Below, in pieces: positions 1 through 64,000 of a DNA stretch of 64,000 bases. The translations under genes were made by a program, and so were the position numbers. The notes beneath the pieces were generated by a model that was not told the origin of the DNA, searched no databases, and saw only the letters and a list, made by a program, of their open reading frames with translations. Positions within the stretch are counted from its first letter, which is position 1, and each line of letters starts with the position of its first letter. The stretch comes from Centipeda felix (GTDB lineage Bacteria > Bacillota > Negativicutes > Selenomonadales > Selenomonadaceae), in assembly GCF_900186465.1 (NCBI RefSeq), contig NZ_LT891959.1:310001-374000 (forward strand), given 5' to 3'.

Positions 1-910
1 ACGCGGCATAATCCGCTGCATCCTTAAAGAGCACAAAGTCCGCCGTACGCGTTTCCGCTGCCGCAGCCGCCTCCGCACGCGCAATACACGCCTCCATCTC
101 CCGCATATCAGTTGCCTTGGCATCATCGGAGAGCGCCGCGCCGACCGCGACGAAATAATTCCCGTAATCCACATTGACGACGTGATCCTCGTCAAGCTTC
201 AACGTCTCAATAAAGCGTCTTTTCAGTTCCGGGAGAAAGTGAAGCGGTCCGCCGAGAAAGGCAACCTTGCCCTCAATGGGACGCCCCTGTGCGAGGTTGC
301 CGATGGTCTGATTGACCACCGCCTGAAAGATCGAAAGCGCAATGTCCGCCTTCTCCGCACCGTCGTTCATGAGTGCCTGAACATCCGTCTTGGCAAAGAC
401 GCCGCAGCGCGAGGCGATTGCATAGATGCGCTTTCCCTTTTCGGCAAGAGCATTCAGCCCGATTGGATCCGTTGAGAGCAGGGATGCCATGTGATCGATA
501 AAGGAGCCCGTCCCCCCTGCACAGACACCGTTCATACGCTGTTCCGGCGCATCGCCGAAGTACGTGATCTTGGCGTCCTCACCGCCGAGCTCGACGGCTG
601 TCGAAGTCGCAGGAATGAGCCGCCGCACTGCCGAGGCGCACGCAACAACCTCCTGCACAAAGGGCAGGCCGATGCGCTGTGCAATGCCCATGCCTGCCGA
701 CCCCGTCAGAGCAAACGAGAACTTCGACTCACCGACGACATCGCGCAGCTGGCTCAGGTTCTCCTGCAGCGCCTTGCCGATCTCTGAGAAATGCCGCGCG
801 TAATTCTTATAGAGAATTTCGTGCTGTTCCCCCATAACGACCAGCTTGATGGTCGTCGAGCCGACATCTACACCGACGCGAAATGGTAATTCCACTATTA
901 CACCACCCAT
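1..910 (-). CDS. Acyl-CoA dehydratase activase (BadF/HgdC family), truncated by window edge
   Basis: About 303 codons are open from 910 to the left edge with no stop, so only the N-terminal part is seen. Residues near the start read GVDVGSTTIK, the phosphate-binding motif of the ASKHA ATPase fold, followed by NGVCAGGTGSF and later ASRCGVF. In HgdC-type activases these two cysteines bind the [4Fe-4S] cluster at the dimer interface; the protein uses ATP to drive one electron into a 2-hydroxyacyl-CoA dehydratase. The start is probably ATG at 910 (GGAAA upstream); an in-frame GTG at 895 is an alternative. Many Firmicutes relatives are very long proteins with dehydratase-like domains fused after the activase; whether that holds here lies outside the window. 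Family confident, substrate unknown. Confidence 0.85.
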   Translation of the reverse strand, partial: MGGVIVELPFRVGVDVGSTTIKLVVMGEQHEILYKNYARHFSEIGKALQENLSQLRDVVGESKFSFALTGSAGMGIAQRIGLPFVQEVVACASAVRRLIPATSTAVELGGEDAKITYFGDAPEQRMNGVCAGGTGSFIDHMASLLSTDPIGLNALAEKGKRIYAIASRCGVFAKTDVQALMNDGAEKADIALSIFQAVVNQTIGNLAQGRPIEGKVAFLGGPLHFLPELKRRFIETLKLDEDHVVNVDYGNYFVAVGAALSDDAKATDMREMEACIARAEAAAAAETRTADFVLFKDAADYAA

Positions 911-928
911 CATTTTCCATAGGAAAAC

Positions 929-944
929 GAGGGACATGTCCCTC
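929..944. promoter_or_regulatory. Perfect 16-bp palindrome upstream of the activase gene
   Basis: GAGGGACATGTCCCTC reads identically on both strands and lies 18 bp upstream of the likely activase start. It could be a repressor operator or a short mRNA hairpin. No known regulator consensus is recognised. Confidence 0.35.
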
Positions 945-962
945 TTTCCTTCATTCTGTATT

Positions 963-996
963 AAATAGGAAAGCCCTTCTCAAGGCTTCCCTATTT
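963..996 (-). terminator. Terminator-like hairpin after the MBL RNase gene
   Basis: AAATAGGAAAGCC (963-975) pairs with GGCTTCCCTATTT (984-996) with a single mismatch around an 8-base loop. It lies about 70 bp past the stop of the RNase gene on the minus strand and before the activase gene. The U-tract is short, so efficiency is uncertain. Confidence 0.5.
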
Positions 997-1063
997 TAAC
1001 GTATTTCATAAAGAGATGCAAGCACAGACATCACAGCTCACGGCATTCTGCCGCGCTGTCCCG

Positions 1064-2674
1064 TCAGATGTTGTACGGAGCGATGAGTTTCTTGAAGTAG
1101 GTGCGCGCCTTCAGGAGGGCGCGGATGAGCGGCTCCATCAGTTTCGGCTGTCGTACGACGGCACGGATGAGCGACTTGCGCAGAAGACGATACTCGGCGT
1201 CGAAGTCGCGCAGCGCATCCTCCATCTCCGCTTCGATGGAGACGGCGGGACTGTTCGACGGGATCAGAACGGCACTCCGCCCCTGAATCGTTACAAGATC
1301 GCCGAGGAACGGCGCGTAGACTTCGAGCCCGAGTTCCTCCTGGATGCGCTCCTTCAGAGCCTCCTGTGCCTGCCCTTCGCCGTGTACCAGAAATACCTTT
1401 GCAGGACGCGGTGCGGTGACTGCACGCATCCACTCCACGGTCTGCGCTGCATCCGCATGGGCGGAGAACCCGTCGAGTACCTCGATCTTTGCCTTGACGG
1501 CGATTTCCTCGCCGAGGACGCGCACGCGCTTGATGCCGTCCACCAGCCGCCGCCCAAGACTCCCCTCCGCCTGGTAACCGACGAAGAGCACCGTCGACTC
1601 CGGCCGCCAGAGGTTATGCTTCAGGTGATGGAGCACGCGCCCCGCGTCCGCCATCCCCGAGGCGGAGAGGATGATCGCCGAGCCCTCTGCCGAGTTGAGT
1701 GCTCGCGACTCTGCCGCCGTCTCAGCGATACGTACCTGCGGAAACGCCGGAATCATGCCTTCATGCCCAAAGAACGCAATCGTCTCCTCGTCAAACTCCT
1801 CATAGTTTTTGAGAAAGACGCGCGTCGCCTGAATCGCAAGAGGACTGTCGATGATGATCGGGATGTCGTCATCGAGACGCCCCTCCTTCCACAGATTGTA
1901 GAAATAATAAAGGAGCGTCTGTGTCCGCCCAACGGCAAAGGAAGGAATGATAACATTGCCGCCGCGGTCCATCGTATCGCGGATGACCTCGAGCAGAGCC
2001 GTCTCCTTGTCATAGTCGCGATGAATACGATCGCCATAGGTGGACTCGACAATGAGGAAGTCCGCCCCCACAATTGGCTCCGGGTCGCGCAGGATCGGCT
2101 GATGCGGCTGTCCAAGATCGCCCGAAAAAACCAGTTTGGACTCCTGCATCCCCTCGCGCACCACGATCTCAAGGATCGCCGAGCCGAGAATATGCCCCGC
2201 ATCACGGAATGTCACAGAAACAGGCCCCAGATCCACCGTCCCCTGATAGGGTACAGGCGTAAAGTGCTCCAATGCAGCAAAGACATCTGCCTGTGTATAG
2301 AGCGGCGTAATCGGCGCCTCGCTGCGTCGTGCGTTCTTGCGGTTCAGCATCTCCGCATCGCTCTCCTGGATATGTGCCGAGTCCGGCAGCATGATGTGCA
2401 CGAGGTCACAGGTAGCACGCGTGGCGTAGACTCTGCCCACAAAGCCCTCACGAACGAGGCGCGGAATCCGCCCGCAGTGATCGATGTGCGCGTGGGTCAG
2501 AAAGACCGCATCGATCTCAGCAGGGTTGAACGGGAATGGCTCATAGTTCATCTCGCGCAGCCGCCGCGTGCCCTGATACATACCGCAGTCCACCAGATAC
2601 TTATGGTCACCCGTATGGATCAGAAAGCACGAGCCCGTAACGACATGTGCTGCCCCTAAAAATTCCAATCGCAT
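1064..2674 (-). CDS. Metallo-beta-lactamase fold RNase with beta-CASP and RNA-specificity domains
   Basis: A 536-residue protein of the CPSF73/Ysh1-like branch of metallo-beta-lactamase nucleases. The zinc motif HAHIDH is at residues 61-66, within a GCGM/VFLTHAHIDHCGR context typical of the family. A beta-CASP domain follows (SFAVGRTQTL, DSPLAIQ), then the C-terminal metal-binding histidine motifs FSAHAD and FLVHGEG of the RNA-metabolising (RMMBL) segment. An extra tail of about 80 residues rich in leucine and arginine follows. Bacterial members are thought to act on RNA, but their substrates are mostly unknown. It is transcribed alone, divergently from the reductase gene at 2839. Confidence 0.88.
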   Translation of the reverse strand: MRLEFLGAAHVVTGSCFLIHTGDHKYLVDCGMYQGTRRLREMNYEPFPFNPAEIDAVFLTHAHIDHCGRIPRLVREGFVGRVYATRATCDLVHIMLPDSAHIQESDAEMLNRKNARRSEAPITPLYTQADVFAALEHFTPVPYQGTVDLGPVSVTFRDAGHILGSAILEIVVREGMQESKLVFSGDLGQPHQPILRDPEPIVGADFLIVESTYGDRIHRDYDKETALLEVIRDTMDRGGNVIIPSFAVGRTQTLLYYFYNLWKEGRLDDDIPIIIDSPLAIQATRVFLKNYEEFDEETIAFFGHEGMIPAFPQVRIAETAAESRALNSAEGSAIILSASGMADAGRVLHHLKHNLWRPESTVLFVGYQAEGSLGRRLVDGIKRVRVLGEEIAVKAKIEVLDGFSAHADAAQTVEWMRAVTAPRPAKVFLVHGEGQAQEALKERIQEELGLEVYAPFLGDLVTIQGRSAVLIPSNSPAVSIEAEMEDALRDFDAEYRLLRKSLIRAVVRQPKLMEPLIRALLKARTYFKKLIAPYNI

Positions 2675-2778
2675 CCGTCATCCGTCCTTCCTACTGTAAT
2701 TCAAATCTGAACGTTCCTATTCTTTATGTATAAGATTCGGAATCCATTGAAAAAATCCTGCAATGATCCGTGATTCCC

Positions 2779-2806
2779 TTGATTTTTTGCTTTATCCTGC
2801 TACACT
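2779..2806 (+). promoter_or_regulatory. Sigma-70 type promoter for the 2839 reductase gene
   Basis: TTGATT (2779-2784), a 16-bp spacer and TACACT (2801-2806) lie 33 bp before the start codon. Confidence 0.5.
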
Positions 2807-2838
2807 GAAGGTATATGAAGGAAAATGGAGGAAATGAT

Positions 2839-3699
2839 ATGAAAAAAATTGGATTCATCGGGCTTGGTATCATGGGCGCAGCGATGGCAGGACATCTCAT
2901 CGATGCAGGCTATGAGCTCAGCGTCTACAACCGCACGAAGAGCAAGGCAGAACCTCTCACCGCACGCGGCGCGCGCTACTGCGAAAGCCCGGGTGCATGT
3001 GCGGCCGGGCAGGATGCCGTCATCACCATCGTCGGCTATCCAAAGGATGTGGAGGAGATCTATCTTGGCGCGGACGGCATTCTCGCAAACCTTTCCGCAG
3101 GCACATACACTGCCGATATGACGACTTCCTCTCCCTCGCTCGCCGTCCGCATCTATGAGGAGGCGAAGAAACGCGGCATCCACGCCCTTGATGCCCCTGT
3201 CACGGGAGGAGATATGGGGGCGCGAAACGCCACGCTGAACATTCTGGTCGGCGGCGACGAGGCCGCATTCCGCGCCATGCGGCCCATCTTTGCCGCGATG
3301 GGCAAGAATATCGTCTATGAGGGTGCTGCTGGCGCGGGACAAAAGACCAAGGCAGCGAATCAGATTGCCATTGCGGGGACGCTTGCAGGCGCCTGTGAGG
3401 CATTTGCCTATGCGCGTGCTGCAGGACTTGATCCTGAGAAGGTGTTTTCCTCCATCTCAGGCGGTGCGGCCGCGAGCTTTCAGATGAGCAACATGATCCG
3501 CAAAGCACTTGATGGAGACTTTGCTCCCGGGTTCATGATCAAGCATTTCGTTAAGGATATGAACATCGGTGCTGAGACGAGCCGGGAATACGGCATCGAC
3601 CTCCCCGTACTCGAGCAGGTCCTGCGTGAGGCGCGCTCCCTGGAGGAGAGCGGCAGTGGTACAGAGGGGACACAGAGTCTCTTAAAGTACTATGAATAA
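2839..3699 (+). CDS. NAD(P)-dependent 3-hydroxyacid dehydrogenase (3-hydroxyisobutyrate/tartronate semialdehyde reductase family)
   Basis: A 286-residue protein opening with GFIGLGIMGAAMA, the signature of the beta-hydroxyacid dehydrogenase family, which includes GarR, GlxR and MmsB. The substrate-binding segment (DAPVTGGDMGA) and the catalytic lysine region (GAGQKTKAANQ) are both present, and length is normal. These enzymes interconvert a 3-hydroxy acid and its semialdehyde with NAD(P). The substrate cannot be assigned, because no glyoxylate, tartronate or valine catabolic gene is adjacent. The start at 2839 was chosen because GGAGG is well placed upstream; an in-frame ATG at 2815 lacks one. 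Confidence 0.88.
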   Translation: MKKIGFIGLGIMGAAMAGHLIDAGYELSVYNRTKSKAEPLTARGARYCESPGACAAGQDAVITIVGYPKDVEEIYLGADGILANLSAGTYTADMTTSSPSLAVRIYEEAKKRGIHALDAPVTGGDMGARNATLNILVGGDEAAFRAMRPIFAAMGKNIVYEGAAGAGQKTKAANQIAIAGTLAGACEAFAYARAAGLDPEKVFSSISGGAAASFQMSNMIRKALDGDFAPGFMIKHFVKDMNIGAETSREYGIDLPVLEQVLREARSLEESGSGTEGTQSLLKYYE

Positions 3700-3761
3700 C
3701 GAAATATCCGGCTGATTTAAGGAATGGTCTTACTGCTATTTCCTAAAAATGACAGCAAAAA

Positions 3762-3802
3762 GGGGCTGTTGCACGAATCTAAAATTTTCGTGCAACAGCC
3801 CC
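3762..3802 (+). terminator. Strong hairpin after the reductase gene
   Basis: GGGGCTGTTGCACGAA (3762-3777) pairs perfectly with its complement at 3787-3802. It is directly followed by the GC-rich dispersed repeat. It may terminate the upstream gene, although no long U-tract follows. Confidence 0.55.
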
Positions 3803-3804
3803 GC

Positions 3805-3951
3805 CTTTGTGCCCCTTCCACCGCTCACGCGGTCCCCCTTCCCCGTCATAACGGGGAAGGCTTTGGGATATAACGGCATAATAGCTTCCCCCGTCTACGG
3901 GGGGAGTGGCGAGCACAGCGAGCCGATGGGGGCGTGCAACACCACCTTTTC
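3805..3951 (+). repeat. GC-rich dispersed repeat, copy A
   Basis: Begins TGTGCCCCTTCCACCGCT and continues with CGCGGTCCCCCTTCCCCG and a GGGGAAGGCTTTGGGATAT-type segment. The same blocks recur near 43665-43880 (minus orientation) and 59506-59625, with a fragment near 55433. It has no convincing reading frame. It fills most of the gap between the reductase and rubrerythrin genes. Confidence 0.75.
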
Positions 3952-3969
3952 AGTATCCTACTATCGAAA

Positions 3970-4506
3970 TCAGTAGTTACGAACAAGCTGCTGGAAGAAC
4001 GACTGCGGATGCTCGCAGACCGGGCACTTTGCCGGTGCCTGCGGGCTCTCGCAGACATAGCCGCAGTTCAGGCACTGCCAGATGATCTTCTCATCGCGGC
4101 GGAACACCTTGCCCTCCTCCACATTCGAGAGGAGGATCTTATAGCGCTCGTCATGCTCTTTCTCGATCTTGCCAACTGCGTCGAAGAGGCGGGCAATCTT
4201 ATCGAAGCCCTCTTCACGCGCCACACGGGCAAACTCGGGGTACATGCTCGTCCACTCGCCATGCTCGCCGGCAGCGGCATCGGCAAGATTTGCCTTCGTG
4301 TCGCCAACACCGTGCACAAGCTTAAACCAAATCTTGGCATGCGCCTTCTCATTGCGCGCCGTCTCATTAAAGATGTCCGAGATCTGCTGATAGCCATCCT
4401 TCTGCGCCTGCGAAGCGTAGTAGAGATACTTCGTATGTGCCTGCGACTCACCCGCAAACGCTGCCCAGAGGTTCTTTTCCGTCTGTGATCCCTTCAGTTC
4501 CATCAT
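3970..4506 (-). CDS. rbr: Rubrerythrin
   Basis: A 178-residue protein with an N-terminal ferritin-like four-helix domain (NLWAAFAGESQAHTKY, and the later NEKAHAKIWF and EKEHDERY glutamate/histidine motifs for the di-iron site). A C-terminal rubredoxin domain has two cysteine pairs (CLNCGYVC and CPVCEHP). Rubrerythrin reduces hydrogen peroxide in anaerobes using electrons from rubredoxin or NADH donors. It heads a set of peroxide-defence genes on the same strand. The start at 4506 follows GGAAGGAGAAAC; an upstream in-frame start at 4530 lacks a ribosome site. Confidence 0.95.
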   Translation of the reverse strand: MMELKGSQTEKNLWAAFAGESQAHTKYLYYASQAQKDGYQQISDIFNETARNEKAHAKIWFKLVHGVGDTKANLADAAAGEHGEWTSMYPEFARVAREEGFDKIARLFDAVGKIEKEHDERYKILLSNVEEGKVFRRDEKIIWQCLNCGYVCESPQAPAKCPVCEHPQSFFQQLVRNY

Positions 4507-4589
4507 GTTTCTCCTTCCACAAATACACAATACACATAATTACATCTATCAAAAGTGCCGTTCTGCGCCCTGCTCAGAGGCACAGATAT

Positions 4590-4610
4590 TAGGGAATCAG
4601 TGATTCCCTA
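4590..4610. repeat. Short head-to-head terminal repeat of the TA-flanked element
   Basis: TAGGGAATCA and TGATTCCCTA form a near-perfect 21-bp palindrome. It shares its right-hand TA with the full element starting at 4609. It looks like an element reduced to its two ends. Confidence 0.65.
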
Positions 4611-4776
4611 GGGAATCGCTGATAAAATGAAGTCCGTCGAATTGGTGCAGATTTTTTGTCCTGTCAAGGAGACAAACCGGACGCATAGCAGAGGCTATGT
4701 GGAGGATTTGTCGACACAGACAGGGCGAAAAAGATGGGCTAAGACGGCGGTGCTGAATTTATCAGTGCTTCCCTTA
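4609..4776. mobile_element. MITE-like TA-flanked element, full-length copy 1
   Basis: 168 bp bounded by TA on both sides, with terminal inverted repeats GGGAATCGCTGATAAA (left) and TTTATCAGTGCTTCCC (right). The interior matches the copy at 62343-62509 in inverted orientation, with shared blocks such as CCGGACGCATAGCA and GCTATGTGGAGGATTTG. No transposase or long frame is inside. The right-hand TTA is the complement of the TAA stop codon of the reductase gene at 4774. Its TA target suggests mobilisation by an IS630/Tc1-mariner type transposase, which is inference. Confidence 0.75.
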
Positions 4777-6417
4777 GGCACGACTGACCAAAATATCGGC
4801 AATCTCATCGATATGCTTCCTGCCGAAGAAAACCTCCTCCCCTACGATAACGCAGGGAACACTCATGACATTGTACTTTTTCTTCAGGTCAGGGAAATGG
4901 CGAATGTCATAAATATCAGCACGCACATCCGCACGCTCCGCCGCAATGCGCTGCACGGCAGTGACCACATCAGGACACATCGTGCAGGAGAGGGACATGA
5001 GCACCTTGACATCGGCGGGTGCTGCGATCTGTGCAATCTTCTCGCGCGTATCAGCGCGAAGTTCCTGCCCCGGCCCTGCAACATTGTAGAGCGCGAGGAT
5101 AAATGAGTTGAACTCATGGCCGCCCGGAACGGCATGGTAGACGATCCCGCTCGGCGTACCGTCTGCGTACAGGATGGCGATCCCCGGCTCTTCACCGGAG
5201 CCTATCGCGATCTCCGTGCAGCTCACCTTGGGCGACAGCTCCGCAAACTCATCCATAAAGCCGCGCAGCTCGGCCGAAAGTGCGCCGCTATCAAAACGAC
5301 CGACCAAGCGAACCGTGGAGGCAAATTTATCAAAGACAGGCAGCAGCTGCTCGCGCAGCTCCTCGGAGATGAAACCTTCCTCCTCATCACCGACAGCCGA
5401 CTTCTTCTCGATGGAGGCCTTGCGCTGCTCAAAACGCTTCGGATCCACACCGGAGCGCGGAAACGAGGGCAGTTTCAGGCGGTCATGGACCGCTGCCGCG
5501 TGACGCTCCGCCGAGACGGCACTGACAGCACCGTCAGAGACCGCCGTCACCACCTGACGCAGAGACTTGATGCAGACATCGCCGGCGGCAAAGACGCCCT
5601 TGATATTCGTCTCCTTGTCCTCGTTCGTGATGATGTAGTTTTGCTCATTGAGATCGATCCGTCCACGAAACAGCTCCGTATTCGGTACGTAGCCGGCAAA
5701 GACAAAGACGCCAAAGGTCTCGCCCTCTTCCGCCATGTGATGCTCGACTTCACCTGTCGCATTGTTGCGAAAATCTGCATAGGAGATCATTGCATCGCCG
5801 CCGACACGCTCCACCACGGTATTGAAACGCACGCTGATGTTCTCGTAATCCGCGAGCGCATCCACTGTCGTCTGCGGTGCTCGGAATTTATCGCCGCGCA
5901 CAAGGATCGTGACCGAACGCCCGTAACGGGACAGAAAGATGCTCTCCTCGACGGCGGAAAGACCGCCGCCGATAACGAAGATATCCATCCCCGTGAAGAA
6001 CTCTGCGTCGCAGGTCGCACAGTAGGCGACTCCGCGCCCACGGAACTCCTCCTCACCGGAAAAGCCAATCCGGCGCGGATTCGCGCCCGTCGCGAGAATC
6101 ACACTCAGCGCCTGTACGGCACCGGCGGTCGTCTCTATTTCCTTGATGTCCTGATCCAGCTTCAGTCCCGTGACCTCGGCACTGACGAACTCCGCCCCGA
6201 AGCCGCGCGCCTGATGTTCCATCTGCGCTGCAAGCTCGGTGCCGCTCACACGTCCTGTCCCGGGATAGTTGACCACGTCGGCAGTGATGGTGATCTGCCC
6301 GCCGATCTTCTCCTTTTCGATGACAAGCACCTTGCACTTCGCGCGCGCCAGATAGATTGCGGCAGACAGTCCTGCGGGACCGCCGCCGACAATCACGGCA
6401 TCATACATATTTTCCAC
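4774..6417 (-). CDS. AhpF-like thioredoxin reductase/glutaredoxin-domain hybrid
   Basis: About 547 residues. The N-terminal 300 form a thioredoxin reductase: FAD motif GGGPAGLSAA, redox-active CATCDAEFF and a second nucleotide motif GGGLSAVEE. A linker leads to a C-terminal tandem thioredoxin-fold module of the AhpF/PDO type with a CTMCPD active site. The order is reversed relative to classical AhpF, whose thioredoxin module is N-terminal. With ahpC directly upstream, it most likely transfers NAD(P)H electrons to AhpC. A GTG at 6417 with GAGG upstream is favoured; ATG at 6408 and an ATG at 6453 are alternatives. The gene ends inside the terminus of the MITE-like element. Confidence 0.88.
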   Translation of the reverse strand: MENMYDAVIVGGGPAGLSAAIYLARAKCKVLVIEKEKIGGQITITADVVNYPGTGRVSGTELAAQMEHQARGFGAEFVSAEVTGLKLDQDIKEIETTAGAVQALSVILATGANPRRIGFSGEEEFRGRGVAYCATCDAEFFTGMDIFVIGGGLSAVEESIFLSRYGRSVTILVRGDKFRAPQTTVDALADYENISVRFNTVVERVGGDAMISYADFRNNATGEVEHHMAEEGETFGVFVFAGYVPNTELFRGRIDLNEQNYIITNEDKETNIKGVFAAGDVCIKSLRQVVTAVSDGAVSAVSAERHAAAVHDRLKLPSFPRSGVDPKRFEQRKASIEKKSAVGDEEEGFISEELREQLLPVFDKFASTVRLVGRFDSGALSAELRGFMDEFAELSPKVSCTEIAIGSGEEPGIAILYADGTPSGIVYHAVPGGHEFNSFILALYNVAGPGQELRADTREKIAQIAAPADVKVLMSLSCTMCPDVVTAVQRIAAERADVRADIYDIRHFPDLKKKYNVMSVPCVIVGEEVFFGRKHIDEIADILVSRA

Positions 6418-6491
6418 AAAACCGCCTCTTTTCCATCTCATAGGAAAAAGCACCTCACGAGCGCTCTCGCGAAGTGCCCCACTCCATACGC

Positions 6492-7070
6492 TTAGAGTTT
6501 GCCAACAAGATCAAAGCTGGGCTTCAGCGTCTTTTCACCCGGCTTCCAACGTGCGGGGCAGACCTCATCGCCATGCTCTGCGACGAACTGCAGTGCCTGC
6601 ACCTTGCGCAGGAGCTCCTTCGCGTTGCGTCCGACGTTGCCCGCACTTACCTCATAGGAGACGATCTTGCCCTCGGGGTTCACGACAAACGTGCCGCGCT
6701 CAGCGCGCCCGTCATCCTCGATGTAGACGTCGAAATCGCGTGCAAGCTTTGCCGTCGGGTCAGCGAGCATCGGATAGGTGATCTTGCCGACGAGCTCGGA
6801 GCTCTCATGCCATGCCTTGTGGACGAAGTGGGAGTCGCAGGAGACACCGAAGATCTCGCAGCCGAGCTTCTGGAACTCTGCATACTCGTCCTGCAGATCC
6901 GCAAGCTCCGTCGGGCAGACAAACGTGAAGTCTGCGGGATAGAAGAAGAACACGCTCCACTTACCCTTGAGATCCGCCTTTGTGTACTGCGTGAACTCGC
7001 CCTGTGCGCCTGCCTTCTTCTGGAAAGCATCTGCTTTAAAATCGCTGATTTCCTTGTTAATGAGTGACAT
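6492..7070 (-). CDS. ahpC: Peroxiredoxin AhpC (alkyl hydroperoxide reductase subunit C)
   Basis: A 192-residue typical 2-Cys peroxiredoxin. The peroxidatic cysteine is in FVCPTELAD, the resolving cysteine near the C-terminus in EVCPARWKPG, and the length is standard. It reduces peroxides in the cytoplasm and is recycled by an AhpF-type reductase, probably the next gene downstream (75 bp gap, same strand). The start MSLINKEISDF at 7070 follows a strong AAAGGAGG site; longer frames upstream do not encode peroxiredoxin sequence. A good sigma-70 promoter lies 70 bp upstream. Confidence 0.96.
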   Translation of the reverse strand: MSLINKEISDFKADAFQKKAGAQGEFTQYTKADLKGKWSVFFFYPADFTFVCPTELADLQDEYAEFQKLGCEIFGVSCDSHFVHKAWHESSELVGKITYPMLADPTAKLARDFDVYIEDDGRAERGTFVVNPEGKIVSYEVSAGNVGRNAKELLRKVQALQFVAEHGDEVCPARWKPGEKTLKPSFDLVGKL

Positions 7071-7142
7071 GAATATCCTCCTTTGTTGATGGAAATGGCC
7101 GTCTATCATTTGCACGACCATCGTTGTTCTTTTGATGGTCAC

Positions 7143-7171
7143 ATCATAGCACGGAAGATTTTCCATGTCAA
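7143..7171 (-). promoter_or_regulatory. Promoter of ahpC
   Basis: On the minus strand, TTGACA (7171-7166), a 17-bp spacer and TATGAT (7148-7143). An AT-rich imperfect palindrome (TAATAATTATT region, about 7188-7200) lies just upstream of the -35 and might bind a PerR/Fur-type repressor; that part is a guess. Confidence 0.7.
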
Positions 7172-7240
7172 TAGAAATTTATACTTTTTAATAATTATTT
7201 TTGTTTACATGGATATTGTCAAGGTGCTTTGCCTTCTCCC

Positions 7241-7768
7241 CTATTTCTCCCAACTGGAATCCAGTTTCCAGCTCACAGGATGACAGGCCGTACATTTCTT
7301 TGCCGACTGCGGATGATGCATCGAATGGCAGTCCGCACAGTTCTGCGGATTCTCATTGCCCGCCAGATGGACGGGATCATGCGGGTTTTCCTTGCCATAG
7401 CGTGCCGTCGCCTGTTTGATCCCCTCAAAGGTGTGGCAGGAGAGACACTGCTCATTCGTATAGCCGTACTTCGGCATGGGGTCCTCATAGTTCCCCGTTA
7501 CGAAGAGCCAGCCCTCATTCATCTGCTGGAGCAGCGTCGGCTCGTGACAGTCGTGACAGGTCACGCCCGCATCTGCATGCTGCTTCGCGAGCAGATTCCC
7601 CTGCGCATAACTGTCGTACTCGGGCTGCATATTGTGACAGCTTACGCAGAAGGCAGGGTTCGCACTGACCTGGGAGAGGATGGCGAGTCCGCCAAAGCCG
7701 CACGCTGCGAGTACGATCACGAGCACCAATAGTGTACGCGGCTCTTTGAATTTCTGAAACATCTTCAT
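7241..7768 (-). CDS. Membrane-anchored pentaheme cytochrome c (NapC/NirT-NrfH type)
   Basis: A 175-residue protein with an N-terminal membrane anchor (LLVLVIVLAACGFGGLAIL) and five heme-binding CXXCH motifs: CVSCH, CHDCH, CLSCH, CADCH and CTACH. Such proteins take electrons from menaquinol in the membrane and hand them to a periplasmic reductase. The gene lies 13 bp after the exported flavoprotein gene on the same strand, so that flavoprotein is the likely partner. The start at 7768 follows GGCGGG; an upstream start at 7837 would add a non-homologous tail within the flavoprotein gene. Confidence 0.9.
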   Translation of the reverse strand: MKMFQKFKEPRTLLVLVIVLAACGFGGLAILSQVSANPAFCVSCHNMQPEYDSYAQGNLLAKQHADAGVTCHDCHEPTLLQQMNEGWLFVTGNYEDPMPKYGYTNEQCLSCHTFEGIKQATARYGKENPHDPVHLAGNENPQNCADCHSMHHPQSAKKCTACHPVSWKLDSSWEK

Positions 7769-7781
7769 TGTCCCGCCTTTC

Positions 7782-9524
7782 TCAGAGCTGCGCCGCAACG
7801 TTGCCGACAAGCCGCCCATAGACGAGTGCAAAGGCATGGCTGACGCCTGCCGTCACCACAGGGTAATCTCCGACAAAGCGTCCGCCCTGCGTATTGCCGG
7901 CCGCATACAGTCCGGGAATGCCGTGATACTCTGCATCCAGTACGTTGCCGTCCTCGGGGTTCACCGTCAGTCCGCCCATATTGACCAGGAGAGCCCCGCC
8001 AAGCATCTTGCCCGCATAGAACGGCGGCTTCTCAAGGGGAAAGAGGCGCTTCGCGGCCTTACCGAAATCCCGGTCCTGATGCGCATTGGCAAGCTCGTTA
8101 TAGCGTGCGATCTCCGCCAGTATCGTACGCTGTACGGCAGGGCGGTCCGGCGCGAGTGCCGCCGCGAGTTCCTCGATGCTGCCCGCCTTGATGAGTCCCG
8201 GCGTCTTATCCAGATCTTCGCGCGAGGTATATGATGTCCGTCCGAGCGACCACTGACAGTCCGGCGGGAGTTTCGGGTTCTCGGCGGCAGGAACGCAGTG
8301 GTTTACGCTCCCGTGGGAAACGCCCATCGCGCCCAGCTGCTCCGGCCAGTTGTCATCAAAGATCTGCCATGCGTAGCTGCCTCGCTGACGATAAATGGCG
8401 CAGGAGAGCTGCTGTCCGCCAATGTCCTCGTTGACGAACCGCTGTCCGTCGTCGTTGAGCAGGAGATAGGCATCGACACCGAGCGGACCGCCGAGCGTAT
8501 GGATCATCGGCGCGTGAGGACCGTCCTCGATCTTGCCGCCGACCCATGCCGCCATCCGATGCCCATCGCCCGTATTCGTCGGCGTATCCCATGCGTCGCG
8601 ATTCGGGAATACGTTCAGATAATCGACTGCCCATGGAACAAAATACGACATCATCTCCTTGTTGTTGCCGTAGTCCCCTGTCGCCAGAATCACGGCCTTG
8701 CGTGCCGTACACTGGACGATCTTCCCGTGAATGTCCTCGCCGATCACCGCCGTCACACGTCCGCCGTCCTCCTCACGGACGAGCTTCTTGGCACGCGTTG
8801 CATAGATGAACTTGCAGCCCTGCGCGAGGCATTTCTCATAGACCAGCGTCAGCAGCGGCTCCTGACTCGGCAGGAGCGTCATCACCGTCGGATAGGTCGG
8901 GCTGTTCTCCTCGCTGCGATTGTACCCCGACGGGAGCGGATAGTGCATCATCTGCAGGTTGATCTTCGTGCGGTCGAGCTCTGTATCCGTCTCTTTCATC
9001 ACGTGGACGGCAGGCGCGAGGTCGAGCATCCAGTCAAAGTCCTCGCCGCTGTGCTCCGCCCAGTAGTTCCACATGCGCTGATCGGCACGGTAGCCCATTT
9101 GCTTCATATTTTCGAGGATGGCGGCATTCTTGTCAAAGCTGATGCCCAGCTCCCGCTGATAACGGTTGCCGATCGTGCCGAACTGTCCGCTGCGGCACTG
9201 CCATGTACTCGCCCGCTCCATGACAAGAACAGACGCCCCGTGCTCCGATGCCGCACGCGCCGCCGTCAGACCCGCAAGGCCTGCGCCGACGATGACAATG
9301 TCCGCACTGTACGTATCGCTGATTTTCTCCGCTGGAATCTCCGGTGCTGTCCCGAGCCACGCGGGCGGCGGCGGTGCTCCTTCCGGCGCCTTGGGCGGGA
9401 TGAGGTGATCGTTGGGATTCGCGGCGCAGCCCGTCAGCAGTGTCGGCGCGGCGACGAGTCCCCCCAATGCAAGTGCGCTCCCTTTGAGAAAGTTTCTGCG
9501 GCTCAGTTCCGCGTTCTCTTTCAT
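7782..9524 (-). CDS. Tat-exported lipoprotein flavoprotein reductase (fumarate/urocanate reductase family)
   Basis: A 580-residue FAD-binding protein. The N-terminus has a twin-arginine motif SRRNFLKG, a hydrophobic segment and a lipobox-like LLTGC, so it is probably exported folded and lipid-anchored outside the cytoplasm. The FAD motif GAGLAGLTAARAA and the C-terminal GLYAAGNTQGGRFVGDYP are typical of the fumarate reductase/succinate dehydrogenase flavoprotein fold used by fumarate, urocanate and related reductases. Paired with the multiheme cytochrome at 7241, it likely reduces an organic terminal acceptor at the expense of menaquinol. The acceptor is not determinable from sequence alone. 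It has its own promoter. Confidence 0.85.
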   Translation of the reverse strand: MKENAELSRRNFLKGSALALGGLVAAPTLLTGCAANPNDHLIPPKAPEGAPPPPAWLGTAPEIPAEKISDTYSADIVIVGAGLAGLTAARAASEHGASVLVMERASTWQCRSGQFGTIGNRYQRELGISFDKNAAILENMKQMGYRADQRMWNYWAEHSGEDFDWMLDLAPAVHVMKETDTELDRTKINLQMMHYPLPSGYNRSEENSPTYPTVMTLLPSQEPLLTLVYEKCLAQGCKFIYATRAKKLVREEDGGRVTAVIGEDIHGKIVQCTARKAVILATGDYGNNKEMMSYFVPWAVDYLNVFPNRDAWDTPTNTGDGHRMAAWVGGKIEDGPHAPMIHTLGGPLGVDAYLLLNDDGQRFVNEDIGGQQLSCAIYRQRGSYAWQIFDDNWPEQLGAMGVSHGSVNHCVPAAENPKLPPDCQWSLGRTSYTSREDLDKTPGLIKAGSIEELAAALAPDRPAVQRTILAEIARYNELANAHQDRDFGKAAKRLFPLEKPPFYAGKMLGGALLVNMGGLTVNPEDGNVLDAEYHGIPGLYAAGNTQGGRFVGDYPVVTAGVSHAFALVYGRLVGNVAAQL

Positions 9525-9549
9525 ACGATCTGCTCCCTTCTATGGAAAT

Positions 9550-9578
9550 ATTATAAGGCGGCGCAGAAATAAACACAA
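9550..9578 (-). promoter_or_regulatory. Promoter of the flavoprotein-cytochrome operon
   Basis: Minus strand TTGTGT (9578-9573), 17-bp spacer, TATAAT (9555-9550), 25 bp before the start codon. Confidence 0.65.
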
Positions 9579-9607
9579 GTTAGTTTGTCATAGGCAATAT
9601 CTATTCA

Positions 9608-9645
9608 AAAGGAGAGAATCTGCCCTCACAGCAGTTCTCTCCTTT
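9608..9645 (-). terminator. Terminator of the polyamine operon
   Basis: AAAGGAGAGAA (9608-9618) pairs with TTCTCTCCTTT (9635-9645), with a T-run following on the minus strand. It sits immediately after the nspC stop codon. Confidence 0.85.
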
Positions 9646-9647
9646 GG

Positions 9648-10784
9648 TCAAAGTCTCATCTTAAAGTCGTCATAGCCGAATGTGCGTACCGTCTCCCATT
9701 CTCCCTGCGGAGAGACGGCAATGATATGCGGCAGCGGCATCCCATTGAACGTATTGTTCTTCACCATCGTATAGATTGCCATATCGCCGAATACGACGCG
9801 GTCGCCGATGCGCAGCGGCGCATCAAACGAGTAGGTTCCAATCGTGTCGCCCGCCAGACAGGTTGGCCCTGCCAGCGTGTACGTATGCGCCTTCTCCCCC
9901 GCTTCGCCCGCGCCGACGACAGGCGGTCGGTAGGGCATCTCGATGACATCGGGCATGTGACAGGCGGCGGAGGTGCTGAGAATCACGTTCCCGCCCCCCT
10001 GCACGTCGAGCACCTCGGAGACGAGAAATCCCGCGTTCAGCGCGACTGCCTCGCCCGGCTCGAGATAGACCGCCACATGATATTTTTCCTGTACGCGGCG
10101 AATCAGTTTCTTGAGCAGGGAAATATCGTAGCCCGCGCGCGTGATATGGTGACCGCCGCCGAAGTTCAGCCACTTCATCCCATGGAGGTACTTTCCGAAC
10201 TTTTCCTCCACGGCATCAAGCGTCTTTTCAAGTGCATCCGCCCCCTGCTCACAGAGCGTATGAAAGTGCAGGCCGTCGAGCCCCGCGAGGAGATCCTCGC
10301 GAAAGTCCGCAGTCTTTACGCCGAGGCGTGACCCCGGTGCACACGGATCGTAGATGGCATGATCCTGCGTCGAGCACTCGGGGTTGATGCGCATCCCGCA
10401 GGACGCACCGTGCAGACGCGCCGCTGTGCCGAACCGTTCCCACTGGGAAAACGAATTAAAGATGATATGATCGCAGATCGACGCGAGCTGCTCGATCTCC
10501 TCATCCTCATAGGCGGGCTTAAAAACGTGGTTTTCTTTGCCCATCTCCTCCTGCGAGAGGCGCGCTTCATAGATGCCGCTTGCTGTCGTCCCTGCCAGAT
10601 AGCGCCCAATCAGCGGATAGTAGTGATACATGGAGAAGCACTTTTGTGCGAGGAGAATCGTTGCTCCCGTATCCTCTGCGACCTCGGCAAGGACTTTGAG
10701 GTTCTTCTCCAAGAGCTCTTCATAGACGAGATAGGACGGCGTGGGAACCTCATTCCACTCCGCACGCCATGCATTCGCCGCCAT
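9648..10784 (-). CDS. nspC: Carboxynorspermidine decarboxylase
   Basis: A 378-residue fold-III PLP decarboxylase. The N-terminal lysine that would carry PLP is in LAQKCFSMYHYYPLI and the C-terminal cysteine motif GPTCLAGDTIG is present; both fit NspC rather than ornithine, arginine or diaminopimelate decarboxylases. It removes carboxylate from carboxyspermidine or carboxynorspermidine to give spermidine or norspermidine. Its start overlaps the stop of the preceding carboxynorspermidine synthase gene by one base (TGATG), so the two are translationally coupled. Confidence 0.93.
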   Translation of the reverse strand: MAANAWRAEWNEVPTPSYLVYEELLEKNLKVLAEVAEDTGATILLAQKCFSMYHYYPLIGRYLAGTTASGIYEARLSQEEMGKENHVFKPAYEDEEIEQLASICDHIIFNSFSQWERFGTAARLHGASCGMRINPECSTQDHAIYDPCAPGSRLGVKTADFREDLLAGLDGLHFHTLCEQGADALEKTLDAVEEKFGKYLHGMKWLNFGGGHHITRAGYDISLLKKLIRRVQEKYHVAVYLEPGEAVALNAGFLVSEVLDVQGGGNVILSTSAACHMPDVIEMPYRPPVVGAGEAGEKAHTYTLAGPTCLAGDTIGTYSFDAPLRIGDRVVFGDMAIYTMVKNNTFNGMPLPHIIAVSPQGEWETVRTFGYDDFKMRL

Positions 10785-11983
10785 CAGTCCACCAGCACGG
10801 GGTCATGGCTCTCCTGCCACGGCAGCCCCCACCGATTCAGCGCATCCATGAACGGATCCGGATCGAACTCCTCGACGTTAAAGACGCCGGGTTTCCGCCA
10901 CTTCCCTGTCATGACCATCATCGCGCCGATCATCGCAGGCACGCCCGTGGTATAGGCGACCGCCTGCGAGCCGACCTCGGCGTAGCATTTCTCATGGTCG
11001 CAGACATTGTAAAGATAGTAGTTCTTCTCTGCATCGTCCTTCTTCCCACGGAAGATGCAACCGATGTTCGTCTTGCCCTTCGTCCGCGGTCCAAGGCTCG
11101 CAGGATCGGGCAGCACTGCCTTCAGGAACTGGAGCGGGATGATCTTCTTTCCCTCAAAGTCAATCGGATCGATCGAGGTCATGCCGACATTCTCGAGGCA
11201 GCGCAGATGCGTCAGATAGCTCTCGCCGAACGTCATAAAGAAGCGGATGCGCTTGATCCCCTTGATGTTCTTCGCGAGAGACTCCAACTCCTCGTGATGG
11301 AGGAGGTACATATCCTTTTTGCCGACCTCGGCAAAGTCATAGACGCGCTTAATCTCCATCGGCTTCGTCTCGACCCACGCGCCGTCCTCCCAATAGCTGC
11401 CGTTTGCCGATACCTCGCGGATGTTGATCTCCGGATTGAAATTCGTCGCAAAGGGGTAGCCATGGTCGCCTCCGTTGCAGTCGAGGATGTCGATGTAGTT
11501 GATCTCGTCGAATTCATGCTTCATCGCATAGGCGCTGAAAACGCCCGTCACCCCGGGGTCAAAGCCTGAGCCGAGGAGAGCCGTCAGCCCTGCCGCACGG
11601 AAGCGGTCAGCATACGCCCACTGCCAGCTGTACTCAAACTTTGCCGTATCCTCCGGCTCGTAGTTCGCCGTATCCACATAGTGAACGCCCGCCGCAAGAC
11701 ATGCATCCATGATGTGCAGATCCTGATACGGGAGTGCCAGATTCAGCACGACGTCGGGCTGAAAATCCTTGATGAGTGCCGTCAGGGCAGGCACATCGTC
11801 TGCATCGACGGCAGCGGTGTGAATCTTCGTTTTGCCGCCATCCAGTTTTGCCTTCAGCGCATCGCATTTTGACTTCGTACGAGAGGCGATGAGGATCTCC
11901 TCAAACACCTCGGGATTCTGACAGCATTTATGCACGGCGACGCTCGCCACACCGCCCGCACCGATAATCATCGCTTTTCCCAT
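10784..11983 (-). CDS. Carboxynorspermidine synthase (saccharopine dehydrogenase family)
   Basis: A 399-residue protein with an N-terminal Rossmann motif IGAGGVASVAVHKC and the fold of saccharopine dehydrogenase-like reductases. Directly next to nspC, it is best read as the enzyme that condenses aspartate semialdehyde with putrescine or diaminopropane to make carboxy(nor)spermidine. Selenomonas-type bacteria depend on polyamines and carry them in peptidoglycan in some species, so this route is plausible as the main spermidine source. Start MGKAMIIG at 11983 follows GAAGGAGG; a longer frame lacks a ribosome site. Confidence 0.92.
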   Translation of the reverse strand: MGKAMIIGAGGVASVAVHKCCQNPEVFEEILIASRTKSKCDALKAKLDGGKTKIHTAAVDADDVPALTALIKDFQPDVVLNLALPYQDLHIMDACLAAGVHYVDTANYEPEDTAKFEYSWQWAYADRFRAAGLTALLGSGFDPGVTGVFSAYAMKHEFDEINYIDILDCNGGDHGYPFATNFNPEINIREVSANGSYWEDGAWVETKPMEIKRVYDFAEVGKKDMYLLHHEELESLAKNIKGIKRIRFFMTFGESYLTHLRCLENVGMTSIDPIDFEGKKIIPLQFLKAVLPDPASLGPRTKGKTNIGCIFRGKKDDAEKNYYLYNVCDHEKCYAEVGSQAVAYTTGVPAMIGAMMVMTGKWRKPGVFNVEEFDPDPFMDALNRWGLPWQESHDPVLVD

Positions 11984-12010
11984 GAAAACGCCTCCTTCAT
12001 CGATGTTTCT

Positions 12011-12039
12011 ATCATACAACAGGAAAAGGGTCACTGCAA
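12011..12039 (-). promoter_or_regulatory. Promoter of the polyamine operon
   Basis: Minus strand TTGCAG (12039-12034), 17-bp spacer, TATGAT (12016-12011). It overlaps the hairpin that follows the chemoreceptor gene. Confidence 0.6.
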
Positions 12040-12053
12040 GAGCAGCGACCCTT
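12026..12053 (-). terminator. Terminator of the chemoreceptor gene
   Basis: AAGGGTCACTGC (12026-12037) pairs with GCAGCGACCCTT (12042-12053) with one mismatch, and TTTTCC follows on the minus strand. A second hairpin (AGTACGGA with TCCGTACT, 12076-12104) lies between it and the stop codon. Confidence 0.75.
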
Positions 12054-12106
12054 ATTGAAGTTTACGTTTTAAGGAAGTACGGACCGCTTCACTCTATCCG
12101 TACTTC

Positions 12107-14113
12107 TCAGAGCTTGAACTTCTTCGTCTCATCCGCAAGCTCGTCTGCAAGCCCCGAGAGGCGGCGCGTTGATGCCGCAATCTCCTGCATCGAGGCAGAC
12201 TGTTCCTCCGTCGCCGCCGATACGTTCTGTGCGCCGTCCGCATTCGCTGTGCTGACCTTCTGGATCTCCTCGATCTGTGCACGTACCGTCTGCGTATCAT
12301 CCTCCATCTTTCGGATGCCTGCAGTGATATCCTTCACGCCGTCGCCGAGCTGCTGAATTGACTCTGCAATCGACTGGAACACCTCATCCGCCGTACGGAC
12401 TGAGTCCAGACCATGCCCGACGTACTCATCTCCGTGCTTTCCTGCATCGATGGCACGTTCCATATCTGCCTGCACGGACTGCATCGTCTCAGAGATCTTC
12501 TTCGAGAATTCACCGGACTCTTCGGCGAGCTTTCTGACCTCTTCGGCAACAACGGCAAATCCGCGCCCGTGCTCACCTGCACGAGCCGCCTCAATCGCAG
12601 CGTTTAAAGCAAGCAGATTCGTCTGCTCGGCAATGCTGCCGATGACCTCGACGCTGTGGCTGATCTCCTCCGAGCTCTTGCCAAGCGCAGAGATTGCGGC
12701 ATCCACGGTCTCCGAGCCGGTCTTGATCTGCTCCATATACTTGACGACCTCGTCGATGGAGCGACGTCCCTCGCGGACGCGTTCTACCGTATTGTTCGTC
12801 ACCTCCGCGACTGTTCCGACCTGTTTCGACATCTCTTCTGCCTGACCCGAAATGGACGCCGTGGCATTTGCGACAGAGGAGGAAGCCTCCGACTGACGCT
12901 CTACGCCTTCTGCAATCTCGGTGATCGACATGGCAACATGATTGGATGCCTCTGCAGACTGCTGAGAAGCATCGGTAAGGCCCTCTGCCGATGTCGAAAG
13001 TTCCGCCGCATTGGACTGAATCCGCTGAATCAGCGTATTGAGTGTATGGCGCATCTTGACCAAGCCGTCCGAGAGCTGCCCCAACTCATCCTGTGAGGTA
13101 ATTGTCTTTGGCGTTTCGCGCAGATCCCCGCTGTTGATAACCTCGCAGACGTGTACCGCCTTCTGAACATTTGCCGCGAAACTGTTCGAAATGAAGAAAA
13201 TAATCACCGAGATGGCGAGGAGGATAACGATCGTCAGCCCCGCGAGCACCATCAGCAGTGTATGGGCATCTTCAAGGATCTCACTGTCGGACGCCTCCAA
13301 CATAATGACCCAGCGCCGTCCGTCGAGGTGAATCGGCACAAGCGAACCCGTCATCTCCTCGCCTGACTCACGCTCATAGTGCGCGAGCACAGGTTCATCC
13401 TTGTCGATCACAGATTTGAAGGCATCCACGAGGCTCGTCGAGATCTTAACACTCGATACTTCCTTGCTGAAATCGAGCTTGCCGACCTGCGCCGGCTCGT
13501 TCGGATGAATGATGACAAGCCCCGTCTCATCCATGACAACGAGCTGCCCCGTGCGGTACGTCGCCATCTTCGACAGGGTTTCATCAAAACGTGAGAGCCC
13601 AATCGAGCCGCCAACTACACCGGTAACGACTCCGTTTTCTATGACAGGAACAGCAATCACGCTGACAACCTTACCGGTAACATCTGAAATCACCGGCTCA
13701 GAGACAATCGTCTTGCCCGACTGCACCACTTGAGGGAGATAGGCACGGCTGGAACGGTCCAAATCATTGCCGTCGGAATCGAAGCCGATCCCGTTGACAT
13801 CGGTATAGGCGAGATTCGAAAACACTTCTGTATTCTGCTTTACATCCTGCAGCGCTCGAATCTTTGCTTCCCGGTCACCATGAACCATAGCATCGCTCTT
13901 TGCCGCGATCTTAAGGTACGCCTCATTCGTATCAAAGAGACGCTGCACCTCAAGCGCTGCCTGCTTGCCGACGCCCTTGCCGATCGTATCCGCATCATCC
14001 ACGAGCATATTGCTCGCCATCTTGTAGCTGACGCCGAAGAACACAAAAAATCCAATGAGCATCACGGGCAAGATGGATACTAAAAACTTTGTCCGAATTG
14101 ATTTGAATTGCAT
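12107..14113 (-). CDS. Methyl-accepting chemotaxis protein with periplasmic Cache domain
   Basis: A 668-residue chemoreceptor. A first membrane helix (about residues 10-30) leads to a periplasmic ligand-binding segment of roughly 240 residues with Cache features ([20 protein letters not shown], then [10 protein letters not shown]). A second helix ([20 protein letters not shown]), a HAMP segment and a long coiled-coil signalling domain with the conserved hairpin tip ([19 protein letters not shown]) follow. It should feed the CheA/CheW kinase complex; the ligand is unknown. The start at 14113 follows GGGAGGGG; an ATG 15 bp earlier overlaps the ribosome site. Confidence 0.93.
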
Positions 14114-14148
14114 AATGACCCCTCCCAATTCATAACCCCGCTATAGAA

Positions 14149-14177
14149 ATATTACCACGAGCTTTAATCCTTTGCAA
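14149..14177 (-). promoter_or_regulatory. Promoter of the chemoreceptor gene
   Basis: Minus strand TTGCAA (14177-14172), 17-bp spacer, TAATAT (14154-14149), 35 bp before the start codon. Confidence 0.6.
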
Positions 14178-14235
14178 ACATTTTTCAGAGGAAAAGTGCT
14201 CCTATACGAAAAAAATGGTTTCTTTTCGGCTTGCT

Positions 14236-14264
14236 ATGACAGAGTGAGCGAGTTGTGTTATAAT
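14236..14264 (+). promoter_or_regulatory. Promoter of the 14322-18770 operon
   Basis: ATGACA (14236-14241), 17-bp spacer, perfect TATAAT (14259-14264), 57 bp before the first start codon. Confidence 0.7.
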
Positions 14265-14321
14265 GTGCTCGTGTATTTTCCCTTTTAAGAAGCGATACGA
14301 CGAAACGAAAGGATTAGCTAT

Positions 14322-15551
14322 ATGGCTGTTCACGTCATTAACGAGTCGCGGCGCTGCCTTCAGTGCAAAAAGCCGCTGTGCCGCCTGCAGGGCTGCCCCG
14401 TACAGACGAATGTTCCTGAGATGATCCGCCTCTTCCTCGACGGGAAGATCAACGAGGCGGGTGCGATGCTCTACGACAACAACCCCATGAGTGTGTTCTG
14501 TTCACTGGTCTGCGACCATGATGCCCAGTGTGAAGGGCACTGCATTCAGGGGCGGCGCGGCGCACCCATTCAGATCTCGAGCATCGAGCACTACATTTCA
14601 GACACCTACCTGGACAAGCTCGTCCTCGCACGCAAGTCCTACAATGGGCACAATGTCGCTGTCATCGGGGCAGGACCTGCAGGCATTGTCGTCGCGGTCA
14701 AGCTGGCACAGGAGGGATACGGTGTCACCATCTTCGAGCGGATGCAGAAAATCGGCGGCATGCTGCGCTACGGCATTCCGGATTTTCGCCTGCCGCCCTC
14801 GACGATTGACCGCTATGCCGAGAAGCTCCTGACGCTCGGCATCCACATCCGCCCGAATACAACCATCGGCGGTGCAATCAGCGTGGATGACCTCTTCCGC
14901 GACGGCTATGAGGCAATCTTTATGGGCACAGGCGCATGGCGCGCCAAGAGTCTCGGCATTCATGGCGAGACGCTCGGCAACTGCCACTTTGCCGTCAACT
15001 ATCTCCAAAACCCCGACGTATACCATCTTGGCGACCGCGTCGCTGTCATCGGCTCGGGCAACTCCGCGATGGATGTTGCGCGGACGGCAATCCGCAAGGG
15101 GAGCCGCTATGTCACGATCTACGCACGGCGCAACGGCATCTCCGCGAGTGAACGGGAGCTGGAATACGCACTCATGGACGGCTGTGAGATCCAGTATGCA
15201 AAGGGCATTCACTCCGTCACCCCCGAGGGTCCCATGATGTACGACCGCGTCTTCGACGAGAACCAGAAGCTCATCAGTGAGGGGGAGCCATATCTCATCC
15301 CTGCCGACAGCACGGTCATCGCAGCAAGTCAGGCGGCAAAGGATAAGATCGTGCGCACGACGACGGGCATTCATCTGAACGAGAAGGGGCTGGTCAAGGT
15401 TGATGAGAACGGCATGACCGACCGCGACGGCGTATTCTCGGCGGGCGACGTCGTGTTCGGCCCGTGGAATGTCGTGCAGGTCGTCAAGGAGGCGAAACAT
15501 ACCGCCGACGCCATGATCCGGTACCTGAAAGCGCGCGAAGCCAACGTGTAA
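14322..15551 (+). CDS. NAD(P)-dependent oxidoreductase, glutamate synthase small subunit (GltD)-like
   Basis: A 409-residue flavoprotein. The N-terminal cysteine clusters (CLQCKKPLCRLQGC and later CSLVCDHDAQCEGHC) fit the two [4Fe-4S] sites of GltD-type subunits. They are followed by an FAD motif (IGAGPAGIVVA), an NADP motif (VIGSGNSAMDVARTA) and the C-terminal AGDVVFGPWNVVQVV. No GltB-type large subunit is in the window, so it may work as a stand-alone reductase such as the sulfide dehydrogenase/NfnB relatives. An AAAGGA site precedes the start. It is the first gene of a run that continues into trpE, 49 bp from the next gene. Confidence 0.85.
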   Translation: MAVHVINESRRCLQCKKPLCRLQGCPVQTNVPEMIRLFLDGKINEAGAMLYDNNPMSVFCSLVCDHDAQCEGHCIQGRRGAPIQISSIEHYISDTYLDKLVLARKSYNGHNVAVIGAGPAGIVVAVKLAQEGYGVTIFERMQKIGGMLRYGIPDFRLPPSTIDRYAEKLLTLGIHIRPNTTIGGAISVDDLFRDGYEAIFMGTGAWRAKSLGIHGETLGNCHFAVNYLQNPDVYHLGDRVAVIGSGNSAMDVARTAIRKGSRYVTIYARRNGISASERELEYALMDGCEIQYAKGIHSVTPEGPMMYDRVFDENQKLISEGEPYLIPADSTVIAASQAAKDKIVRTTTGIHLNEKGLVKVDENGMTDRDGVFSAGDVVFGPWNVVQVVKEAKHTADAMIRYLKAREANV

Positions 15552-15600
15552 CCGCCAAGAACGCCCGTGTTTCCCCAAGAGGAAAGAAAGGAAGAGTGCC

Positions 15601-15906
15601 ATGAGCATGAACGATCACGAGATCACTGACCTCGTCCGTCAGATGGCAAAGCCCCCCGCCCCCCCCACCTACACCGATGCTGATGTGGAGGAACTGGTGC
15701 GGATGCATGCAGGCGGACGCCACAAAATGCGCAGTGAGGCGGAGATCCTCGCACGCTATAATCTCGGCCGCAAGCAGTACAAGCAGCTGAAACACAGCCG
15801 CGAGAACAACCGCGAGCAGCAGCAGATGCTCTACGCGGAGCTGAAGGTGCTCGGCTGGATTCTCGGACGTAAGGAGCGCGAGGTCGTCACGGAGATCAAT
15901 CAATGA
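15601..15906 (+). CDS. Small protein of unknown function coupled to trpE
   Basis: A 101-residue, charged, probably cytoplasmic protein without signal peptide or membrane helix. The middle reads EEILARYN-like helical sequence and LGRKQYKQLKHSRENNREQQ, rich in lysine, arginine and glutamine, which could suit nucleic-acid or protein binding; this is speculation. It has a good ribosome site (AAGGAAGAG), and its TGA overlaps the trpE start in ATGA, which supports real translation. No family is recognised. Confidence 0.7.
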   Translation: MSMNDHEITDLVRQMAKPPAPPTYTDADVEELVRMHAGGRHKMRSEAEILARYNLGRKQYKQLKHSRENNREQQQMLYAELKVLGWILGRKEREVVTEINQ

Positions 15907-17402
15907 AGCTGAGCCACACCAAAGAGGATTTTATCAGAGCAGCAAAAACAGCAAATCTCGTCACCGTCTCTACGGAGCTGACAATGGATCTCGACACGCC
16001 CGTCTCCATCTACTATAAGCTGGTCGGCGAAAAAAAAGGCTATATCATGGAGTCCGTCGATACGACACAGCAGCAGTTCGGGCGCTACTCCTTCATCGGC
16101 GGCGAGCCATTCGTGCGCGTGCAGGTCTTTGCTGACAAGCTGCTCATCAACGAAAACGGCCTGATGAAGAGCATCTTGGGTGCACCGCATGATACGATGA
16201 AGAAATACGCGGCGCACTTTACCCCTGCGGAGGACAAGGAACAGCTGCCGCTCGTCCACGGCGGACTGGCAGGCTACTTCTCCTATGAGGCGGCTGCGAC
16301 GTTCGACCGCGTACGCGGCGTTCATCTCGGCGGTGAGCATCTGCTCGGGCAGTTTATGATGTGCCGCTATCTCGTCGTCTACGATGCTCTGCGCAACAGT
16401 GCACGTCTGCACTACCTTGCCGACATCAAGGAGGGGGATGATGCGGGCGATCTGTATGACGTGATTGCCGACCGCCTCTCTGCCATGCGCAGCCGCCTTG
16501 CCGCCCCCTGTACCCTGCCTGCAGCACCGCCGAGCAAACGGTCAGCGCCCATTGACTTTATGGCACAGTACGGAACGGCGCCGACGGAATTTCTGGAGAC
16601 AGTCAAAACGGTCAAGGAGCATATCTATGCCGGCGACATCTTTCAGGCAGTGCCCTCCTTCCGCTTCTGCGCCAAGATTACGCGCCCGCCGTTCCTCTTC
16701 TATCGGCGTCTGCGGCAGGTCAACCCTTCCCCCTATATGTTCTACTACAACTTCGGCGCAGTTAAACTCGTCGGAGCATCCCCTGAGATGCTGATCAAGG
16801 TGGCGGGCAGCACTGTCTATACCTACCCCATCGCAGGAACGCGAAAACGCGGTGCAAGCGACGAGGAGGATGCGCGTCTCGCAGCTGATCTGCGTGCAGA
16901 CGAGAAGGAATGTGCCGAGCACGCCATGCTCGTCGACCTCGCACGCAACGACCTCGGCCGCATCAGCGTCCCGGGCACGGTGCGTGTGCCAAAGCTGATG
17001 GCGGTCGAACGGTTCTCCCACGTCTCCCACATGGTAAGCAGTGTCGTCGGTGAAATCGCCCCGCATTACGCACCCATGGACGTCCTGCGTGCCACCTTTC
17101 CCGCAGGAACAGTCAGTGGTGCGCCGAAGCTGCGCGCCATGGAGATCATCCACGAGCTCGAGCCGCAGGAACGCGGCTTTTACGCGGGAACCGTCGGCTA
17201 CATGGACTTTCGGGGCAACATGGATATGTGCATCACCCTGCGCACCATGTGCATCGAAAGCGACGACACGGCAATCATCCAGGCGGGAGCGGGCATTGTC
17301 AAGGATTCCGTGCCCGAAAAGGAATACCTCGAGATCCTGCAGAAGGCAAAGGCTCTCTTCGAGGTGGTAGAGGAGGTCGAGAACAATGCTGCTTTTGCTT
17401 GA
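15903..17402 (+). CDS. trpE: Anthranilate synthase component I
   Basis: A 499-residue chorismate-utilising enzyme that makes anthranilate from chorismate using ammonia from TrpG, the first committed step to tryptophan. The C-terminal catalytic domain contains YPIAGTRKRG; the alanine in PIAGT argues for anthranilate synthase, because PabB proteins carry a lysine there. Further motifs are HAMLVDLARNDLGR, FPAGTVSGAPK and IIQAGAGIVKDS. The first base is shared with the preceding small gene and its end overlaps trpG by 17 bases. The downstream trpDCFBA genes are absent from the window. Confidence 0.94.
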   Translation: MKLSHTKEDFIRAAKTANLVTVSTELTMDLDTPVSIYYKLVGEKKGYIMESVDTTQQQFGRYSFIGGEPFVRVQVFADKLLINENGLMKSILGAPHDTMKKYAAHFTPAEDKEQLPLVHGGLAGYFSYEAAATFDRVRGVHLGGEHLLGQFMMCRYLVVYDALRNSARLHYLADIKEGDDAGDLYDVIADRLSAMRSRLAAPCTLPAAPPSKRSAPIDFMAQYGTAPTEFLETVKTVKEHIYAGDIFQAVPSFRFCAKITRPPFLFYRRLRQVNPSPYMFYYNFGAVKLVGASPEMLIKVAGSTVYTYPIAGTRKRGASDEEDARLAADLRADEKECAEHAMLVDLARNDLGRISVPGTVRVPKLMAVERFSHVSHMVSSVVGEIAPHYAPMDVLRATFPAGTVSGAPKLRAMEIIHELEPQERGFYAGTVGYMDFRGNMDMCITLRTMCIESDDTAIIQAGAGIVKDSVPEKEYLEILQKAKALFEVVEEVENNAAFA

Positions 17403-17961
17403 TAACTACGACTCCTTTACCTATAACATCGATCAGCTGTTCAGCGACATCGGCGCGCAGGTCGAGGTCGTCCGCAGCGACAAAATTTCCATCGATGAGA
17501 TTCGCGCGAACGGCTACCGCGGCGTCATCATATCGCCTGGTCCGGGTATTCCGCAGGACGCGGGCATCTCCGAGGAGGTCATTCGTCAGCTCGGCGGCGA
17601 GATCCCGATTCTCGGCATCTGCCTTGGGCATCAGGCCATCGGCGAGGTCTTCGGCGGACGCGTCGTCCGTGCGGGAGAAATCGTCCACGGCAAGGCATCC
17701 CCCATCTGCCACTGCGGCACAGGGCTCTATCAAGGTATTCCTGAACATACGCAAGTCGCCCGCTACCACTCTCTCATTATCGAGCGTGAAAGCCTGCCCG
17801 ATGTGCTGGAGGTGACGAGTCAGCTGGATAACGGCACCATCATGGGCGTACGCCACAAGACGCTCCCCATCGAGGGCATCCAGTTTCATCCCGAATCCAT
17901 TCTTACGCCTGATGGGCGTGCGATGATGAGAAACTATCTAAAAGACATCGGTGCAATATGA
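17386..17961 (+). CDS. trpG: Anthranilate synthase component II (glutamine amidotransferase)
   Basis: A 191-residue class I amidotransferase supplying ammonia to TrpE. It opens with LLLDNYDSFTYNI, the nucleophilic cysteine is in GICLGHQAIGE, and the histidine/glutamate end of the triad is in GIQFHPESIL. In many Firmicutes the same subunit also serves p-aminobenzoate synthesis. It overlaps trpE upstream and the HAD gene downstream (ATGA), so all three are one translational unit. Confidence 0.94.
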   Translation: MLLLLDNYDSFTYNIDQLFSDIGAQVEVVRSDKISIDEIRANGYRGVIISPGPGIPQDAGISEEVIRQLGGEIPILGICLGHQAIGEVFGGRVVRAGEIVHGKASPICHCGTGLYQGIPEHTQVARYHSLIIERESLPDVLEVTSQLDNGTIMGVRHKTLPIEGIQFHPESILTPDGRAMMRNYLKDIGAI

Positions 17962-18770
17962 GTGAAAAACGATATGACGACATCCTCCTCATCAGCGACC
18001 TCGATGGGACACTGATTCCGCGTCACGAGGCAATCGCCGACGAGAATCTTGCGGCACTCAGCACGTTTACAGCGGCGGGCGGAGCCTTTGCCGCTGCAAC
18101 GGGACGCACGCCCGAGGCAGCACTCCCCTATCTGGACGGCATTATGGTCAACGCCCCGAGCATCTTTTTCAATGGTGCAATGCTGAAAGATCTGACGGAA
18201 AATCATGTACTCGAGGTACGCACCTTGGACGGCGACCTCTGGCGCACGTTCGCCGCGCGCATCCTCTACCAGTTTCCGCGTGCCTGTGTCGAAGTCTACA
18301 CGGAGGGACACTGCCACATCATCAGCCCCGAGGAAAACGACGATCCGCGCCTCACGGATGAGTTCTACAACGTCAACCATACGGAGCTTCGCGCTGTGGA
18401 AGACGAGGCATGGCTGAAGTTCTTCATCTGCGACGCACCGATCAATCTCAAATTCGTCGAGCGGCTCGCCGCAGAGCTCGGCATTGACAAATGCTCTACA
18501 TCGTTCTACTCGGAGGCGAACTACCTCGAATTTGTCCCGCCCGGTACGAGTAAGGGTGCGATGGCAGAGGTGCTGCGGACGATGCCGCCGTATGCGGGAC
18601 GCCGCATTATCGCCTGCGGCGACTACGAGAACGACGTCGAACTGCTGCGCATGGCAGACATCGGCATCGCTCCCGAGGATGCAGCCGACGTGGCAAAGGA
18701 GGCGGCAGACCGCATTGCTCCCCCCTGCCGCACACCGCTCATCCCGTGGATTCTGAGCGAAGTACTATAA
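17958..18770 (+). CDS. HAD-superfamily hydrolase (Cof type, class IIB cap)
   Basis: A 270-residue phosphatase-like protein. Motif I is ISDLDGTLIP near residue 11 and motif IV is CGDYENDVELL near the end, with the size and C2 cap expected for Cof/YidA-type sugar-phosphate or nucleotide phosphatases. The start overlaps the trpG stop, which ties its expression to tryptophan synthesis genes, but no phosphatase is needed in that pathway, so the link may only be transcriptional. It is the last gene of the operon, followed by a strong bidirectional hairpin. Confidence 0.9.
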   Translation: MSEKRYDDILLISDLDGTLIPRHEAIADENLAALSTFTAAGGAFAAATGRTPEAALPYLDGIMVNAPSIFFNGAMLKDLTENHVLEVRTLDGDLWRTFAARILYQFPRACVEVYTEGHCHIISPEENDDPRLTDEFYNVNHTELRAVEDEAWLKFFICDAPINLKFVERLAAELGIDKCSTSFYSEANYLEFVPPGTSKGAMAEVLRTMPPYAGRRIIACGDYENDVELLRMADIGIAPEDAADVAKEAADRIAPPCRTPLIPWILSEVL

Positions 18771-18775
18771 AAATG

Positions 18776-18838
18776 AAGAGCAAAAGAATGGGACAGATGC
18801 AGAAAGAACTCCTGCACCTGTCCCATTCTTTTGCTCTT
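18776..18838. terminator. Bidirectional terminator between the trp operon and the MATE gene
   Basis: A 21-base arm starting AAGAGCAAAAGAATGG (18776-18796) pairs perfectly with 18818-18838, with a further inner pairing TGCAG/CTGCA. T-rich ends exist in both directions. The MATE stop codon overlaps its right end. Confidence 0.85.
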
Positions 18839-20177
18839 ATGTGCTTCGCAGCGTCTTCTCCGTCCAGAAGTACGCGATCGCGACGGGAATACCGGCACCG
18901 ATCCATGCGAGGGGATTGGCGAGACACGCGCCGAGAAAGCCGAGATGGGCGCAGAGGAAGATCGCCGCACCGGCACGCATGACAAGCTCCATCGCCCCCG
19001 CGATCGTCGGGACAACGCTCTGCCCAAGCCCCTGCAGGACGTTGCGGTAGACGAGCAGGACGGCGAGAATAATGTACGTCGAACCGTTGACAGTGAGGAA
19101 GGTCTGCCCATAGGCAATGACCTCCTCTGCCCCCTGTGCATCTGCGCCGACAAAGAGTGCGAGCAGATGCGTCCCAAAGACGATAAGCAGAATACCGATG
19201 GCGACGGCAAAGGCGGCAGACATCTTGAGACAGGCGTGCACACCCGCACGGATGCGCGCATACTGCTGTGCGCCGTAGTTCTGTGCCGTATACGCCGCCA
19301 TGGCATAGCCGAAGGAGAGCATGGGCATGACGGCAACGGCGTCGATCTTCTGCGTTGCCGCGTATGCCGCCACGGGCAGTGCACCGAGGTTGTTGAGGGC
19401 AACTTGGAGGATGATCGCTCCGAGAGCAATCACGGAGGACTGCAGCCCCATCGGAAGCCCCAGCCGCAGATGCGCAGCGAGGAGCGAGACATTGGGCTTC
19501 CAATCCTGCCAGGCGGGGCAGAGTGCAGGGATGCGCCGCCGTATGTAGAGGAAAAAGACGATCATGCCGATCGCCTGTGCGGCAACCGTCGCACCCGCCG
19601 CGCCTGGGATGCCCAAATCCAGCACCAGTATGGCAATCGGCTCGAGGACGACATTGATGGCAAGGGTGATGCCCAGAATAACTGTCGGTGTCGTACTGTC
19701 CCCGAGGGCACGGATAAGGCAGTTCTGCAAATAGAGCAGAAGAAATATCATCAGCCCCGCAAAGATGATGGAGAGAAAGTCCACCGCTCCGTCTAAAATC
19801 TCAGGCGGAGTCTCCATAAGGATGAGCAGTGGCCGCGTCAGCGGAAAGACGAATGCGGTCAGGAGAAGCGCTGTCAATATGCCGAGCAGGATACACGTCG
19901 CCGCACTGCGGCACACGCCCGCCGCATCGTCCGCGCCGAACCGCTGTCCCGTATAGATGGTGATCCCCGTGCAGAATCCCATAATGAAGCCGAGCGCGAG
20001 GAACATGAGACTGCCCGTACAGCCAACGGCGGCAAGTGCATTCACCCCAAGGAATCGCCCGACGATGAGAGTATCGACAAAGGAATAGAGCTGCTGCATC
20101 ATATTTCCTGCAATCAGAGGCAGCGCAAAGAAAAAGATCAGCCGTGCGGGGTCACCCGCTGTCATATTCTTCATCAT
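18837..20177 (-). CDS. MATE family multidrug/Na+ antiporter
   Basis: A 446-residue integral membrane protein with about twelve hydrophobic segments arranged as two homologous halves. The N-terminus (DPARLIFFFALPLIAGNMMQQ, then FVDTLIVGRFLG) matches the NorM/DinF-type MATE exporters, which use Na+ or H+ gradients to expel organic cations. Its start overlaps the stop of the YdcF-like gene in ATGA. The substrate is unknown. Confidence 0.92.
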   Translation of the reverse strand: MMKNMTAGDPARLIFFFALPLIAGNMMQQLYSFVDTLIVGRFLGVNALAAVGCTGSLMFLALGFIMGFCTGITIYTGQRFGADDAAGVCRSAATCILLGILTALLLTAFVFPLTRPLLILMETPPEILDGAVDFLSIIFAGLMIFLLLYLQNCLIRALGDSTTPTVILGITLAINVVLEPIAILVLDLGIPGAAGATVAAQAIGMIVFFLYIRRRIPALCPAWQDWKPNVSLLAAHLRLGLPMGLQSSVIALGAIILQVALNNLGALPVAAYAATQKIDAVAVMPMLSFGYAMAAYTAQNYGAQQYARIRAGVHACLKMSAAFAVAIGILLIVFGTHLLALFVGADAQGAEEVIAYGQTFLTVNGSTYIILAVLLVYRNVLQGLGQSVVPTIAGAMELVMRAGAAIFLCAHLGFLGACLANPLAWIGAGIPVAIAYFWTEKTLRST

Positions 20178-20932
20178 TCGAGATACCTCGTCACAATGGT
20201 ACGCAGTTTCTCTTGAAAGTACACAGTATTCGTATAGAGCACCCCTGCGTTTGGCGCAAACTTGATGAGATAGAGCTGCGGATCACCGCTCACCCAGAAG
20301 TCCGTGGGGTACGGGGTCACCGTGATGCCCTGTTTTTCAAAGTTGAGCACGGCACGCGGCAGGTGGAACGCCGAGGTCACGAGAATCGGATGCACAAAGC
20401 CCTCACGCCGCAGGATCTCCGCCGTATAGCGTGCGTTCTGCCCCGTCGTAAGGCTGCGTGTCTCCACATAGATCATATCGTCCGGCACGCCGAGTGAGCG
20501 CAGGACGCGCCGCGCGATCTCCGCCTCAGAGCCCGTATCACTGAACACCTGCCCGCCCGAGAGCAGGATCGGCAGATGTGTGCGCAGGTGAAGGCGATAC
20601 ACCGCGAGAAGGCGCGAGGACGGGCTCTGTGCTAGCATCCCCGTGCCGTCCACATCCTGCACATCCGCGATTGCCCCGCCGCCAAGCATGATGATGACAT
20701 CGCCCTGCGGCGCCTCGGGCACGGGATACGTCCGCTCGAGCTCCCCCATCAGGCGATCCGATACGGCTCCGATGGAGAGGAGATAGAGCATGGCGGCCAG
20801 AGCACAGAGCAGCACAGCTGCACGAGATTGATGCTGTCTCTTCCATAGATAGACAGCAAGCCCTAGCATAGCAAGAACAAAAATCCCCGGCGGCAGAATC
20901 CATGCTGCCCCAAATTTTAAAATGTAAATCAT
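20174..20932 (-). CDS. YdcF/ElyC-like membrane protein (DUF218)
   Basis: About 252 residues. Two N-terminal hydrophobic stretches precede a DUF218 domain with DVIIMLGGG, PILLSGGQ and the ETRSLTTGQNARYTAEIL segment shared by YdcF, SanA and ElyC. Relatives affect cell-envelope integrity and lipid-carrier use; enzymatic activity is not established. The start is uncertain. ATG 20932 has GGAGG 15 bases upstream, and a GTG at 20977 extends the frame but has a weak site. It is coupled to the MATE gene. Confidence 0.8.
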   Translation of the reverse strand: MIYILKFGAAWILPPGIFVLAMLGLAVYLWKRQHQSRAAVLLCALAAMLYLLSIGAVSDRLMGELERTYPVPEAPQGDVIIMLGGGAIADVQDVDGTGMLAQSPSSRLLAVYRLHLRTHLPILLSGGQVFSDTGSEAEIARRVLRSLGVPDDMIYVETRSLTTGQNARYTAEILRREGFVHPILVTSAFHLPRAVLNFEKQGITVTPYPTDFWVSGDPQLYLIKFAPNAGVLYTNTVYFQEKLRTIVTRYLE

Positions 20933-21045
20933 AAAAAGGAAAACACGCCTCCACCGCGAATATTTAGAATATAGCACGTTCTTCTGCGTGCTTTATCGTT
21001 CATTGTATCAAATTTTATGTGTAATGACAAAGGAGAGATTCACTC

Positions 21046-21390
21046 ATGGCAATCATCGAATCAGAGCACATTGATGCCGAGAAGCGCTTTGGCGGCAACG
21101 GTACGATCCACATTCAGAAGCTCCTCACGCCAAAGGAACTGGACGGAAAGTGCGCCATGTTCGCGCGTGTGACGATCCCGCCCCATGCGTCGATGGGCGC
21201 ACACAAGCACGAGGGCAATACGGAGACGTATCACATCCTCTCGGGACGTGCCCGCTATAACGACAATGGCAATGAGATCGAGATTGGTCCCGGCACGACG
21301 ACGTTCTGCGGCGACGGCGAGATACACGCCATCGCCAACGCCTCCGAAACCGAGGATCTCGTCTTTATGGCGCTGATTATCAATAAGTAA
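21046..21390 (+). CDS. Single-domain cupin protein
   Basis: A 114-residue cupin. Metal-ligand motifs are visible: GAHKHEGNTETYHILSG for the first cupin motif and a GDGEIHAIAN histidine in the second. Small cupins of this kind bind sugars or metal and can be isomerases, dioxygenases or sensors; no function can be given. It is transcribed alone from 21046 after an AAAGGAGAG site, and convergent with the MacB permease gene across a strong hairpin. Confidence 0.85.
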   Translation: MAIIESEHIDAEKRFGGNGTIHIQKLLTPKELDGKCAMFARVTIPPHASMGAHKHEGNTETYHILSGRARYNDNGNEIEIGPGTTTFCGDGEIHAIANASETEDLVFMALIINK

Positions 21391-21399
21391 TTTTCGTAG

Positions 21400-21446
21400 A
21401 AAAGCGACTGCTGTACGTAGTTCCCCTTCGTACAGCAGTCGCTTTT
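21400..21446. terminator. Bidirectional terminator between cupin and macB genes
   Basis: AAAAGCGACTGCTGTACG (21400-21417) pairs perfectly with 21429-21446, with A-rich and T-rich flanks that serve both directions. Confidence 0.92.
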
Positions 21447-21459
21447 GTATTGTATGGAT

Positions 21460-22674
21460 TCACTCATACCGCAGGGCGTCGATCGGATCGAGACGCGCAG
21501 CTTTGCGGGCGGGATAGATGCCGAAGAAGAGGCCGATCCCGACGGCAAAGGAAAAGGAGACGAGGATCGGCAGTATCTCAATGGAGGTCTTGAGTTCACC
21601 AAAGCTGCCAATGAGCTTCGAGAGAGAAATGCCGAGCGTAATGCCGATTACGCCGCCGACGATTCCGATGACCATGGACTCAATCATGAACTGCATGAGG
21701 ACGTTTGACGAGGTAGCGCCAAGTGCCTTGCGGATGCCGATCTCGCGTGTGCGCTCCGTGACGGAGACCATCATGATGTTCATGATGCCGATGCCGCCGA
21801 CGAGGAGCGAGATGCCCGCGATCGAGCCGAGGAGGAGCGTCAGCATATTCGTATTTTCGGTAAAGCTCTCCATGAGGCTGGTCATGTTGCGGACGTTGAA
21901 GTCATCCTCCGCACCCGTGCGGATGTGATGCCGCTGACGCAGGAGTGTCTCAATTTCCGCCTGTACCTCATCCATTTTATCAGGCGAGGAGACCTGTATG
22001 TTGATGGAGTGCACGTGCGTGATGGCGAGCATACGCTCCTGCGCCGTCGTCAATGGAATGTAGATCACATCGTCCTGATCCTGTCCGATGGACTGCCCCT
22101 TGCTCGCCGTAATGCCGATGACCTTGAACGGCTGGTTGTTGATGCGGATATTCTTTCCGACAGGATTCTCCGTGCCAAAGAGATTGGACGCAACCGTCGG
22201 GCCGATCACGGCAACGCGGCTGCGTTTCTGCATATCACTCGTCGTAATGAATGTCCCGTTCTCCACCTTCAGGGAACGGATCTGCATCAGTTCCGGGGTG
22301 ACTCCCTCCACCTGCGTATTCCAGTTGAGGTTGCCGTTCACGACCTGATACGACGTGGAGACCGTAGGTGAAACGTAGTCAATCCCCTTGATCTTCGCAG
22401 CAATTGCCTTTGCATCATCATATTTCAGCGATTTACGCGAGCCTGCTGCCCCGCGTACACCGCCATGGTTGGATGAGCCCGGCATGACGATGAGCATATT
22501 CGACCCGAGACTCGCGAAGGAGTCCGAGACGCTCGTACGCACGCCCATGCCGATAGAGACCATGGCGATGACCGCACCCACGCCGATGATGATACCGAGC
22601 ATCGTGAGGAGGGAGCGCAGCTTGTTGGCGAGCAGTGCGTTCACCGCCATGCCGAAGCATTCCTTAAACAACAT
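21460..22674 (-). CDS. macB: MacB-type ABC transporter permease
   Basis: A 404-residue FtsX-like permease. One N-terminal helix ([20 protein letters not shown]) is followed by a large periplasmic domain of about 210 residues and three C-terminal helices, the MacB topology. In classical MacB the ATPase is fused; here it is a separate gene that overlaps by 11 bases. Together with MacA and TolC it should form a mechanotransmission exporter for peptides, siderophores or macrolides across the outer membrane. It is the last gene of the operon. Confidence 0.92.
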
Positions 22675-23383
22675 CCATCACGACCCCCTTCCCCTCATCA
22701 CGCGTGATCTTCCCATCACGTACGAGAAGCTGCCGGCTCGCGCGCAGGGCGATCTCCGGTTCATGGGTGACGAGGATGATCGTATGTCCCTTTTCGTGCA
22801 TTCGCTCAAAGATATCCATGATCTCCGTCGTGGACTTCGTGTCGAGGTTGCCCGTCGGCTCATCCGCCATGATGATATGCGGATCGTTGACGAGAGCACG
22901 GGCTATGGCGACGCGCTGCCGCTGTCCGCCCGAGAGCTCGTTCGGCAGATGCTGTCCGCGATCGCCAAGCCCCACGGCGGCGAGCATCTCCTGTGCGCGC
23001 TCCGTCCGCTCGTGCCGTCCCCAGCCCGCATAGACGAGCGGCAGAGCGACATTGTCGAGTGCCGAGATGCGCGGCAGCAGGTTGAAGTTCTGAAAGACGA
23101 ACCCAATCTTCTTGTTGCGTGTCATGGCAAGTGCATCGTCGTCGAGGCCCGCTACCTCATCGCCATCGAGCCGATACGATCCCTCCGAGGGACGGTCAAG
23201 GCAGCCGAGGATGTTCATGAGCGTGGATTTGCCCGAGCCGGAAGGTCCCATAAGCGCAGCGAACTCCCCGCGCCGGATATCGAGGTCGATGCCGTCCAGT
23301 GCGGCCAGCATCTCACCGCCGATACGGTAGACCTTGCGGATGCCGCGCAGGCGAATGGTGCTCGTCTCTTTGCTCTGCATCAT
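22664..23383 (-). CDS. MacB/LolD-type ABC transporter ATPase
   Basis: A 239-residue ATP-binding subunit with Walker [10 protein letters not shown], signature [15 protein letters not shown] and Walker [13 protein letters not shown]. It belongs to the LolD/MacB/FtsE class that partners with FtsX-like permeases. It lies between macA (9-bp gap upstream) and the permease (overlap downstream), so it powers the MacAB-TolC-like exporter. Start 23383; the second methionine at 23380 is equally possible. Confidence 0.93.
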
Positions 23384-23392
23384 GACCTCCGA

Positions 23393-24505
23393 TCACATCG
23401 GCGGCGGTCCGCCATGATCCTTCGTACTGCTCGTCGATTTCTTCGCCGTATAGCTGTTGACGACGTGCTCGCCCTCGCTCAGCCCCGACAGGATCTCGAC
23501 ATACTCGTCGCTGTAGATCCCCGTTTCGACATACCGCTGTTCCTGTGTCCCATCGTCGTTCAGCACGAATACATACGGCCCTGCCGCATCTGTCTTGAGC
23601 ACAGAGAGCGGCACGACGAGAGCGTTATCCTTATCTGCCGTGTCGATGACGACGCGCGCCGTCATGGCAGGGAGAAGGAGGTTGTCTGGATCATCCACAT
23701 CCAGTGTGACATAGTAGTAGATGACGCTCGCACTCGACGTGGCGGAGGAAGAACTTGACGAGCTGGTATCCCAGCTGTTCGTCACATCCGTCTGAGAGAT
23801 TTTGGAGACGCGTGCCGTAAAGGTCTTATCCGTAAAGGCGTCCACACTGAATGTCGCAGACTGTCCGATGCGGATGCTTCCGATGTCCGTCTCATCCACC
23901 TTCGCCTTGATCTGCTTCTTTGAGAGGTCTGCGATGCGCATGATGACCGTCGGATTATCCGACCCCTGCACTGCCATCGTCCCTGCGTTCTTCGGCTCGC
24001 CGACGACCACGCCCGAGATCGGCGCGGTGATGATCGTCTCATTCGCGTCGGAGTTCGCCTCCTCGAGCGTGGACTGCGCCGTATCATAGTTGTACTCTGC
24101 ATCCTCGAGATCGGATTTCGACTTTGCGCCAATGCTCTCCAGATAGCTCATACGGTTGTACTTCGCACGCGTATTCGTTACGCGGTACTGTGCCTGATCG
24201 CGCTTTGCCTCATAGTCTTTGCCGTCGAGGGTGGCGACGATCTGCCCCGCCGTCACGGTATCGTTCTCCTTGACAAGCACAGAGCTGATGCGCGCCGTGA
24301 TTTTCGAGCTGACCTCAACGGAGTCCACGGGGCGGATCGTTCCTGTCGCCTCGACGGTGGACTTGATATTCATGCGTGCGGCATCGACGGTCGAGACCGC
24401 CTTCGCCGCTTCCTGTGCTGCACTCTGCGTGTAATACCAGTAACTGCCGCCGGCAATCAACGCCATTGTCAAAGCACCGATGCCGATGATCGTTCGTTTC
24501 CTCAT
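23393..24505 (-). CDS. macA: Periplasmic adaptor protein MacA (HlyD/RND-MFP family)
   Basis: A 370-residue membrane-fusion protein. It has an N-terminal anchor (IIGIGALTMALIAGGSYWYY), a lipoyl-like segment (VSSKITARISSVLVKENDTV and ITAPISGVVVGEPKNAG), a short coiled-coil hairpin between them and beta-barrel regions. A serine-rich stretch (SSSSSSATSSAS) and a histidine-glycine tail are unusual local features. It bridges the inner-membrane MacB complex to TolC. The start overlaps the TolC stop by four bases. Confidence 0.92.
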   Translation of the reverse strand: MRKRTIIGIGALTMALIAGGSYWYYTQSAAQEAAKAVSTVDAARMNIKSTVEATGTIRPVDSVEVSSKITARISSVLVKENDTVTAGQIVATLDGKDYEAKRDQAQYRVTNTRAKYNRMSYLESIGAKSKSDLEDAEYNYDTAQSTLEEANSDANETIITAPISGVVVGEPKNAGTMAVQGSDNPTVIMRIADLSKKQIKAKVDETDIGSIRIGQSATFSVDAFTDKTFTARVSKISQTDVTNSWDTSSSSSSSATSSASVIYYYVTLDVDDPDNLLLPAMTARVVIDTADKDNALVVPLSVLKTDAAGPYVFVLNDDGTQEQRYVETGIYSDEYVEILSGLSEGEHVVNSYTAKKSTSSTKDHGGPPPM

Positions 24506-25887
24506 GGCTGTGCTCCCCTCGCTGCCGTATCCGTCCCCTCAGCGTAAGCCGCCTGTGCCGCCGTACGCTCCTCATCCGTCACAGCAGGCAGTCCCTCTGC
24601 CGCTTTGTGCTCCTCTGCTGTGAGCTCCTTCCCCATCAGGCTCTCCACCTGTGCACGATAGCGTGCATAGTCGTATCGTGCACTGAGGGCATTTTGCCGC
24701 GCTGTCGTGAGCGCAGTCTGCGCATCGAGAATATCAAGGAGTATGCCCTCGCCCGCACGATAGCGTTCCGAGGCGATACGGTAATCCTCCTCTGCCTGAC
24801 GCACGGCATCCCCCGTCGAGGTAAAGCGCTGCTCCGCCTCTCGCATATTGAGATACGCCTGCCGCAGATTCAGATCGATGCTCTCCTCTGTTTTCTTGAC
24901 ATTCAAGAGGGCGATGTCACGCTCCGCCTCCGCCGCGTCGATGGCACCGCGCGTCACGCCACTGTCGAAGATGTTCCAGTTCACACCGACCGAGGCAGAC
25001 ACATCAGAGGACGTATCGCTGTGCGGACGAAACTGGCTCGTCAATCCCGTGCCGAGGGTCAGATTCACCGTCGGTTTCTTCCCCGCGCGCGCGATGTCAA
25101 CCGCCAGCTCGCGCTGCTGCAGCGTCTCACGCTGTGCCGCGAGATCCAGCCGCGTGCGCTGTGCGTAGGAAATGCAGTCCGTCAGTGCCGTGCCAAATGG
25201 CTCGTAGGTGACCTCTGTCGTCAACTGCAGTGGCTCGGATCGGTCAATGTTGAGCAGATTGCGTAGGGTCGCGAGGTTCACCTCGTAGCTGCTCTCGGCA
25301 CGGATGAGCTCCTGCCGTGCATTCGACAGCTCCACCGAGGAACGGATCACGTCGATTTTGGCCTGTGCTCCTGCCTCGTAGAGTGCGCTGACATTCCGCA
25401 GATGAGCATCGTACTTGTCCACGCTGTCGCGTTGGACGTCGATCTTCTTCGCTGCCTCTGCCGCGTTCCAGTAGGCGGCAATCACCTCGTATTTCAGCTC
25501 CTCACGCGCACGCTCCGTTGTCAGGCGCGCCGCATGTGCACCGATCTCCCCCGCACGAATCCGCGCCTCATTCGCTCCGCCGCTGTAAAGCGGCAGACTC
25601 GCCGAGAGGCTGATCCCGTTGCTCACCTGCTCACTCGCATCGCTCGCCTTCGACGTGCGCAGACTATCACTCGCTCCAACCGAAATGCTGTTCTTCCCGC
25701 GCGCCTGACGCAGGGCGGCATCGGCAGAGCGCTCTCCCTCACGCGTGATGCGCAGCCCTGTATTCGCCGAAAGTGCCGTGTCGATCGCATCTTCGAGGCT
25801 GAGCCGCATCGCATCTGCAGACAGCGGAAATGTCAGCACTGCGCCCACGAGAAGCGCGGCAAGAGTGTGCTGCCGCCTGTTCTTCAT
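24502..25887 (-). CDS. tolC: TolC family outer-membrane channel
   Basis: About 461 residues. A cleavable signal peptide (TLAALLVGAVLTFPLSADA) is followed by two repeated OEP regions of long alpha-helical coiled coil (for example LSLEDAIDTALSANTGLRIT and the later RYRAGEGILLDILDAQ). As the outer-membrane exit duct it shows the organism has an outer membrane. It is the first gene of the tolC-macA-ATPase-permease operon. A GAGGTG site sits 8 bases before ATG 25887; ATG 25890 and GTG 25896 are alternatives. Confidence 0.92.
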   Translation of the reverse strand: MKNRRQHTLAALLVGAVLTFPLSADAMRLSLEDAIDTALSANTGLRITREGERSADAALRQARGKNSISVGASDSLRTSKASDASEQVSNGISLSASLPLYSGGANEARIRAGEIGAHAARLTTERAREELKYEVIAAYWNAAEAAKKIDVQRDSVDKYDAHLRNVSALYEAGAQAKIDVIRSSVELSNARQELIRAESSYEVNLATLRNLLNIDRSEPLQLTTEVTYEPFGTALTDCISYAQRTRLDLAAQRETLQQRELAVDIARAGKKPTVNLTLGTGLTSQFRPHSDTSSDVSASVGVNWNIFDSGVTRGAIDAAEAERDIALLNVKKTEESIDLNLRQAYLNMREAEQRFTSTGDAVRQAEEDYRIASERYRAGEGILLDILDAQTALTTARQNALSARYDYARYRAQVESLMGKELTAEEHKAAEGLPAVTDEERTAAQAAYAEGTDTAARGAQP

Positions 25888-25933
25888 CATAACCACCTCA
25901 ACGTATAGAATCCCTTTTCATCCTGATAAGAAT

Positions 25934-25957
25934 GCGCCCATGCTACAGCAAGGGCGC
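25934..25957 (-). terminator. GC-rich hairpin upstream of tolC
   Basis: GCGCCC (25934-25939) pairs with GGGCGC (25952-25957), extended by AGC/GCT inside. It may end transcripts of the ftsEX-envC-ctpA operon, but the T-tract is poor. Confidence 0.35.
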
Positions 25958-25990
25958 TATATTCTGCTTAGCATACGGTTAGTTTTTTCT

Positions 25991-26099
25991 TAAGGAATCA
26001 CAGATAAAATGAACTCTATCGAATTGACGTAGCTTTTTCGCCGAAGTGCGGGCAAAAATACGTCAAGATGATAACGATGAATTTATTTGTGCTTCATTA
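25991..26099. mobile_element. MITE-like TA-flanked element, internally deleted copy
   Basis: 109 bp starting TAAGGAATCACAGATAAA and ending TTTATTTGTGCTTCATTA, so the ends match the full elements imperfectly. The interior keeps the outer blocks (ATCGAATTGACGTAG, CTTTTTCGCC) but lacks the central CCGGACGCATAGCA region. The right-hand TTA is exactly the ctpA stop codon. Confidence 0.65.
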
Positions 26100-27242
26100 A
26101 AAACTCGGATGCTCCTCCAGATATTTCTTTGCCGCCTCGAACTGGACATCCGTCGTGTCCTGCGGCGAACGCTCGACGACAATATCCGGCGTAATGCCCG
26201 TGCCGTCGATGGAGCGCCCATTCGGCGTAATGTACTTGGCAATCGTCAGTTTCAGCCCATCATCGTGGAAGAGCGGCATCACTGCCTGCACTGACCCTTT
26301 CCCATAGGAAGTCGTGCCGATGATGGTCGCCGCGCCCGTATCCTGCAATGCCCCCGCCAGAATCTCCGATGCGCTCGCACTGTTCTCATCGATGAGCACA
26401 ACAATCGGATACTTGCGTGCTTCGAGATGCGAGCGGTAAACCTCCGTATCTCCGTCACGGTTGATGACGGAGACAATCGGCCCTGCCGGTACAATCTGCT
26501 CGGCGACGGCAACACAGCTCGTAATCAATCCGCCCGGATTCTCACGCAGATCGATGATGAGCGAGGTCATGCCCGCCTCACCGAGACGCGCCATCTCTGC
26601 GGCGAACTCATCGCCCGTGTGCTCTGCAAATGAAGCGATGCGGATGTAGCCAATCGTCGTCCCGTCGAGCATCACACCGCGCACGGAGTGTACCTGTATC
26701 ACATTGCGCGTGATCGTCACATCCTGCTCTGCGCCGTCATGCAGGATGCGCAGTGTCACCTGCGTCCCAACCTCACCGCGGATACGGAGCGCGACCTCCT
26801 CGCTCGGCAGCTCGCTCGTCGGCACACCGTCCACAGCGAGGATCTCATCGCCCGCGCGCAGTCCCGCGGCCTCACCGGGCGTTCCGTCAAGCACGGAGAT
26901 GATCTTTACCGTCCCATCCTTAAAGCCCATCGTCACGCCGATCCCGCCAAACGAGCCCTCCGTCTGCTGACGCAGCGTCCGGAACATCTCGGGCGGCATA
27001 TAGACCGAATGCGGATCGCCGAGAGAGGCAACCATCCCGTCGATGGCACCATCCACGAGTGTACTGGTGTCGGGCGCGTCCACGTAACGCGACTGGATGA
27101 ACTTCATCACGCCGAACAGACGGATAACATCATCGCCGTAGATGCCCATCGAGCGCAGGAATCCCCCCGCCGCAAGCACCGTCAACATACTGCCGCACAG
27201 AACCGAGATCATGGCGGTCAGAACAAACTTTTTTTTTCTCAT
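26097..27242 (-). CDS. ctpA: C-terminal processing peptidase, S41 family
   Basis: A 381-residue exported serine protease. It has an N-terminal signal/anchor (VLTAMISVLCGSMLTVLAAGG), a PDZ domain (GSFGGIGVTMGFKDGTVKII) and a catalytic domain with the serine in ENSASASEI and the lysine in YGKGSVQ. Such peptidases trim periplasmic substrates, often peptidoglycan hydrolases or lipoproteins. It is downstream of ftsEX and envC on the same strand, which suggests a part in controlling septal wall hydrolysis. The stop codon lies in the end of a MITE-like element. Confidence 0.92.
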   Translation of the reverse strand: MRKKKFVLTAMISVLCGSMLTVLAAGGFLRSMGIYGDDVIRLFGVMKFIQSRYVDAPDTSTLVDGAIDGMVASLGDPHSVYMPPEMFRTLRQQTEGSFGGIGVTMGFKDGTVKIISVLDGTPGEAAGLRAGDEILAVDGVPTSELPSEEVALRIRGEVGTQVTLRILHDGAEQDVTITRNVIQVHSVRGVMLDGTTIGYIRIASFAEHTGDEFAAEMARLGEAGMTSLIIDLRENPGGLITSCVAVAEQIVPAGPIVSVINRDGDTEVYRSHLEARKYPIVVLIDENSASASEILAGALQDTGAATIIGTTSYGKGSVQAVMPLFHDDGLKLTIAKYITPNGRSIDGTGITPDIVVERSPQDTTDVQFEAAKKYLEEHPSF

Positions 27243-27280
27243 ATCCTCTTCAATTCATTGATGAGCGGCGTTACGCCTGC

Positions 27281-28396
27281 TTACAAATACGACAGCGGAT
27301 TGACCGGCTCACCGTTTTCACGTACCTCAAAGTGGCAGTGCGGACCCGTCGAGTTGCCCGTAGATCCGCAGTAGGCGATCACGTCGCCCTGCGAAACGCT
27401 TTCACCCACACTGACATTCAGTGACTGACAGTGTCCATACAGCGTTGATATGCCGCCGCCGTGATTGATGATGACGGCGTTGCCATAGCCCGAGATCCAG
27501 CCCGCATACTCCACTGTTCCCGCCTGTGCCGCACAGATTGCATCGCCGTAATCACCGCCGATGTCGATGCCGCTGTGGAAGCGCTGTGCGCCCGTGATCG
27601 GATGAACCCGCCAGCCAAAATCCGACGTGATCGGTCCGCCCAGCGGCCAGATCATCGCGCCCGAGCCCTGCACGGGGAGGTTGCGCAGACCGCTGCGCTG
27701 CAGCATCCGCGTGATACGCTCTGACGCCGCGCGTGCCTCGTCCTGCTTGCGCTCGATGGTCGCCTTATCGTACTTCATCTGCTCGATGATTGCACGCTGT
27801 TTCTCGACCTTATCCTCCATCGCGAGGCGCGCCTCGCGCGCCTCCTTCTCGAGCGGCTCCTGTGCCGCCCGATCCTTCTCCAGCTCCTCCTTGAGCGCAC
27901 GCATCGCATCGCGGTCGGCAAGCACGGCATGAACGAGATCATAATCCTGCTTGATGACACGCTTCAGAAGATCCATGCGCGTGAGGAAATCGGAGAAGTC
28001 CTTTGCCCCGAACAGCACATCGATATAGGAAATCTGCCCGTTGATGTAGATATCGCGGACACGCTTCCCAAGTGCCGCACTCTTGCGGTCATACTCGCGT
28101 TCTGTGACAGCGAGTTTCTCCTCGTTCTCCTCAAGGCGTTCAAGCGTCTTGTTCAGCTCCGCACGACGTTCTTTATGCGTCGCGATTGCCGCATTTGCTT
28201 CCTCATCCAAAATTCGCTTCTGCTCCGAGAGCGAGTTGATCTTTCCCGCCAGCTCATCGCTCTGGCGTCCCAGATCCTCTGCCTGTGCATCGTAGCTGTC
28301 GCGCTCCTCCTCGAGGCTCGCCGCCCACCCCTGCCCCGCCGTAAGGACGGAGACAGCAAGAGAGGCACAGAGGATACGTTTTGTCACTGCATTCAT
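27281..28396 (-). CDS. envC: EnvC-like M23 peptidase with coiled coil
   Basis: A 371-residue exported protein: signal peptide ending AGQGWA, a long coiled-coil region to about residue 230 (LEEERDSYDAQAEDLGRQ onward), then a LytM/M23 domain. Zinc ligands are intact (HSGIDIG, and GPHCHFE), unlike E. coli EnvC, so it may hydrolyse peptidoglycan itself rather than only activating amidases. It follows ftsX by 3 bases, matching the known FtsEX-EnvC/PcsB partnership at the division septum. Confidence 0.9.
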   Translation of the reverse strand: MNAVTKRILCASLAVSVLTAGQGWAASLEEERDSYDAQAEDLGRQSDELAGKINSLSEQKRILDEEANAAIATHKERRAELNKTLERLEENEEKLAVTEREYDRKSAALGKRVRDIYINGQISYIDVLFGAKDFSDFLTRMDLLKRVIKQDYDLVHAVLADRDAMRALKEELEKDRAAQEPLEKEAREARLAMEDKVEKQRAIIEQMKYDKATIERKQDEARAASERITRMLQRSGLRNLPVQGSGAMIWPLGGPITSDFGWRVHPITGAQRFHSGIDIGGDYGDAICAAQAGTVEYAGWISGYGNAVIINHGGGISTLYGHCQSLNVSVGESVSQGDVIAYCGSTGNSTGPHCHFEVRENGEPVNPLSYL

Positions 28397-28399
28397 CGC

Positions 28400-29287
28400 T
28401 TACACCTTCAGGAAACGCTTCAGCGACACCCACGCACCTGCCGCGCCGATCGCCATGCCGAGCAGGACGATCACAATCCCCACATACGTCATAAACGGCG
28501 ACTGCGGAATGAGCGGGAAGAACGCCAGTGTATCGTATACCTTGTTGACGACGCCTGCGTAGAAACTGCGCAGGACAAGAGCGGAAATCACACCGCCGAT
28601 GAAGCCAAGCACAATGCCCTCCAATACGAACGGCCAGCGGATGAACTCATCCGTCGCACCGACATACTTCATGATGGCGATTTCGCGCCGCCGCGCAAAG
28701 ACCGTCAGACGGATCGTATTCGCGATGATAAAGATCGTCGCACCGCCGAGCAGGAGGATCAGGAGAACGCCGAAGAGACGCACCAGACGCGTGATATCAA
28801 AGAGATGCTCCACCACATCCTGCCCGTATTTCGCGGACTCGACGCCACCCATGCGCTCAATCTGCTTTGCCGCCGTCTCTACCATATCCGGCTGACGCAC
28901 AGTCACCTCGTAGGCATTCGGCAGCGGGTTCTTGTCACCGAGCGCATCGAGCAGATACTTCTGCTCTCCCAGCCGCTCGGAGAGACGCTCCTTTGCCTCG
29001 TCACGTCCGACGTACTTCACGGACTCGATGCCCTGGAGCGCCTTGATCTTGGCACCGACATCCTGCTCTGCGTCCTCGCTCAGATCGTCCTTTAGATAGA
29101 CGCTGATCTGCACCTGCGACTCGAGCATCGACGCCGCACGGTTCATATTGAGGGCAAGGATGAGGAATACGCCTAGGATAAAAAGAGAGACAGCGACCGT
29201 ACCGACCGCCGCAAACGTCATCCAGTTGTTGCGGCGCAGGGAGCGCAGAACCTCCTGCACATAGTACTCCGCCGTCCTAATTTTCAT
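28400..29287 (-). CDS. ftsX: Cell division protein FtsX
   Basis: A 295-residue permease with one N-terminal helix (WMTFAAVGTVAVSLFILGVF), an extracytoplasmic loop of about 120 residues and three C-terminal helices. This is the FtsX arrangement; the loop contacts the wall hydrolase or its activator. The start at 29287 overlaps the end of ftsE by 11 bases. A longer frame to 29581 runs through ftsE coding sequence and is not real. Confidence 0.93.
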   Translation of the reverse strand: MKIRTAEYYVQEVLRSLRRNNWMTFAAVGTVAVSLFILGVFLILALNMNRAASMLESQVQISVYLKDDLSEDAEQDVGAKIKALQGIESVKYVGRDEAKERLSERLGEQKYLLDALGDKNPLPNAYEVTVRQPDMVETAAKQIERMGGVESAKYGQDVVEHLFDITRLVRLFGVLLILLLGGATIFIIANTIRLTVFARRREIAIMKYVGATDEFIRWPFVLEGIVLGFIGGVISALVLRSFYAGVVNKVYDTLAFFPLIPQSPFMTYVGIVIVLLGMAIGAAGAWVSLKRFLKV

Positions 29288-29963
29288 ATCCGTACCCCCC
29301 GCGCTGCTCATCGCGCACGATCTTGCCGTCCTCAATGGCGACAACACGGCGCTGCATCGTATCGACAATGTTCTTATCGTGCGTTGCCATGACAATCGTC
29401 GTCCCTGCCGCATTGATGCGCTTGAAAATATCCATAATATCCCAACTCGTCTCCGGGTCAAGATTTCCTGTTGGCTCATCGGCAATGAGGATTGCAGGAT
29501 CGTTGACGATAGCGCGGGCAATCGCCACGCGCTGCTGCTCACCGCCCGAGAGCTGTGAGGGGAAATCGCGATACTTGTCACGCAGTCCGACCACGTCGAG
29601 CACAGCGTTGACGCGCCGCTGGATCATCTGGCGCGGCGCCTCGATAACACGCATGGCGAAGGCCACATTCTCATAGACCGTCTTATCCGACAAAAGGCGG
29701 TAGTCCTGAAAGATGACCCCCAGACCGCGCCGCAGATACGGTACGTCAGTCATATCCATGTGCACGACATCGTGCCCGTTGACGAAGAGCTCCCCCTCCG
29801 TCGGCAGCTCCTCACGAAACAGCATCTTGATGAACGTGGATTTCCCCGCACCGCTCACCCCGACGACAAAGACAAACTCCCCCTTGACAATCTCAATGTT
29901 CACATGGTCCAGTGCCACAGCACCATTCTCATATACCTTCGAGACATTTTTCATTCGAATCAT
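29277..29963 (-). CDS. ftsE: Cell division ATP-binding protein FtsE
   Basis: A 228-residue ATPase, the usual FtsE length, beginning MIRMKNVSKVYENG. Walker A GVSGAGKST, signature [14 protein letters not shown] and Walker [13 protein letters not shown] are intact. With FtsX it couples ATP hydrolysis to septal peptidoglycan cleavage. The start at 29963 matches the family; the frame is open to 30107, but those residues are not FtsE-like. First gene of ftsE-ftsX-envC-ctpA. Confidence 0.93.
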   Translation of the reverse strand: MIRMKNVSKVYENGAVALDHVNIEIVKGEFVFVVGVSGAGKSTFIKMLFREELPTEGELFVNGHDVVHMDMTDVPYLRRGLGVIFQDYRLLSDKTVYENVAFAMRVIEAPRQMIQRRVNAVLDVVGLRDKYRDFPSQLSGGEQQRVAIARAIVNDPAILIADEPTGNLDPETSWDIMDIFKRINAAGTTIVMATHDKNIVDTMQRRVVAIEDGKIVRDEQRGGYGYEN

Positions 29964-30032
29964 GCGGTTCGTCTCATTCCTCTCCAATGCCAGCGCATGC
30001 ATCCCAGCATATACGCTAAAAAAACATTTTTT

Positions 30033-30060
30033 ATTATAGCACAAATTGAAGAAACCACAA
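30033..30060 (-). promoter_or_regulatory. Possible promoter of the ftsEX operon
   Basis: Minus strand TTGTGG (30060-30055), 16-bp spacer, perfect TATAAT (30038-30033). The -35 is weak. Confidence 0.45.
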
Positions 30061-30069
30061 AATATTGCG

Positions 30070-30098
30070 TTGTCTTTTTCTCGCGCACATGATATCCT
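30070..30098 (+). promoter_or_regulatory. Possible promoter of the YbaN-like gene
   Basis: TTGTCT (30070-30075), 17-bp spacer, TATCCT (30093-30098). Confidence 0.4.
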
Positions 30099-30140
30099 CT
30101 TGCTCATGAGAATTCATTTCATTGATAGGGATACTACACC

Positions 30141-30509
30141 ATGATCCTGAAAAAAATCTTTTTCTCCATTCTCGGATTTCTCAGCTTTGGACTCGGCATT
30201 CTCGGGGCATTTCTCCCCATTCTCCCGACCGTTCCTTTCATACTGCTCGCTGCGTACTGCTTCGCGCGCAGCTCCCGCCGCCTCGAGAACTGGCTGCCTA
30301 CGACGCGCATCTACCGCACAACACTCCTTCTCATGCGCCAAGGGCGGCGCGGCATGACGCCGATGGAAAAACTCCGCATCATGCTCCCCGTCACCACCCT
30401 CATGGGGATCTCCTTTCTTCTCACCGATCACCTGCACGCACGCATCGCCATCGGCGTTGTATGGACGGCGCACGTTCTCTTCTTCCTCTTTCGCGTGCCG
30501 AACAGATAG
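30141..30509 (+). CDS. YbaN-like inner membrane protein (DUF454)
   Basis: A 122-residue membrane protein with hydrophobic segments at about residues 5-40 and 85-115. The core [19 protein letters not shown] and [20 protein letters not shown] is diagnostic of the DUF454/YbaN family, whose function is unknown. The short gene is divergent from ftsEX and apparently alone. Confidence 0.88.
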
Positions 30510-30633
30510 TGACCTTCATTTATCATGATAACTTTTTATCTTTTTCTAATATATACTTGACAAAAAGTCAAAGATTCGATAGCCTATACTTATCATATAA
30601 TAATTTTTTCAGTGATTGGACGAGGGTAACGGT

Positions 30634-31830
30634 ATGAATTTTATCTTTGTATCTCCGCAGTTCCCACACGTCTACTGGAACTTTTGTGACCGCTTAAAGA
30701 AAAAAGGGGTAAACGTTCTCGGCATCGGCGACACGCCCTACGACCAGCTCACGCGTGAGATGCGCGAGGCACTGACCGAGTACTACTTTGTCCCCGCACT
30801 CGACGACTATGACCAGATGCTGCGCGCCGTCGGCTTCTTCACGTTCAAGTACGGACGCATTGACTGGCTCGAGTCCAACAATGAGCACTGGCTCATGAAT
30901 GACGCCCGTCTGCGCACGGACTTCAACATCCGCACGGGCTGGCAGAGTGCAGACATGGAGCACATCAAGAGCAAGTCCGCCATGAAGGCATACTACCAAA
31001 AAGCGGGCATCCCGACGGCACGCCTCGTTCGTGTGACCACCCTTTCTGCCGCCGAGGAGTTTCTCGATACTGTCGGATACCCCGTCATCGTCAAGCCGGA
31101 TATCGGTGCAGATGCGACGGGCGCTTACCGCATCGACACGCATGACGAGCTGCGGCATTTCTTCGCGTCAAAGCCCGACGTCCCCTATGTCATCGAGGAA
31201 TTTGTCGCAGGCGATATCTGCTCCTACGACGCCATCGTCGATGCGGATGCGAACCCGATCTTCGAGTCCATGACCGTCTGGCCGCCGACCGTCATGGACA
31301 TCGTTCTCTATCAGCTCGACCTCTCCTACTATACGGTACCCTCTGTCCCAGACACGGTAAAGCGGATGGGACGCGCCGCACTGAAGGCGTTCCGCGTACA
31401 CAGCCGCTTCGTCCACTTTGAGTTCTTCCGCCTGACCGAGGCAAAAGCAGGGCTCGGCGCCGTCGGCGACTACGTCGGGCTCGAGGTCAATATGCGCCCG
31501 GCGGGCGGCTACACGACGGACATGACGAATTTCGCACACTCCACCGATGTCTATGAAATCTGGGCAGACATGATTACGGCAAACCGCCGCCTCCTCCCCG
31601 ACTGCGGCGTACACTGCTGCTGTGCCTACGCGGGACGGCGTGATTTCCACCGCTACGTACACACACACGAGGAAATCCTCAGCCGCTACGCGGACAGCAT
31701 CGTCATGTGCGAGCGTCTGCCCGAGGTCATGTGGCCACAGATGGGCAATCAGATGTATATGGCAAAACTCCGCGATCAGGAGGAAACGGATGCGTTCATC
31801 CGATTCGTGCAGGAACGCGTGAGAAAATGA
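30634..31830 (+). CDS. ATP-grasp domain ligase-like protein
   Basis: A 398-residue protein with an N-terminal preATP-grasp segment (NFIFVSPQFPHVYWNF) and an ATP-grasp core: KSAMKAYYQKAGIPTAR, VIVKPDIGADATGAYRI, YVIEEFVAGDICSYDAIVD, and the metal-binding EVNMRPAGGYTTD. Such enzymes join a carboxylate to an amine or thiol through an acyl phosphate. No partner gene shows the substrate, and the gene stands alone. The start at 30634 has GAGGG upstream. An inverted repeat (TTGAC, GTCAA) lies in its leader near 30564-30578. Confidence 0.82.
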   Translation: MNFIFVSPQFPHVYWNFCDRLKKKGVNVLGIGDTPYDQLTREMREALTEYYFVPALDDYDQMLRAVGFFTFKYGRIDWLESNNEHWLMNDARLRTDFNIRTGWQSADMEHIKSKSAMKAYYQKAGIPTARLVRVTTLSAAEEFLDTVGYPVIVKPDIGADATGAYRIDTHDELRHFFASKPDVPYVIEEFVAGDICSYDAIVDADANPIFESMTVWPPTVMDIVLYQLDLSYYTVPSVPDTVKRMGRAALKAFRVHSRFVHFEFFRLTEAKAGLGAVGDYVGLEVNMRPAGGYTTDMTNFAHSTDVYEIWADMITANRRLLPDCGVHCCCAYAGRRDFHRYVHTHEEILSRYADSIVMCERLPEVMWPQMGNQMYMAKLRDQEETDAFIRFVQERVRK

Positions 31831-31835
31831 ACTGC

Positions 31836-31880
31836 TGCACGTCTCCCTATCGCTTCGCAGCGCCCCTTCCCCCTAAGCAG
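31836..31880. repeat. Possible fragment of the GC-rich dispersed repeat
   Basis: Contains CGCTTCGCAGCGCCCCTTCC, which resembles the CCACCGCTTCGCGG and CCCCTTCC blocks of the other copies in part only. Confidence 0.25.
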
Positions 31881-31894
31881 CAAAAGAATCACAA

Positions 31895-31941
31895 AAATAG
31901 CCTATGGTACGAAGTTTATTGTTTCGTGCAATAGGCTATTT
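31895..31941. terminator. Hairpin between the ATP-grasp and deacetylase genes
   Basis: AAATAGCCTATGGTACGAA (31895-31913) pairs with TTCGTGCAATAGGCTATTT (31923-31941) with two mismatches. Convergent genes end on both sides. Confidence 0.8.
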
Positions 31942-31950
31942 ATTTCTCAT

Positions 31951-32784
31951 TCAATTTCGCACCCAGCCGTACTGCGTGAGATTTGAGGTATAGTGCAGGC
32001 GGTCGACAAAATCCTCGTTTGTCGCACCCGTGCGGAAGATCGGCACGCGCTCAAGGGCGAATACATTGCTGTTGCGGTCCACATTGCTGTACTTGACCGT
32101 AAAGCCTGCCTTGTATCCTGCCTCCTTCGCAAGCTCTGCGATATGCAGATCGTGGGCGCCCGTCGGATAGGCGATGAACTCGACGGGATGTCCCAATTCG
32201 CTCTCCGCCTGCCGCTTGGACTCCACAAGCTCCGCACGAATACGATCATCTGACAGCTCCGGCAAAGCCGCGTGCGTCACCGTATGCGACTCAATCGTGA
32301 CACCGCTCTTTTCCATCTCACGCACCTGATCCCATGTGAGATAGCCCTTGCGCTTGCTCAGGAAACCCGTGACGACAAAGACCGTCGCCTTGAGGTGATA
32401 CTTTTTCAGAATGGGAAACGCATTGGTATAGTTATCGACGTAGCCATCGTCAAACGTGATGAGCACAGGACGCTCGGGCAGAGACCCCGTGCCTGCCAGA
32501 TAGTCGTAGAGCTCATCGGGGCTGATCGTGTGATAGCCATGATCGACGAGATACTTCATCTGCCAGTCAAAATCCGATGGCTCAACCGCAAGAGAGAGGA
32601 ACCGCGAGTTGATCATGTGGTAGTTGAGCACGGTCACCTTCACATCGTCCTCGGGGGGCGGCGGAGGTGAGGGCGCAGGCGTTTCCTTCGGATGTCCAAT
32701 AATGAGCAGGACGCCGAGAAGAATGGCAAGGACAGCAAGCAGCGACCAGAACTGCCGTCCGCCGATCATTTGTTTTATGTTCAC
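31951..32784 (-). CDS. Membrane-anchored polysaccharide deacetylase
   Basis: A 277-residue protein with an N-terminal hydrophobic anchor (FWSLLAVLAILLGVLLIIG), a proline-rich linker (PAPSPPPPPEDD) and a NodB homology domain. The metal and catalytic motifs are TFDDGY and SHTVTH, as in carbohydrate esterase family 4. It faces the periplasm and likely removes acetyl groups from peptidoglycan or a surface glycan. It is a single gene ending at the shared hairpin downstream. Confidence 0.9.
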   Translation of the reverse strand: MNIKQMIGGRQFWSLLAVLAILLGVLLIIGHPKETPAPSPPPPPEDDVKVTVLNYHMINSRFLSLAVEPSDFDWQMKYLVDHGYHTISPDELYDYLAGTGSLPERPVLITFDDGYVDNYTNAFPILKKYHLKATVFVVTGFLSKRKGYLTWDQVREMEKSGVTIESHTVTHAALPELSDDRIRAELVESKRQAESELGHPVEFIAYPTGAHDLHIAELAKEAGYKAGFTVKYSNVDRNSNVFALERVPIFRTGATNEDFVDRLHYTSNLTQYGWVRN

Positions 32785-32862
32785 GCCATCCCCCCGTCAG
32801 AAAATTATTCTCTTGATCATTGTACTTGGATTTTGACGGGAAATCAACACGGGCACAAAAAA

Positions 32863-32885
32863 AAGACTGCCAGACCGGCAGTCTT
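32863..32885 (-). terminator. Terminator of the YbjN-like gene
   Basis: AAGACTGCC (32863-32871) pairs with GGCAGTCTT (32877-32885), followed on the minus strand by a run of about eight T. Confidence 0.93.
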
Positions 32886-32953
32886 CATAGTGTCGCTCAG
32901 AATCACAATACAGCCGAAATGCGGGAAACGTATCGAGTCAGCATGACTGAAAT

Positions 32954-33469
32954 TTATTTTTTTGCCCAGACCACTGCCATGAGATCCTCATACACAGTCT
33001 CGAGCTGCTGCACGAGAATCGGCAGGAGGGTCTGAATCATACGGCTGTCAAAGGTCTCATCGACGAACGGGACACAAATATCGAGATAGATATTGCCATC
33101 TTCGCGGAGATAATACTTGAACATCTTGTACTCCGCATTGAGCATATTGAGGTGGCTCTTGATGCTGTCGATATTCTTCTCGTTGATGCCTGTCGCAACC
33201 TGTGTGCGGATAATCGTAAAGATGCTGTCGTCGATGAAGATTGCCATCGGCAAGGTCTGCCCCTTCGCCTCGATGCGCGAACGGAAGATCGTCGTGTGGA
33301 ACTCATCGGAAAGTGCCTGCGACTCAAAGAAATTGATGTCATTCTCCTTGAGGAATGCTTGGAACTTCTCCGCCTTCGTCGCATCCTCTGCGGCAGCGGC
33401 TTCCTTCTTCTCAATCAGCTTCTCTGCCTGCTTTTCGAGCTTCGGCTCTTTCTCCGTGCTCTTTTCCAT
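32954..33469 (-). CDS. YbjN-like protein of unknown function
   Basis: A 171-residue acidic cytoplasmic protein. A lysine/glutamate/alanine-rich N-terminal helix of about 45 residues precedes a compact domain (FQAFLKENDINFF to the end), whose alternation and FIDDSIFTIIRTQVA stretch resemble the YbjN/type III chaperone-like fold. That resemblance is from general pattern only. It has a good ribosome site (AAGGGAGG), its own terminator, and no functional neighbours. Confidence 0.65.
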   Translation of the reverse strand: MEKSTEKEPKLEKQAEKLIEKKEAAAAEDATKAEKFQAFLKENDINFFESQALSDEFHTTIFRSRIEAKGQTLPMAIFIDDSIFTIIRTQVATGINEKNIDSIKSHLNMLNAEYKMFKYYLREDGNIYLDICVPFVDETFDSRMIQTLLPILVQQLETVYEDLMAVVWAKK

Positions 33470-33551
33470 GTAAATATGCCTCCCTTATCCGTTATGAGTA
33501 AATAATCCCGTGACTATTTTACCATAGTTTTTCATCTATTTGCAAGAAAAA

Positions 33552-33594
33552 ACCGCTGTCACGCGGTATTTCTTCAAAAGCCGTGTGCAGCGGT
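33552..33594 (-). terminator. Terminator of cstA
   Basis: ACCGCTG (33552-33558) pairs with CAGCGGT (33588-33594), extended by an inner CGCGG/CCGTG pairing, with a T-run on the minus strand. Confidence 0.8.
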
Positions 33595-33604
33595 ATATTT
33601 CATG

Positions 33605-35041
33605 TCAGACCGTTCTTTTGCGCAGAATGAACGCACGCACGAAGAGTGCCGTAAAGAGTATAGCGAAGCCGATGCCCGCCGGATAGGTAATGTTCGTCGG
33701 CAGACCAAACCCCTCCGGTGCCTGCAGGAGGTATGTTGTCGTCACCGCCGACATAAAGATCGCAGGCACGAGTGCAATCACGTATGCATATGAGCCCGGT
33801 TTATTGAGGTAGAGGTATGCCGTGCCCGTCCAAAGCATAATCATCGCGAGTGTCTGGTTTGCCCACGAGAAGTAACGCCAGATGATGGAGAAGTCCATCT
33901 GCGAAAGAATCAAGCCGATGGCGAGCATCGGAACAGCGATCACGAGACGCTTCGATGCTTTCTTCTGTGGAATATCCATCCAGTCGGCAAGCGTCAGACG
34001 CGCCGAACGAAAGGCCGTGTCCCCCGAGGTGATCGGGCAGGCGATAACACCCAACATCGCGAGAATAGCACCGATGCTGACTCCGCCGACACCGATTGCC
34101 CCCATGAAGCCGTTGCAGACCTCGTAGACAACGCCGCCGGGGCCGGCCTCCTTGAGTGCCGCGCCAAGTCCCGGTGTACCATCGTAGAACGTCGCACCTG
34201 CCGCCGCCCAGCAGAGCGCGATGATGCCCTCAGCGACCATTGCACCGTAAAACACGGGGCGTCCCATTCGCTCGTCCTTCAGACACCGTGACATAATCGG
34301 CGACTGCGTCGCGTGGAATCCCGAAACCGCACCGCAGGCAACGGTGATGAAGAGCAGCGGCCAAATCGGGAGGTGCTGCGGATGCAGGTTCTCCAGCGTC
34401 ATCTCGGGCATCGTATGTCCGCCGACTCCGAAGAGCATTCCGCCCATGATGCCGAGTGCCATGACGATAAGGCAAATGCCGAAAAGTGGGTAGAACCGAG
34501 CGATGATCTTGTCAATCGGGAGCAGGGTTGCCAGCGTATAATAGATGAAGACGACCGCAAGCCAGAAGAGCACCGCCTGCCCCGTCAGCTTGGAAAGCAG
34601 CATCGCGGGTCCCGTCATGAATACAACACCGACGAGAACAAGGAGGACAATCGAAAAGATACGCATGATCTGAAGCATGATATGCCCCAGATTCTTACCG
34701 ACAATCTCCGAAAGGCTCTTGCCGTCCTCACGGAACGAAATCATGCCCGAAAGATAGTCATGCACACCGCCCGCAAAGATCGTACCGAAGACGATCCAGA
34801 GGTAGACGCTGGGTCCCCAGAGCGCTCCTGCAAGCGCACCGAAAATTGGACCAAGTCCTGCAATATTGAGGAGCTGGATGAGGAACACCTTCCACGTCGG
34901 CAGCGGGATATAGTCCACACCGTCCTCCAAACGAATCGCAGGCGCTACCTCCCCCGTACGCCCGAATGCCCGATCGACGATCGCTCCATAGACGAGGTAT
35001 CCAACGATAAGCGTTGCGAGCGCGCCAAGAAATGTAACCAT
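33605..35041 (-). CDS. cstA: CstA-family pyruvate/peptide transporter
   Basis: A 478-residue membrane protein with about twelve to thirteen helices. Conserved CstA segments include the N-terminal IRLEDGVDYIPLPTW, QLLNIAGLGPIFGALAGALWGP and GGVHDYLSGMIS. Family members such as CstA and BtsT import pyruvate or peptides under carbon limitation. At 478 residues it is of the shorter form. The 5' leader holds a hairpin followed on the transcript by the ribosome site AGGAAG. Confidence 0.88.
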   Translation of the reverse strand: MVTFLGALATLIVGYLVYGAIVDRAFGRTGEVAPAIRLEDGVDYIPLPTWKVFLIQLLNIAGLGPIFGALAGALWGPSVYLWIVFGTIFAGGVHDYLSGMISFREDGKSLSEIVGKNLGHIMLQIMRIFSIVLLVLVGVVFMTGPAMLLSKLTGQAVLFWLAVVFIYYTLATLLPIDKIIARFYPLFGICLIVMALGIMGGMLFGVGGHTMPEMTLENLHPQHLPIWPLLFITVACGAVSGFHATQSPIMSRCLKDERMGRPVFYGAMVAEGIIALCWAAAGATFYDGTPGLGAALKEAGPGGVVYEVCNGFMGAIGVGGVSIGAILAMLGVIACPITSGDTAFRSARLTLADWMDIPQKKASKRLVIAVPMLAIGLILSQMDFSIIWRYFSWANQTLAMIMLWTGTAYLYLNKPGSYAYVIALVPAIFMSAVTTTYLLQAPEGFGLPTNITYPAGIGFAILFTALFVRAFILRKRTV

Positions 35042-35077
35042 TGCTTGTCACTTCTTCCTAAAATAAATACATGATAT

Positions 35078-35093
35078 GCCGGTGTGCACCGGC
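35078..35093 (-). promoter_or_regulatory. Hairpin and G-tract in the cstA leader
   Basis: GCCGGTG (35078-35084) and CACCGGC (35087-35093) form a perfect 7-bp stem about 40 bases before the cstA start. A run of eight or nine G precedes it on the transcript. It could affect translation; the tight loop may favour a dimeric operator instead. Confidence 0.35.
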
Positions 35094-35200
35094 CCCCCCC
35101 ATGTCTGCCCTCCTTCCGTACAATGATAAAGAAGCCCCTTAAAATCAGTCCCAAAGAATTATCGGCTTCTTGGCAATTATCATATCATAACTCTCTTCTC

Positions 35201-35228
35201 TTGTCTAATCCTTTCGATGTGCTATAAT
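35201..35228 (+). promoter_or_regulatory. Promoter of the TauE-like gene
   Basis: TTGTCT (35201-35206), 16-bp spacer, perfect TATAAT (35223-35228), 47 bp before the start. Confidence 0.65.
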
Positions 35229-35275
35229 CAAGAATACACTGTGTATGTGTTTCTACTTATAGGGGAGGGGTTTCT

Positions 35276-36073
35276 ATGGGACTTGATATTCTTCTATTCC
35301 TTCTGCTGGGGCTCTTCGTGGGCACGTTCGGCACGCTGGTCGGCATCGGCGGCGGACTGATCTGCGTGCCGATCTTCATCTTCTTTCTGTCGGACGGTGG
35401 AATCTATCCATACTTTCACACGGCGGCTCAGATCACGGGCACATCGCTCGTCATCGTCTGCGCCAATGCGCTCTCGGGGACATTTGCCTACATCCGTCAA
35501 AAACGCGTCTACTTCGCCGCAGCAGTCCCTTTTGCTCTTGCGACACTGCCCGGCGCGTTTCTCGGCTCATACATCGTCGACGACTTCACGGGTCCGATGC
35601 TCTACATATCCTATGGCTCGTTCCTCCTGCTCATGGCTCTTATGATGTACTGGAACGCCATGAATAAGAAGCACGCGGATGTGCACACCCTGCCCGCAGA
35701 CTTCACCTTCAACCGTTCTCTGGGCGTTGGAGCAAGCGCAGGTGTTGGATTTATCTCGAGCATCTTCGGCATCGGCGGCGGCGTGATTCACGTCCCCCTC
35801 ATGGTCTACCTGCTTGGCTTCCCCGTCCACGTCGCAACAGCGACCTCGCATTTCGTCCTCGCCTGCTCGGCGACTTTCGGCGTCATCAGCCATGTCTGGC
35901 TCGGTCATGTCATCTGGACGCCCGCCATCTGCATCTCCATCGGTGCTGCCATCGGTGCGCAGATCGGAGCCGCCCTCTCGAAAAAGACAAAATCCAAGGT
36001 CATCCTCGTTCTTCTTGCGCTCGCCATGTTCGGACTCGGACTTCGTTTGATCTGGATGAGCGGCATGCTCTGA
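35276..36073 (+). CDS. TauE/SafE (TSUP) family sulfite/organic anion exporter
   Basis: A 265-residue membrane protein with about eight helices in two homologous halves, each opening with the family glycine motif (GTLVGIGGGLICVP and SSIFGIGGGVIHVP). Relatives export sulfite, sulfoacetate or other small anions. There is no sulfur-metabolism gene nearby to define the substrate. It has a strong AGGGGAGGGG site and a promoter, and it is convergent with nrfA across a shared terminator. Confidence 0.9.
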   Translation: MGLDILLFLLLGLFVGTFGTLVGIGGGLICVPIFIFFLSDGGIYPYFHTAAQITGTSLVIVCANALSGTFAYIRQKRVYFAAAVPFALATLPGAFLGSYIVDDFTGPMLYISYGSFLLLMALMMYWNAMNKKHADVHTLPADFTFNRSLGVGASAGVGFISSIFGIGGGVIHVPLMVYLLGFPVHVATATSHFVLACSATFGVISHVWLGHVIWTPAICISIGAAIGAQIGAALSKKTKSKVILVLLALAMFGLGLRLIWMSGML

Positions 36074-36083
36074 TCGATCCATC

Positions 36084-36120
36084 AAAAAAGAATCGCCTCG
36101 GTGTGAGGCGATTCTTTTTT
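36084..36120. terminator. Bidirectional terminator between the TauE-like gene and nrfA
   Basis: AAAAAAGAATCGCCTC (36084-36099) pairs perfectly with GAGGCGATTCTTTTTT (36105-36120). Confidence 0.95.
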
Positions 36121-36138
36121 CCGCTCTGTCTATTTCGA

Positions 36139-37443
36139 TCAGATTGGCTTGATTCCATACTGTGCAGCCTGTGCGGACTCGACCGCCTGATGTGCCAGGT
36201 CAATCGAGAGCCCGAGGGTGCGCATGATCTTATCGGGGTTGTGGAAACCCATGCCGTTCTCGGCAGCGACCCAATCCCAATACCACTGTGCTTCGCGGAG
36301 CTTCGCACGTGCATCTTCGAGCGATGCGTCGGGCACGCCCGCATCCATCGCAGCCTTGACCGCGAGATGTGCCTTTGCGACCGACTGTCCCGCGATGCGC
36401 TGAACCTTAAAGGTATTGTCATGGATGGTCTTGACGCGGGCGACGAGGGTCTCCTCGCTCTCATCATGACACTTCAGACATGCTTCCTTCGTGTACTTCA
36501 GCGGACTCGACATCCAGTGCGATGTGTACTTCTTGCCTCCGTCACGCATATAGGGCATGTGGCAGTCCACGCAGGTAACACCGGCGTCGGCATGAACGCT
36601 CGTCGCCCACGTCTCGAATTCCGGATGCTGCGCCTTGAGCATCATCGTCTTGGAGTCGGGATGCATCCAGTCACCCTTGAATCCGCCTGCCTGTCCGGTC
36701 TGATAGAACTTGTACTCGGACTCGGCATCAAGGCCGTTGTCGTACGGGTGGTTCACACGTCCGTCCTCAGCGGTGAAGTAGTACTCCGTATGGCACTGCG
36801 CACAGACATAGGCGCGCATATCATTATGTGATGCGGCATTGACGTCAACACCACGGCGTGCCATTGCCTCGACGAAGCCCTGCTGATAGACGCGCAGCTG
36901 CATCGTATCGGGATCGTGGCAGGTGGAGCAGCCAAACCACTCATCGTCGGTGATGGGAGCCGCAACTTCATCAAACGGCTTCGATGCATACGCCCATCCA
37001 CCTTCTTTGAAGTACACATCATAAACATACGAACCCTTGCACTGTAGACAACTCCCCTTCTGTCCCGGAAGCCTCTTCGTATGCAGGAGATCGTAGCCCG
37101 CATACGTATGCCCGCGGTCATCGTCATACTGAAGGGCAAATTTGTAGCCCTTGAAGTTCTCGAGCATCTCGGGCTGGTGCTCCAGATGACTGTTGCCCTC
37201 CATGCTGCCGCCGTAGCCCGTGGGCGACGGGGTTTCCTCATTGTTTTTCATGAAGGAATTGTACTGGAGCGGATAGGCATCCTTATACGCCTCTTTGCCG
37301 ATCTTGGCTTCCGTTCCGCCTTGGATGGCGACCAGCTTTACGCTGTCGTCATTCGGCTGCGCACCGATACGAACGGCAACGAATCCAAAGAACAGGGCAC
37401 AGACGCCGGCAACACCCGCAATGATTTTCTTTCTGTTACTCAA
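36139..37443 (-). CDS. nrfA: Ammonia-forming cytochrome c nitrite reductase
   Basis: A 434-residue pentaheme enzyme that reduces nitrite to ammonia in the periplasm with six electrons. The active-site heme motif is CLQCK, with lysine as axial ligand, and four regular motifs follow (CSTCH, CAQCH, CVDCH and CLKCH). An uncleaved or cleavable N-terminal hydrophobic segment (IIAGVAGVCALFFGFVAV) directs export. The start is a TTG at 37443 with GGGGGGAT upstream, and it overlaps the last codons of nrfH, so the pair is translationally coupled. Last gene of the ccm-nrf cluster. Confidence 0.96.
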   Translation of the reverse strand: MSNRKKIIAGVAGVCALFFGFVAVRIGAQPNDDSVKLVAIQGGTEAKIGKEAYKDAYPLQYNSFMKNNEETPSPTGYGGSMEGNSHLEHQPEMLENFKGYKFALQYDDDRGHTYAGYDLLHTKRLPGQKGSCLQCKGSYVYDVYFKEGGWAYASKPFDEVAAPITDDEWFGCSTCHDPDTMQLRVYQQGFVEAMARRGVDVNAASHNDMRAYVCAQCHTEYYFTAEDGRVNHPYDNGLDAESEYKFYQTGQAGGFKGDWMHPDSKTMMLKAQHPEFETWATSVHADAGVTCVDCHMPYMRDGGKKYTSHWMSSPLKYTKEACLKCHDESEETLVARVKTIHDNTFKVQRIAGQSVAKAHLAVKAAMDAGVPDASLEDARAKLREAQWYWDWVAAENGMGFHNPDKIMRTLGLSIDLAHQAVESAQAAQYGIKPI

Positions 37444-37918
37444 CTCTTATCCCCCCTTCTAAAGGATTGGAACCATGTGGAATCCGGCTGTGACACTTCG
37501 TGCAGGTCGCACTTCCGTCCTTGCCCTTATCCACGCATACATTGCCCATTGTCGAGCTGTGACAGCGCAGGCAGTTGCTGTTGACGATATCCCGCCCATG
37601 ATCCGAGATCTTGATGTGCACGGGGTAGTCGTTCAGCACCTGATGCAGCGTATCGTGCATACCGGTCTGCCCTTTTTCAATGTAGTAAATGGCGACATTC
37701 TCGTGCGGCAGATGGCACTCCACACAGGCAACATTCGCATGGGTCGACATGGCATGTGTCGCCGCTTCGTGCTTCATGGCGTGACAGGTTCCGCAGAATT
37801 TCGGTGATGCCGACGCCTTGTCCATGACCATACCGCCCGCAACGACGATGATGCCCAGAACAAATGCGCCGATGACGCAGCGGAGTGTGTTCTGCTGCAC
37901 GAACTCCTTCAAATTCAT
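37436..37918 (-). CDS. nrfH: Cytochrome c nitrite reductase small subunit
   Basis: A 160-residue NapC/NirT-type membrane cytochrome. One N-terminal helix (CVIGAFVLGIIVVAGGMVM) is followed by four CXXCH motifs: CGTCH, CVECH, CLRCH and CTKCH. NrfH oxidises menaquinol and passes electrons to NrfA. The start at 37918 has GGGAGGAAGG upstream; a longer frame to 37969 runs into ccmF. It follows ccmF by 16 bases and overlaps nrfA by 8. Confidence 0.95.
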   Translation of the reverse strand: MNLKEFVQQNTLRCVIGAFVLGIIVVAGGMVMDKASASPKFCGTCHAMKHEAATHAMSTHANVACVECHLPHENVAIYYIEKGQTGMHDTLHQVLNDYPVHIKISDHGRDIVNSNCLRCHSSTMGNVCVDKGKDGSATCTKCHSRIPHGSNPLEGGIRVE

Positions 37919-37934
37919 GTGTCCTTCCTCCCTT

Positions 37935-40076
37935 CTATGATTTCTTACCGAGCGGATCTTCCGCGTCACCCCCTTTGGCAGGACTTACCGTCTGCCGTGC
38001 CGCAACGAGACCGCCGATTGTCACGAGCACACAGGCGAGCCACAGGAGCGATATACCGGGCTTCGTGCTGATGGAAGCCGTCACCGGCATCGCCATCTCC
38101 TCCGCCAAGGAGGGCAGAATCTCCAGCCGTATATCACGCTCATCCGCAGATACACCTGTGAGGCGTATGCGGAATTTTCCATCCATCACATCGATCGGGC
38201 GGGATGTCCCTCCCGTATCGGTGGCAAGTATCGTTGGTTCGACCGTATCCACTGCCTCTCCGTCCGTCAGCTCGATCTGCGCTGTGACGAGGGTCTTTCC
38301 GCCGCCCTGCGGTTCAAAGGATACCCCCTCATAGCGGTAGGCATAGTCGTTGATGCCCATAACCGTCCTGCCGCGCCGCAGGATCATCTCGTCATGCTCT
38401 GCCGTCGTCGGCGTTGGAGCGATGTAGATATCTCCGGCGAGACTTCTGGCAATCGCGGGCTCACGTGCTGCATCCTCGCCGCTCCCGCGCAGTTTCGTGA
38501 CTGCTTCGGTGGGCGTTCCGTCCACCTCGTAGCGATAGGACTTTTCCTTGCCATTTTCGGCAAAATCCTGTCCGCGATAGACCACCGTGTGTCCGTAGAC
38601 CTCCTGCGGAACATCCGGCGTCAGATCAACGGAGGTCGTCTGACTGCCACTGCCCGAGAGGATAAAGGCGAGAAGCGCCATGCCTGTACCGACGTGAGCC
38701 AGCAGTCCGCCAACACCGATCTGATGCCGACGATAGGTCTCAGCAGCCGCTGCTGCCGCAAAGAGCGCAAAGGATGCCAGAAGGACGGAGGGGATGTCCG
38801 TGACGCCGACCGCCCCCGCTGCAACACCGCCAAGAACGGTGAGAGCGAAGATCCAGTAGGGACGCTTCCCCATCGTTCCGTTCCACGACATGAGCGAGCC
38901 GAGCCCCATCAAAAGGGCAAGCACAATGGCAATCGGCAGGGTCGTCCGCACGTAGTAGCTCGTATCCACCGCCGCACTCTCACCCATGAGCCCCGAGATC
39001 AGCGGCATCGACATACCGAAGAAGACAAGAACCGTGATGAAGACGAGGAGCAGCATGCCGAGCAGAATGAGGAAGCTGCGGCTGCGGTGCTCGCTGTAGA
39101 CTGCCCCCTGTGGAAGACGATCCATCTGACGCACAAGGACGATGAGTCCAAAGAGCAGGATGATGCCATTCGCAAGGGCAATGTAAAAGCCGATGTCCGA
39201 TCCCGCAAAGGAGTGTACGGAGAAGTCTCCGAGGATACCGCTGCGGGTCAGGAACGTCCCATAGAGAACGAACGCATAGGAGAAGACCGCCGCGAGATGG
39301 ACGAGATAGAATGCGCCGCGCCGCGTACGTGCAACGGCGATCAGATGGAGCAGAATACAGGAGAGCAGCCACGGTACGAGCGAGGAGTTCTCCACGGGAT
39401 CCCAGCCCCAGTAGCCACCCCAGCCGAGCACCTTGTATGCCCAGTAGCCGCCGATAAAGATGCCTGCGCCGAGAAACGACCACGCGATGAGCGTCCAGCG
39501 GCGCATCGGTGCGAGAAAGTTTCCGTCTGCGGGGCTGCGCATCATACTCTCAAGCGAGTATACAAAGGGAACGGCGAGGAGCGCATAGCCGATAAAGATG
39601 ATCGGCGGATGCACGGCCATCCACGGATCCTGCAGCAGCGGGTTCATCCCGTACCCGTCGGGCATGATATGCTCGGCGGGGGTAAAGGGACTCTTGATGA
39701 ATACGAGAATGACGAGCATCGCCGTCAGGAGATGATAGATGATCCGCCCCGTCGCCGTCAGACGGTTGGTGCAGACCATATACGTACCAACAAGTGCGTG
39801 AATGAGGAGCCAGAGGAGGAACGAGCCCTGCTGCCCTGCCCAGAATGCCGAGATCTTGTAGATCAGCGGGAGATCGATGGAGGAGTAGCTCGCCACATAC
39901 GAGTAGCTGAAATCATTGGACAGGATAACGGCAAAGAGAACAGCTGACGCACCGACGGCAGCAAGTCCTGCGAGGATGGCAGAGATGCGGCTGCCGCAAT
40001 CACTGCCCTTGGCATCAAAGAACACTGCACTGAGTGCAAAGAGAAGAACAAAACCTAAGAGTACCGTACCGATCAT
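37935..40076 (-). CDS. ccmF: Cytochrome c heme lyase CcmF/NrfE
   Basis: A 713-residue protein with about fifteen membrane helices. It contains the WWD heme-handling motif (WGGYWGWDPVENSSLVPWLL) and the periplasmic histidines of the family. It transfers heme from CcmE to apocytochromes. The start overlaps the ccmE stop by four bases. Its position directly before nrfHA suggests a lyase used for the nitrite reductase, though the enzyme could serve all c-type cytochromes here. No CcmH/CcmI gene follows. Confidence 0.93.
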   Translation of the reverse strand: MIGTVLLGFVLLFALSAVFFDAKGSDCGSRISAILAGLAAVGASAVLFAVILSNDFSYSYVASYSSIDLPLIYKISAFWAGQQGSFLLWLLIHALVGTYMVCTNRLTATGRIIYHLLTAMLVILVFIKSPFTPAEHIMPDGYGMNPLLQDPWMAVHPPIIFIGYALLAVPFVYSLESMMRSPADGNFLAPMRRWTLIAWSFLGAGIFIGGYWAYKVLGWGGYWGWDPVENSSLVPWLLSCILLHLIAVARTRRGAFYLVHLAAVFSYAFVLYGTFLTRSGILGDFSVHSFAGSDIGFYIALANGIILLFGLIVLVRQMDRLPQGAVYSEHRSRSFLILLGMLLLVFITVLVFFGMSMPLISGLMGESAAVDTSYYVRTTLPIAIVLALLMGLGSLMSWNGTMGKRPYWIFALTVLGGVAAGAVGVTDIPSVLLASFALFAAAAAAETYRRHQIGVGGLLAHVGTGMALLAFILSGSGSQTTSVDLTPDVPQEVYGHTVVYRGQDFAENGKEKSYRYEVDGTPTEAVTKLRGSGEDAAREPAIARSLAGDIYIAPTPTTAEHDEMILRRGRTVMGINDYAYRYEGVSFEPQGGGKTLVTAQIELTDGEAVDTVEPTILATDTGGTSRPIDVMDGKFRIRLTGVSADERDIRLEILPSLAEEMAMPVTASISTKPGISLLWLACVLVTIGGLVAARQTVSPAKGGDAEDPLGKKS

Positions 40077-40447
40077 GCGCGAGCCTTTCCTTTTTCTTCC
40101 TCATATTTGGACGGGCATTTGATGAGCAGCTTATCCGCTGCAAAGGCATCGCCCGTATATTTTCCGATGGCGACAACGTGATATGCGTCGTCGAACGTAT
40201 CCGGCTTGGCGCCCTTATATCGTACGAGCATCGTCTCTCCCGTCTCCTCATCGGCGATGGAAAAGACAAAATGTCCGTCCTCCATGTGCGGGGCAACCGT
40301 GTCGTCGGGGATGCCCTTGACCTGCACATTGCGCTGTGCGGCGCGCGCATCTGCTACACTGACGTACGGCGTGACCGAGTCGGCAAAGAAGTAGCCGGCA
40401 TAGCCGATAAATCCCAGAATCAGAATGAGGAAAAAATATTTACGCAT
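40073..40447 (-). CDS. ccmE: Heme chaperone CcmE, cysteine variant
   Basis: A 124-residue protein with an N-terminal anchor (YFFLILILGFIGYAGYF) and an OB-fold-like beta domain (VKGIPDDTVAP, VRYKGAKPDTF, YHVVAIGKY). It carries heme from CcmC to CcmF. The heme attachment motif reads KCPSKYEEE, that is CXXXY rather than the usual HXXXY, a variant known from some sulfate reducers and archaea. It overlaps ccmC by 8 bases and ccmF by 4. Confidence 0.9.
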   Translation of the reverse strand: MRKYFFLILILGFIGYAGYFFADSVTPYVSVADARAAQRNVQVKGIPDDTVAPHMEDGHFVFSIADEETGETMLVRYKGAKPDTFDDAYHVVAIGKYTGDAFAADKLLIKCPSKYEEEKGKARA

Positions 40448-41057
40448 TGGGTTCCCCCCGTTTCATCAGCCAAATGTAGATCAGTGTCATATCAATCAAT
40501 GAAAGCACGAGTGTCCCGAGCATCACTGCATCCATGTCGATGCGTCCTGTCTCATTGAGGACGGGTGATGGATGGAGAGAGAAGAACATCCGCGGCAGGA
40601 TAAAGACCAGAAAAGGAACAGCGATAAAGGAGAAGAGCGCATACACGGCAGAGGAGGATGCGCGGGCACGTTCGTCCCGCATCGTCATGCGCAGTGTCAC
40701 GTATGCGGCGTAGATCAGCAGGAGGACGAAGATCGTCGTCTGCCGGGGATCCCAGTTCCAGTAGGCACCCCATGTCAGCTTAGAGAAAACCGCTCCGCTC
40801 ACCGTCGCCATGAGGGTGAAGATCAGACCGAGGATAGCAGAGCGGGCGCTCTTTGCGTCATAGCGCAGCTCCCGTGTCTTCAGATAGCGTGCGCCCCAGT
40901 AGGCAGCACCAAAAAATGCGACGACGGCGACCCATGCCGTTGGAATGTGAAAGAATGCGATGCGCACATAGTTCCCCAGCCCTTCGGCGGGCGGAACGAT
41001 GAAGAACACAGCACCGAGCGATGCGAGTGTCAGCACGGCAATCACTCCGACAAGCAT
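40440..41057 (-). CDS. ccmC: Heme exporter/handling protein CcmC
   Basis: A 205-residue protein with six helices and the WWD motif region WGAYWNWDPRQTTIF, plus two conserved histidine contexts (FFHIPTAW). It loads heme on CcmE with CcmAB. The start ATG lies 12 bases after ccmB. No ccmD-sized frame sits between ccmC and ccmE, because the genes overlap. Confidence 0.93.
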   Translation of the reverse strand: MLVGVIAVLTLASLGAVFFIVPPAEGLGNYVRIAFFHIPTAWVAVVAFFGAAYWGARYLKTRELRYDAKSARSAILGLIFTLMATVSGAVFSKLTWGAYWNWDPRQTTIFVLLLIYAAYVTLRMTMRDERARASSSAVYALFSFIAVPFLVFILPRMFFSLHPSPVLNETGRIDMDAVMLGTLVLSLIDMTLIYIWLMKRGEPNA

Positions 41058-41069
41058 TAAGACTCCTAT

Positions 41070-41726
41070 CTAACTCTCGATCCAGAGAGAATCAAACAGC
41101 ATCGATGCCCCCACCGTGAGCATCATATCGTAGAGTGCGATACCGCCAAGGAGTACCGGCTCTCCTCCACCCGCCGAGAGAGAGATCGCAGGCAGGAGAA
41201 TCGGCAGCATCGACGGAAGCAGGAGCACGGGAACGAGCCCACCGCGTACGCTTGCCCCTGCGGCGACCGCCGCGAGGAGCGTATCCGCCGCCGCCATGCC
41301 CCAAAGTCCCAGAAGCAGTGTCCCGAGAAAAACGGCATTGAGGACAAGCGGTGCATCCATCAAAATGATCACAAGAGGCAAGGTAATGACAGCAAGCACG
41401 ATGAGTGTGACGAGATGCGCTGCCATCTTGCCGAAGAGCACGGCCTGTGCCGGAACATAGATCCGAAGGAAAAGCAGTGTTCCCGCGGCCTCCTCCTCGG
41501 CAAAAAGCCGTTCTCCCTGCAGCGTCGCTGCAAAGAACAGGACAATCCAGAACAGCGCTGCGGCAAGACGGACATCCATCGTCCCCCACGCAAGCGACAT
41601 ACTCATGAACGCGATCACCGTGAGTGCGAACATCCCCATCGTGACATAGCCCGCACGGTGGCGTACGCCGTCACGCAGTTCCTTAGCAGCAACGTGCAGA
41701 ACTATCGGTAAGATCGATGCACGCAT
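41070..41726 (-). CDS. ccmB: Heme ABC exporter permease CcmB
   Basis: A 218-residue membrane protein with about six helices; the N-terminus (LPIVLHVAAKELRDGVRHRAG) and the LFAEEEAAGTLLFLRIYVP region match CcmB. With CcmA it releases holo-CcmE from CcmC using ATP. The start at 41726 has GGAAGG upstream and overlaps ccmA by 44 bases. A frame extending to 41996 lies within ccmA and is an artefact. Confidence 0.9.
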   Translation of the reverse strand: MRASILPIVLHVAAKELRDGVRHRAGYVTMGMFALTVIAFMSMSLAWGTMDVRLAAALFWIVLFFAATLQGERLFAEEEAAGTLLFLRIYVPAQAVLFGKMAAHLVTLIVLAVITLPLVIILMDAPLVLNAVFLGTLLLGLWGMAAADTLLAAVAAGASVRGGLVPVLLLPSMLPILLPAISLSAGGGEPVLLGGIALYDMMLTVGASMLFDSLWIES

Positions 41727-42324
41727 CCGCCGCCTTCCTTTCCTCCGGTTCATTCGTCGCCCACAGGATGAGGCGTCCGCGCTCAGCTGCATGCCGCGCC
41801 TCCGCAGTGAGCAGTTCCCGTCCGTGCACATCGAGGGCAAGTCCCGGCTCGTCGAGGAGCCAGATGGGTGCGTCTGCTCCGAGGAGAACGGCGAGTCGTA
41901 CACGCTGACGCATGCCCGTCGAGAGTTCCCCCGCCATGCGCGGCAGCACCTCGGACGGCAGTCCCACACGCTCCAAGAGTCCCTCCAGCAATCCATCCGC
42001 TGGGCAGATCCCGCGTGCGGAGAGAAAGAAGGTCAGATTCTCACGTACGGAAAGGCGGGTATATAGCTCCATCTCGGGTGTCGCCATCGCGAGAATGCGG
42101 CGATAGTCCGCTCCACAGATCGACTTGCCATCCAGTGTCGTCTCAATCTTCCCTTTCGTTGGAAGGATCAGACGACCGGCGAGACGGAGCAGCGTCGATT
42201 TGCCGCTCCCGTTCCCCCCTGCAACGGAGGTAATGACGCCGCCATGAAAGGAACATGTCAGCTGCCGCAGAATTTCATGGGATCCGAAGCTGTGACTGAC
42301 TTGATTAAAGGAGATTTCAACCAT
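41683..42324 (-). CDS. ccmA: Heme ABC exporter ATPase CcmA
   Basis: A 213-residue ATPase with Walker A GGNGSGKST, signature LSTGMRQRVRLA and Walker B IWLLDEPGLALD. CcmA drives the CcmABC complex in cytochrome c maturation. The start at 42324 has GGAAGG seven bases upstream; ATGs at 42330 and 42339 are alternatives. It heads the seven-gene ccmABCEF-nrfHA cluster. An AT-rich leader precedes it, with a possible TAAAAT -10 but no clear -35. Confidence 0.9.
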   Translation of the reverse strand: MVEISFNQVSHSFGSHEILRQLTCSFHGGVITSVAGGNGSGKSTLLRLAGRLILPTKGKIETTLDGKSICGADYRRILAMATPEMELYTRLSVRENLTFFLSARGICPADGLLEGLLERVGLPSEVLPRMAGELSTGMRQRVRLAVLLGADAPIWLLDEPGLALDVHGRELLTAEARHAAERGRLILWATNEPEERKAADACIDLTDSSARCC

Positions 42325-42466
42325 ATTCATTCCTTCCATAACTTTGATTTATTTTAACACGTATCTGAATAGAATATGAAATACTTTTTTTGTATAAAAT
42401 ATTTTTATGTGTGTAGACTATTTCAAAAATGAATTCACTTCATATCGCGTGATTATTGAAGAAAAA

Positions 42467-42505
42467 GAAGTATCCGAACGCTTCTCGTCACGTTCCGAAT
42501 ACTTC
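42467..42505 (-). terminator. Terminator of the aldo/keto reductase gene
   Basis: GAAGTATCCGAACG (42467-42480) pairs with CGTTCCGAATACTTC (42491-42505) with a bulge, and T-rich sequence follows on the minus strand. Confidence 0.7.
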
Positions 42506-42540
42506 TCCTCATTTTTAACGATATATAATATTTATCACGC

Positions 42541-43560
42541 CTATGTGATCTTCCTTACACCTCCTTGCTTTTTCATACGAATTTCTCCAAAGACGGCAGA
42601 CATTGGCATCCCGTCAAGCTCCGCATCAATGGCGGCGACCTCTCCTGTCGAAAGCAGGATATCGGCGGCTCCTGCATTCTCCGTCAGCCGCGCACGCTTG
42701 CGCGTTCCTGGGATCGGCACAATGTATGGCTTTTTACAGAGCATCCACGCGAGCGCAATCTGTCCGCTCGTCGCCTCCTTTTCCTCCGCGAGCGTACGCA
42801 GGAGAGCGAGAAGCTCTGCGTTCTCCGCCATCGCCGCTGCGCTGAACTGGGGCATACGCGCACGCATATCCCCCTCTGCAAAGGCCGACGTCCTGTCATA
42901 CGCACCGGTCAGCACGCCGTTGGCAAAGGGCGAAAACGCGACAAAGCCGATTCCCAGTTCCTCGAGAACGGGGAAAATCCGCTCATGCGTGCGCGCCATC
43001 ATGGAGTAACGATTCTGCACGGCAGTCAGTGGACAAACGGCGTACGCACGGCGAATATCCTCCTCCGAGGCCTCCGAGATCCCCCAGTGAAGAATTTTTC
43101 CTTCCTTTATCAGCTCTGCCATCACACCCGCGACCTCCTCAGCAGGAATCTTTGGATCGACGCGATGCTGATAGAAGAGATCGATGTGATCTGTCCCAAG
43201 CCGCTGCAGAGAGGCATCCACCGATGCGCGGATCACCGCAGGGCGTGCGTCGGGGACGATGGGGCTTTTGCCCTCTTTCAGCAGTCTCATATCGAAATGG
43301 ATCCCGAACTTCGTCGCGAGGACGACCTTATCCCGATATGGCGCAAGGGCTGCGCCGACCAACCGCTCGTTGTCATGTGGATCATCGGGCGTACCGTATA
43401 CCTCCGCCGTGTCAAAGAACGTGATGCCCATATCCACAGCGGCGGCGATCAGCTCACGCATCTCCTTCTTGTCGGCGGGCGCACCATAGCTCTGGCTCAT
43501 CCCCATACAGCCAAGCCCAACGGATGAGACCGTGAGATTCCCTAATTTACGGTAATTCAT
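42541..43560 (-). CDS. Aldo/keto reductase
   Basis: A 339-residue protein of the AKR superfamily, of the YajO/IolS-like type. The N-terminus reads LGLGCMGMSQSYG-like sequence, the catalytic tyrosine context is DTAEVYG, the histidine context is YQHRVDP, and the NADPH-binding end is VPIPGTRKRARL. It reduces aldehydes or ketones with NADPH; the substrate is unknown. The start at 43560 follows ATAGGGAGG. It stands alone with its own promoter and a palindrome next to it. Confidence 0.92.
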   Translation of the reverse strand: MNYRKLGNLTVSSVGLGCMGMSQSYGAPADKKEMRELIAAAVDMGITFFDTAEVYGTPDDPHDNERLVGAALAPYRDKVVLATKFGIHFDMRLLKEGKSPIVPDARPAVIRASVDASLQRLGTDHIDLFYQHRVDPKIPAEEVAGVMAELIKEGKILHWGISEASEEDIRRAYAVCPLTAVQNRYSMMARTHERIFPVLEELGIGFVAFSPFANGVLTGAYDRTSAFAEGDMRARMPQFSAAAMAENAELLALLRTLAEEKEATSGQIALAWMLCKKPYIVPIPGTRKRARLTENAGAADILLSTGEVAAIDAELDGMPMSAVFGEIRMKKQGGVRKIT

Positions 43561-43579
43561 GTAAATCCTCCCTATCACA

Positions 43580-43602
43580 AAAGAAGTACTTCTTTCATTA
43601 TA
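43580..43602 (-). promoter_or_regulatory. -10 element and adjoining 16-bp palindrome before the aldo/keto reductase gene
   Basis: AAAGAAGTACTTCTTT (43580-43595) is a perfect palindrome lying just downstream of TATAAT (43602-43597 on the minus strand). Its place between -10 and ribosome site fits a repressor operator. Confidence 0.5.
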
Positions 43603-43625
43603 ACACAGGAATCAGGATATAAAAA

Positions 43626-43656
43626 AGGATGACGATACGTCGATTGTACCGTCATC
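43626..43656 (-). terminator. Terminator downstream of the mannitol operon
   Basis: GGATGACGATAC pairs with GTACCGTCATCC (ends at 43626 and 43656) with one mismatch, and a run of T follows on the minus strand. Confidence 0.88.
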
Positions 43657-43664
43657 CCTATGAG

Positions 43665-43936
43665 AAAGGGGGTGTTGCATATCCCCCCATCCTAATATGC
43701 CGTTATCCTAAGCCTTCCCCGTTATCACGGGGAGCGGTCAACGTCAGCCAATCACACATCGCTGTCGCTCGTGTTCTTGGGACGTTTTCCCATACGTCCT
43801 GTTACCCAATCAGCTTCGTCCTGTGGACTTGCTTCTTGGACAGGTCAGCAAGGGGGACCGCGCAAGCGGTGGAAGGGGCACAAAGGAGGGGATGTTGCAC
43901 GAAGTTTGCAACTTCATGCAACAGCCCCTCCTTGGA
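43665..43936 (-). repeat. GC-rich dispersed repeat, copy B, with hairpin and inner insertion
   Basis: This fills most of the 378-bp gene-free stretch between 43561 and 43938. Read on the minus strand, a long hairpin (arms from 43883-43891 and 43925-43933 inward, AAGGAGGGG/CCCCTCCTT) is followed by the repeat blocks TTTGTGCCCCTTCCACCGCT and CGCGGTCCCCCTT. An extra segment of about 130 bp without counterpart in copies A and C comes next, then the GATAACGGGGAAGGCTT block and AGGATAACGGCATATTAGG. No gene is supported inside it. Confidence 0.75.
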
Positions 43937-43938
43937 AT

Positions 43939-45090
43939 TTACTTTTTCAGCGCTGCATTCTTCTCTGCGACGAGCTTGAACAGCTCTGAGCCCGCCGGAA
44001 TCTCCGTGAAGTACGTGAGTGCTTTCTCGAAGCCGTGCTCCTTGAGATACGTCTGCACCTCGACTGCCTCAGGATCCTCCGCGTAGTCGAAATGGAGGGC
44101 GGCGGCGATGACCGTCGCAAGCGCCTCGGGTTTTTTCCCGCGTGCGACGAGCTGATTGGCGGGCGAGACGAGGCGGTCCTTCGCGCCGAGCTTGCGCTTC
44201 GGCCCGCGTGCAACGCGCGTCACAGCATCGGAGAGATGCGGATTCTTGAACCGCTCCTCTGCCGTATGGATGTATTTCGTATGCGCTTCACGGTCAAAGC
44301 CGTATTTCTCGATCAGGAGTTCACTCGTCTCTGCCCAGACGCGGCGGACGAACGCGACGATCTCCTCGTTCTTCATCGCCGATGCAATGTCCTCAATCCC
44401 GTTGAGGTATGCCATGTAGGCAATGGAGGCGTGTCCCGTATTGACGGAGAACAACTTACGCTCAATGTAGGCTTCGAGGTTATCGACCCACGTCAGCCCC
44501 TCGATCTGCGGCTCGTCGCCGACGACACCCGTGCGGTCGACGTCCCATTCACAGAACGGCTCAACCTTGACAAGCAGCGGGTCCTCGTTGTGCTGGATCG
44601 GCACGATGCGGTCAACCGCCGCGTCAGGGAATCCGATGCAGCGCGCGGCTTTCTCCTTGATATCGTCAGCGAGATGCTCATAGACAAAGTTCTTCAGCAC
44701 CGTCGAGCCGCCGACCATATTCTCACACGCGATGATGTTCAGCGGTGCATCCGTCTTTTCAAGGCGCCGCACAATCCCCTTGGCAATGTTCGGCGCAATG
44801 AATTTCAGGATATTCGGCCCGATCGCCGTGGTGACAATGTCCGCTGTGACGAACGCATCGAGCAGTGCCTCAAGATCTTTGTTGCTGTTGATCGCCTTGA
44901 CGTGCTCGACATGGATTTTTTTCGGCGTATCGCCGACCACCTCGATGTCGTAAGAGCGGCGCGCATTGATCTCATCCACCAGTGCATCCGCCACATCGAC
45001 GAAGGTGACCTCATAGCCCGAGCGCACGAGCAGTTCCCCGATAAAGCCGCGGCCAATGTTGCCGCCGCCGAAATGGATTGCCTGTTTCAT
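43939..45090 (-). CDS. mtlD: Mannitol-1-phosphate 5-dehydrogenase
   Basis: A 383-residue NAD-dependent dehydrogenase converting mannitol 1-phosphate to fructose 6-phosphate. The N-terminal AIHFGGGNIGRGFIGELL is the MtlD signature, and the substrate region (ENMVGGSTVLKNFV and later NTGHASIAYMAYLNG) is intact. It lies 12 bases after mtlA on the same strand. The start at 45090 has AAAGGAC at proper distance; the ATG at 45096 is too close to it. Confidence 0.96.
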   Translation of the reverse strand: MKQAIHFGGGNIGRGFIGELLVRSGYEVTFVDVADALVDEINARRSYDIEVVGDTPKKIHVEHVKAINSNKDLEALLDAFVTADIVTTAIGPNILKFIAPNIAKGIVRRLEKTDAPLNIIACENMVGGSTVLKNFVYEHLADDIKEKAARCIGFPDAAVDRIVPIQHNEDPLLVKVEPFCEWDVDRTGVVGDEPQIEGLTWVDNLEAYIERKLFSVNTGHASIAYMAYLNGIEDIASAMKNEEIVAFVRRVWAETSELLIEKYGFDREAHTKYIHTAEERFKNPHLSDAVTRVARGPKRKLGAKDRLVSPANQLVARGKKPEALATVIAAALHFDYAEDPEAVEVQTYLKEHGFEKALTYFTEIPAGSELFKLVAEKNAALKK

Positions 45091-45102
45091 GGTCATGTCC
45101 TT

Positions 45103-47001
45103 TCAATCCGCTTTCGTAAAGACGTGATAGAGTTCATCGGCACTCTTCGTCTTGAAGAGCTGCTCGAGCTGCTCGTCCGTGTAGTCGCCGACCATCGTTG
45201 CGATATTGGCAAGGATCGCAAGATGATCGTTGCCGACGCCCGCGATGCCGATCACGAGATATGCCGTCTCATCGCCGAACTTCACACCGTCGGGATACTG
45301 ACAGACGACGATGCCCGTCTTCTTGATCGTATCCTTGACTGCGTTTTCTCCGTGCGGGATGGCAATGCCCTTGCCGATGTAGGTGGAAAGATCATGCTCG
45401 CGGTTGAGCATGCCCTGTACATAGCCCTCATCGACGTAGCCGCTCGCAACGAGCATCTTGCCTGCCGCCGTGATTGCTTCCTCGCGGCTGACCGACGGGA
45501 GTCCGATCTTCACGTTTTCCTGACGCAGAACATCTGCGCTCACCGTCTCTGCTGTCTCTTCCCGTGCGTCGGAGGCCGGTGCAGAGGTCTCCACTGCCGC
45601 CTCTTTCAGGCGAGCCGTAACGATCTCATAGACGTTGTTCTGCGTAAAGTCGCGCACCCAGATATGCTCTGCCTGCGGCGAATCCGCAAGGGCACGCTCT
45701 GCGAGTTTTTCATGCGAGATGACCAGCTGTGCTTCCTGCGGGATTGCACCGATGGCGCAGTTCGTCACAGAGATATCCTTATAGCCGTCCTTCTTGAGTT
45801 TCTTGCGCAGTGCTGCCGCACCGAGTGCTGACGAGCCCATGCCCGCATCGCAGGCGTAGACGATGACCTTCAGATCCTTGCCCGCAACCTTCTTCTCTGC
45901 GGGCAGCTCCTTGCCGCGATTCTTGCGCTCTGCCATATCCTCACGCGCCGACTCGAGCGATTCATCTTCGACGTCCTTCGACATCTTGATAAAGACAGAA
46001 GCAACCGCGCAGGACACCGCCGTCGCTACAGCAAATGCCGAAAGATTTGCAACGAGTGCCGAGGTGTTCGGAGTCATCGCTATAATCGCGAAGATCGATC
46101 CCGGTGAGGATGGAGCAATCAGGCCGCCGCCGAGGAGGCCAAGCGTAAAGACGCCGGACATACCACCTGCGATCGCGGCGATGATGAGGATCGGCTTCAT
46201 GAGGATGTACGGGAAGTAGATCTCGTGAATACCGCCGAGTACGTGGATAATCATGGCTCCCGGCGAGGACGACTTAGCCATGCCCTTGCCGAACATCCAG
46301 TAGGCAAGCAGAATACCAAAGCCGGGCCCGGGGTTCGCCTCGAGCAGGAAGAACATGGACTTGCCGTATTCCTGTGCCTGCTGAATGCCGAGCGGGCTGA
46401 GCACGCCATGATTCAGTGCATTGTTGAGGAAGAGCACCTTTGCGGGCTCAATGATGATGGATGCCAGCGGCAGAAGTCCTGCCGCGACAATCGCCTCCAC
46501 GCCGCTGCGCAGGATGTTGTTTGCGCCGCTGACCACTGGGCCGACTACAGCAAAGGCGATCATTGCGAGGATACCGCCGAAGATGCCGAGCGAGAAGTTG
46601 TTGACGAGCATCTCGAATCCGCCCGGGATGCTGTCACGCACGGCATTGTCAAACTTCTTGATCAGATAGCCGCCCAGAGGTCCCATAATCATGGCGCCGA
46701 GGAACATCGGAATCTCCGAGCCCGCGATGATGCCCGATGTGGCAATCGCTGCCATGACGCCGCCACGGTGTCCATAGACCGCTGCACCGCCGCTGTAGCC
46801 GATCAGCAGTGGGATAAGCCACTTGCTCATCGGGCCGCCGACCTGTGCCAGATACTCGTTTGGCATCCATCCCGTCGGAATAAAGAGTGCCGTTAAGAAC
46901 CCCCATGCGATAAATGCGCCGATGTTCGGCATCACCATGCCGGACAGGAAGCGGCCAAACTTCTGCATGGCCTCCTGTGCTCCTCCGCCTTGCTGACTCA
47001 T
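45103..47001 (-). CDS. mtlA: PTS mannitol transporter, fused EIICBA
   Basis: A 632-residue transporter that imports and phosphorylates mannitol. The membrane EIIC domain covers about residues 1-340. The EIIB domain has its phospho-cysteine in CDAGMGSSALG, and the C-terminal EIIA domain has its histidine in IPHGENAVKD. All three are in one chain, as in E. coli MtlA, although the linker region near residue 480 (SAPASDAREETAETVSAD) is low-complexity. It lies between the regulator mtlR and mtlD. Confidence 0.95.
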   Translation of the reverse strand: MSQQGGGAQEAMQKFGRFLSGMVMPNIGAFIAWGFLTALFIPTGWMPNEYLAQVGGPMSKWLIPLLIGYSGGAAVYGHRGGVMAAIATSGIIAGSEIPMFLGAMIMGPLGGYLIKKFDNAVRDSIPGGFEMLVNNFSLGIFGGILAMIAFAVVGPVVSGANNILRSGVEAIVAAGLLPLASIIIEPAKVLFLNNALNHGVLSPLGIQQAQEYGKSMFFLLEANPGPGFGILLAYWMFGKGMAKSSSPGAMIIHVLGGIHEIYFPYILMKPILIIAAIAGGMSGVFTLGLLGGGLIAPSSPGSIFAIIAMTPNTSALVANLSAFAVATAVSCAVASVFIKMSKDVEDESLESAREDMAERKNRGKELPAEKKVAGKDLKVIVYACDAGMGSSALGAAALRKKLKKDGYKDISVTNCAIGAIPQEAQLVISHEKLAERALADSPQAEHIWVRDFTQNNVYEIVTARLKEAAVETSAPASDAREETAETVSADVLRQENVKIGLPSVSREEAITAAGKMLVASGYVDEGYVQGMLNREHDLSTYIGKGIAIPHGENAVKDTIKKTGIVVCQYPDGVKFGDETAYLVIGIAGVGNDHLAILANIATMVGDYTDEQLEQLFKTKSADELYHVFTKAD

Positions 47002-47055
47002 AAAAATCCCCCTTTGTAAAAACAGACAATATGGAGCATCTTAGCCCCGCTATTT

Positions 47056-47087
47056 GTTGAATCACTGAATTTATCAGTGATTCTTTA
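47056..47087. repeat. Short degenerate copy of the TA-flanked element at the mtlR stop
   Basis: AATCACTGAATTTATCAGTGATT is a near-palindrome made of the two element ends. Its outer TTA is the mtlR stop codon. It may also act as a weak terminator between mtlR and mtlA. Confidence 0.55.
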
Positions 47088-49154
47088 CAAGAGCTGTTCG
47101 AGATGTTCCCGAAAATGCTCTTCCAAAACGTATTCGAGCTCGCGGCGTATTCCCGCCGCATCTCCGTGCGCGAGAATGTCGGCAAACGTCGGGCGGTCTG
47201 CGATCTGTGCCGCAATATGTCCAAGTATCTCCCGTTCCATCTCCGCCTCTCCCGCCGGCACGAGCATGACCAACGCCGTCTGCACAGCATCTCCTCCGTA
47301 AGGAAGCGGATGCGCAAGATGCATAACGCCGAAGCGCGCTCTCTCCTGCCGTGCAAAACACCCATGGAGGAGAATCATCTGCGGTGCAGCCCACGTCGGA
47401 GCGATGTTCTCCCGCCGCAGGAGCTCGGCAGCAAACTCTTCCGCTGCCGCGTACTCTGTGAGGAGAAGATGCGCCGCCGCATCAGCAAGCTGCTCAATGG
47501 ATACCGCCGATACATTGTCCTGTAGGTGAAAGTCCGTGAGCAGATCGCAGATCAATCCGCTGCGGCGATGAATCTCCGCCATCACTGCGGGAAACGGCAG
47601 CGGTACGGGATCCGCCGGCACCTCCGTATGATGTACGCTGCAGCCGGCAAGAACGGCATCGATCTGTGCCCGATCTGCTGCCGTCAAAAACACACTGACA
47701 ACAACGACCGGAACAGGAAGCGGCGAAAGCGGTACCGTGGAGACCACAAAGTCCGCCGAACGCCGCAGAATCTCCTGCGCGGTAAGGGCAAGCGAGGAGA
47801 CGGCACCGACCACACGAATCCGCTCGTAGGATCGGCGCAGACGGCTCGCAAGCAGGCGGCTCGTCCCAAGACCTGTCGGACAGGCGACCAGAACGCGTGC
47901 GGCGGGGCGATCCCCGCCCGCCTCCGTCAATGCCGCACCGATGTGAATGGCAATATAGGCAACCTCATCATCGGGCACCGGCATCCCTGCCTCCTCCTCC
48001 ATCATGGGAATCGCATGCCGTGCGATCTCCATGAGCTCCGGATGTTCTTCCTCCATCTGCGCGAGCAGAGGATTGCGGATATCCATGTGGAGTTTCAGAC
48101 GATGCAGTGCCGGGGCAAGGTGATTCACGAGGCCCGTGAGCAGCGTACGGCTGCGCATGAGCGGCGCACCGCTCTTTTCGGAGGCGCGCCGCATGATCGA
48201 CTGCGCGATCTGCACCAGCCGGAAATTATCCACGCGCCCGCCCCCCGAGGGGAGCGTCATGCCGCGTGCACCGAGCAGATGCATGGTGATATAGCCGATC
48301 TCCGCTGCAGGGATGGAAATGGAGAATACCTCACCCATCCGCGCCGCAATCGTCTCTGCCACAGAAAATTCTTCTGTCTGCCGCAGCTCCTCCAGCGTCC
48401 CCGCATCCATCGTAATCGTATCACCCTGCTGCAGCCGCCGCACGGCGAGCGCGAGGTGGACGACAAGCCCGACGCGTGCGCTGTCCGGGATGTTACGATC
48501 CTGCGTCTCCGCTGCAACAGCGTCATCAATGCGGCGGATTTGCGCGGGATCAACGAGGCCGAGCAGGGCACGATCTGCCGCGTACGCCGGTCCCTCCTCA
48601 GCCGCATCATCCCCGATGAGGGCAAGGAGTTCCTTTTCATCCACATAATCGTGGATGATGCGAACCAGTGCACGGCGGATATCCCGCTCCGCCCCTTCGA
48701 CGTAGACGCCGAGTCCGGGACGACGCACGAGCGTGATCTGCTGTGCGGCAAGCCACGGCTGCAGACGATCGAGATCATGACTGACGGTACTGTCGGTCAC
48801 GTGCAGAAGATGTGCCAGAGCAAAGAGCTTGAGCGGCTCATCCGCCATGAGGAGACGTGTGATCAGGATGGAACGCCGCTGATCGGGGGTCAGTGTGCTG
48901 TGCACATCCGCCAAAGAGAGCTCCGTACGCAGATGCCCAAGCGCTGCGGCATCCCCACTGAGCATGAATCCCGCACCCGTGCGCCGAAGAAGCATCACGC
49001 CATAGGGCTCCAGTGCCGTCTCGATCCCGTGCATCTCGCGCGTCACAGTACGTGCGCTGACACCGAGCTCAGCGGCGATATGTTCGGCAGTCACATAGCC
49101 GGACGCGGCAAGAAGCAGAGACAGTATCGTCCGCATACGTTCCGTTAGTTCCAT
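47085..49154 (-). CDS. mtlR: Mannitol operon transcriptional activator MtlR (PRD-containing)
   Basis: A 689-residue regulator of the BglG/MtlR class. N-terminal helix-turn-helix segments (GYVTAEHIAAELGVSARTVT) bind DNA; two PTS regulation domains follow in the middle (histidines in VHLALAVRRL and LVNHLAPALHRL), then an EIIB-like domain (ACPTGLGTSRLLASRL) and a C-terminal EIIA-like domain. Phosphorylation by the PTS sets its activity. The start at 49154 has GAGAGGGGGG upstream. It is the first gene of mtlR-mtlA-mtlD and has a clear promoter. Confidence 0.92.
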   Translation of the reverse strand: MELTERMRTILSLLLAASGYVTAEHIAAELGVSARTVTREMHGIETALEPYGVMLLRRTGAGFMLSGDAAALGHLRTELSLADVHSTLTPDQRRSILITRLLMADEPLKLFALAHLLHVTDSTVSHDLDRLQPWLAAQQITLVRRPGLGVYVEGAERDIRRALVRIIHDYVDEKELLALIGDDAAEEGPAYAADRALLGLVDPAQIRRIDDAVAAETQDRNIPDSARVGLVVHLALAVRRLQQGDTITMDAGTLEELRQTEEFSVAETIAARMGEVFSISIPAAEIGYITMHLLGARGMTLPSGGGRVDNFRLVQIAQSIMRRASEKSGAPLMRSRTLLTGLVNHLAPALHRLKLHMDIRNPLLAQMEEEHPELMEIARHAIPMMEEEAGMPVPDDEVAYIAIHIGAALTEAGGDRPAARVLVACPTGLGTSRLLASRLRRSYERIRVVGAVSSLALTAQEILRRSADFVVSTVPLSPLPVPVVVVSVFLTAADRAQIDAVLAGCSVHHTEVPADPVPLPFPAVMAEIHRRSGLICDLLTDFHLQDNVSAVSIEQLADAAAHLLLTEYAAAEEFAAELLRRENIAPTWAAPQMILLHGCFARQERARFGVMHLAHPLPYGGDAVQTALVMLVPAGEAEMEREILGHIAAQIADRPTFADILAHGDAAGIRRELEYVLEEHFREHLEQLL

Positions 49155-49188
49155 GTGACCGCCCCCCTCTCGCCCCCTGATAGACCTC

Positions 49189-49217
49189 ATTATAACGAAT
49201 GGGATTCATCATTGCAA
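49189..49217 (-). promoter_or_regulatory. Promoter of mtlR
   Basis: Minus strand TTGCAA (49217-49212), 17-bp spacer, perfect TATAAT (49194-49189). Confidence 0.7.
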
Positions 49218-49264
49218 CGAAAAGACCTTGCCCTTTGTCATGAAGGGCTATGGACAAATAAAAA

Positions 49265-49292
49265 GAGCCGATGCACCATGTCACATCAGCTC
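49265..49292 (-). terminator. Terminator of the tsa operon
   Basis: GAGCCGATG (49265-49273) pairs with CATCAGCTC (49284-49292), with TTTTTAT on the minus strand, 16 bp after the tsaD stop. Confidence 0.85.
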
Positions 49293-49307
49293 CCCCAATA
49301 ATACAAA

Positions 49308-50330
49308 TTAGACAAAGTCCAGTCCTGGTACAGCGTTCAGATAGAGATCGCTGTACTTCCCTGCCGCCGCCTGATAGGCACCGCGGCAGGCAATCATGGC
49401 AGCGTTATCCGTACAGAGACGCAGCGAAGGATAGAGATAGCGGATGCCCTCCTGCTCCGCCCGCGCACGCAGCTGCTGCTCGAGGGCAGCATTTGCCGCA
49501 ACGCCGCCGGCAAGGACAAGGGTATCCCGCCCCGCCGCATGAATCGCCTCGAACGCCTTGTGAACGAGCACCTCCGTGACGGCTGCCTGAAACGATGCCG
49601 CGATATCCGCCGCGTGGAGTTCTCGCCCCTTCATGCGCTGACCGTTGATGTAGTTCAACACGGCGGATTTCAGCCCGCTGAAGCTGAACTCATAGTTGCC
49701 CTCCTGCGCGAGCGCACGCGGAAAGTCAATCGCCTGCGGATCTCCCGCGCGTGCGAGTCGATCGATCTCAGGGCCGCCCGGATAGGGAAGGCCGAGCACG
49801 CGCGCAACTTTATCAAACGCTTCGCCTGCCGCATCATCGCGCGTACTGCCCATCAGGCGGAACGTCTCATAGTCCGCTACATCGACGAGTGCCGTATGAC
49901 CACCCGAGACGACAAGCGCGATAAATGGCGGCACGAGATCGGGCGTCTCAAGAAAATTCGCAAAGATATGCCCCTCGAGATGATTCACACCGATGAGCGG
50001 CACGTCGAGCGAAAACGCCAATGCCTTTGCCGCCGACACACCGACAAGCAGCGCTCCCACGAGTCCGGGGCCGTATGTAACAGCGATCTGATCCATCGCC
50101 GCAAGCTCCGCTTTCGCCTCGTCGAGTGCCTGCCGGACGACGGGCAGAATGCTCAGGATATGGTTGCGCGAAGCAATCTCAGGAACAACGCCGCCGTATT
50201 TCTGATGAATCGGTATCTGCGTTGAAATCACGCAGGACAGAAGTTCGCGTGTCCCACGAAGTACGGCTGCCGATGTCTCATCGCAGCTTGTCTCAATCCC
50301 GAGCGTCAGTCTCTCTTGCACATCTTTCAT
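49308..50330 (-). CDS. tsaD: tRNA t6A threonylcarbamoyltransferase subunit TsaD
   Basis: A 340-residue member of the Kae1/Qri7 family. It has GIETSCDETSAAV at the start, the metal motif NHLEGHI, and the ATP-site segments VVSGGHT and LVLAGGVAANAAL. It transfers threonylcarbamoyl to A37 of ANN-decoding tRNAs. It is the last gene of tsaE-tsaB-rimI-tsaD, and its start overlaps rimI by 38 bases. Confidence 0.96.
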   Translation of the reverse strand: MKDVQERLTLGIETSCDETSAAVLRGTRELLSCVISTQIPIHQKYGGVVPEIASRNHILSILPVVRQALDEAKAELAAMDQIAVTYGPGLVGALLVGVSAAKALAFSLDVPLIGVNHLEGHIFANFLETPDLVPPFIALVVSGGHTALVDVADYETFRLMGSTRDDAAGEAFDKVARVLGLPYPGGPEIDRLARAGDPQAIDFPRALAQEGNYEFSFSGLKSAVLNYINGQRMKGRELHAADIAASFQAAVTEVLVHKAFEAIHAAGRDTLVLAGGVAANAALEQQLRARAEQEGIRYLYPSLRLCTDNAAMIACRGAYQAAAGKYSDLYLNAVPGLDFV

Positions 50331-50784
50331 CAGACAGTGTATCCCTTAATTTCGTATTCCACATGAGAATGGCATCTTCGTTGTTGTCCTGATAGTACCC
50401 CTTGCGGATACCGATCTCCACGAATCCCAGCCGCTCATAAAGACGGCGGGCGGGCAGATTCGACGGGCGCACCTCGAGGGTCATACGCTCGACGCCGCGC
50501 TCTGCTGCTGTGCGCATCAACGCGCACATAAGCAGATGTCCATAGCCCCTGCCTCGCTGCATCGCTGTCAGCGCGATATTCGTGACCTGTGCCTCCTCAA
50601 AGGAGATCCAGCAGCCGGCAAAGCCGATCACTGCCGTGCCCTCAAGCGCAACGATATAGCAGGCAAAGTCATTCGACGCCTCGCGCCAAAAATCCTCGCG
50701 CGACCACGGTGTCGGAAAGCTCTCTCGCTCGATGCACGCCACGGCGTCTGCATCCTCCGGAGCAAGCGGACGAAAGGAGATCAT
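50293..50784 (-). CDS. rimI: Ribosomal protein S18 alanine N-acetyltransferase (GNAT)
   Basis: A 163-residue GNAT acetyltransferase; the acetyl-CoA motif QRGRGYGHLLMCALM and the C-terminal RLYERLGFVEIGIRKGYY are typical of RimI. It acetylates the N-terminus of S18 and possibly other proteins. The start at 50784 overlaps tsaB in ATGA; a longer frame to 50817 lies within tsaB. Confidence 0.92.
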   Translation of the reverse strand: MISFRPLAPEDADAVACIERESFPTPWSREDFWREASNDFACYIVALEGTAVIGFAGCWISFEEAQVTNIALTAMQRGRGYGHLLMCALMRTAAERGVERMTLEVRPSNLPARRLYERLGFVEIGIRKGYYQDNNEDAILMWNTKLRDTLSDERCARETDARD

Positions 50785-51503
50785 GATGCCGCCGCTCCGC
50801 CATGCCGCTGCTCCCACAGCACCTCTGCCTCACTGCGGCGCAGATAGAGCGGTACCGCTGTCACAGGGTCGTCCATCTCCCCCCGCTGCAGCCGCGCAAG
50901 CCCCGCCAGTCCTACACACGCCGCACGCGGCATGCGCAGATGCAGGGGAGCAATCCCGACATTGGCAGGAAGCGCAGGGAAATCGTTCCGCCGCGTGGCA
51001 TCGCCAAGCAAAACGGCGGGCAGCTCCGTTCCCGCGAGTGCGTCGAGCACCTTGGTCAGCGGCAGGATGGAAAGGGGATGTTCCTCAGAAAGGCGCACGC
51101 CCTCCTCCTCGGGACGCCACCTGAATTCCTGCACGTAGACGTTGCCTTTCTGCGCATCCATCATCGGGAGAATGCGCAGCCCTACAGAACCCGCATAGTG
51201 ACAGGCAAGTGCCTCCAGTGTCGGAACGCAGATCATGGGGATGTTCAGTGCGTACGCCATCATCTTTGCCGCCGCAAGGCCGATGCGCAGCCCCGTGAAG
51301 GATCCCGGCCCGATACTGACGGCAATGCCATCGAGTTCCGTTTTCTTGGCACGCGCCATCTGCAGAGCCAGCTCGATATGCGGCATGAGTGTCTCGGAGT
51401 GCGTCAATGCGCCCTGCATACTCACCTCAGCAGCGACACGCTCCGCAGAGAGCACCGCTACGCTCGATACCTGCGAGGACGTATCAAGGCTCACGATCAA
51501 CAA
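50781..51503 (-). CDS. tsaB: tRNA t6A biosynthesis protein TsaB
   Basis: A 240-residue paralogue of TsaD lacking its metal site. It opens with LIVSLDTSSQVSSVAVL and has the dimer-forming GIAVSIGPGSFTGLRIGLAAAK segment. TsaB binds TsaD and TsaE to complete threonylcarbamoyl transfer. It overlaps tsaE by 20 bases upstream and rimI by 4 downstream. Confidence 0.94.
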   Translation of the reverse strand: MLIVSLDTSSQVSSVAVLSAERVAAEVSMQGALTHSETLMPHIELALQMARAKKTELDGIAVSIGPGSFTGLRIGLAAAKMMAYALNIPMICVPTLEALACHYAGSVGLRILPMMDAQKGNVYVQEFRWRPEEEGVRLSEEHPLSILPLTKVLDALAGTELPAVLLGDATRRNDFPALPANVGIAPLHLRMPRAACVGLAGLARLQRGEMDDPVTAVPLYLRRSEAEVLWEQRHGGAAAS

Positions 51504-51960
51504 TGCGTTTCAACTCCTCCAAGAGCGCCCTGCTCTTTTTCCCCTTGGCGACGAAGGTAAACTGCCGCTCCTCATCGTTCAGCGCTTCAATGCGCACAGA
51601 GAGATGATCTGCGGGCATGGCATCGGGGAACTTCTCCGCCCACTCGATCAGCACAATTCCCTCCGTCGCCTCTGCGTACTCATAGAAGCCAATGTCCTCC
51701 AGCTCCTCCTCCGACGTGATCCGATAGAGATCGAAGTGCACGATCGGGCACGCTGCCTCATAGATGTTCATGAGGTTGAAGGTCGGGCTGGTCACATCGC
51801 TCTCCACGCCGAGGGTGCGGGCGAGGGCACGCACAAAGAGGGTCTTGCCTACGCCGAGTTCTCCATCGAGGCAGATGACCGTTCCCTCACGGATGATTTT
51901 GCCGATTGTCCCCGCTAAATGCGCCGTCTCTTCCGGTGAATGCGTAACACAAGTGAGCAT
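51484..51960 (-). CDS. tsaE: tRNA t6A biosynthesis ATPase TsaE
   Basis: A 158-residue ATPase with Walker A GELGVGKT, the SPTFNLMNIYE segment, and the HFDLYRI motif with the aspartate of the active site. TsaE regenerates the TsaBD complex. It is the first gene of the operon; a short copy of the dispersed element lies in its leader and a promoter lies before that. Confidence 0.94.
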   Translation of the reverse strand: MLTCVTHSPEETAHLAGTIGKIIREGTVICLDGELGVGKTLFVRALARTLGVESDVTSPTFNLMNIYEAACPIVHFDLYRITSEEELEDIGFYEYAEATEGIVLIEWAEKFPDAMPADHLSVRIEALNDEERQFTFVAKGKKSRALLEELKRIVDREP

Positions 51961-51993
51961 AGTTCGTCCCCTTATGAAAAAAATAGCGACTTA

Positions 51994-52026
51994 GGGAATC
52001 GCTGAATGTATCAGTGCTTCCCTAGT
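51994..52026. repeat. Short TA-flanked element in the tsaE leader
   Basis: 33 bp: GGGAATCGCTGA and TATCAGTGCTTCCC around a 3-base centre, flanked by TA on both sides. It has the two ends of the full element without the interior, and forms a hairpin in the predicted tsaE 5' leader. Confidence 0.65.
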
Positions 52027-52034
52027 CATACTAT

Positions 52035-52063
52035 TATAGCATGACACAGGAAATTGCGCAAAG
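52035..52063 (-). promoter_or_regulatory. Promoter of the tsa operon
   Basis: Minus strand TTGCGC (52063-52058), 17-bp spacer, perfect TATAAT (52040-52035). Confidence 0.6.
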
Positions 52064-52070
52064 AAAACGC

Positions 52071-52095
52071 GGACAGAGATCGTCTCCGTCCGCTA
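52071..52095 (-). terminator. Terminator of the SRP/ribosome operon at rimM
   Basis: GCGGACAGAG (52071-52080) pairs with CTCCGTCCGC (52086-52095) with one mismatch, and TTTTC follows on the minus strand. It overlaps the rimM stop. Confidence 0.8.
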
Positions 52096-52602
52096 TTCCG
52101 GCAGGCGCACGGTCATGCAGCCGCCCGCTATGTCAATGTTCTGCACCACGGTGCGCAGTGCGGGTACAAGGAGTTCGTGCCCCTCGGCATCCCGTACCGC
52201 ATAGACATCGTTGCTGCCCGTCCGCAGAACATCCGTCACCGTACCGAGTTCGTTACCGTCCTCATCGCGAACGGTGAGCCCGACGATGTCGAACACATAA
52301 TACTCGCCCTCGTCAAGCGGTGCCGCTTCCGCACGCGGCACCGTCAGCACACGTCCCGTGAGACGCTGCGCCGTCTCACGCACATCGTATTCCCGAAAAT
52401 GCATGAGAATATTTCGCCCCTGCGGCTTAACGGCAGTGATATGAAGGAGTTCATCCCCTGCCATCACCTCCCGCATCTGCGCAAAACGCTCAGGGAAATC
52501 CGTCAGGGGGATAATGCGCAGATCGCCGCGCACGCCGTGCGGTGCGCCGATGCGGCCGATGACGATGCGGTCATCAGGAGCGGATTGCGACAATCTTGTC
52601 AT
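52093..52602 (-). CDS. rimM: 16S rRNA processing protein RimM
   Basis: A 169-residue protein with an N-terminal RimM beta-barrel (IVIGRIGAPHGVRGDLRI) and a C-terminal PRC-barrel (YYVFDIVGLTVRDEDGNELG). It helps assemble the 30S head near S19. It overlaps ylqD by 29 bases. trmD and rplS, usually next, are absent; a terminator sits at the stop codon. Confidence 0.94.
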   Translation of the reverse strand: MTRLSQSAPDDRIVIGRIGAPHGVRGDLRIIPLTDFPERFAQMREVMAGDELLHITAVKPQGRNILMHFREYDVRETAQRLTGRVLTVPRAEAAPLDEGEYYVFDIVGLTVRDEDGNELGTVTDVLRTGSNDVYAVRDAEGHELLVPALRTVVQNIDIAGGCMTVRLPE

Positions 52603-52984
52603 CCTCCACCAGGATCTCTACGTTCATCAGCTCACGCATATCGTCGCCGACCTTCGCCTCAACCTGACGCTCGAGCGTTCCCTGCACGATCTCCGCCCCC
52701 TCGGCGAACTTCTGCAGCTCCTCCTGATGGGCGCGCGTCTCCTCGACGTAGTCGACGCGGCGCTGACGCTCCTGACGGATCGTGTTGATGTGCTGGATCG
52801 CCTGCGGGGTGAGCTCGCCCTGCTCTGCCTCCTGCATCACACGCTTCTCCTGGATACCGAGCTGCTGCAGTTCAAGCTCTGCACGGCTGAGACCTTCCTC
52901 CATCTCCTTGAGCATCTTTGCGCGCAGCTTCTCTGTGAGCTTCGCCTTGACGGTGACCGGCACCTTGATTGAAATCGAATCCAC
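52574..52984 (-). CDS. ylqD: YlqD family protein
   Basis: A 136-residue cytoplasmic protein dominated by a charged coiled coil (EKLRAKMLKEMEEGLSRAEL through KRVMQEAEQ). It fits YlqD, found at this place between khpA and rimM in Firmicutes; function unknown. It overlaps rimM, and the coiled coil suggests oligomers. Confidence 0.85.
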   Translation of the reverse strand: MDSISIKVPVTVKAKLTEKLRAKMLKEMEEGLSRAELELQQLGIQEKRVMQEAEQGELTPQAIQHINTIRQERQRRVDYVEETRAHQEELQKFAEGAEIVQGTLERQVEAKVGDDMRELMNVEILVEDDKIVAIRS

Positions 52985-53043
52985 TCTATATCTCTCCTAT
53001 ACAAAAACGGCGACCGTCCATGACGCACGCCGTCTCGCCCGGC

Positions 53044-53271
53044 TCAGCCAATCTCGACTGTCGCCCGCTTATTCTCCTTCGTGGCAGCGGCCTTGACAAC
53101 ACTGCGAAGCGCCTTTGCGATCCGCCCCTGCTTGCCAATGACCTTTCCCATATCATCCTCCGCCACGCGAAGTCTTAAAATGATCTCCTGATCATCCTGT
53201 GTTTCGTCAACGACGACAGCTTCCGGATGATCTACCAAGGATTTCGCAATAACCTCGACTATCTCTTTCAT
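53044..53271 (-). CDS. khpA: KH domain RNA-binding protein KhpA
   Basis: A 75-residue single KH domain with the GXXG loop in IGKQGRIAKALR. KhpA, often with KhpB, binds RNA and affects cell length in Firmicutes. Its place between rpsP and ylqD is the conserved arrangement. A GAGGAGAG site precedes the start. Confidence 0.93.
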   Translation of the reverse strand: MKEIVEVIAKSLVDHPEAVVVDETQDDQEIILRLRVAEDDMGKVIGKQGRIAKALRSVVKAAATKENKRATVEIG

Positions 53272-53361
53272 GCGCGTCGTCTCTCCTCATCGCCGTGTGC
53301 GCACGCGACGGGAAGTCCTCTGCGTGAGAGGAGATCCCCCCATCGAATCGCGCGTCACGCA

Positions 53362-53637
53362 TCAGTCCTTCTGACGCTTTGCCTCAGCGAACTTCGCCAT
53401 CGTGCCATTCTTGCTCAGAATGTTCTTGACGGTATCCGTCGGCTGTGCGCCCTTCTTCATCCAATCGATCGCCTTCTCCTCGTCGATGTTGACGAGTGCG
53501 GGCTGCTTCGACGGATCGTAGTTCCCAAGGATCTCGATGAATCGCCCATCGCGCGGTGCACGCGAATCAGCGACCACAATGCGATAGAAGGGATTCTTCT
53601 TCGCGCCCATACGGTTCAAACGAATCTTGACTGCCAT
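53362..53637 (-). CDS. rpsP: 30S ribosomal protein S16
   Basis: A 91-residue protein beginning [20 protein letters not shown], the conserved S16 start, with [11 protein letters not shown]. The start at 53637 follows AAGGTGG; a longer frame to 53736 runs into ffh. It lies between ffh and khpA. Confidence 0.97.
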
Positions 53638-53671
53638 AATTTCACCACCTTTCGTTGGATATTGTACCGCA

Positions 53672-55048
53672 CTACCGAAAGAACGGCATCTTGGGGAGTC
53701 CCATACCGCCCATGGACGGCATGGCGGGCATACCACCCTTCCCCTTCATTTTCTTCATCTTCTTCATCATCTTGCGCATTTCGCCGAACTGCTTGAGCAG
53801 TTTGTTGACGTCCTGCACGCGCGTCCCGCTGCCGGCGGCAATGCGCTTGCGCCGACTGCCGTTGATGATCGTGATGTCTGCGCGCTCCTTCGGCGTCATC
53901 GCGCGGATGATCGCTTCAAGCCGGCGCATCTCTTTTCCATCGAGGTCAAACTCCTGATCGCCGAGTTTCTTCTTCAGACCGCCCATTCCCGGAAGCATGC
54001 CGAGGATATTGCTGAGCGAGCCGAGCTTTTTGACCTGCTGCATCTGATCGAGGAAATCATCGAGCGTGAAGTCGTTGCGGCGGAGCTTCTCCTCCATCTT
54101 CTTCGCGTTCTCGAGATCGAAGTTCTCCTGTGCCTTCTCCACAAGAGAGAGCACGTCGCCCATGCCGAGGATACGCGACGCCATACGGTCGGGATGAAAC
54201 ACCTCAAGTGGCTCGAGCTTCTCGCCCATACCGACGAATTTCAGCGGGCAGCCCGTCACCGCCTTGATGGAGAGGGCCGCGCCGCCGCGCGCATCGCCGT
54301 CCAGCTTCGTCATGATGACGCCGTCCAGACCAAGCGAGGCGTCGAACGCCTCGGCGACGTTTACGGCTTCCTGTCCTGTCATGGCATCCACGACGAGGAG
54401 AATCTCATGCGGCTTTACTTCCGCCTTGATATCACGCAGCTCCTGCATGAGGGTCTCATCAATCTGCAGACGCCCCGCCGTATCAATGATAACGACGTCG
54501 TTGGCATGGGACGCGGAATGTGCGATTGCCGCACGCGCAATGGCGACGGCATCCTCCTGCCCCTGCGAAAAGACGGGCACATCGACCTTGCTGCCAATGA
54601 CCTCAAGCTGCTTGATGGCAGCGGGACGATAGATATCGTCGGCAACGAGCAGCGGACGCTTGCCCTGCTTTTTCAGCATGAGTGCGAGCTTGCCTGCCGA
54701 GGTCGTCTTGCCCGAGCCCTGCAGTCCGACGAGCATGATGACGGTCGGTGGGTTGGGGCTGATGTTGAGACGGCTCTCCGTCCCGCCCATCAGTGCGGTG
54801 AGTTCCTCATCGACAATCTTGACAACGGCCTGAGCCGCCGTGAGCGTGTCGAGCACATCCTGCCCGACCGCTCGCGCCTTGACGCGCTTCACGAAGTCCT
54901 TGACGACCTTGAAGTTGACGTCCGCTTCCAGCAGCGCCATGCGCACCTCGCGCATCGCCTCGTTCACGTCGTCCTCGGTCAGCTTTCCGTGCCCGCGCAG
55001 CTTTTTGAAGATCCCCTGCAGGCGGTCGGACAGATTCTCAAAGAGCAT
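53672..55048 (-). CDS. ffh: Signal recognition particle protein Ffh
   Basis: A 458-residue SRP54-type GTPase with an N-terminal helical bundle, G motifs [24 protein letters not shown] and [10 protein letters not shown], and a methionine-rich M domain near the end ([26 protein letters not shown]). With 4.5S RNA it delivers nascent membrane proteins to FtsY. It follows the YlxM-like gene, which often regulates it. Confidence 0.96.
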
Positions 55049-55075
55049 TTCCTCACCTCCTTTTATCCATGGTCT

Positions 55076-55426
55076 TTATATCTCATTCTGTGATGTATAT
55101 CGCTCCAGTTCATCCGCGATGCGTCGGACATCCGCGCGTCCAATCGGCTCGCGGAGCGCACGCAGCTCCGTACAGACGGCAGCGATCGCCCGCTCCTGCT
55201 CCTGTTGACGAGCAAAGAGCCCCAGCGTCTCCTCCATCTCCGCCAGTGCACGCTCTGCACGGCGGATATTGTCATGTGCCGCCTGCCGCGTGATGCCGAG
55301 CTCCTCGCCGATCTCCGCGAGCGAGAAATCCTCTGCAATATGTAAATGCAGGCACTCCCTCTGCTTCCCCGTCAGAAGGCCTCCATAGAAATCGTAGAGC
55401 TTTGCGCGATAGTAGAGCTGATCCAA
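55076..55426 (-). CDS. ylxM: YlxM/p13-like DNA-binding protein
   Basis: A 116-residue helix-turn-helix protein (GLLTGKQRECLHLHIAEDFS, then IGEELGITRQAAHDNIRRAE) of the sigma-70 region 4-like UPF0122 family. In streptococci the homologue modulates SRP function. The gene is first in ylxM-ffh-rpsP-khpA-ylqD-rimM and lies 27 bases before ffh. Confidence 0.9.
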   Translation of the reverse strand: MDQLYYRAKLYDFYGGLLTGKQRECLHLHIAEDFSLAEIGEELGITRQAAHDNIRRAERALAEMEETLGLFARQQEQERAIAAVCTELRALREPIGRADVRRIADELERYTSQNEI

Positions 55427-55432
55427 TTCGTT

Positions 55433-55497
55433 CCTCCCCTTCCACCACGCGCTGCGTGGTCACCCTTCCCCGCAGGCGAGGCAGGCTATTGTGGGAG
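55433..55497 (+). repeat. GC-rich dispersed repeat, fragment D
   Basis: CTCCCCTTCCACCACGCG, then GCGTGGTCACCCTTCCCCGC, and GAGGCAGGCTATTGTGGGA match the outline of copies A and C with base changes. It lies between the ylxM start and its promoter, so it sits in the 5' leader of the ffh operon. Confidence 0.5.
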
Positions 55498-55508
55498 ACA
55501 CTTGTGCA

Positions 55509-55554
55509 AGTATAGCGGGAAACAAAGAACCTGTCAAGTATTTTTCTTGACAGG
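55509..55554 (-). promoter_or_regulatory. Promoter of the ylxM-ffh operon with inverted repeat
   Basis: Minus strand TTGACA (55537-55532), 17-bp spacer, TATACT (55514-55509). CCTGTCAAG (55530-55538) and CTTGACAGG (55546-55554) form a perfect 9-bp inverted repeat over the -35. It may be an operator, or the terminator of the upstream PARG gene on the same strand. Confidence 0.65.
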
Positions 55555-55592
55555 CTTCGCTCAATATACTTCCATGAGCCTTTTTGAATGCA

Positions 55593-56993
55593 CTACACCA
55601 AACGCAGATGGGTTCTCTTGGGGGACGAATGGTGGAACGGAATCCATGAAAGTGGTGTAGAAGCCACCGTCTCCCCCTCTATTGTGAGCGATATCGTAAT
55701 CGCAATCAGATCATGCCCTGTCACATCCGTCAAAAGAAATGCATATGCATTTTGGCGGTCGGTGGAAAATGCAAGCAAATTACATTCTTCCAAAAAACTG
55801 ACATAAGCAAACAGGACGCTTAAATCGTCCACCATGCCGCCGTCCGCCATGCCGACACACAAAGCATGAAACGCCTTCACCGGCTTTTGAACAAAAAAGG
55901 TCTTCGTATCGGTTGCTTCATTGACAAGCGGCACGCACTCTAGCTTCATGAAGTCTTCCGTAACAGGAAGATAGAATGCCACAGCCCGATCGCCATCGGT
56001 CTGCTCCCAGATTTCTGCCATAAAGGGAATTCCGTTCTTCGTTGTGCCATAAGAATACCCTTTATTCTCAGGAGAAATGTTTTCCTGTGAAAAGTTGTAT
56101 GTGATGAACGGATGATTTGTTTGATAAAATCCCGGTACTAATGTCACTGTTTCAGATGTATCATTGGTGCATATTGTTCCAACATTCTGAAACACATCTG
56201 CAAATGCGTGAAAATTTTTCTTTTCACCTCTATCAATAATGGCGAATGCTATCGTTCGAAAGTATTTATGATATTCTTCATCCATAAGAATATCATAAAA
56301 ATACTTTGCAACGCTATACGGGTCGTGCCCAAATGCACCGCATCCCCATGCGCCAAGAACGAGTGACGAATATCCATGCGCTGCGGCAACGGCAAACATT
56401 TTCCTTAGCCTCGATTTCATTACACGTGACATCACAGCAGGAGAAACCTCCCGCGCCGCACCGTTGCGGTTCGGCGCAGGAATCGTAATGACAGAAGTCA
56501 GAAATGGCTCATCCAAAAAATCATCATGAAGATCCCGAAAGACGCATACATGGGGTGATAGTATCATGTAGTCGGAAGCACAGGCATTTTTTCGGCGATT
56601 GTTATAGTTATACATCTCGTATGCCGCATCGCTGCCTATGGAGTGATAGAGCGTACTCTCTCTGCACAAACATTCTTCCTGTGCATTTGCACCGTTTCGA
56701 AATCCGCCGCCGGGTACATGTGCATTGGCGAAATTCATTACGAGGACGTTCTCCATTCCCTCGGCACAGGCAAAAGAATCTGCATCCAAGACATAGATAT
56801 CAGGAGTATCTGATATAGAGCAGCCACTTTTTACAACTTCTCCACAACGTCTTGCCTCTTTGGCATCTATGAGAATTGCTGCGCTATAGTCCTCTTTGGG
56901 AAGAAGTATTGTTTTGCCATGCTTTTGATACCTGCCTTGGTGCGTAATCTGTATGGTTTCTTCCGCAATTCGTCTGCGTTCCTGCCGAGACAT
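55593..56993 (-). CDS. TIGR02452-type PARG/macrodomain protein with extra C-terminal domain
   Basis: A 466-residue protein. Residues 1 to about 270 fit microbial poly(ADP-ribose) glycohydrolases of the macrodomain fold. The key loop is GGGFRNGANAQEECLCRES, which fits the PARG signature GGG followed by paired glutamates after Q. Other segments are NFANAHVPGGG, TIPAPNRNG and LGAWGCGAFGHDP. Such enzymes remove ADP-ribose from protein or nucleic acid. About 190 C-terminal residues (from QNVGTICTND) match nothing recognised. It lies 21 bp after the glycosylase-like gene in an AT-rich island. ATG 56993 has GGAGGGG upstream. Its targets are unknown. Confidence 0.85.
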   Translation of the reverse strand: MSRQERRRIAEETIQITHQGRYQKHGKTILLPKEDYSAAILIDAKEARRCGEVVKSGCSISDTPDIYVLDADSFACAEGMENVLVMNFANAHVPGGGFRNGANAQEECLCRESTLYHSIGSDAAYEMYNYNNRRKNACASDYMILSPHVCVFRDLHDDFLDEPFLTSVITIPAPNRNGAAREVSPAVMSRVMKSRLRKMFAVAAAHGYSSLVLGAWGCGAFGHDPYSVAKYFYDILMDEEYHKYFRTIAFAIIDRGEKKNFHAFADVFQNVGTICTNDTSETVTLVPGFYQTNHPFITYNFSQENISPENKGYSYGTTKNGIPFMAEIWEQTDGDRAVAFYLPVTEDFMKLECVPLVNEATDTKTFFVQKPVKAFHALCVGMADGGMVDDLSVLFAYVSFLEECNLLAFSTDRQNAYAFLLTDVTGHDLIAITISLTIEGETVASTPLSWIPFHHSSPKRTHLRLV

Positions 56994-57014
56994 CACCGCC
57001 CCTCCTTTTTCATC

Positions 57015-57764
57015 TCATTGCATGGAGGTCTCCCCGACCCACTTCCAATCTTTAATTTGCTGCTCCAATGGTCGATTCCTTATGCCAAGACTGCCGCAAT
57101 GTGCCAGCGGATAGATCACCCCGCCCCCATATGCAGGATCCGCTTTGATCTGTGAATGTTCTTCGATATATTTCATATAGCCCTTATATGGTATTCTGGA
57201 TCCTTTTACAAGTGCCTTATAAACACATTCAAAGCTCATGCGTCCCAAGCACAAAATATTCTTCGGCTGCAATATGATACATAACTCCCGAAAACGTTCC
57301 CTGTCTTTATTCATGAGCTTCTTCTTCATGCCCCCGCTGCTTTCTTTACGCCGGTAGCCCAAGCAAAAATTCGTAAAGAAAAGTTCATCGTACTGCTGTT
57401 GTGCAATTTCATAACCCAAATGACGAAAGAGCTCAATCAAGTTTTTATCCGTTTGAAACCCACTGTCCATTTTCTTTTCGTCACTGATATACGGTAAGTC
57501 TTTTCCGCTGATAATCTGTCTGATCCTATCTTGAAACGTCTTCGGTGCAGAATGTGGGTTGCCCCAGTCCTGTCCAACCAATAGGTATTTGATTTCCGGT
57601 GTCGTTTCGGCATATCCTCTGCCCTGCCAATAGGTATAAAGATTGATTTCTTTACAAACACCAAACGTCTCATCAAGCGGCATCAGAAAAGAAGATCCAT
57701 CCTGTTCCTGATAGAACTTCCGCGCATCTTTTACGAGATTTCCATAGGCTTCACGTTTGTTCAT
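57015..57764 (-). CDS. Uracil-DNA-glycosylase-like protein
   Basis: A 249-residue cytoplasmic protein. Segments LLVGQDWGNPHS and FFTNFCLGYR, and the later ILCLGRMSFECV and LAHCGSLGIRNRP, follow the layout of the UDG superfamily: GQDPY-type active-site loop, strand, then a histidine loop. The normal GQDPY is GQDWG here, so activity on uracil is not certain. First gene of a two-gene operon with the PARG protein, with its own TTGACA/TACTAT promoter and strong ribosome site GAGGAGGGG. AT-rich codon use differs from the neighbours, which suggests transfer. Confidence 0.75.
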   Translation of the reverse strand: MNKREAYGNLVKDARKFYQEQDGSSFLMPLDETFGVCKEINLYTYWQGRGYAETTPEIKYLLVGQDWGNPHSAPKTFQDRIRQIISGKDLPYISDEKKMDSGFQTDKNLIELFRHLGYEIAQQQYDELFFTNFCLGYRRKESSGGMKKKLMNKDRERFRELCIILQPKNILCLGRMSFECVYKALVKGSRIPYKGYMKYIEEHSQIKADPAYGGGVIYPLAHCGSLGIRNRPLEQQIKDWKWVGETSMQ

Positions 57765-57794
57765 TTCTGCCCCTCCTCATTTCATTCTAACATA

Positions 57795-57823
57795 ATAGTA
57801 TCTACTTCGACAAACAATGTCAA
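57795..57823 (-). promoter_or_regulatory. Promoter of the glycosylase/PARG operon
   Basis: Minus strand TTGACA (57823-57818), 17-bp spacer, TACTAT (57800-57795), 30 bp before the start. Confidence 0.7.
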
Positions 57824-57845
57824 GAATGAAAGTTCCATCAAAAAA

Positions 57846-57876
57846 GGCATGAAGCGGCTTCGTTCCCGTTCATGCC
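57846..57876 (-). terminator. Terminator of the DUF438/hemerythrin gene
   Basis: GGCATGAA (57846-57853) pairs with TTCATGCC (57869-57876), with an inner GCGG/CCCG-like region, and TTTTTT follows on the minus strand. Confidence 0.9.
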
Positions 57877-57917
57877 TAAGATTTCATTATTATATTGTCA
57901 TATCCTTTTGTCGCATT

Positions 57918-59363
57918 TCAGCGGCGAAATTTCTCGAGTGCCTCGGCGTGATCGGTCACGAACTCGACCGTGCCGAGATATTCGCCGGCCGCGTCGTACA
58001 TTGCCTGATACTGCACGCGGATTGGCTGCTCGCGGATGCGGCGATAGACGACCATCTGCGTGCGCTTCTTCGCCTTGAAGTCCGCAATCAGATTGCGCAC
58101 GACGGGAATGATCTCGGGCGGATGGCAGTTGATCACGTCACGCCCGAGCGCGGACATGGGGCGTGTGAAGACCTGCCCCTCGTTGGTAAAGAAGCGGACG
58201 ACATCGTCCTTGTCGATGAAGGTGATATCGACGGGCAGGAGCTTGAAGATCGCCGTCAGCTGCTCCATCGTAAGCGTGCCTGTTGGAAATTGAAGCGCTC
58301 CCCCAGACGGCGCATCGGCAACGCGCGCCGCCTCCTGATCGAGCCATGCCTGTGCCTCCGGCCACGCGGGAAGGTCGACGCCGAAGGACGATCCCATCGT
58401 CACGAGATCGTGGTAGGCGCGGTACCACTCCATCTGCGTAAAATACCGCAGGCTGAGAGGAAACAGGATGCGCTCCTCCTTGAAGGTCATCTCGCGCACG
58501 CGCTGCACAAGATCACGAATGCGCGACTCATAGAGCGGCAGTGTCTCTGCATCCGCCTTGAGCGCCTTGATGATCATGCTGAGCTCGCGCTTCATCTCAT
58601 CGTCAATGCCCCACATCACCTGCGACGGCCCGGTAACGCCATAGTCATAGAGCACCGGCATCAGCAGCTCTTCCTTCTTGATGTAGTGCATCCGCAGATC
58701 GCCGAGGGAAAGCATGTGCGTCAGCATGACATCCATGCGCTTCGCGCCGTCCAGCTCCGCCGTAATCGTATCGAGCAGCTGTTCAAGAGCGTGATTCTCC
58801 GCGCGCAAAATCGTCAGCGGATGTCCCTCGGGCAGTGCGTCCATATCATTCGGGTCGACCGATGCTGCCTGCGCGTGAATCTCATCATGCGAAAGCGCAC
58901 CTGCGGGCGGAGCAGACGCCGTCCCATGAAAGAGTGCAGAATGCACGTCACAGAGACGCTGCACCTCACTGACTGGCATGCCCTCCTTGATGAGGGACTG
59001 CTCTGCATCCATGATCTCATGGGCCTCGACGTGGCTGAACTCCTTGACAAAATCCTTGCGGACGGAGTCCAGTTCCTCCCCATCCGACAGGCGCTCGATA
59101 AAGCCGCGCAGACGTCCCTGCCGCGACTGTGCATCGTCACTGAGCACGGTATAGCCGTGCTCCTCAAAGGCGGCAATCACCTTTGCGAGATCAATTCCCT
59201 TCACCGCCGCACCGCGCGGGATCGTCATGATGCGCCCCATCACGTTGAGCGCGATGGGATTGGTGATCTCCTTGAAGCCGACCTCCGCCATGATCTCCCG
59301 CACCTCTGGATACTCCTCCACCAGTTCGGCAACGCTCTTCTTCAGATCCAGTGTCTTTTCCAT
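57918..59363 (-). CDS. DUF1858/DUF438/hemerythrin/PAS protein
   Basis: A 481-residue soluble multidomain protein. Residues 1-70 resemble DUF1858 (LDLKKSVAELVEEYPEVREI), about 85-150 DUF438, about 170-310 a hemerythrin-like four-helix bundle with spaced H/E ligands (ENHALEQLLD, HYIKKEELLMP, KEERILFPL), and 340-470 a PAS domain (VDITFIDKDDVVRFF). Oxygen, nitric oxide or redox sensing is likely, but there is no output domain. It is transcribed alone. Confidence 0.88.
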   Translation of the reverse strand: MEKTLDLKKSVAELVEEYPEVREIMAEVGFKEITNPIALNVMGRIMTIPRGAAVKGIDLAKVIAAFEEHGYTVLSDDAQSRQGRLRGFIERLSDGEELDSVRKDFVKEFSHVEAHEIMDAEQSLIKEGMPVSEVQRLCDVHSALFHGTASAPPAGALSHDEIHAQAASVDPNDMDALPEGHPLTILRAENHALEQLLDTITAELDGAKRMDVMLTHMLSLGDLRMHYIKKEELLMPVLYDYGVTGPSQVMWGIDDEMKRELSMIIKALKADAETLPLYESRIRDLVQRVREMTFKEERILFPLSLRYFTQMEWYRAYHDLVTMGSSFGVDLPAWPEAQAWLDQEAARVADAPSGGALQFPTGTLTMEQLTAIFKLLPVDITFIDKDDVVRFFTNEGQVFTRPMSALGRDVINCHPPEIIPVVRNLIADFKAKKRTQMVVYRRIREQPIRVQYQAMYDAAGEYLGTVEFVTDHAEALEKFRR

Positions 59364-59391
59364 AATGAAAGCCCCTTTATATCAATTATAA

Positions 59392-59411
59392 TTTTCACCT
59401 TGATGTGACAA
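59392..59411. promoter_or_regulatory. Inverted repeat before the DUF438/hemerythrin gene
   Basis: TTTTCAC, six bases, GTGACAA form an imperfect palindrome, flanked by two copies of CAATTATAA (59383-59391 and 59409-59417). One copy may serve as a -10 (TATAAT). Regulator unknown. Confidence 0.4.
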
Positions 59412-59465
59412 TTATAACGCAGGACGGTGAAGAAATGCTGTAACCGTTGGTACGGAAATTAAATA

Positions 59466-59505
59466 GGGAGCAACATGAAGGAAAACACTCCTTCACGTTG
59501 CTCCC
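59466..59505 (-). terminator. Terminator hairpin downstream of clpB
   Basis: GGGAGCAAC (59466-59474) and the following TGAAGGA pair with TCCTTCA and GTTGCTCCC (to 59505) with one mismatch, and TATTTAATTT follows on the minus strand. Confidence 0.75.
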
Positions 59506-59625
59506 TGTTGTGCCCCTTCCACCGCTTCGCGGTCCCCCTTCCCCGCAAGCGGGGCAGGCTTTTGGATTATGGCATATTCGCTTCCCCCGTCGCAACGAAG
59601 AAAGCAGCGAGCCGATTGCAGCTCT
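59506..59625 (+). repeat. GC-rich dispersed repeat, copy C
   Basis: TGTTGTGCCCCTTCCACCGC, then TTCGCGGTCCCCCTTCCCCG, a GCGGGGCAGGCTTTTGGAT-type block and CAGCGAGCCGATTGCAGC match copy A in order. It sits between the clpB stop and its terminator hairpin. Confidence 0.75.
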
Positions 59626-59628
59626 CGC

Positions 59629-62202
<2,574 letters not shown>

Positions 62203-62239
62203 AGGTATCCCTCCACTGTTCTTATTTTATGTGTCTATT

Positions 62240-62267
62240 ATTATAACAGATAAAGTCAAAAAGTCAA
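62240..62267 (-). promoter_or_regulatory. Promoter of clpB with direct repeats over the -35
   Basis: Minus strand TTGACT (62267-62262), 16-bp spacer, perfect TATAAT (62245-62240). TTTGACT occurs twice in direct repeat, 8 bases apart, over and next to the -35. These half-sites match CtsR heptads, but CtsR normally needs a 3-base gap, so the regulator is uncertain. Confidence 0.55.
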
Positions 62268-62342
62268 ATATAAATTTTGATTTTTTGACATTTAATGCAA
62301 AAAAATCTGCCGACGTGCGGCAGAGTCCATTTTTTAGATGTT

Positions 62343-62509
62343 TAGGGAAGCACTGATAAATTCGGTACGACCATCTTGACGCATCTTTTTCGCCCGCTTT
62401 TCGTTAGCAAATCCTCCACATAGCTCTTGCTATGCGTCCGGTTTGCTGCCTCAATCGGACAAAAAATCTACGCCAATCTGGCATACCTCATTTTATCAGC
62501 GATTCCCTA
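62343..62509. mobile_element. MITE-like TA-flanked element, full-length copy 2
   Basis: 167 bp, TA at both ends, left GGGAAGCACTGATAAA and right TTTATCAGCGATTCCC. In inverted orientation it matches the copy at 4609-4776 along its whole length. Together with the clpB promoter it accounts for most of the 304-bp gap 62203-62506. Its right TA plus the next base form the TAG stop codon of the glutamine synthetase gene. Confidence 0.75.
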
Positions 62510-64000
62510 GATCATATTCTTCTTGTAGATGTCGTAGAGGCTCTTCAGTTCCTCCATCTTCGCGTACATCTCGAGCTGCAGCGCCGATGCCGTTGCATCA
62601 TCGCCGTCATTCAGTGCCTTGATCAGCAGGGTAAAGAGCGCCTTGTCGTCAATCGTATCCTTTGCGAGGTAGACGCGCAGGTCACGAATTTTGTTCCACA
62701 TATAGGCATCCTGATCCGTCACGAAATCGCTCTTGATCTCCGTCATACGGCGAACGATATCGCGGTTCTCCGGAATGATGCGGCTGATCAGCTCGATCTT
62801 CCAGCGCAGGAGAGCACCGGTACGGAACGAGTCAATGATGCGCGGCGTCAGCGTTCCGCCCGCCGTGATGACCGCGAGCTTCTTCTCGTTGTGCTCAAAG
62901 CCGAGCATGTTCTCCCAGACCGTCGCGGGCGGCTTACCAAAGCGTGCATCGCGCTCCTCCGCCGTATAGTGCTCAAAGACATCCTCCTCGCTCCGATAGG
63001 CGCGGTCTGTCTCGAGGTAGAGCCCCTGCTCACCCGGCTGCTTGGAGAGCTCGGCGAGCAGTTCCTCTGCCGTGCGCCCCTTCGTGTGCAAAACGCCGTC
63101 GAGGATGGCGAGATACGAGGCGGCGAGGACGAAGTACGTATTCGAGTACGGATTCGTCGCACGCAGCTCAAAGCGCGTAGCCAGTGGATTCTTGATATCG
63201 CGGATGAGGCTCACGAGCACCGTGCGGTTACGCGCGGGGATCGCAGGCGTCGCGCCAAAGGACGTAACGATGCAGACCGGCGCCTCAAAGCCCGGCTTCA
63301 GGCGGTTGAATGCGTCATTGGTCGCCGATACGAACGGATTGATGACCTCGTAGTTGCGCAGGAGTCCCATGAGTGCGCCATAGCCGACGGCGCTCATATA
63401 GTGTGCATTCTGGTCGTCTGCTGCAAAGAGGTTGTGGCGTTTGCCGTCCTTCGTGATGGCCGCGAGGCTCAGATGGGTATGCTCGCCATTTCCCGCCAGA
63501 CCGATGAGCGGCTTTGCCTTGAAGTTCACCTCAAGCCCGTAGAGACGGAAGATCTCGCGGACAAAGGTACGGATGAAGAGCTCGTTGTCCGCCGCCTGTA
63601 CCGCATCGTCATATTTCCAGTCGATCTCGATCTGCTCGCAGACATGGGTCATGCGGCCGGTATCGTCGATCTGCGCCTTCACGCCGCCGACCTCTTTATG
63701 CCCCATCTCCATGTGGAACCCATATTTTTCGAGCTGGATCAGGCACTCCTCAAGCGCCGAGCGCACGGCACCGTGCGTCCGCTCCCAATACTGCTCGTTC
63801 ATCACCTGCGACGCCGACATCTCCTCGATCGAGGCATTGTCGTCGAGCGGCGTCTTGACCCAGAACTCAAGCTCCGTCGCGGAGGTGAAAACGATATCCT
63901 CGATGTCCGCACCGTTCAGGCTCGGTGCTGCGGAGATTTCCGGATTCTCATGGAAGAACTTCAGCAGTTCCTTCTTTACATAGACAAGCGTATCCGTGAG
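62507..64000 (-). CDS. glnA: Glutamine synthetase, 5' end beyond window
   Basis: About 497 C-terminal residues are open from the right edge. ATELEFWVKTP and MEMGHKEVGGVKAQ fit the conserved glutamate/ammonia-binding region, AGNGEHTHLSLA the ATP-binding histidine region, and PARNRTVLVSL plus RFELRATNPYSNTYF the substrate and catalytic segments. It condenses glutamate and ammonia. The long C-terminal extension (past about residue 380 of what is seen) is more than in GlnA of the short type, so a larger bacterial type is likely. The stop lies in the MITE-like element. Confidence 0.9.
   Translation of the reverse strand, partial: LTDTLVYVKKELLKFFHENPEISAAPSLNGADIEDIVFTSATELEFWVKTPLDDNASIEEMSASQVMNEQYWERTHGAVRSALEECLIQLEKYGFHMEMGHKEVGGVKAQIDDTGRMTHVCEQIEIDWKYDDAVQAADNELFIRTFVREIFRLYGLEVNFKAKPLIGLAGNGEHTHLSLAAITKDGKRHNLFAADDQNAHYMSAVGYGALMGLLRNYEVINPFVSATNDAFNRLKPGFEAPVCIVTSFGATPAIPARNRTVLVSLIRDIKNPLATRFELRATNPYSNTYFVLAASYLAILDGVLHTKGRTAEELLAELSKQPGEQGLYLETDRAYRSEEDVFEHYTAEERDARFGKPPATVWENMLGFEHNEKKLAVITAGGTLTPRIIDSFRTGALLRWKIELISRIIPENRDIVRRMTEIKSDFVTDQDAYMWNKIRDLRVYLAKDTIDDKALFTLLIKALNDGDDATASALQLEMYAKMEELKSLYDIYKKNMI

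What the first reader, a model, noticed from the sequence alone, without database searches (positions are those of the whole stretch)
55593..57764. AT-rich two-gene unit: uracil-glycosylase-like protein plus PARG macrodomain protein
The genes are 21 bp apart with their own promoter, in DNA much poorer in GC than its surroundings (19/60 and 22/60 GC in rows 56221 and 57181, versus 37/60 in row 57961). PARG removes ADP-ribose and UDG-type folds excise bases. Side by side they could reverse or sense nucleic-acid or protein ADP-ribosylation, or act in phage defence or as an antitoxin. This is the best candidate here for an undescribed system.
Basis: partly seen in the sequence, partly recalled or inferred. 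Interest (0 to 1): 0.7.

Follow-up and report, generated by a model that had tools for sequence, protein, structure and literature searches.

The report
ADP-ribose removal pair with glycosylase fold
Two neighbouring genes in an oral Selenomonas, one an enzyme that strips ADP-ribose from molecules and one with the fold of a DNA-base-removing enzyme, form a small, horizontally spread cassette whose relatives in other genera are repeatedly joined to other ADP-ribose-stripping enzymes, so they probably work together to undo a hostile chemical tag.

Summary
In detail: a minus-strand two-gene unit, 21 bp apart, 45% GC in a 57% GC window, with a promoter-like site and a terminator-like hairpin at each end. 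Gene 2 is a microbial-type PARG (TIGR02452, 1e-57; modelled fold Z 34) with an unassigned C-terminal domain. Gene 1 matches no family model itself but models as a uracil-DNA-glycosylase (UDG) fold (Z 14), and a homologue passes Pfam UDG. The unit sits at one chromosomal site in 5 Selenomonas species, is absent there in others, and between the window strain and the others its synonymous divergence is about a fifth of its neighbours': a spread cassette. The pairing is not chance. Of 23 loci encoding the UDG-like protein, 14 have a PARG, ARH (ADP_ribosyl_GH) or Macro domain within 2.3 kb, some in the same polypeptide, in two domain orders; five have a nucleoside deoxyribosyltransferase instead. 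Relatives have WYL regulators and SseB domains, as in ADP-ribosylglycohydrolase systems predicted to counter foreign ADP-ribosylation (Iyer et al. 2022), whose text names no UDG fold. DarT and PF03496 transferases are absent from this genome. Best reading: a minimal, mobile variant of such a reversal system; substrate unknown.

The parts
57015..57764 (-). UDG-fold protein (UDGL), 249 aa; invariant D66, N132 and H222 at what I take to be the three classical UDG motifs
   Evidence: ORF; modelled fold Z 14.1 to family 4 UDG 4zby; 18-row alignment A4; homologue passes Pfam UDG. The motif roles are recalled
55593..56993 (-). microbial-type PARG with C-terminal extension, 466 aa
   Evidence: TIGR02452 1.1e-57 and PF10021 5.4e-31, both over cut-off; solved-structure match 2.5e-41 to T. 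curvata PARG
56181..56993 (-). PARG catalytic macrodomain (about residues 1-271); PGGG and QEE (residues 105-107) motifs
   Evidence: modelled fold Z 34.0, rmsd 1.9 over 261 residues to 3sih; alignment A3
55596..56126 (-). C-terminal domain (CTD, about residues 290-466), no family match; also found as a free-standing gene beside another UDG gene (L031)
57795..57823 (-). promoter-like site TTGACA-17-TACTAT before UDGL
   Evidence: consensus match only
57836..57885 (-). terminator-like hairpin plus T run between the upstream gene and the unit's promoter
   Evidence: RNA fold -18.9 kcal/mol, z -4.5
55528..55556 (-). terminator-like hairpin after PARG; also present at the empty site in G010
   Evidence: z -5.7
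55559..57915 (.). extent of the cassette: absent at this site in the Selenomonas genome G010, where the upstream gene (labelled DNR here) runs almost straight into the hairpin

Best explanation
The unit is a minimal, horizontally spread two-enzyme module that reverses ADP-ribosylation imposed from outside (phage- or competitor-encoded transferases), most likely on nucleic acids. Shown: a PARG with its catalytic motif kept; a UDG-fold partner with three motif residues invariant; a separate transcription unit as far as sequence can tell; spread between Selenomonas species at one site; purifying selection; recurrent coupling of the UDG-like family to PARG, ARH and Macro domains and to WYL regulators in relatives; no DarT or PF03496 transferase in the genome. 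Inferred: PARG hydrolyses O-linked ADP-ribose (ribose 2'-OH, phosphate ends), as two other bacterial PARGs do; the UDG-fold protein binds or excises a damaged or modified base or nucleoside that a hydrolase alone cannot restore; the target is foreign-modified DNA or RNA. Probability that the pair works in ADP-ribosylation reversal or sensing at all: about 0.6; that the purpose is to counter foreign nucleic-acid ADP-ribosylation: about 0.4.
For: PARG assignment, motif and fold. UDG fold and conserved D/N/H. Pair at the same site in four further species. Window strain against the others: dS 0.15-0.21 for the two genes, 0.79-1.44 for the flanking genes; dN/dS 0.12-0.22. Of 23 UDGL loci 14 have PARG, ARH or Macro within 2.3 kb, several fused; background ARH density is 99 matches, fragments included, in 101 genomes. 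A second UDG-superfamily gene, found in 2 of 151 sampled family genomes, lies beside a CTD gene in both. WYL regulators near such clusters. [quoted passage not shown] coli from RhsP2 (abstract and passages of PMC11833690). ARG/WYL/SseB neighbourhoods predicted as counter-ADP-ribosylation systems (section 3.8 of PMC9503650).
Against: No activity shown for either protein. Five UDGL loci (four genomes, one genus) pair with a nucleoside deoxyribosyltransferase instead, and the HTH-fused homologue in G003 has no ADP-ribosylhydrolase nearby. G011 keeps PARG without UDGL, S. massiliensis has lost the CTD, S. noxia has an in-frame stop in the CTD, and G012 holds only remnants, so the parts are dispensable. 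Among the strains other than the window's the contrast in dS is smaller (infelix-massiliensis: PARG 0.19, YlxM 0.22, DNR 0.40). The window has no WYL, ARH, Macro, SseB, PHP or DUF1643 relative by tblastn. One related PARG (G529) is fused to an ART domain, against the 'no co-encoded transferase' logic. Two studies found no sign that base excision repairs DarT lesions in E. coli (passages of PMC7003065 and PMC13368585). UDGL was found only in one bacterial family.
Confidence: 0.42

Rival explanations
1. Two-armed phage defence: UDGL excises a modified base from phage DNA, as Brig1 does, while PARG cancels phage-encoded ADP-ribosyltransferases. The genes share a purpose but not a substrate.
For: UDGL's best structural match, the S. 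tokodaii family 4 UDG (4zby, Z 14.1), is also the best match reported for Brig1 (passages of PMC11078745). The cassette is patchy and easily lost. An HTH-fused version exists.
Against: UDGL recurs with several kinds of ADP-ribosylhydrolase, which points to a shared substrate rather than only a shared enemy. No PADLOC match of weight, though that library is from 2023.
Confidence: 0.2
2. Metabolic housekeeping: the cluster cleans up free ADP-ribose, NAD breakdown products or damaged nucleosides; UDGL acts as a nucleoside or nucleotide N-glycosidase rather than on DNA.
For: In one genus the partner is a nucleoside 2-deoxyribosyltransferase (PF05014), in three of five loci with an endonuclease/exonuclease/phosphatase-family gene next to it; PHP and HD genes lie in related clusters.
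Against: Patchy presence, horizontal spread and repeated decay are unlike housekeeping.
Confidence: 0.2
3. Passenger genes: an AT-rich insert whose two genes are neighbours by chance and unrelated in function.
For: AT-rich insert at a site that is empty in seven of 14 Selenomonas; UDGL absent while PARG stays in G011.
Against: Conserved order in five species under purifying selection and recurrent coupling of the UDGL family to ADP-ribosylhydrolases in other genera, including fusions. With an assumed 1% chance per lineage, 3 of 5 lineages gives about 1e-5 (a rough figure).
Confidence: 0.06
4. Antitoxin or immunity half of a toxin-antitoxin pair of the DarTG kind.
For: Macrodomain enzymes serve as antitoxins in DarTG (recalled); one related PARG is fused to an ART domain.
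Against: No DarT in the own genome; found in 1 of 14 Selenomonas (G002), which lacks the pair; PF03496 in 0 of 14 Selenomonas. Other ART families were not searched.
Confidence: 0.05

Closest known systems
ARG-centred counter-ADP-ribosylation systems (Iyer et al. 2022, PMC9503650; section 3.8 read in full, passages elsewhere)
   Same: ADP-ribose-removing core, WYL-domain regulators, SseB domains, extra Macro genes, HD-type phosphohydrolase genes, accretion and loss of parts; relatives of this unit in the same bacterial family show these between them. I take the paper's ARG to be the ADP_ribosyl_GH (ARH) family.
   Different: The window unit has PARG instead of ARG, a UDG-fold partner and a CTD; no regulator or phosphatase. 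Words beginning UDG, glycosylase, PARG, DUF1643 or Negativicutes do not occur in the paper's main text; its supplements were not read.
Bacterial PARGs SCO0909 and DRB0099 (Lu et al. 2025, PMC11833690; abstract and passages read)
   Same: Same PARG family; those enzymes reverse 2'-OH and phosphate-end RNA ADP-ribosylation and protect E. coli from RhsP2.
   Different: The solved D. radiodurans PARG chain is about 250 aa and only the catalytic part aligns; SCO0909 was not compared. The DRB0099 operon carries a ligase and a kinase/phosphatase, no UDG-fold gene, in the passages read.
NADAR-Nudix-PARG operons
   Same: PARG beside another ADP-ribose-related enzyme; three such loci seen here in other families of the phylum (NADAR and Nudix named by eye).
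   Different: No UDGL by tblastn and no UDG-like gene by eye within about 1.5 kb of the nine TIGR02452 loci examined outside the family.
Brig1, anti-phage DNA glycosylase (PMC11078745; passages read)
   Same: UDG-fold protein outside ordinary repair; same best structural relative.
   Different: No ADP-ribosylhydrolase partner in the passages read; the substrate of UDGL is unknown.
DarTG (PMC7003065; passages read)
   Same: Macrodomain enzyme that undoes ADP-ribosylation.
   Different: No DarT here; DarG is not a PARG-type macrodomain (recalled).

Membership tests
Microbial-type PARG (TIGR02452 / PF10021) | sequence score over curated cut-off | tested here: met
   195.6 bits against 50; 108.4 against 23.5
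Microbial-type PARG (TIGR02452 / PF10021) | GGG...QEE catalytic motif | tested here: met
   PGGGFRNGANAQEE aligned with the T. curvata enzyme; the role of the motif is recalled
Microbial-type PARG (TIGR02452 / PF10021) | hydrolysis of ADP-ribose linkages | not testable with these tools
   needs purified protein
UDG superfamily | UDG fold | tested here: met
   AlphaFold2 model, mean pLDDT 76.8 (residues 25-40 and 140-143 under 50); Z 14.1, 3.2 A over 175 residues to 4zby
UDG superfamily | passes PF03167 | tested here: inconclusive
   window protein: no match at E 1; UDG domain of homologue L027, in the same alignment: 30.7 bits against 24.3; other homologues under the cut-off or unmatched
UDG superfamily | catalytic Asp, Asn and His in three motifs | tested here: met
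   D66, N132, H222 invariant in 18 of 18 rows of A4; motif roles recalled, superposition not inspected
UDG superfamily | base excision activity | not testable with these tools
   needs purified protein
ARG-centred counter-ADP-ribosylation system | ARG/ARH domain at the core | tested here: not met
   no ARH relative in the window; met in UDGL loci of G518, G529, G530, G540, G545, G556, G564, G593
ARG-centred counter-ADP-ribosylation system | WYL or Nudix regulator (in over 42% of the published cases) | tested here: not met
   no relative of the clusters' WYL proteins in the window (Nudix not tested); present near UDGL in G530, G545, G593 and near CTD genes in G490, G021
ARG-centred counter-ADP-ribosylation system | no coupled transferase | tested here: inconclusive
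   PF14487 and PF03496 absent from the own genome, but other ART families and sirtuins were not searched, and one relative (G529) has a fused ART domain
DarTG-type toxin-antitoxin | DarT partner | tested here: not met
   0 DarT in own genome
Brig1-type anti-phage glycosylase | excises a hypermodified phage base | not testable with these tools
   only the fold was compared

The most novel reading that the evidence does not exclude
The UDG-fold protein is a dedicated glycosylase (or a trapping protein) for ADP-ribosylated nucleobases in DNA or RNA, working beside ADP-ribosylhydrolases: one arm strips ADP-ribose where it can, the other cuts out the base where it cannot. That would be a base-excision branch of ADP-ribosylation reversal, with several hydrolase families swapped in across genera.
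Probability: 0.17. Interest if true: 0.85.

Novelty: new variant of a known kind. Interest (0 to 1): 0.6.

Why it matters
Nucleic-acid ADP-ribosylation by toxins is known and hydrolases that reverse it are being found, but I met no dedicated base-excision partner in the searches made (of, 15 of 59 papers were listed), and one study that looked for base-excision repair of DarT lesions in E. coli found no evidence for it, though could not exclude it. A UDG-fold family that keeps turning up with PARG, ARH and Macro domains, also in one polypeptide, is a direct, testable lead, and the two-gene Selenomonas cassette is its smallest form seen here.

Tried and rejected
Chance neighbours: rejected by conserved order and by recurrent coupling elsewhere. 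DarT/antitoxin link: not found. Phage or plasmid carriage: UDGL and the UDG domain of the L027 homologue gave no match in phages or plasmids, the CTD of L031 none in plasmids, and none of the candidate stretches in viral contigs (148 and 73) encoded a relative of UDGL or CTD. PARG itself matches 20 of 50,697 phage records (Bacillus phage G, Lak phages of Prevotella and others, 30-36% identity) and 27 of 72,556 plasmid records; the best place never covers 80% of the query and the listed places stop at about residue 283 or before, so without the CTD. Defence-database match: only a chance-level PD-Lambda-5 score of 10.8 bits. UDGL by sequence against solved structures: nothing with the single protein; with the profile two chance-level rows, an ABC transporter ATPase (0.06) and the UDG 4zbx (0.42). 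DUF1643, which joins the same clusters (fused to ARH and next to UDGL in G593), looks UDG-like to me by motif order, but thin-profile comparisons did not support kinship with UDGL or with the PF03167 gene, so it is not claimed; the same comparison also failed for UDGL against the PF03167 gene, so that test is weak. The CTD: no Pfam match in the window protein, and for three relatives only one chance-level row; its fold could not be tested because the PARG domain filled the structure lists. I suspect a substrate-binding domain but claim nothing. The macro-like N-terminus of L074 scored only 0.06 and was not counted. Left out: L010 from the CTD alignment (in-frame stop), L094 from A4 (stop in the range given), L031 from the PARG tree (CTD only), and the contig-end row from the partner count. 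That tree leaves the place of the Selenomonas clade unresolved. The PARG tree groups the PARGs of these clusters with support 81/79, but the long L061 row of another family falls among them.
Full report
What is there. The window is from Selenomonas (family Selenomonadaceae; named relatives). On the - strand lie UDGL (57764-57015, 249 aa) and, 21 bp on, a PARG (56993-55593, 466 aa). A 10-of-12 promoter-like site precedes UDGL, a terminator-like hairpin separates it from the upstream gene, and another follows PARG. The scans are weak alone (8 promoter-like sites against 4.3 expected, 2 terminator-like against 2.2).

What the proteins are. PARG passes TIGR02452 and PF10021, keeps the PGGG and QEE motifs, and its model matches T. 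curvata PARG at Z 34.0 (rmsd 1.9 over 261 residues). Residues from about 290 on form a domain (CTD) with no family match and a partly low-confidence model. UDGL matches nothing in Pfam, NCBIfam or PADLOC at E 1 or in the solved structures by sequence (two chance-level PHROG rows; two chance-level rows for its profile). Its 18-row model (pLDDT 76.8, pTM 0.83) matches UDGs: 4zby at Z 14.1, 3.2 A over 175 residues, with UdgX, SMUG1 and TDG behind. A homologue fused to a helix-turn-helix domain passes Pfam UDG. D66, N132 and H222 are invariant in 18 of 18 rows; that these are the classical UDG motif residues is recalled.

A cassette. DNR is my label for the upstream ORF 59363-57918; YlxM, Ffh and ClpB are names by eye. 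The order DNR-UDGL-PARG-YlxM-Ffh is found in the window and in S. noxia, S. infelix, Selenomonas sp. FOBRC6 and S. massiliensis. YlxM was found in 14 of 14 Selenomonas genomes: six have PARG beside it (five of them with UDGL, G011 without), seven have DNR beside it and neither gene (the empty site), and G006 shows neither PARG nor DNR in the stretch read. In G010, whose DNR is 99.6% identical to the window's over the part compared, the stretch 55559-57915 is absent. Between the window and the other strains dS is 0.15-0.21 for UDGL and PARG but 0.79-1.44 for DNR, YlxM and Ffh, with dN/dS 0.12-0.22 for the two genes. Among the other strains the contrast is smaller: 0.07-0.22 for the two genes against 0.22-0.91 for the flanks, the closest case being infelix-massiliensis (PARG 0.19, YlxM 0.22, Ffh 0.34, DNR 0.40); dN/dS reaches 0.42 there. 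So the unit has moved between lineages since the window strain's split, and has been under purifying selection. It also decays: S. massiliensis lacks the CTD, S. noxia has an in-frame stop in it, and G012 has only fragments of UDGL and CTD, at another place.

The family. UDGL was found in 21 of 189 genomes of the family and, in a phylum sample, in 2 of 398, both of this family. I looked at the surroundings of all 23 UDGL loci (22 plus the window). Fourteen have an ADP-ribosylhydrolase domain within 2.3 kb: PARG in five Selenomonas; ARH (ADP_ribosyl_GH), with or without Macro or PARG, in G518, G529 (two loci), G530, G540, G545, G556, G564 and G593. (At G529's first locus the near ARH is a short piece that Pfam does not recognise; its PARG lies 2.2 kb away.) PARG and Macro share a fold; ARH is a separate one (recalled). 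In G530 and G545 one polypeptide reads UDGL-ARH (Pfam E 6e-37 and 4e-37 for ARH); in G540, G556, G564 and the second G529 locus it reads ARH-UDGL: two domain orders. In G530 a WYL regulator, then (after three other ORFs) UDGL-ARH-SseB, ARH and PARG lie on one strand; that PARG is 55% identical to the window's. Five loci (G033, G487, G488, G493 twice) have a nucleoside deoxyribosyltransferase instead, fused in G487 and G488. The remaining four are G003 (nothing found), G012 (CTD fragment), and G030 and G522 (contig ends). ARH gave 99 matches, fragments included, in 62 of 101 sampled family genomes, so adjacency is not expected by chance; Macro and PARG densities were not measured. With an assumed 1% per lineage, 3 of 5 lineages gives about 1e-5, a rough figure because the lineages are my grouping and the UDGL tree is poorly resolved.

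The CTD tells the same story. It was found in 10 of 189 family genomes and only in the own genome in a phylum sample of 398. Seven of the ten have a UDG-superfamily gene or its remnant beside it: UDGL in four, a remnant in G012, and in G021 and G490 a different gene that passes Pfam UDG. That gene was found in 2 of 151 sampled family genomes, those two. In G021 the CTD is a free-standing gene followed by the UDG gene and an HD gene; in G490 the UDG gene lies on the other strand, beyond one small ORF, from a row of PARG-CTD, Macro, PARG-CTD and PHP genes, with a WYL gene behind. G011 lacks UDGL; G494 has DUF1643 there; G499 ends at the contig edge. In the phylum TIGR02452 was found in 10 of 249 genomes counting the own; the other nine loci have neighbours such as NADAR, Nudix and a fused HD domain (by eye), no UDGL by tblastn and no UDG-like gene that I could see within about 1.5 kb.

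Mechanism. Bacterial PARGs of this family reverse 2'-OH and phosphate-end ADP-ribosylation of RNA and protected E. coli from RhsP2 (abstract and passages, PMC11833690). ADP-ribosylglycohydrolase clusters with WYL regulators, SseB domains, HD phosphatases and Macro genes have been proposed to undo viral ADP-ribosylation (section 3.8 of PMC9503650, read in full). Relatives of this unit have such parts between them; the window has none of their relatives besides PARG, CTD and UDGL. Neither DarT nor a PF03496 transferase is in the own genome, which fits reversal of foreign modification, but other transferase families were not searched and one relative (G529) has an ART domain fused to its PARG. 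What UDGL does is inferred: a UDG fold with its motif residues kept suggests handling of a base or nucleoside. The Brig1 glycosylase shows that such folds can serve defence (passages of PMC11078745). Against a base-excision role, E. coli mutants lacking Fpg and Nei or the AP endonucleases were not more sensitive to DarT, although the authors could not exclude the pathway (passages of PMC7003065), and loss of xthA did not change editing or viability with a DarT2 editor (passages of PMC13368585).

Novelty. Searches for uracil-DNA glycosylase with macrodomain, NADAR, PARG, ADP-ribosylglycohydrolase or WYL terms, for TIGR02452 and for DUF1643 listed no paper that from its title or the shown start of its abstract describes this pairing; only the papers cited here were opened, no supplements were read, and the library lacks most subscription journals. 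I therefore call it a new variant of a known, predicted kind. The weakest link is function: nothing here shows activity.

Noticed in passing
L085:11381-12652 (-), genome G529: A PARG (PF10021 6e-32) fused to an ADP-ribosyltransferase domain (PF03496 1.7e-9, over cut-off) in the same cluster as UDGL and ARH: writer and eraser in one polypeptide. The catalytic Glu of the transferase looked degenerate by eye.
   Followed up: partly
L113, L115, L116, L117, L119, L120, L096: A recurrent Selenomonadaceae module: WYL regulator, then ADP-ribosylglycohydrolase fused or next to DUF1643 (L119 shows no WYL on its short contig).
   Followed up: partly
L026, L092, L093, L094, L095: UDGL next to or fused behind a nucleoside 2-deoxyribosyltransferase (PF05014), in three of the five loci followed by an endonuclease/exonuclease/phosphatase-family gene.
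   Followed up: partly
L111:8060-8900 (own genome, contig C14): The window's own genome holds an ADP-ribosylglycohydrolase split into two pieces in different frames, probably a broken gene; no UDGL beside it.
   Followed up: partly
G002:C1:1864194-1864751 (L123): The only DarT found in 14 Selenomonas genomes; that genome lacks the UDGL/PARG unit. Its neighbours were not read.
   Followed up: no
L028:7782-8403, genome G012: Fragments of UDGL and of the PARG C-terminal domain directly joined, at a chromosomal place other than the ylxM site: a decayed second insertion place of the cassette.
   Followed up: partly
phage records H1-H20: Very large phages (Bacillus phage G, Lak phages) encode PARG relatives of 30-36% identity without the C-terminal domain.
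   Followed up: no
window 62000-62750: A second GC dip (about 45%) at the upstream end of the clpB-like gene.
   Followed up: no
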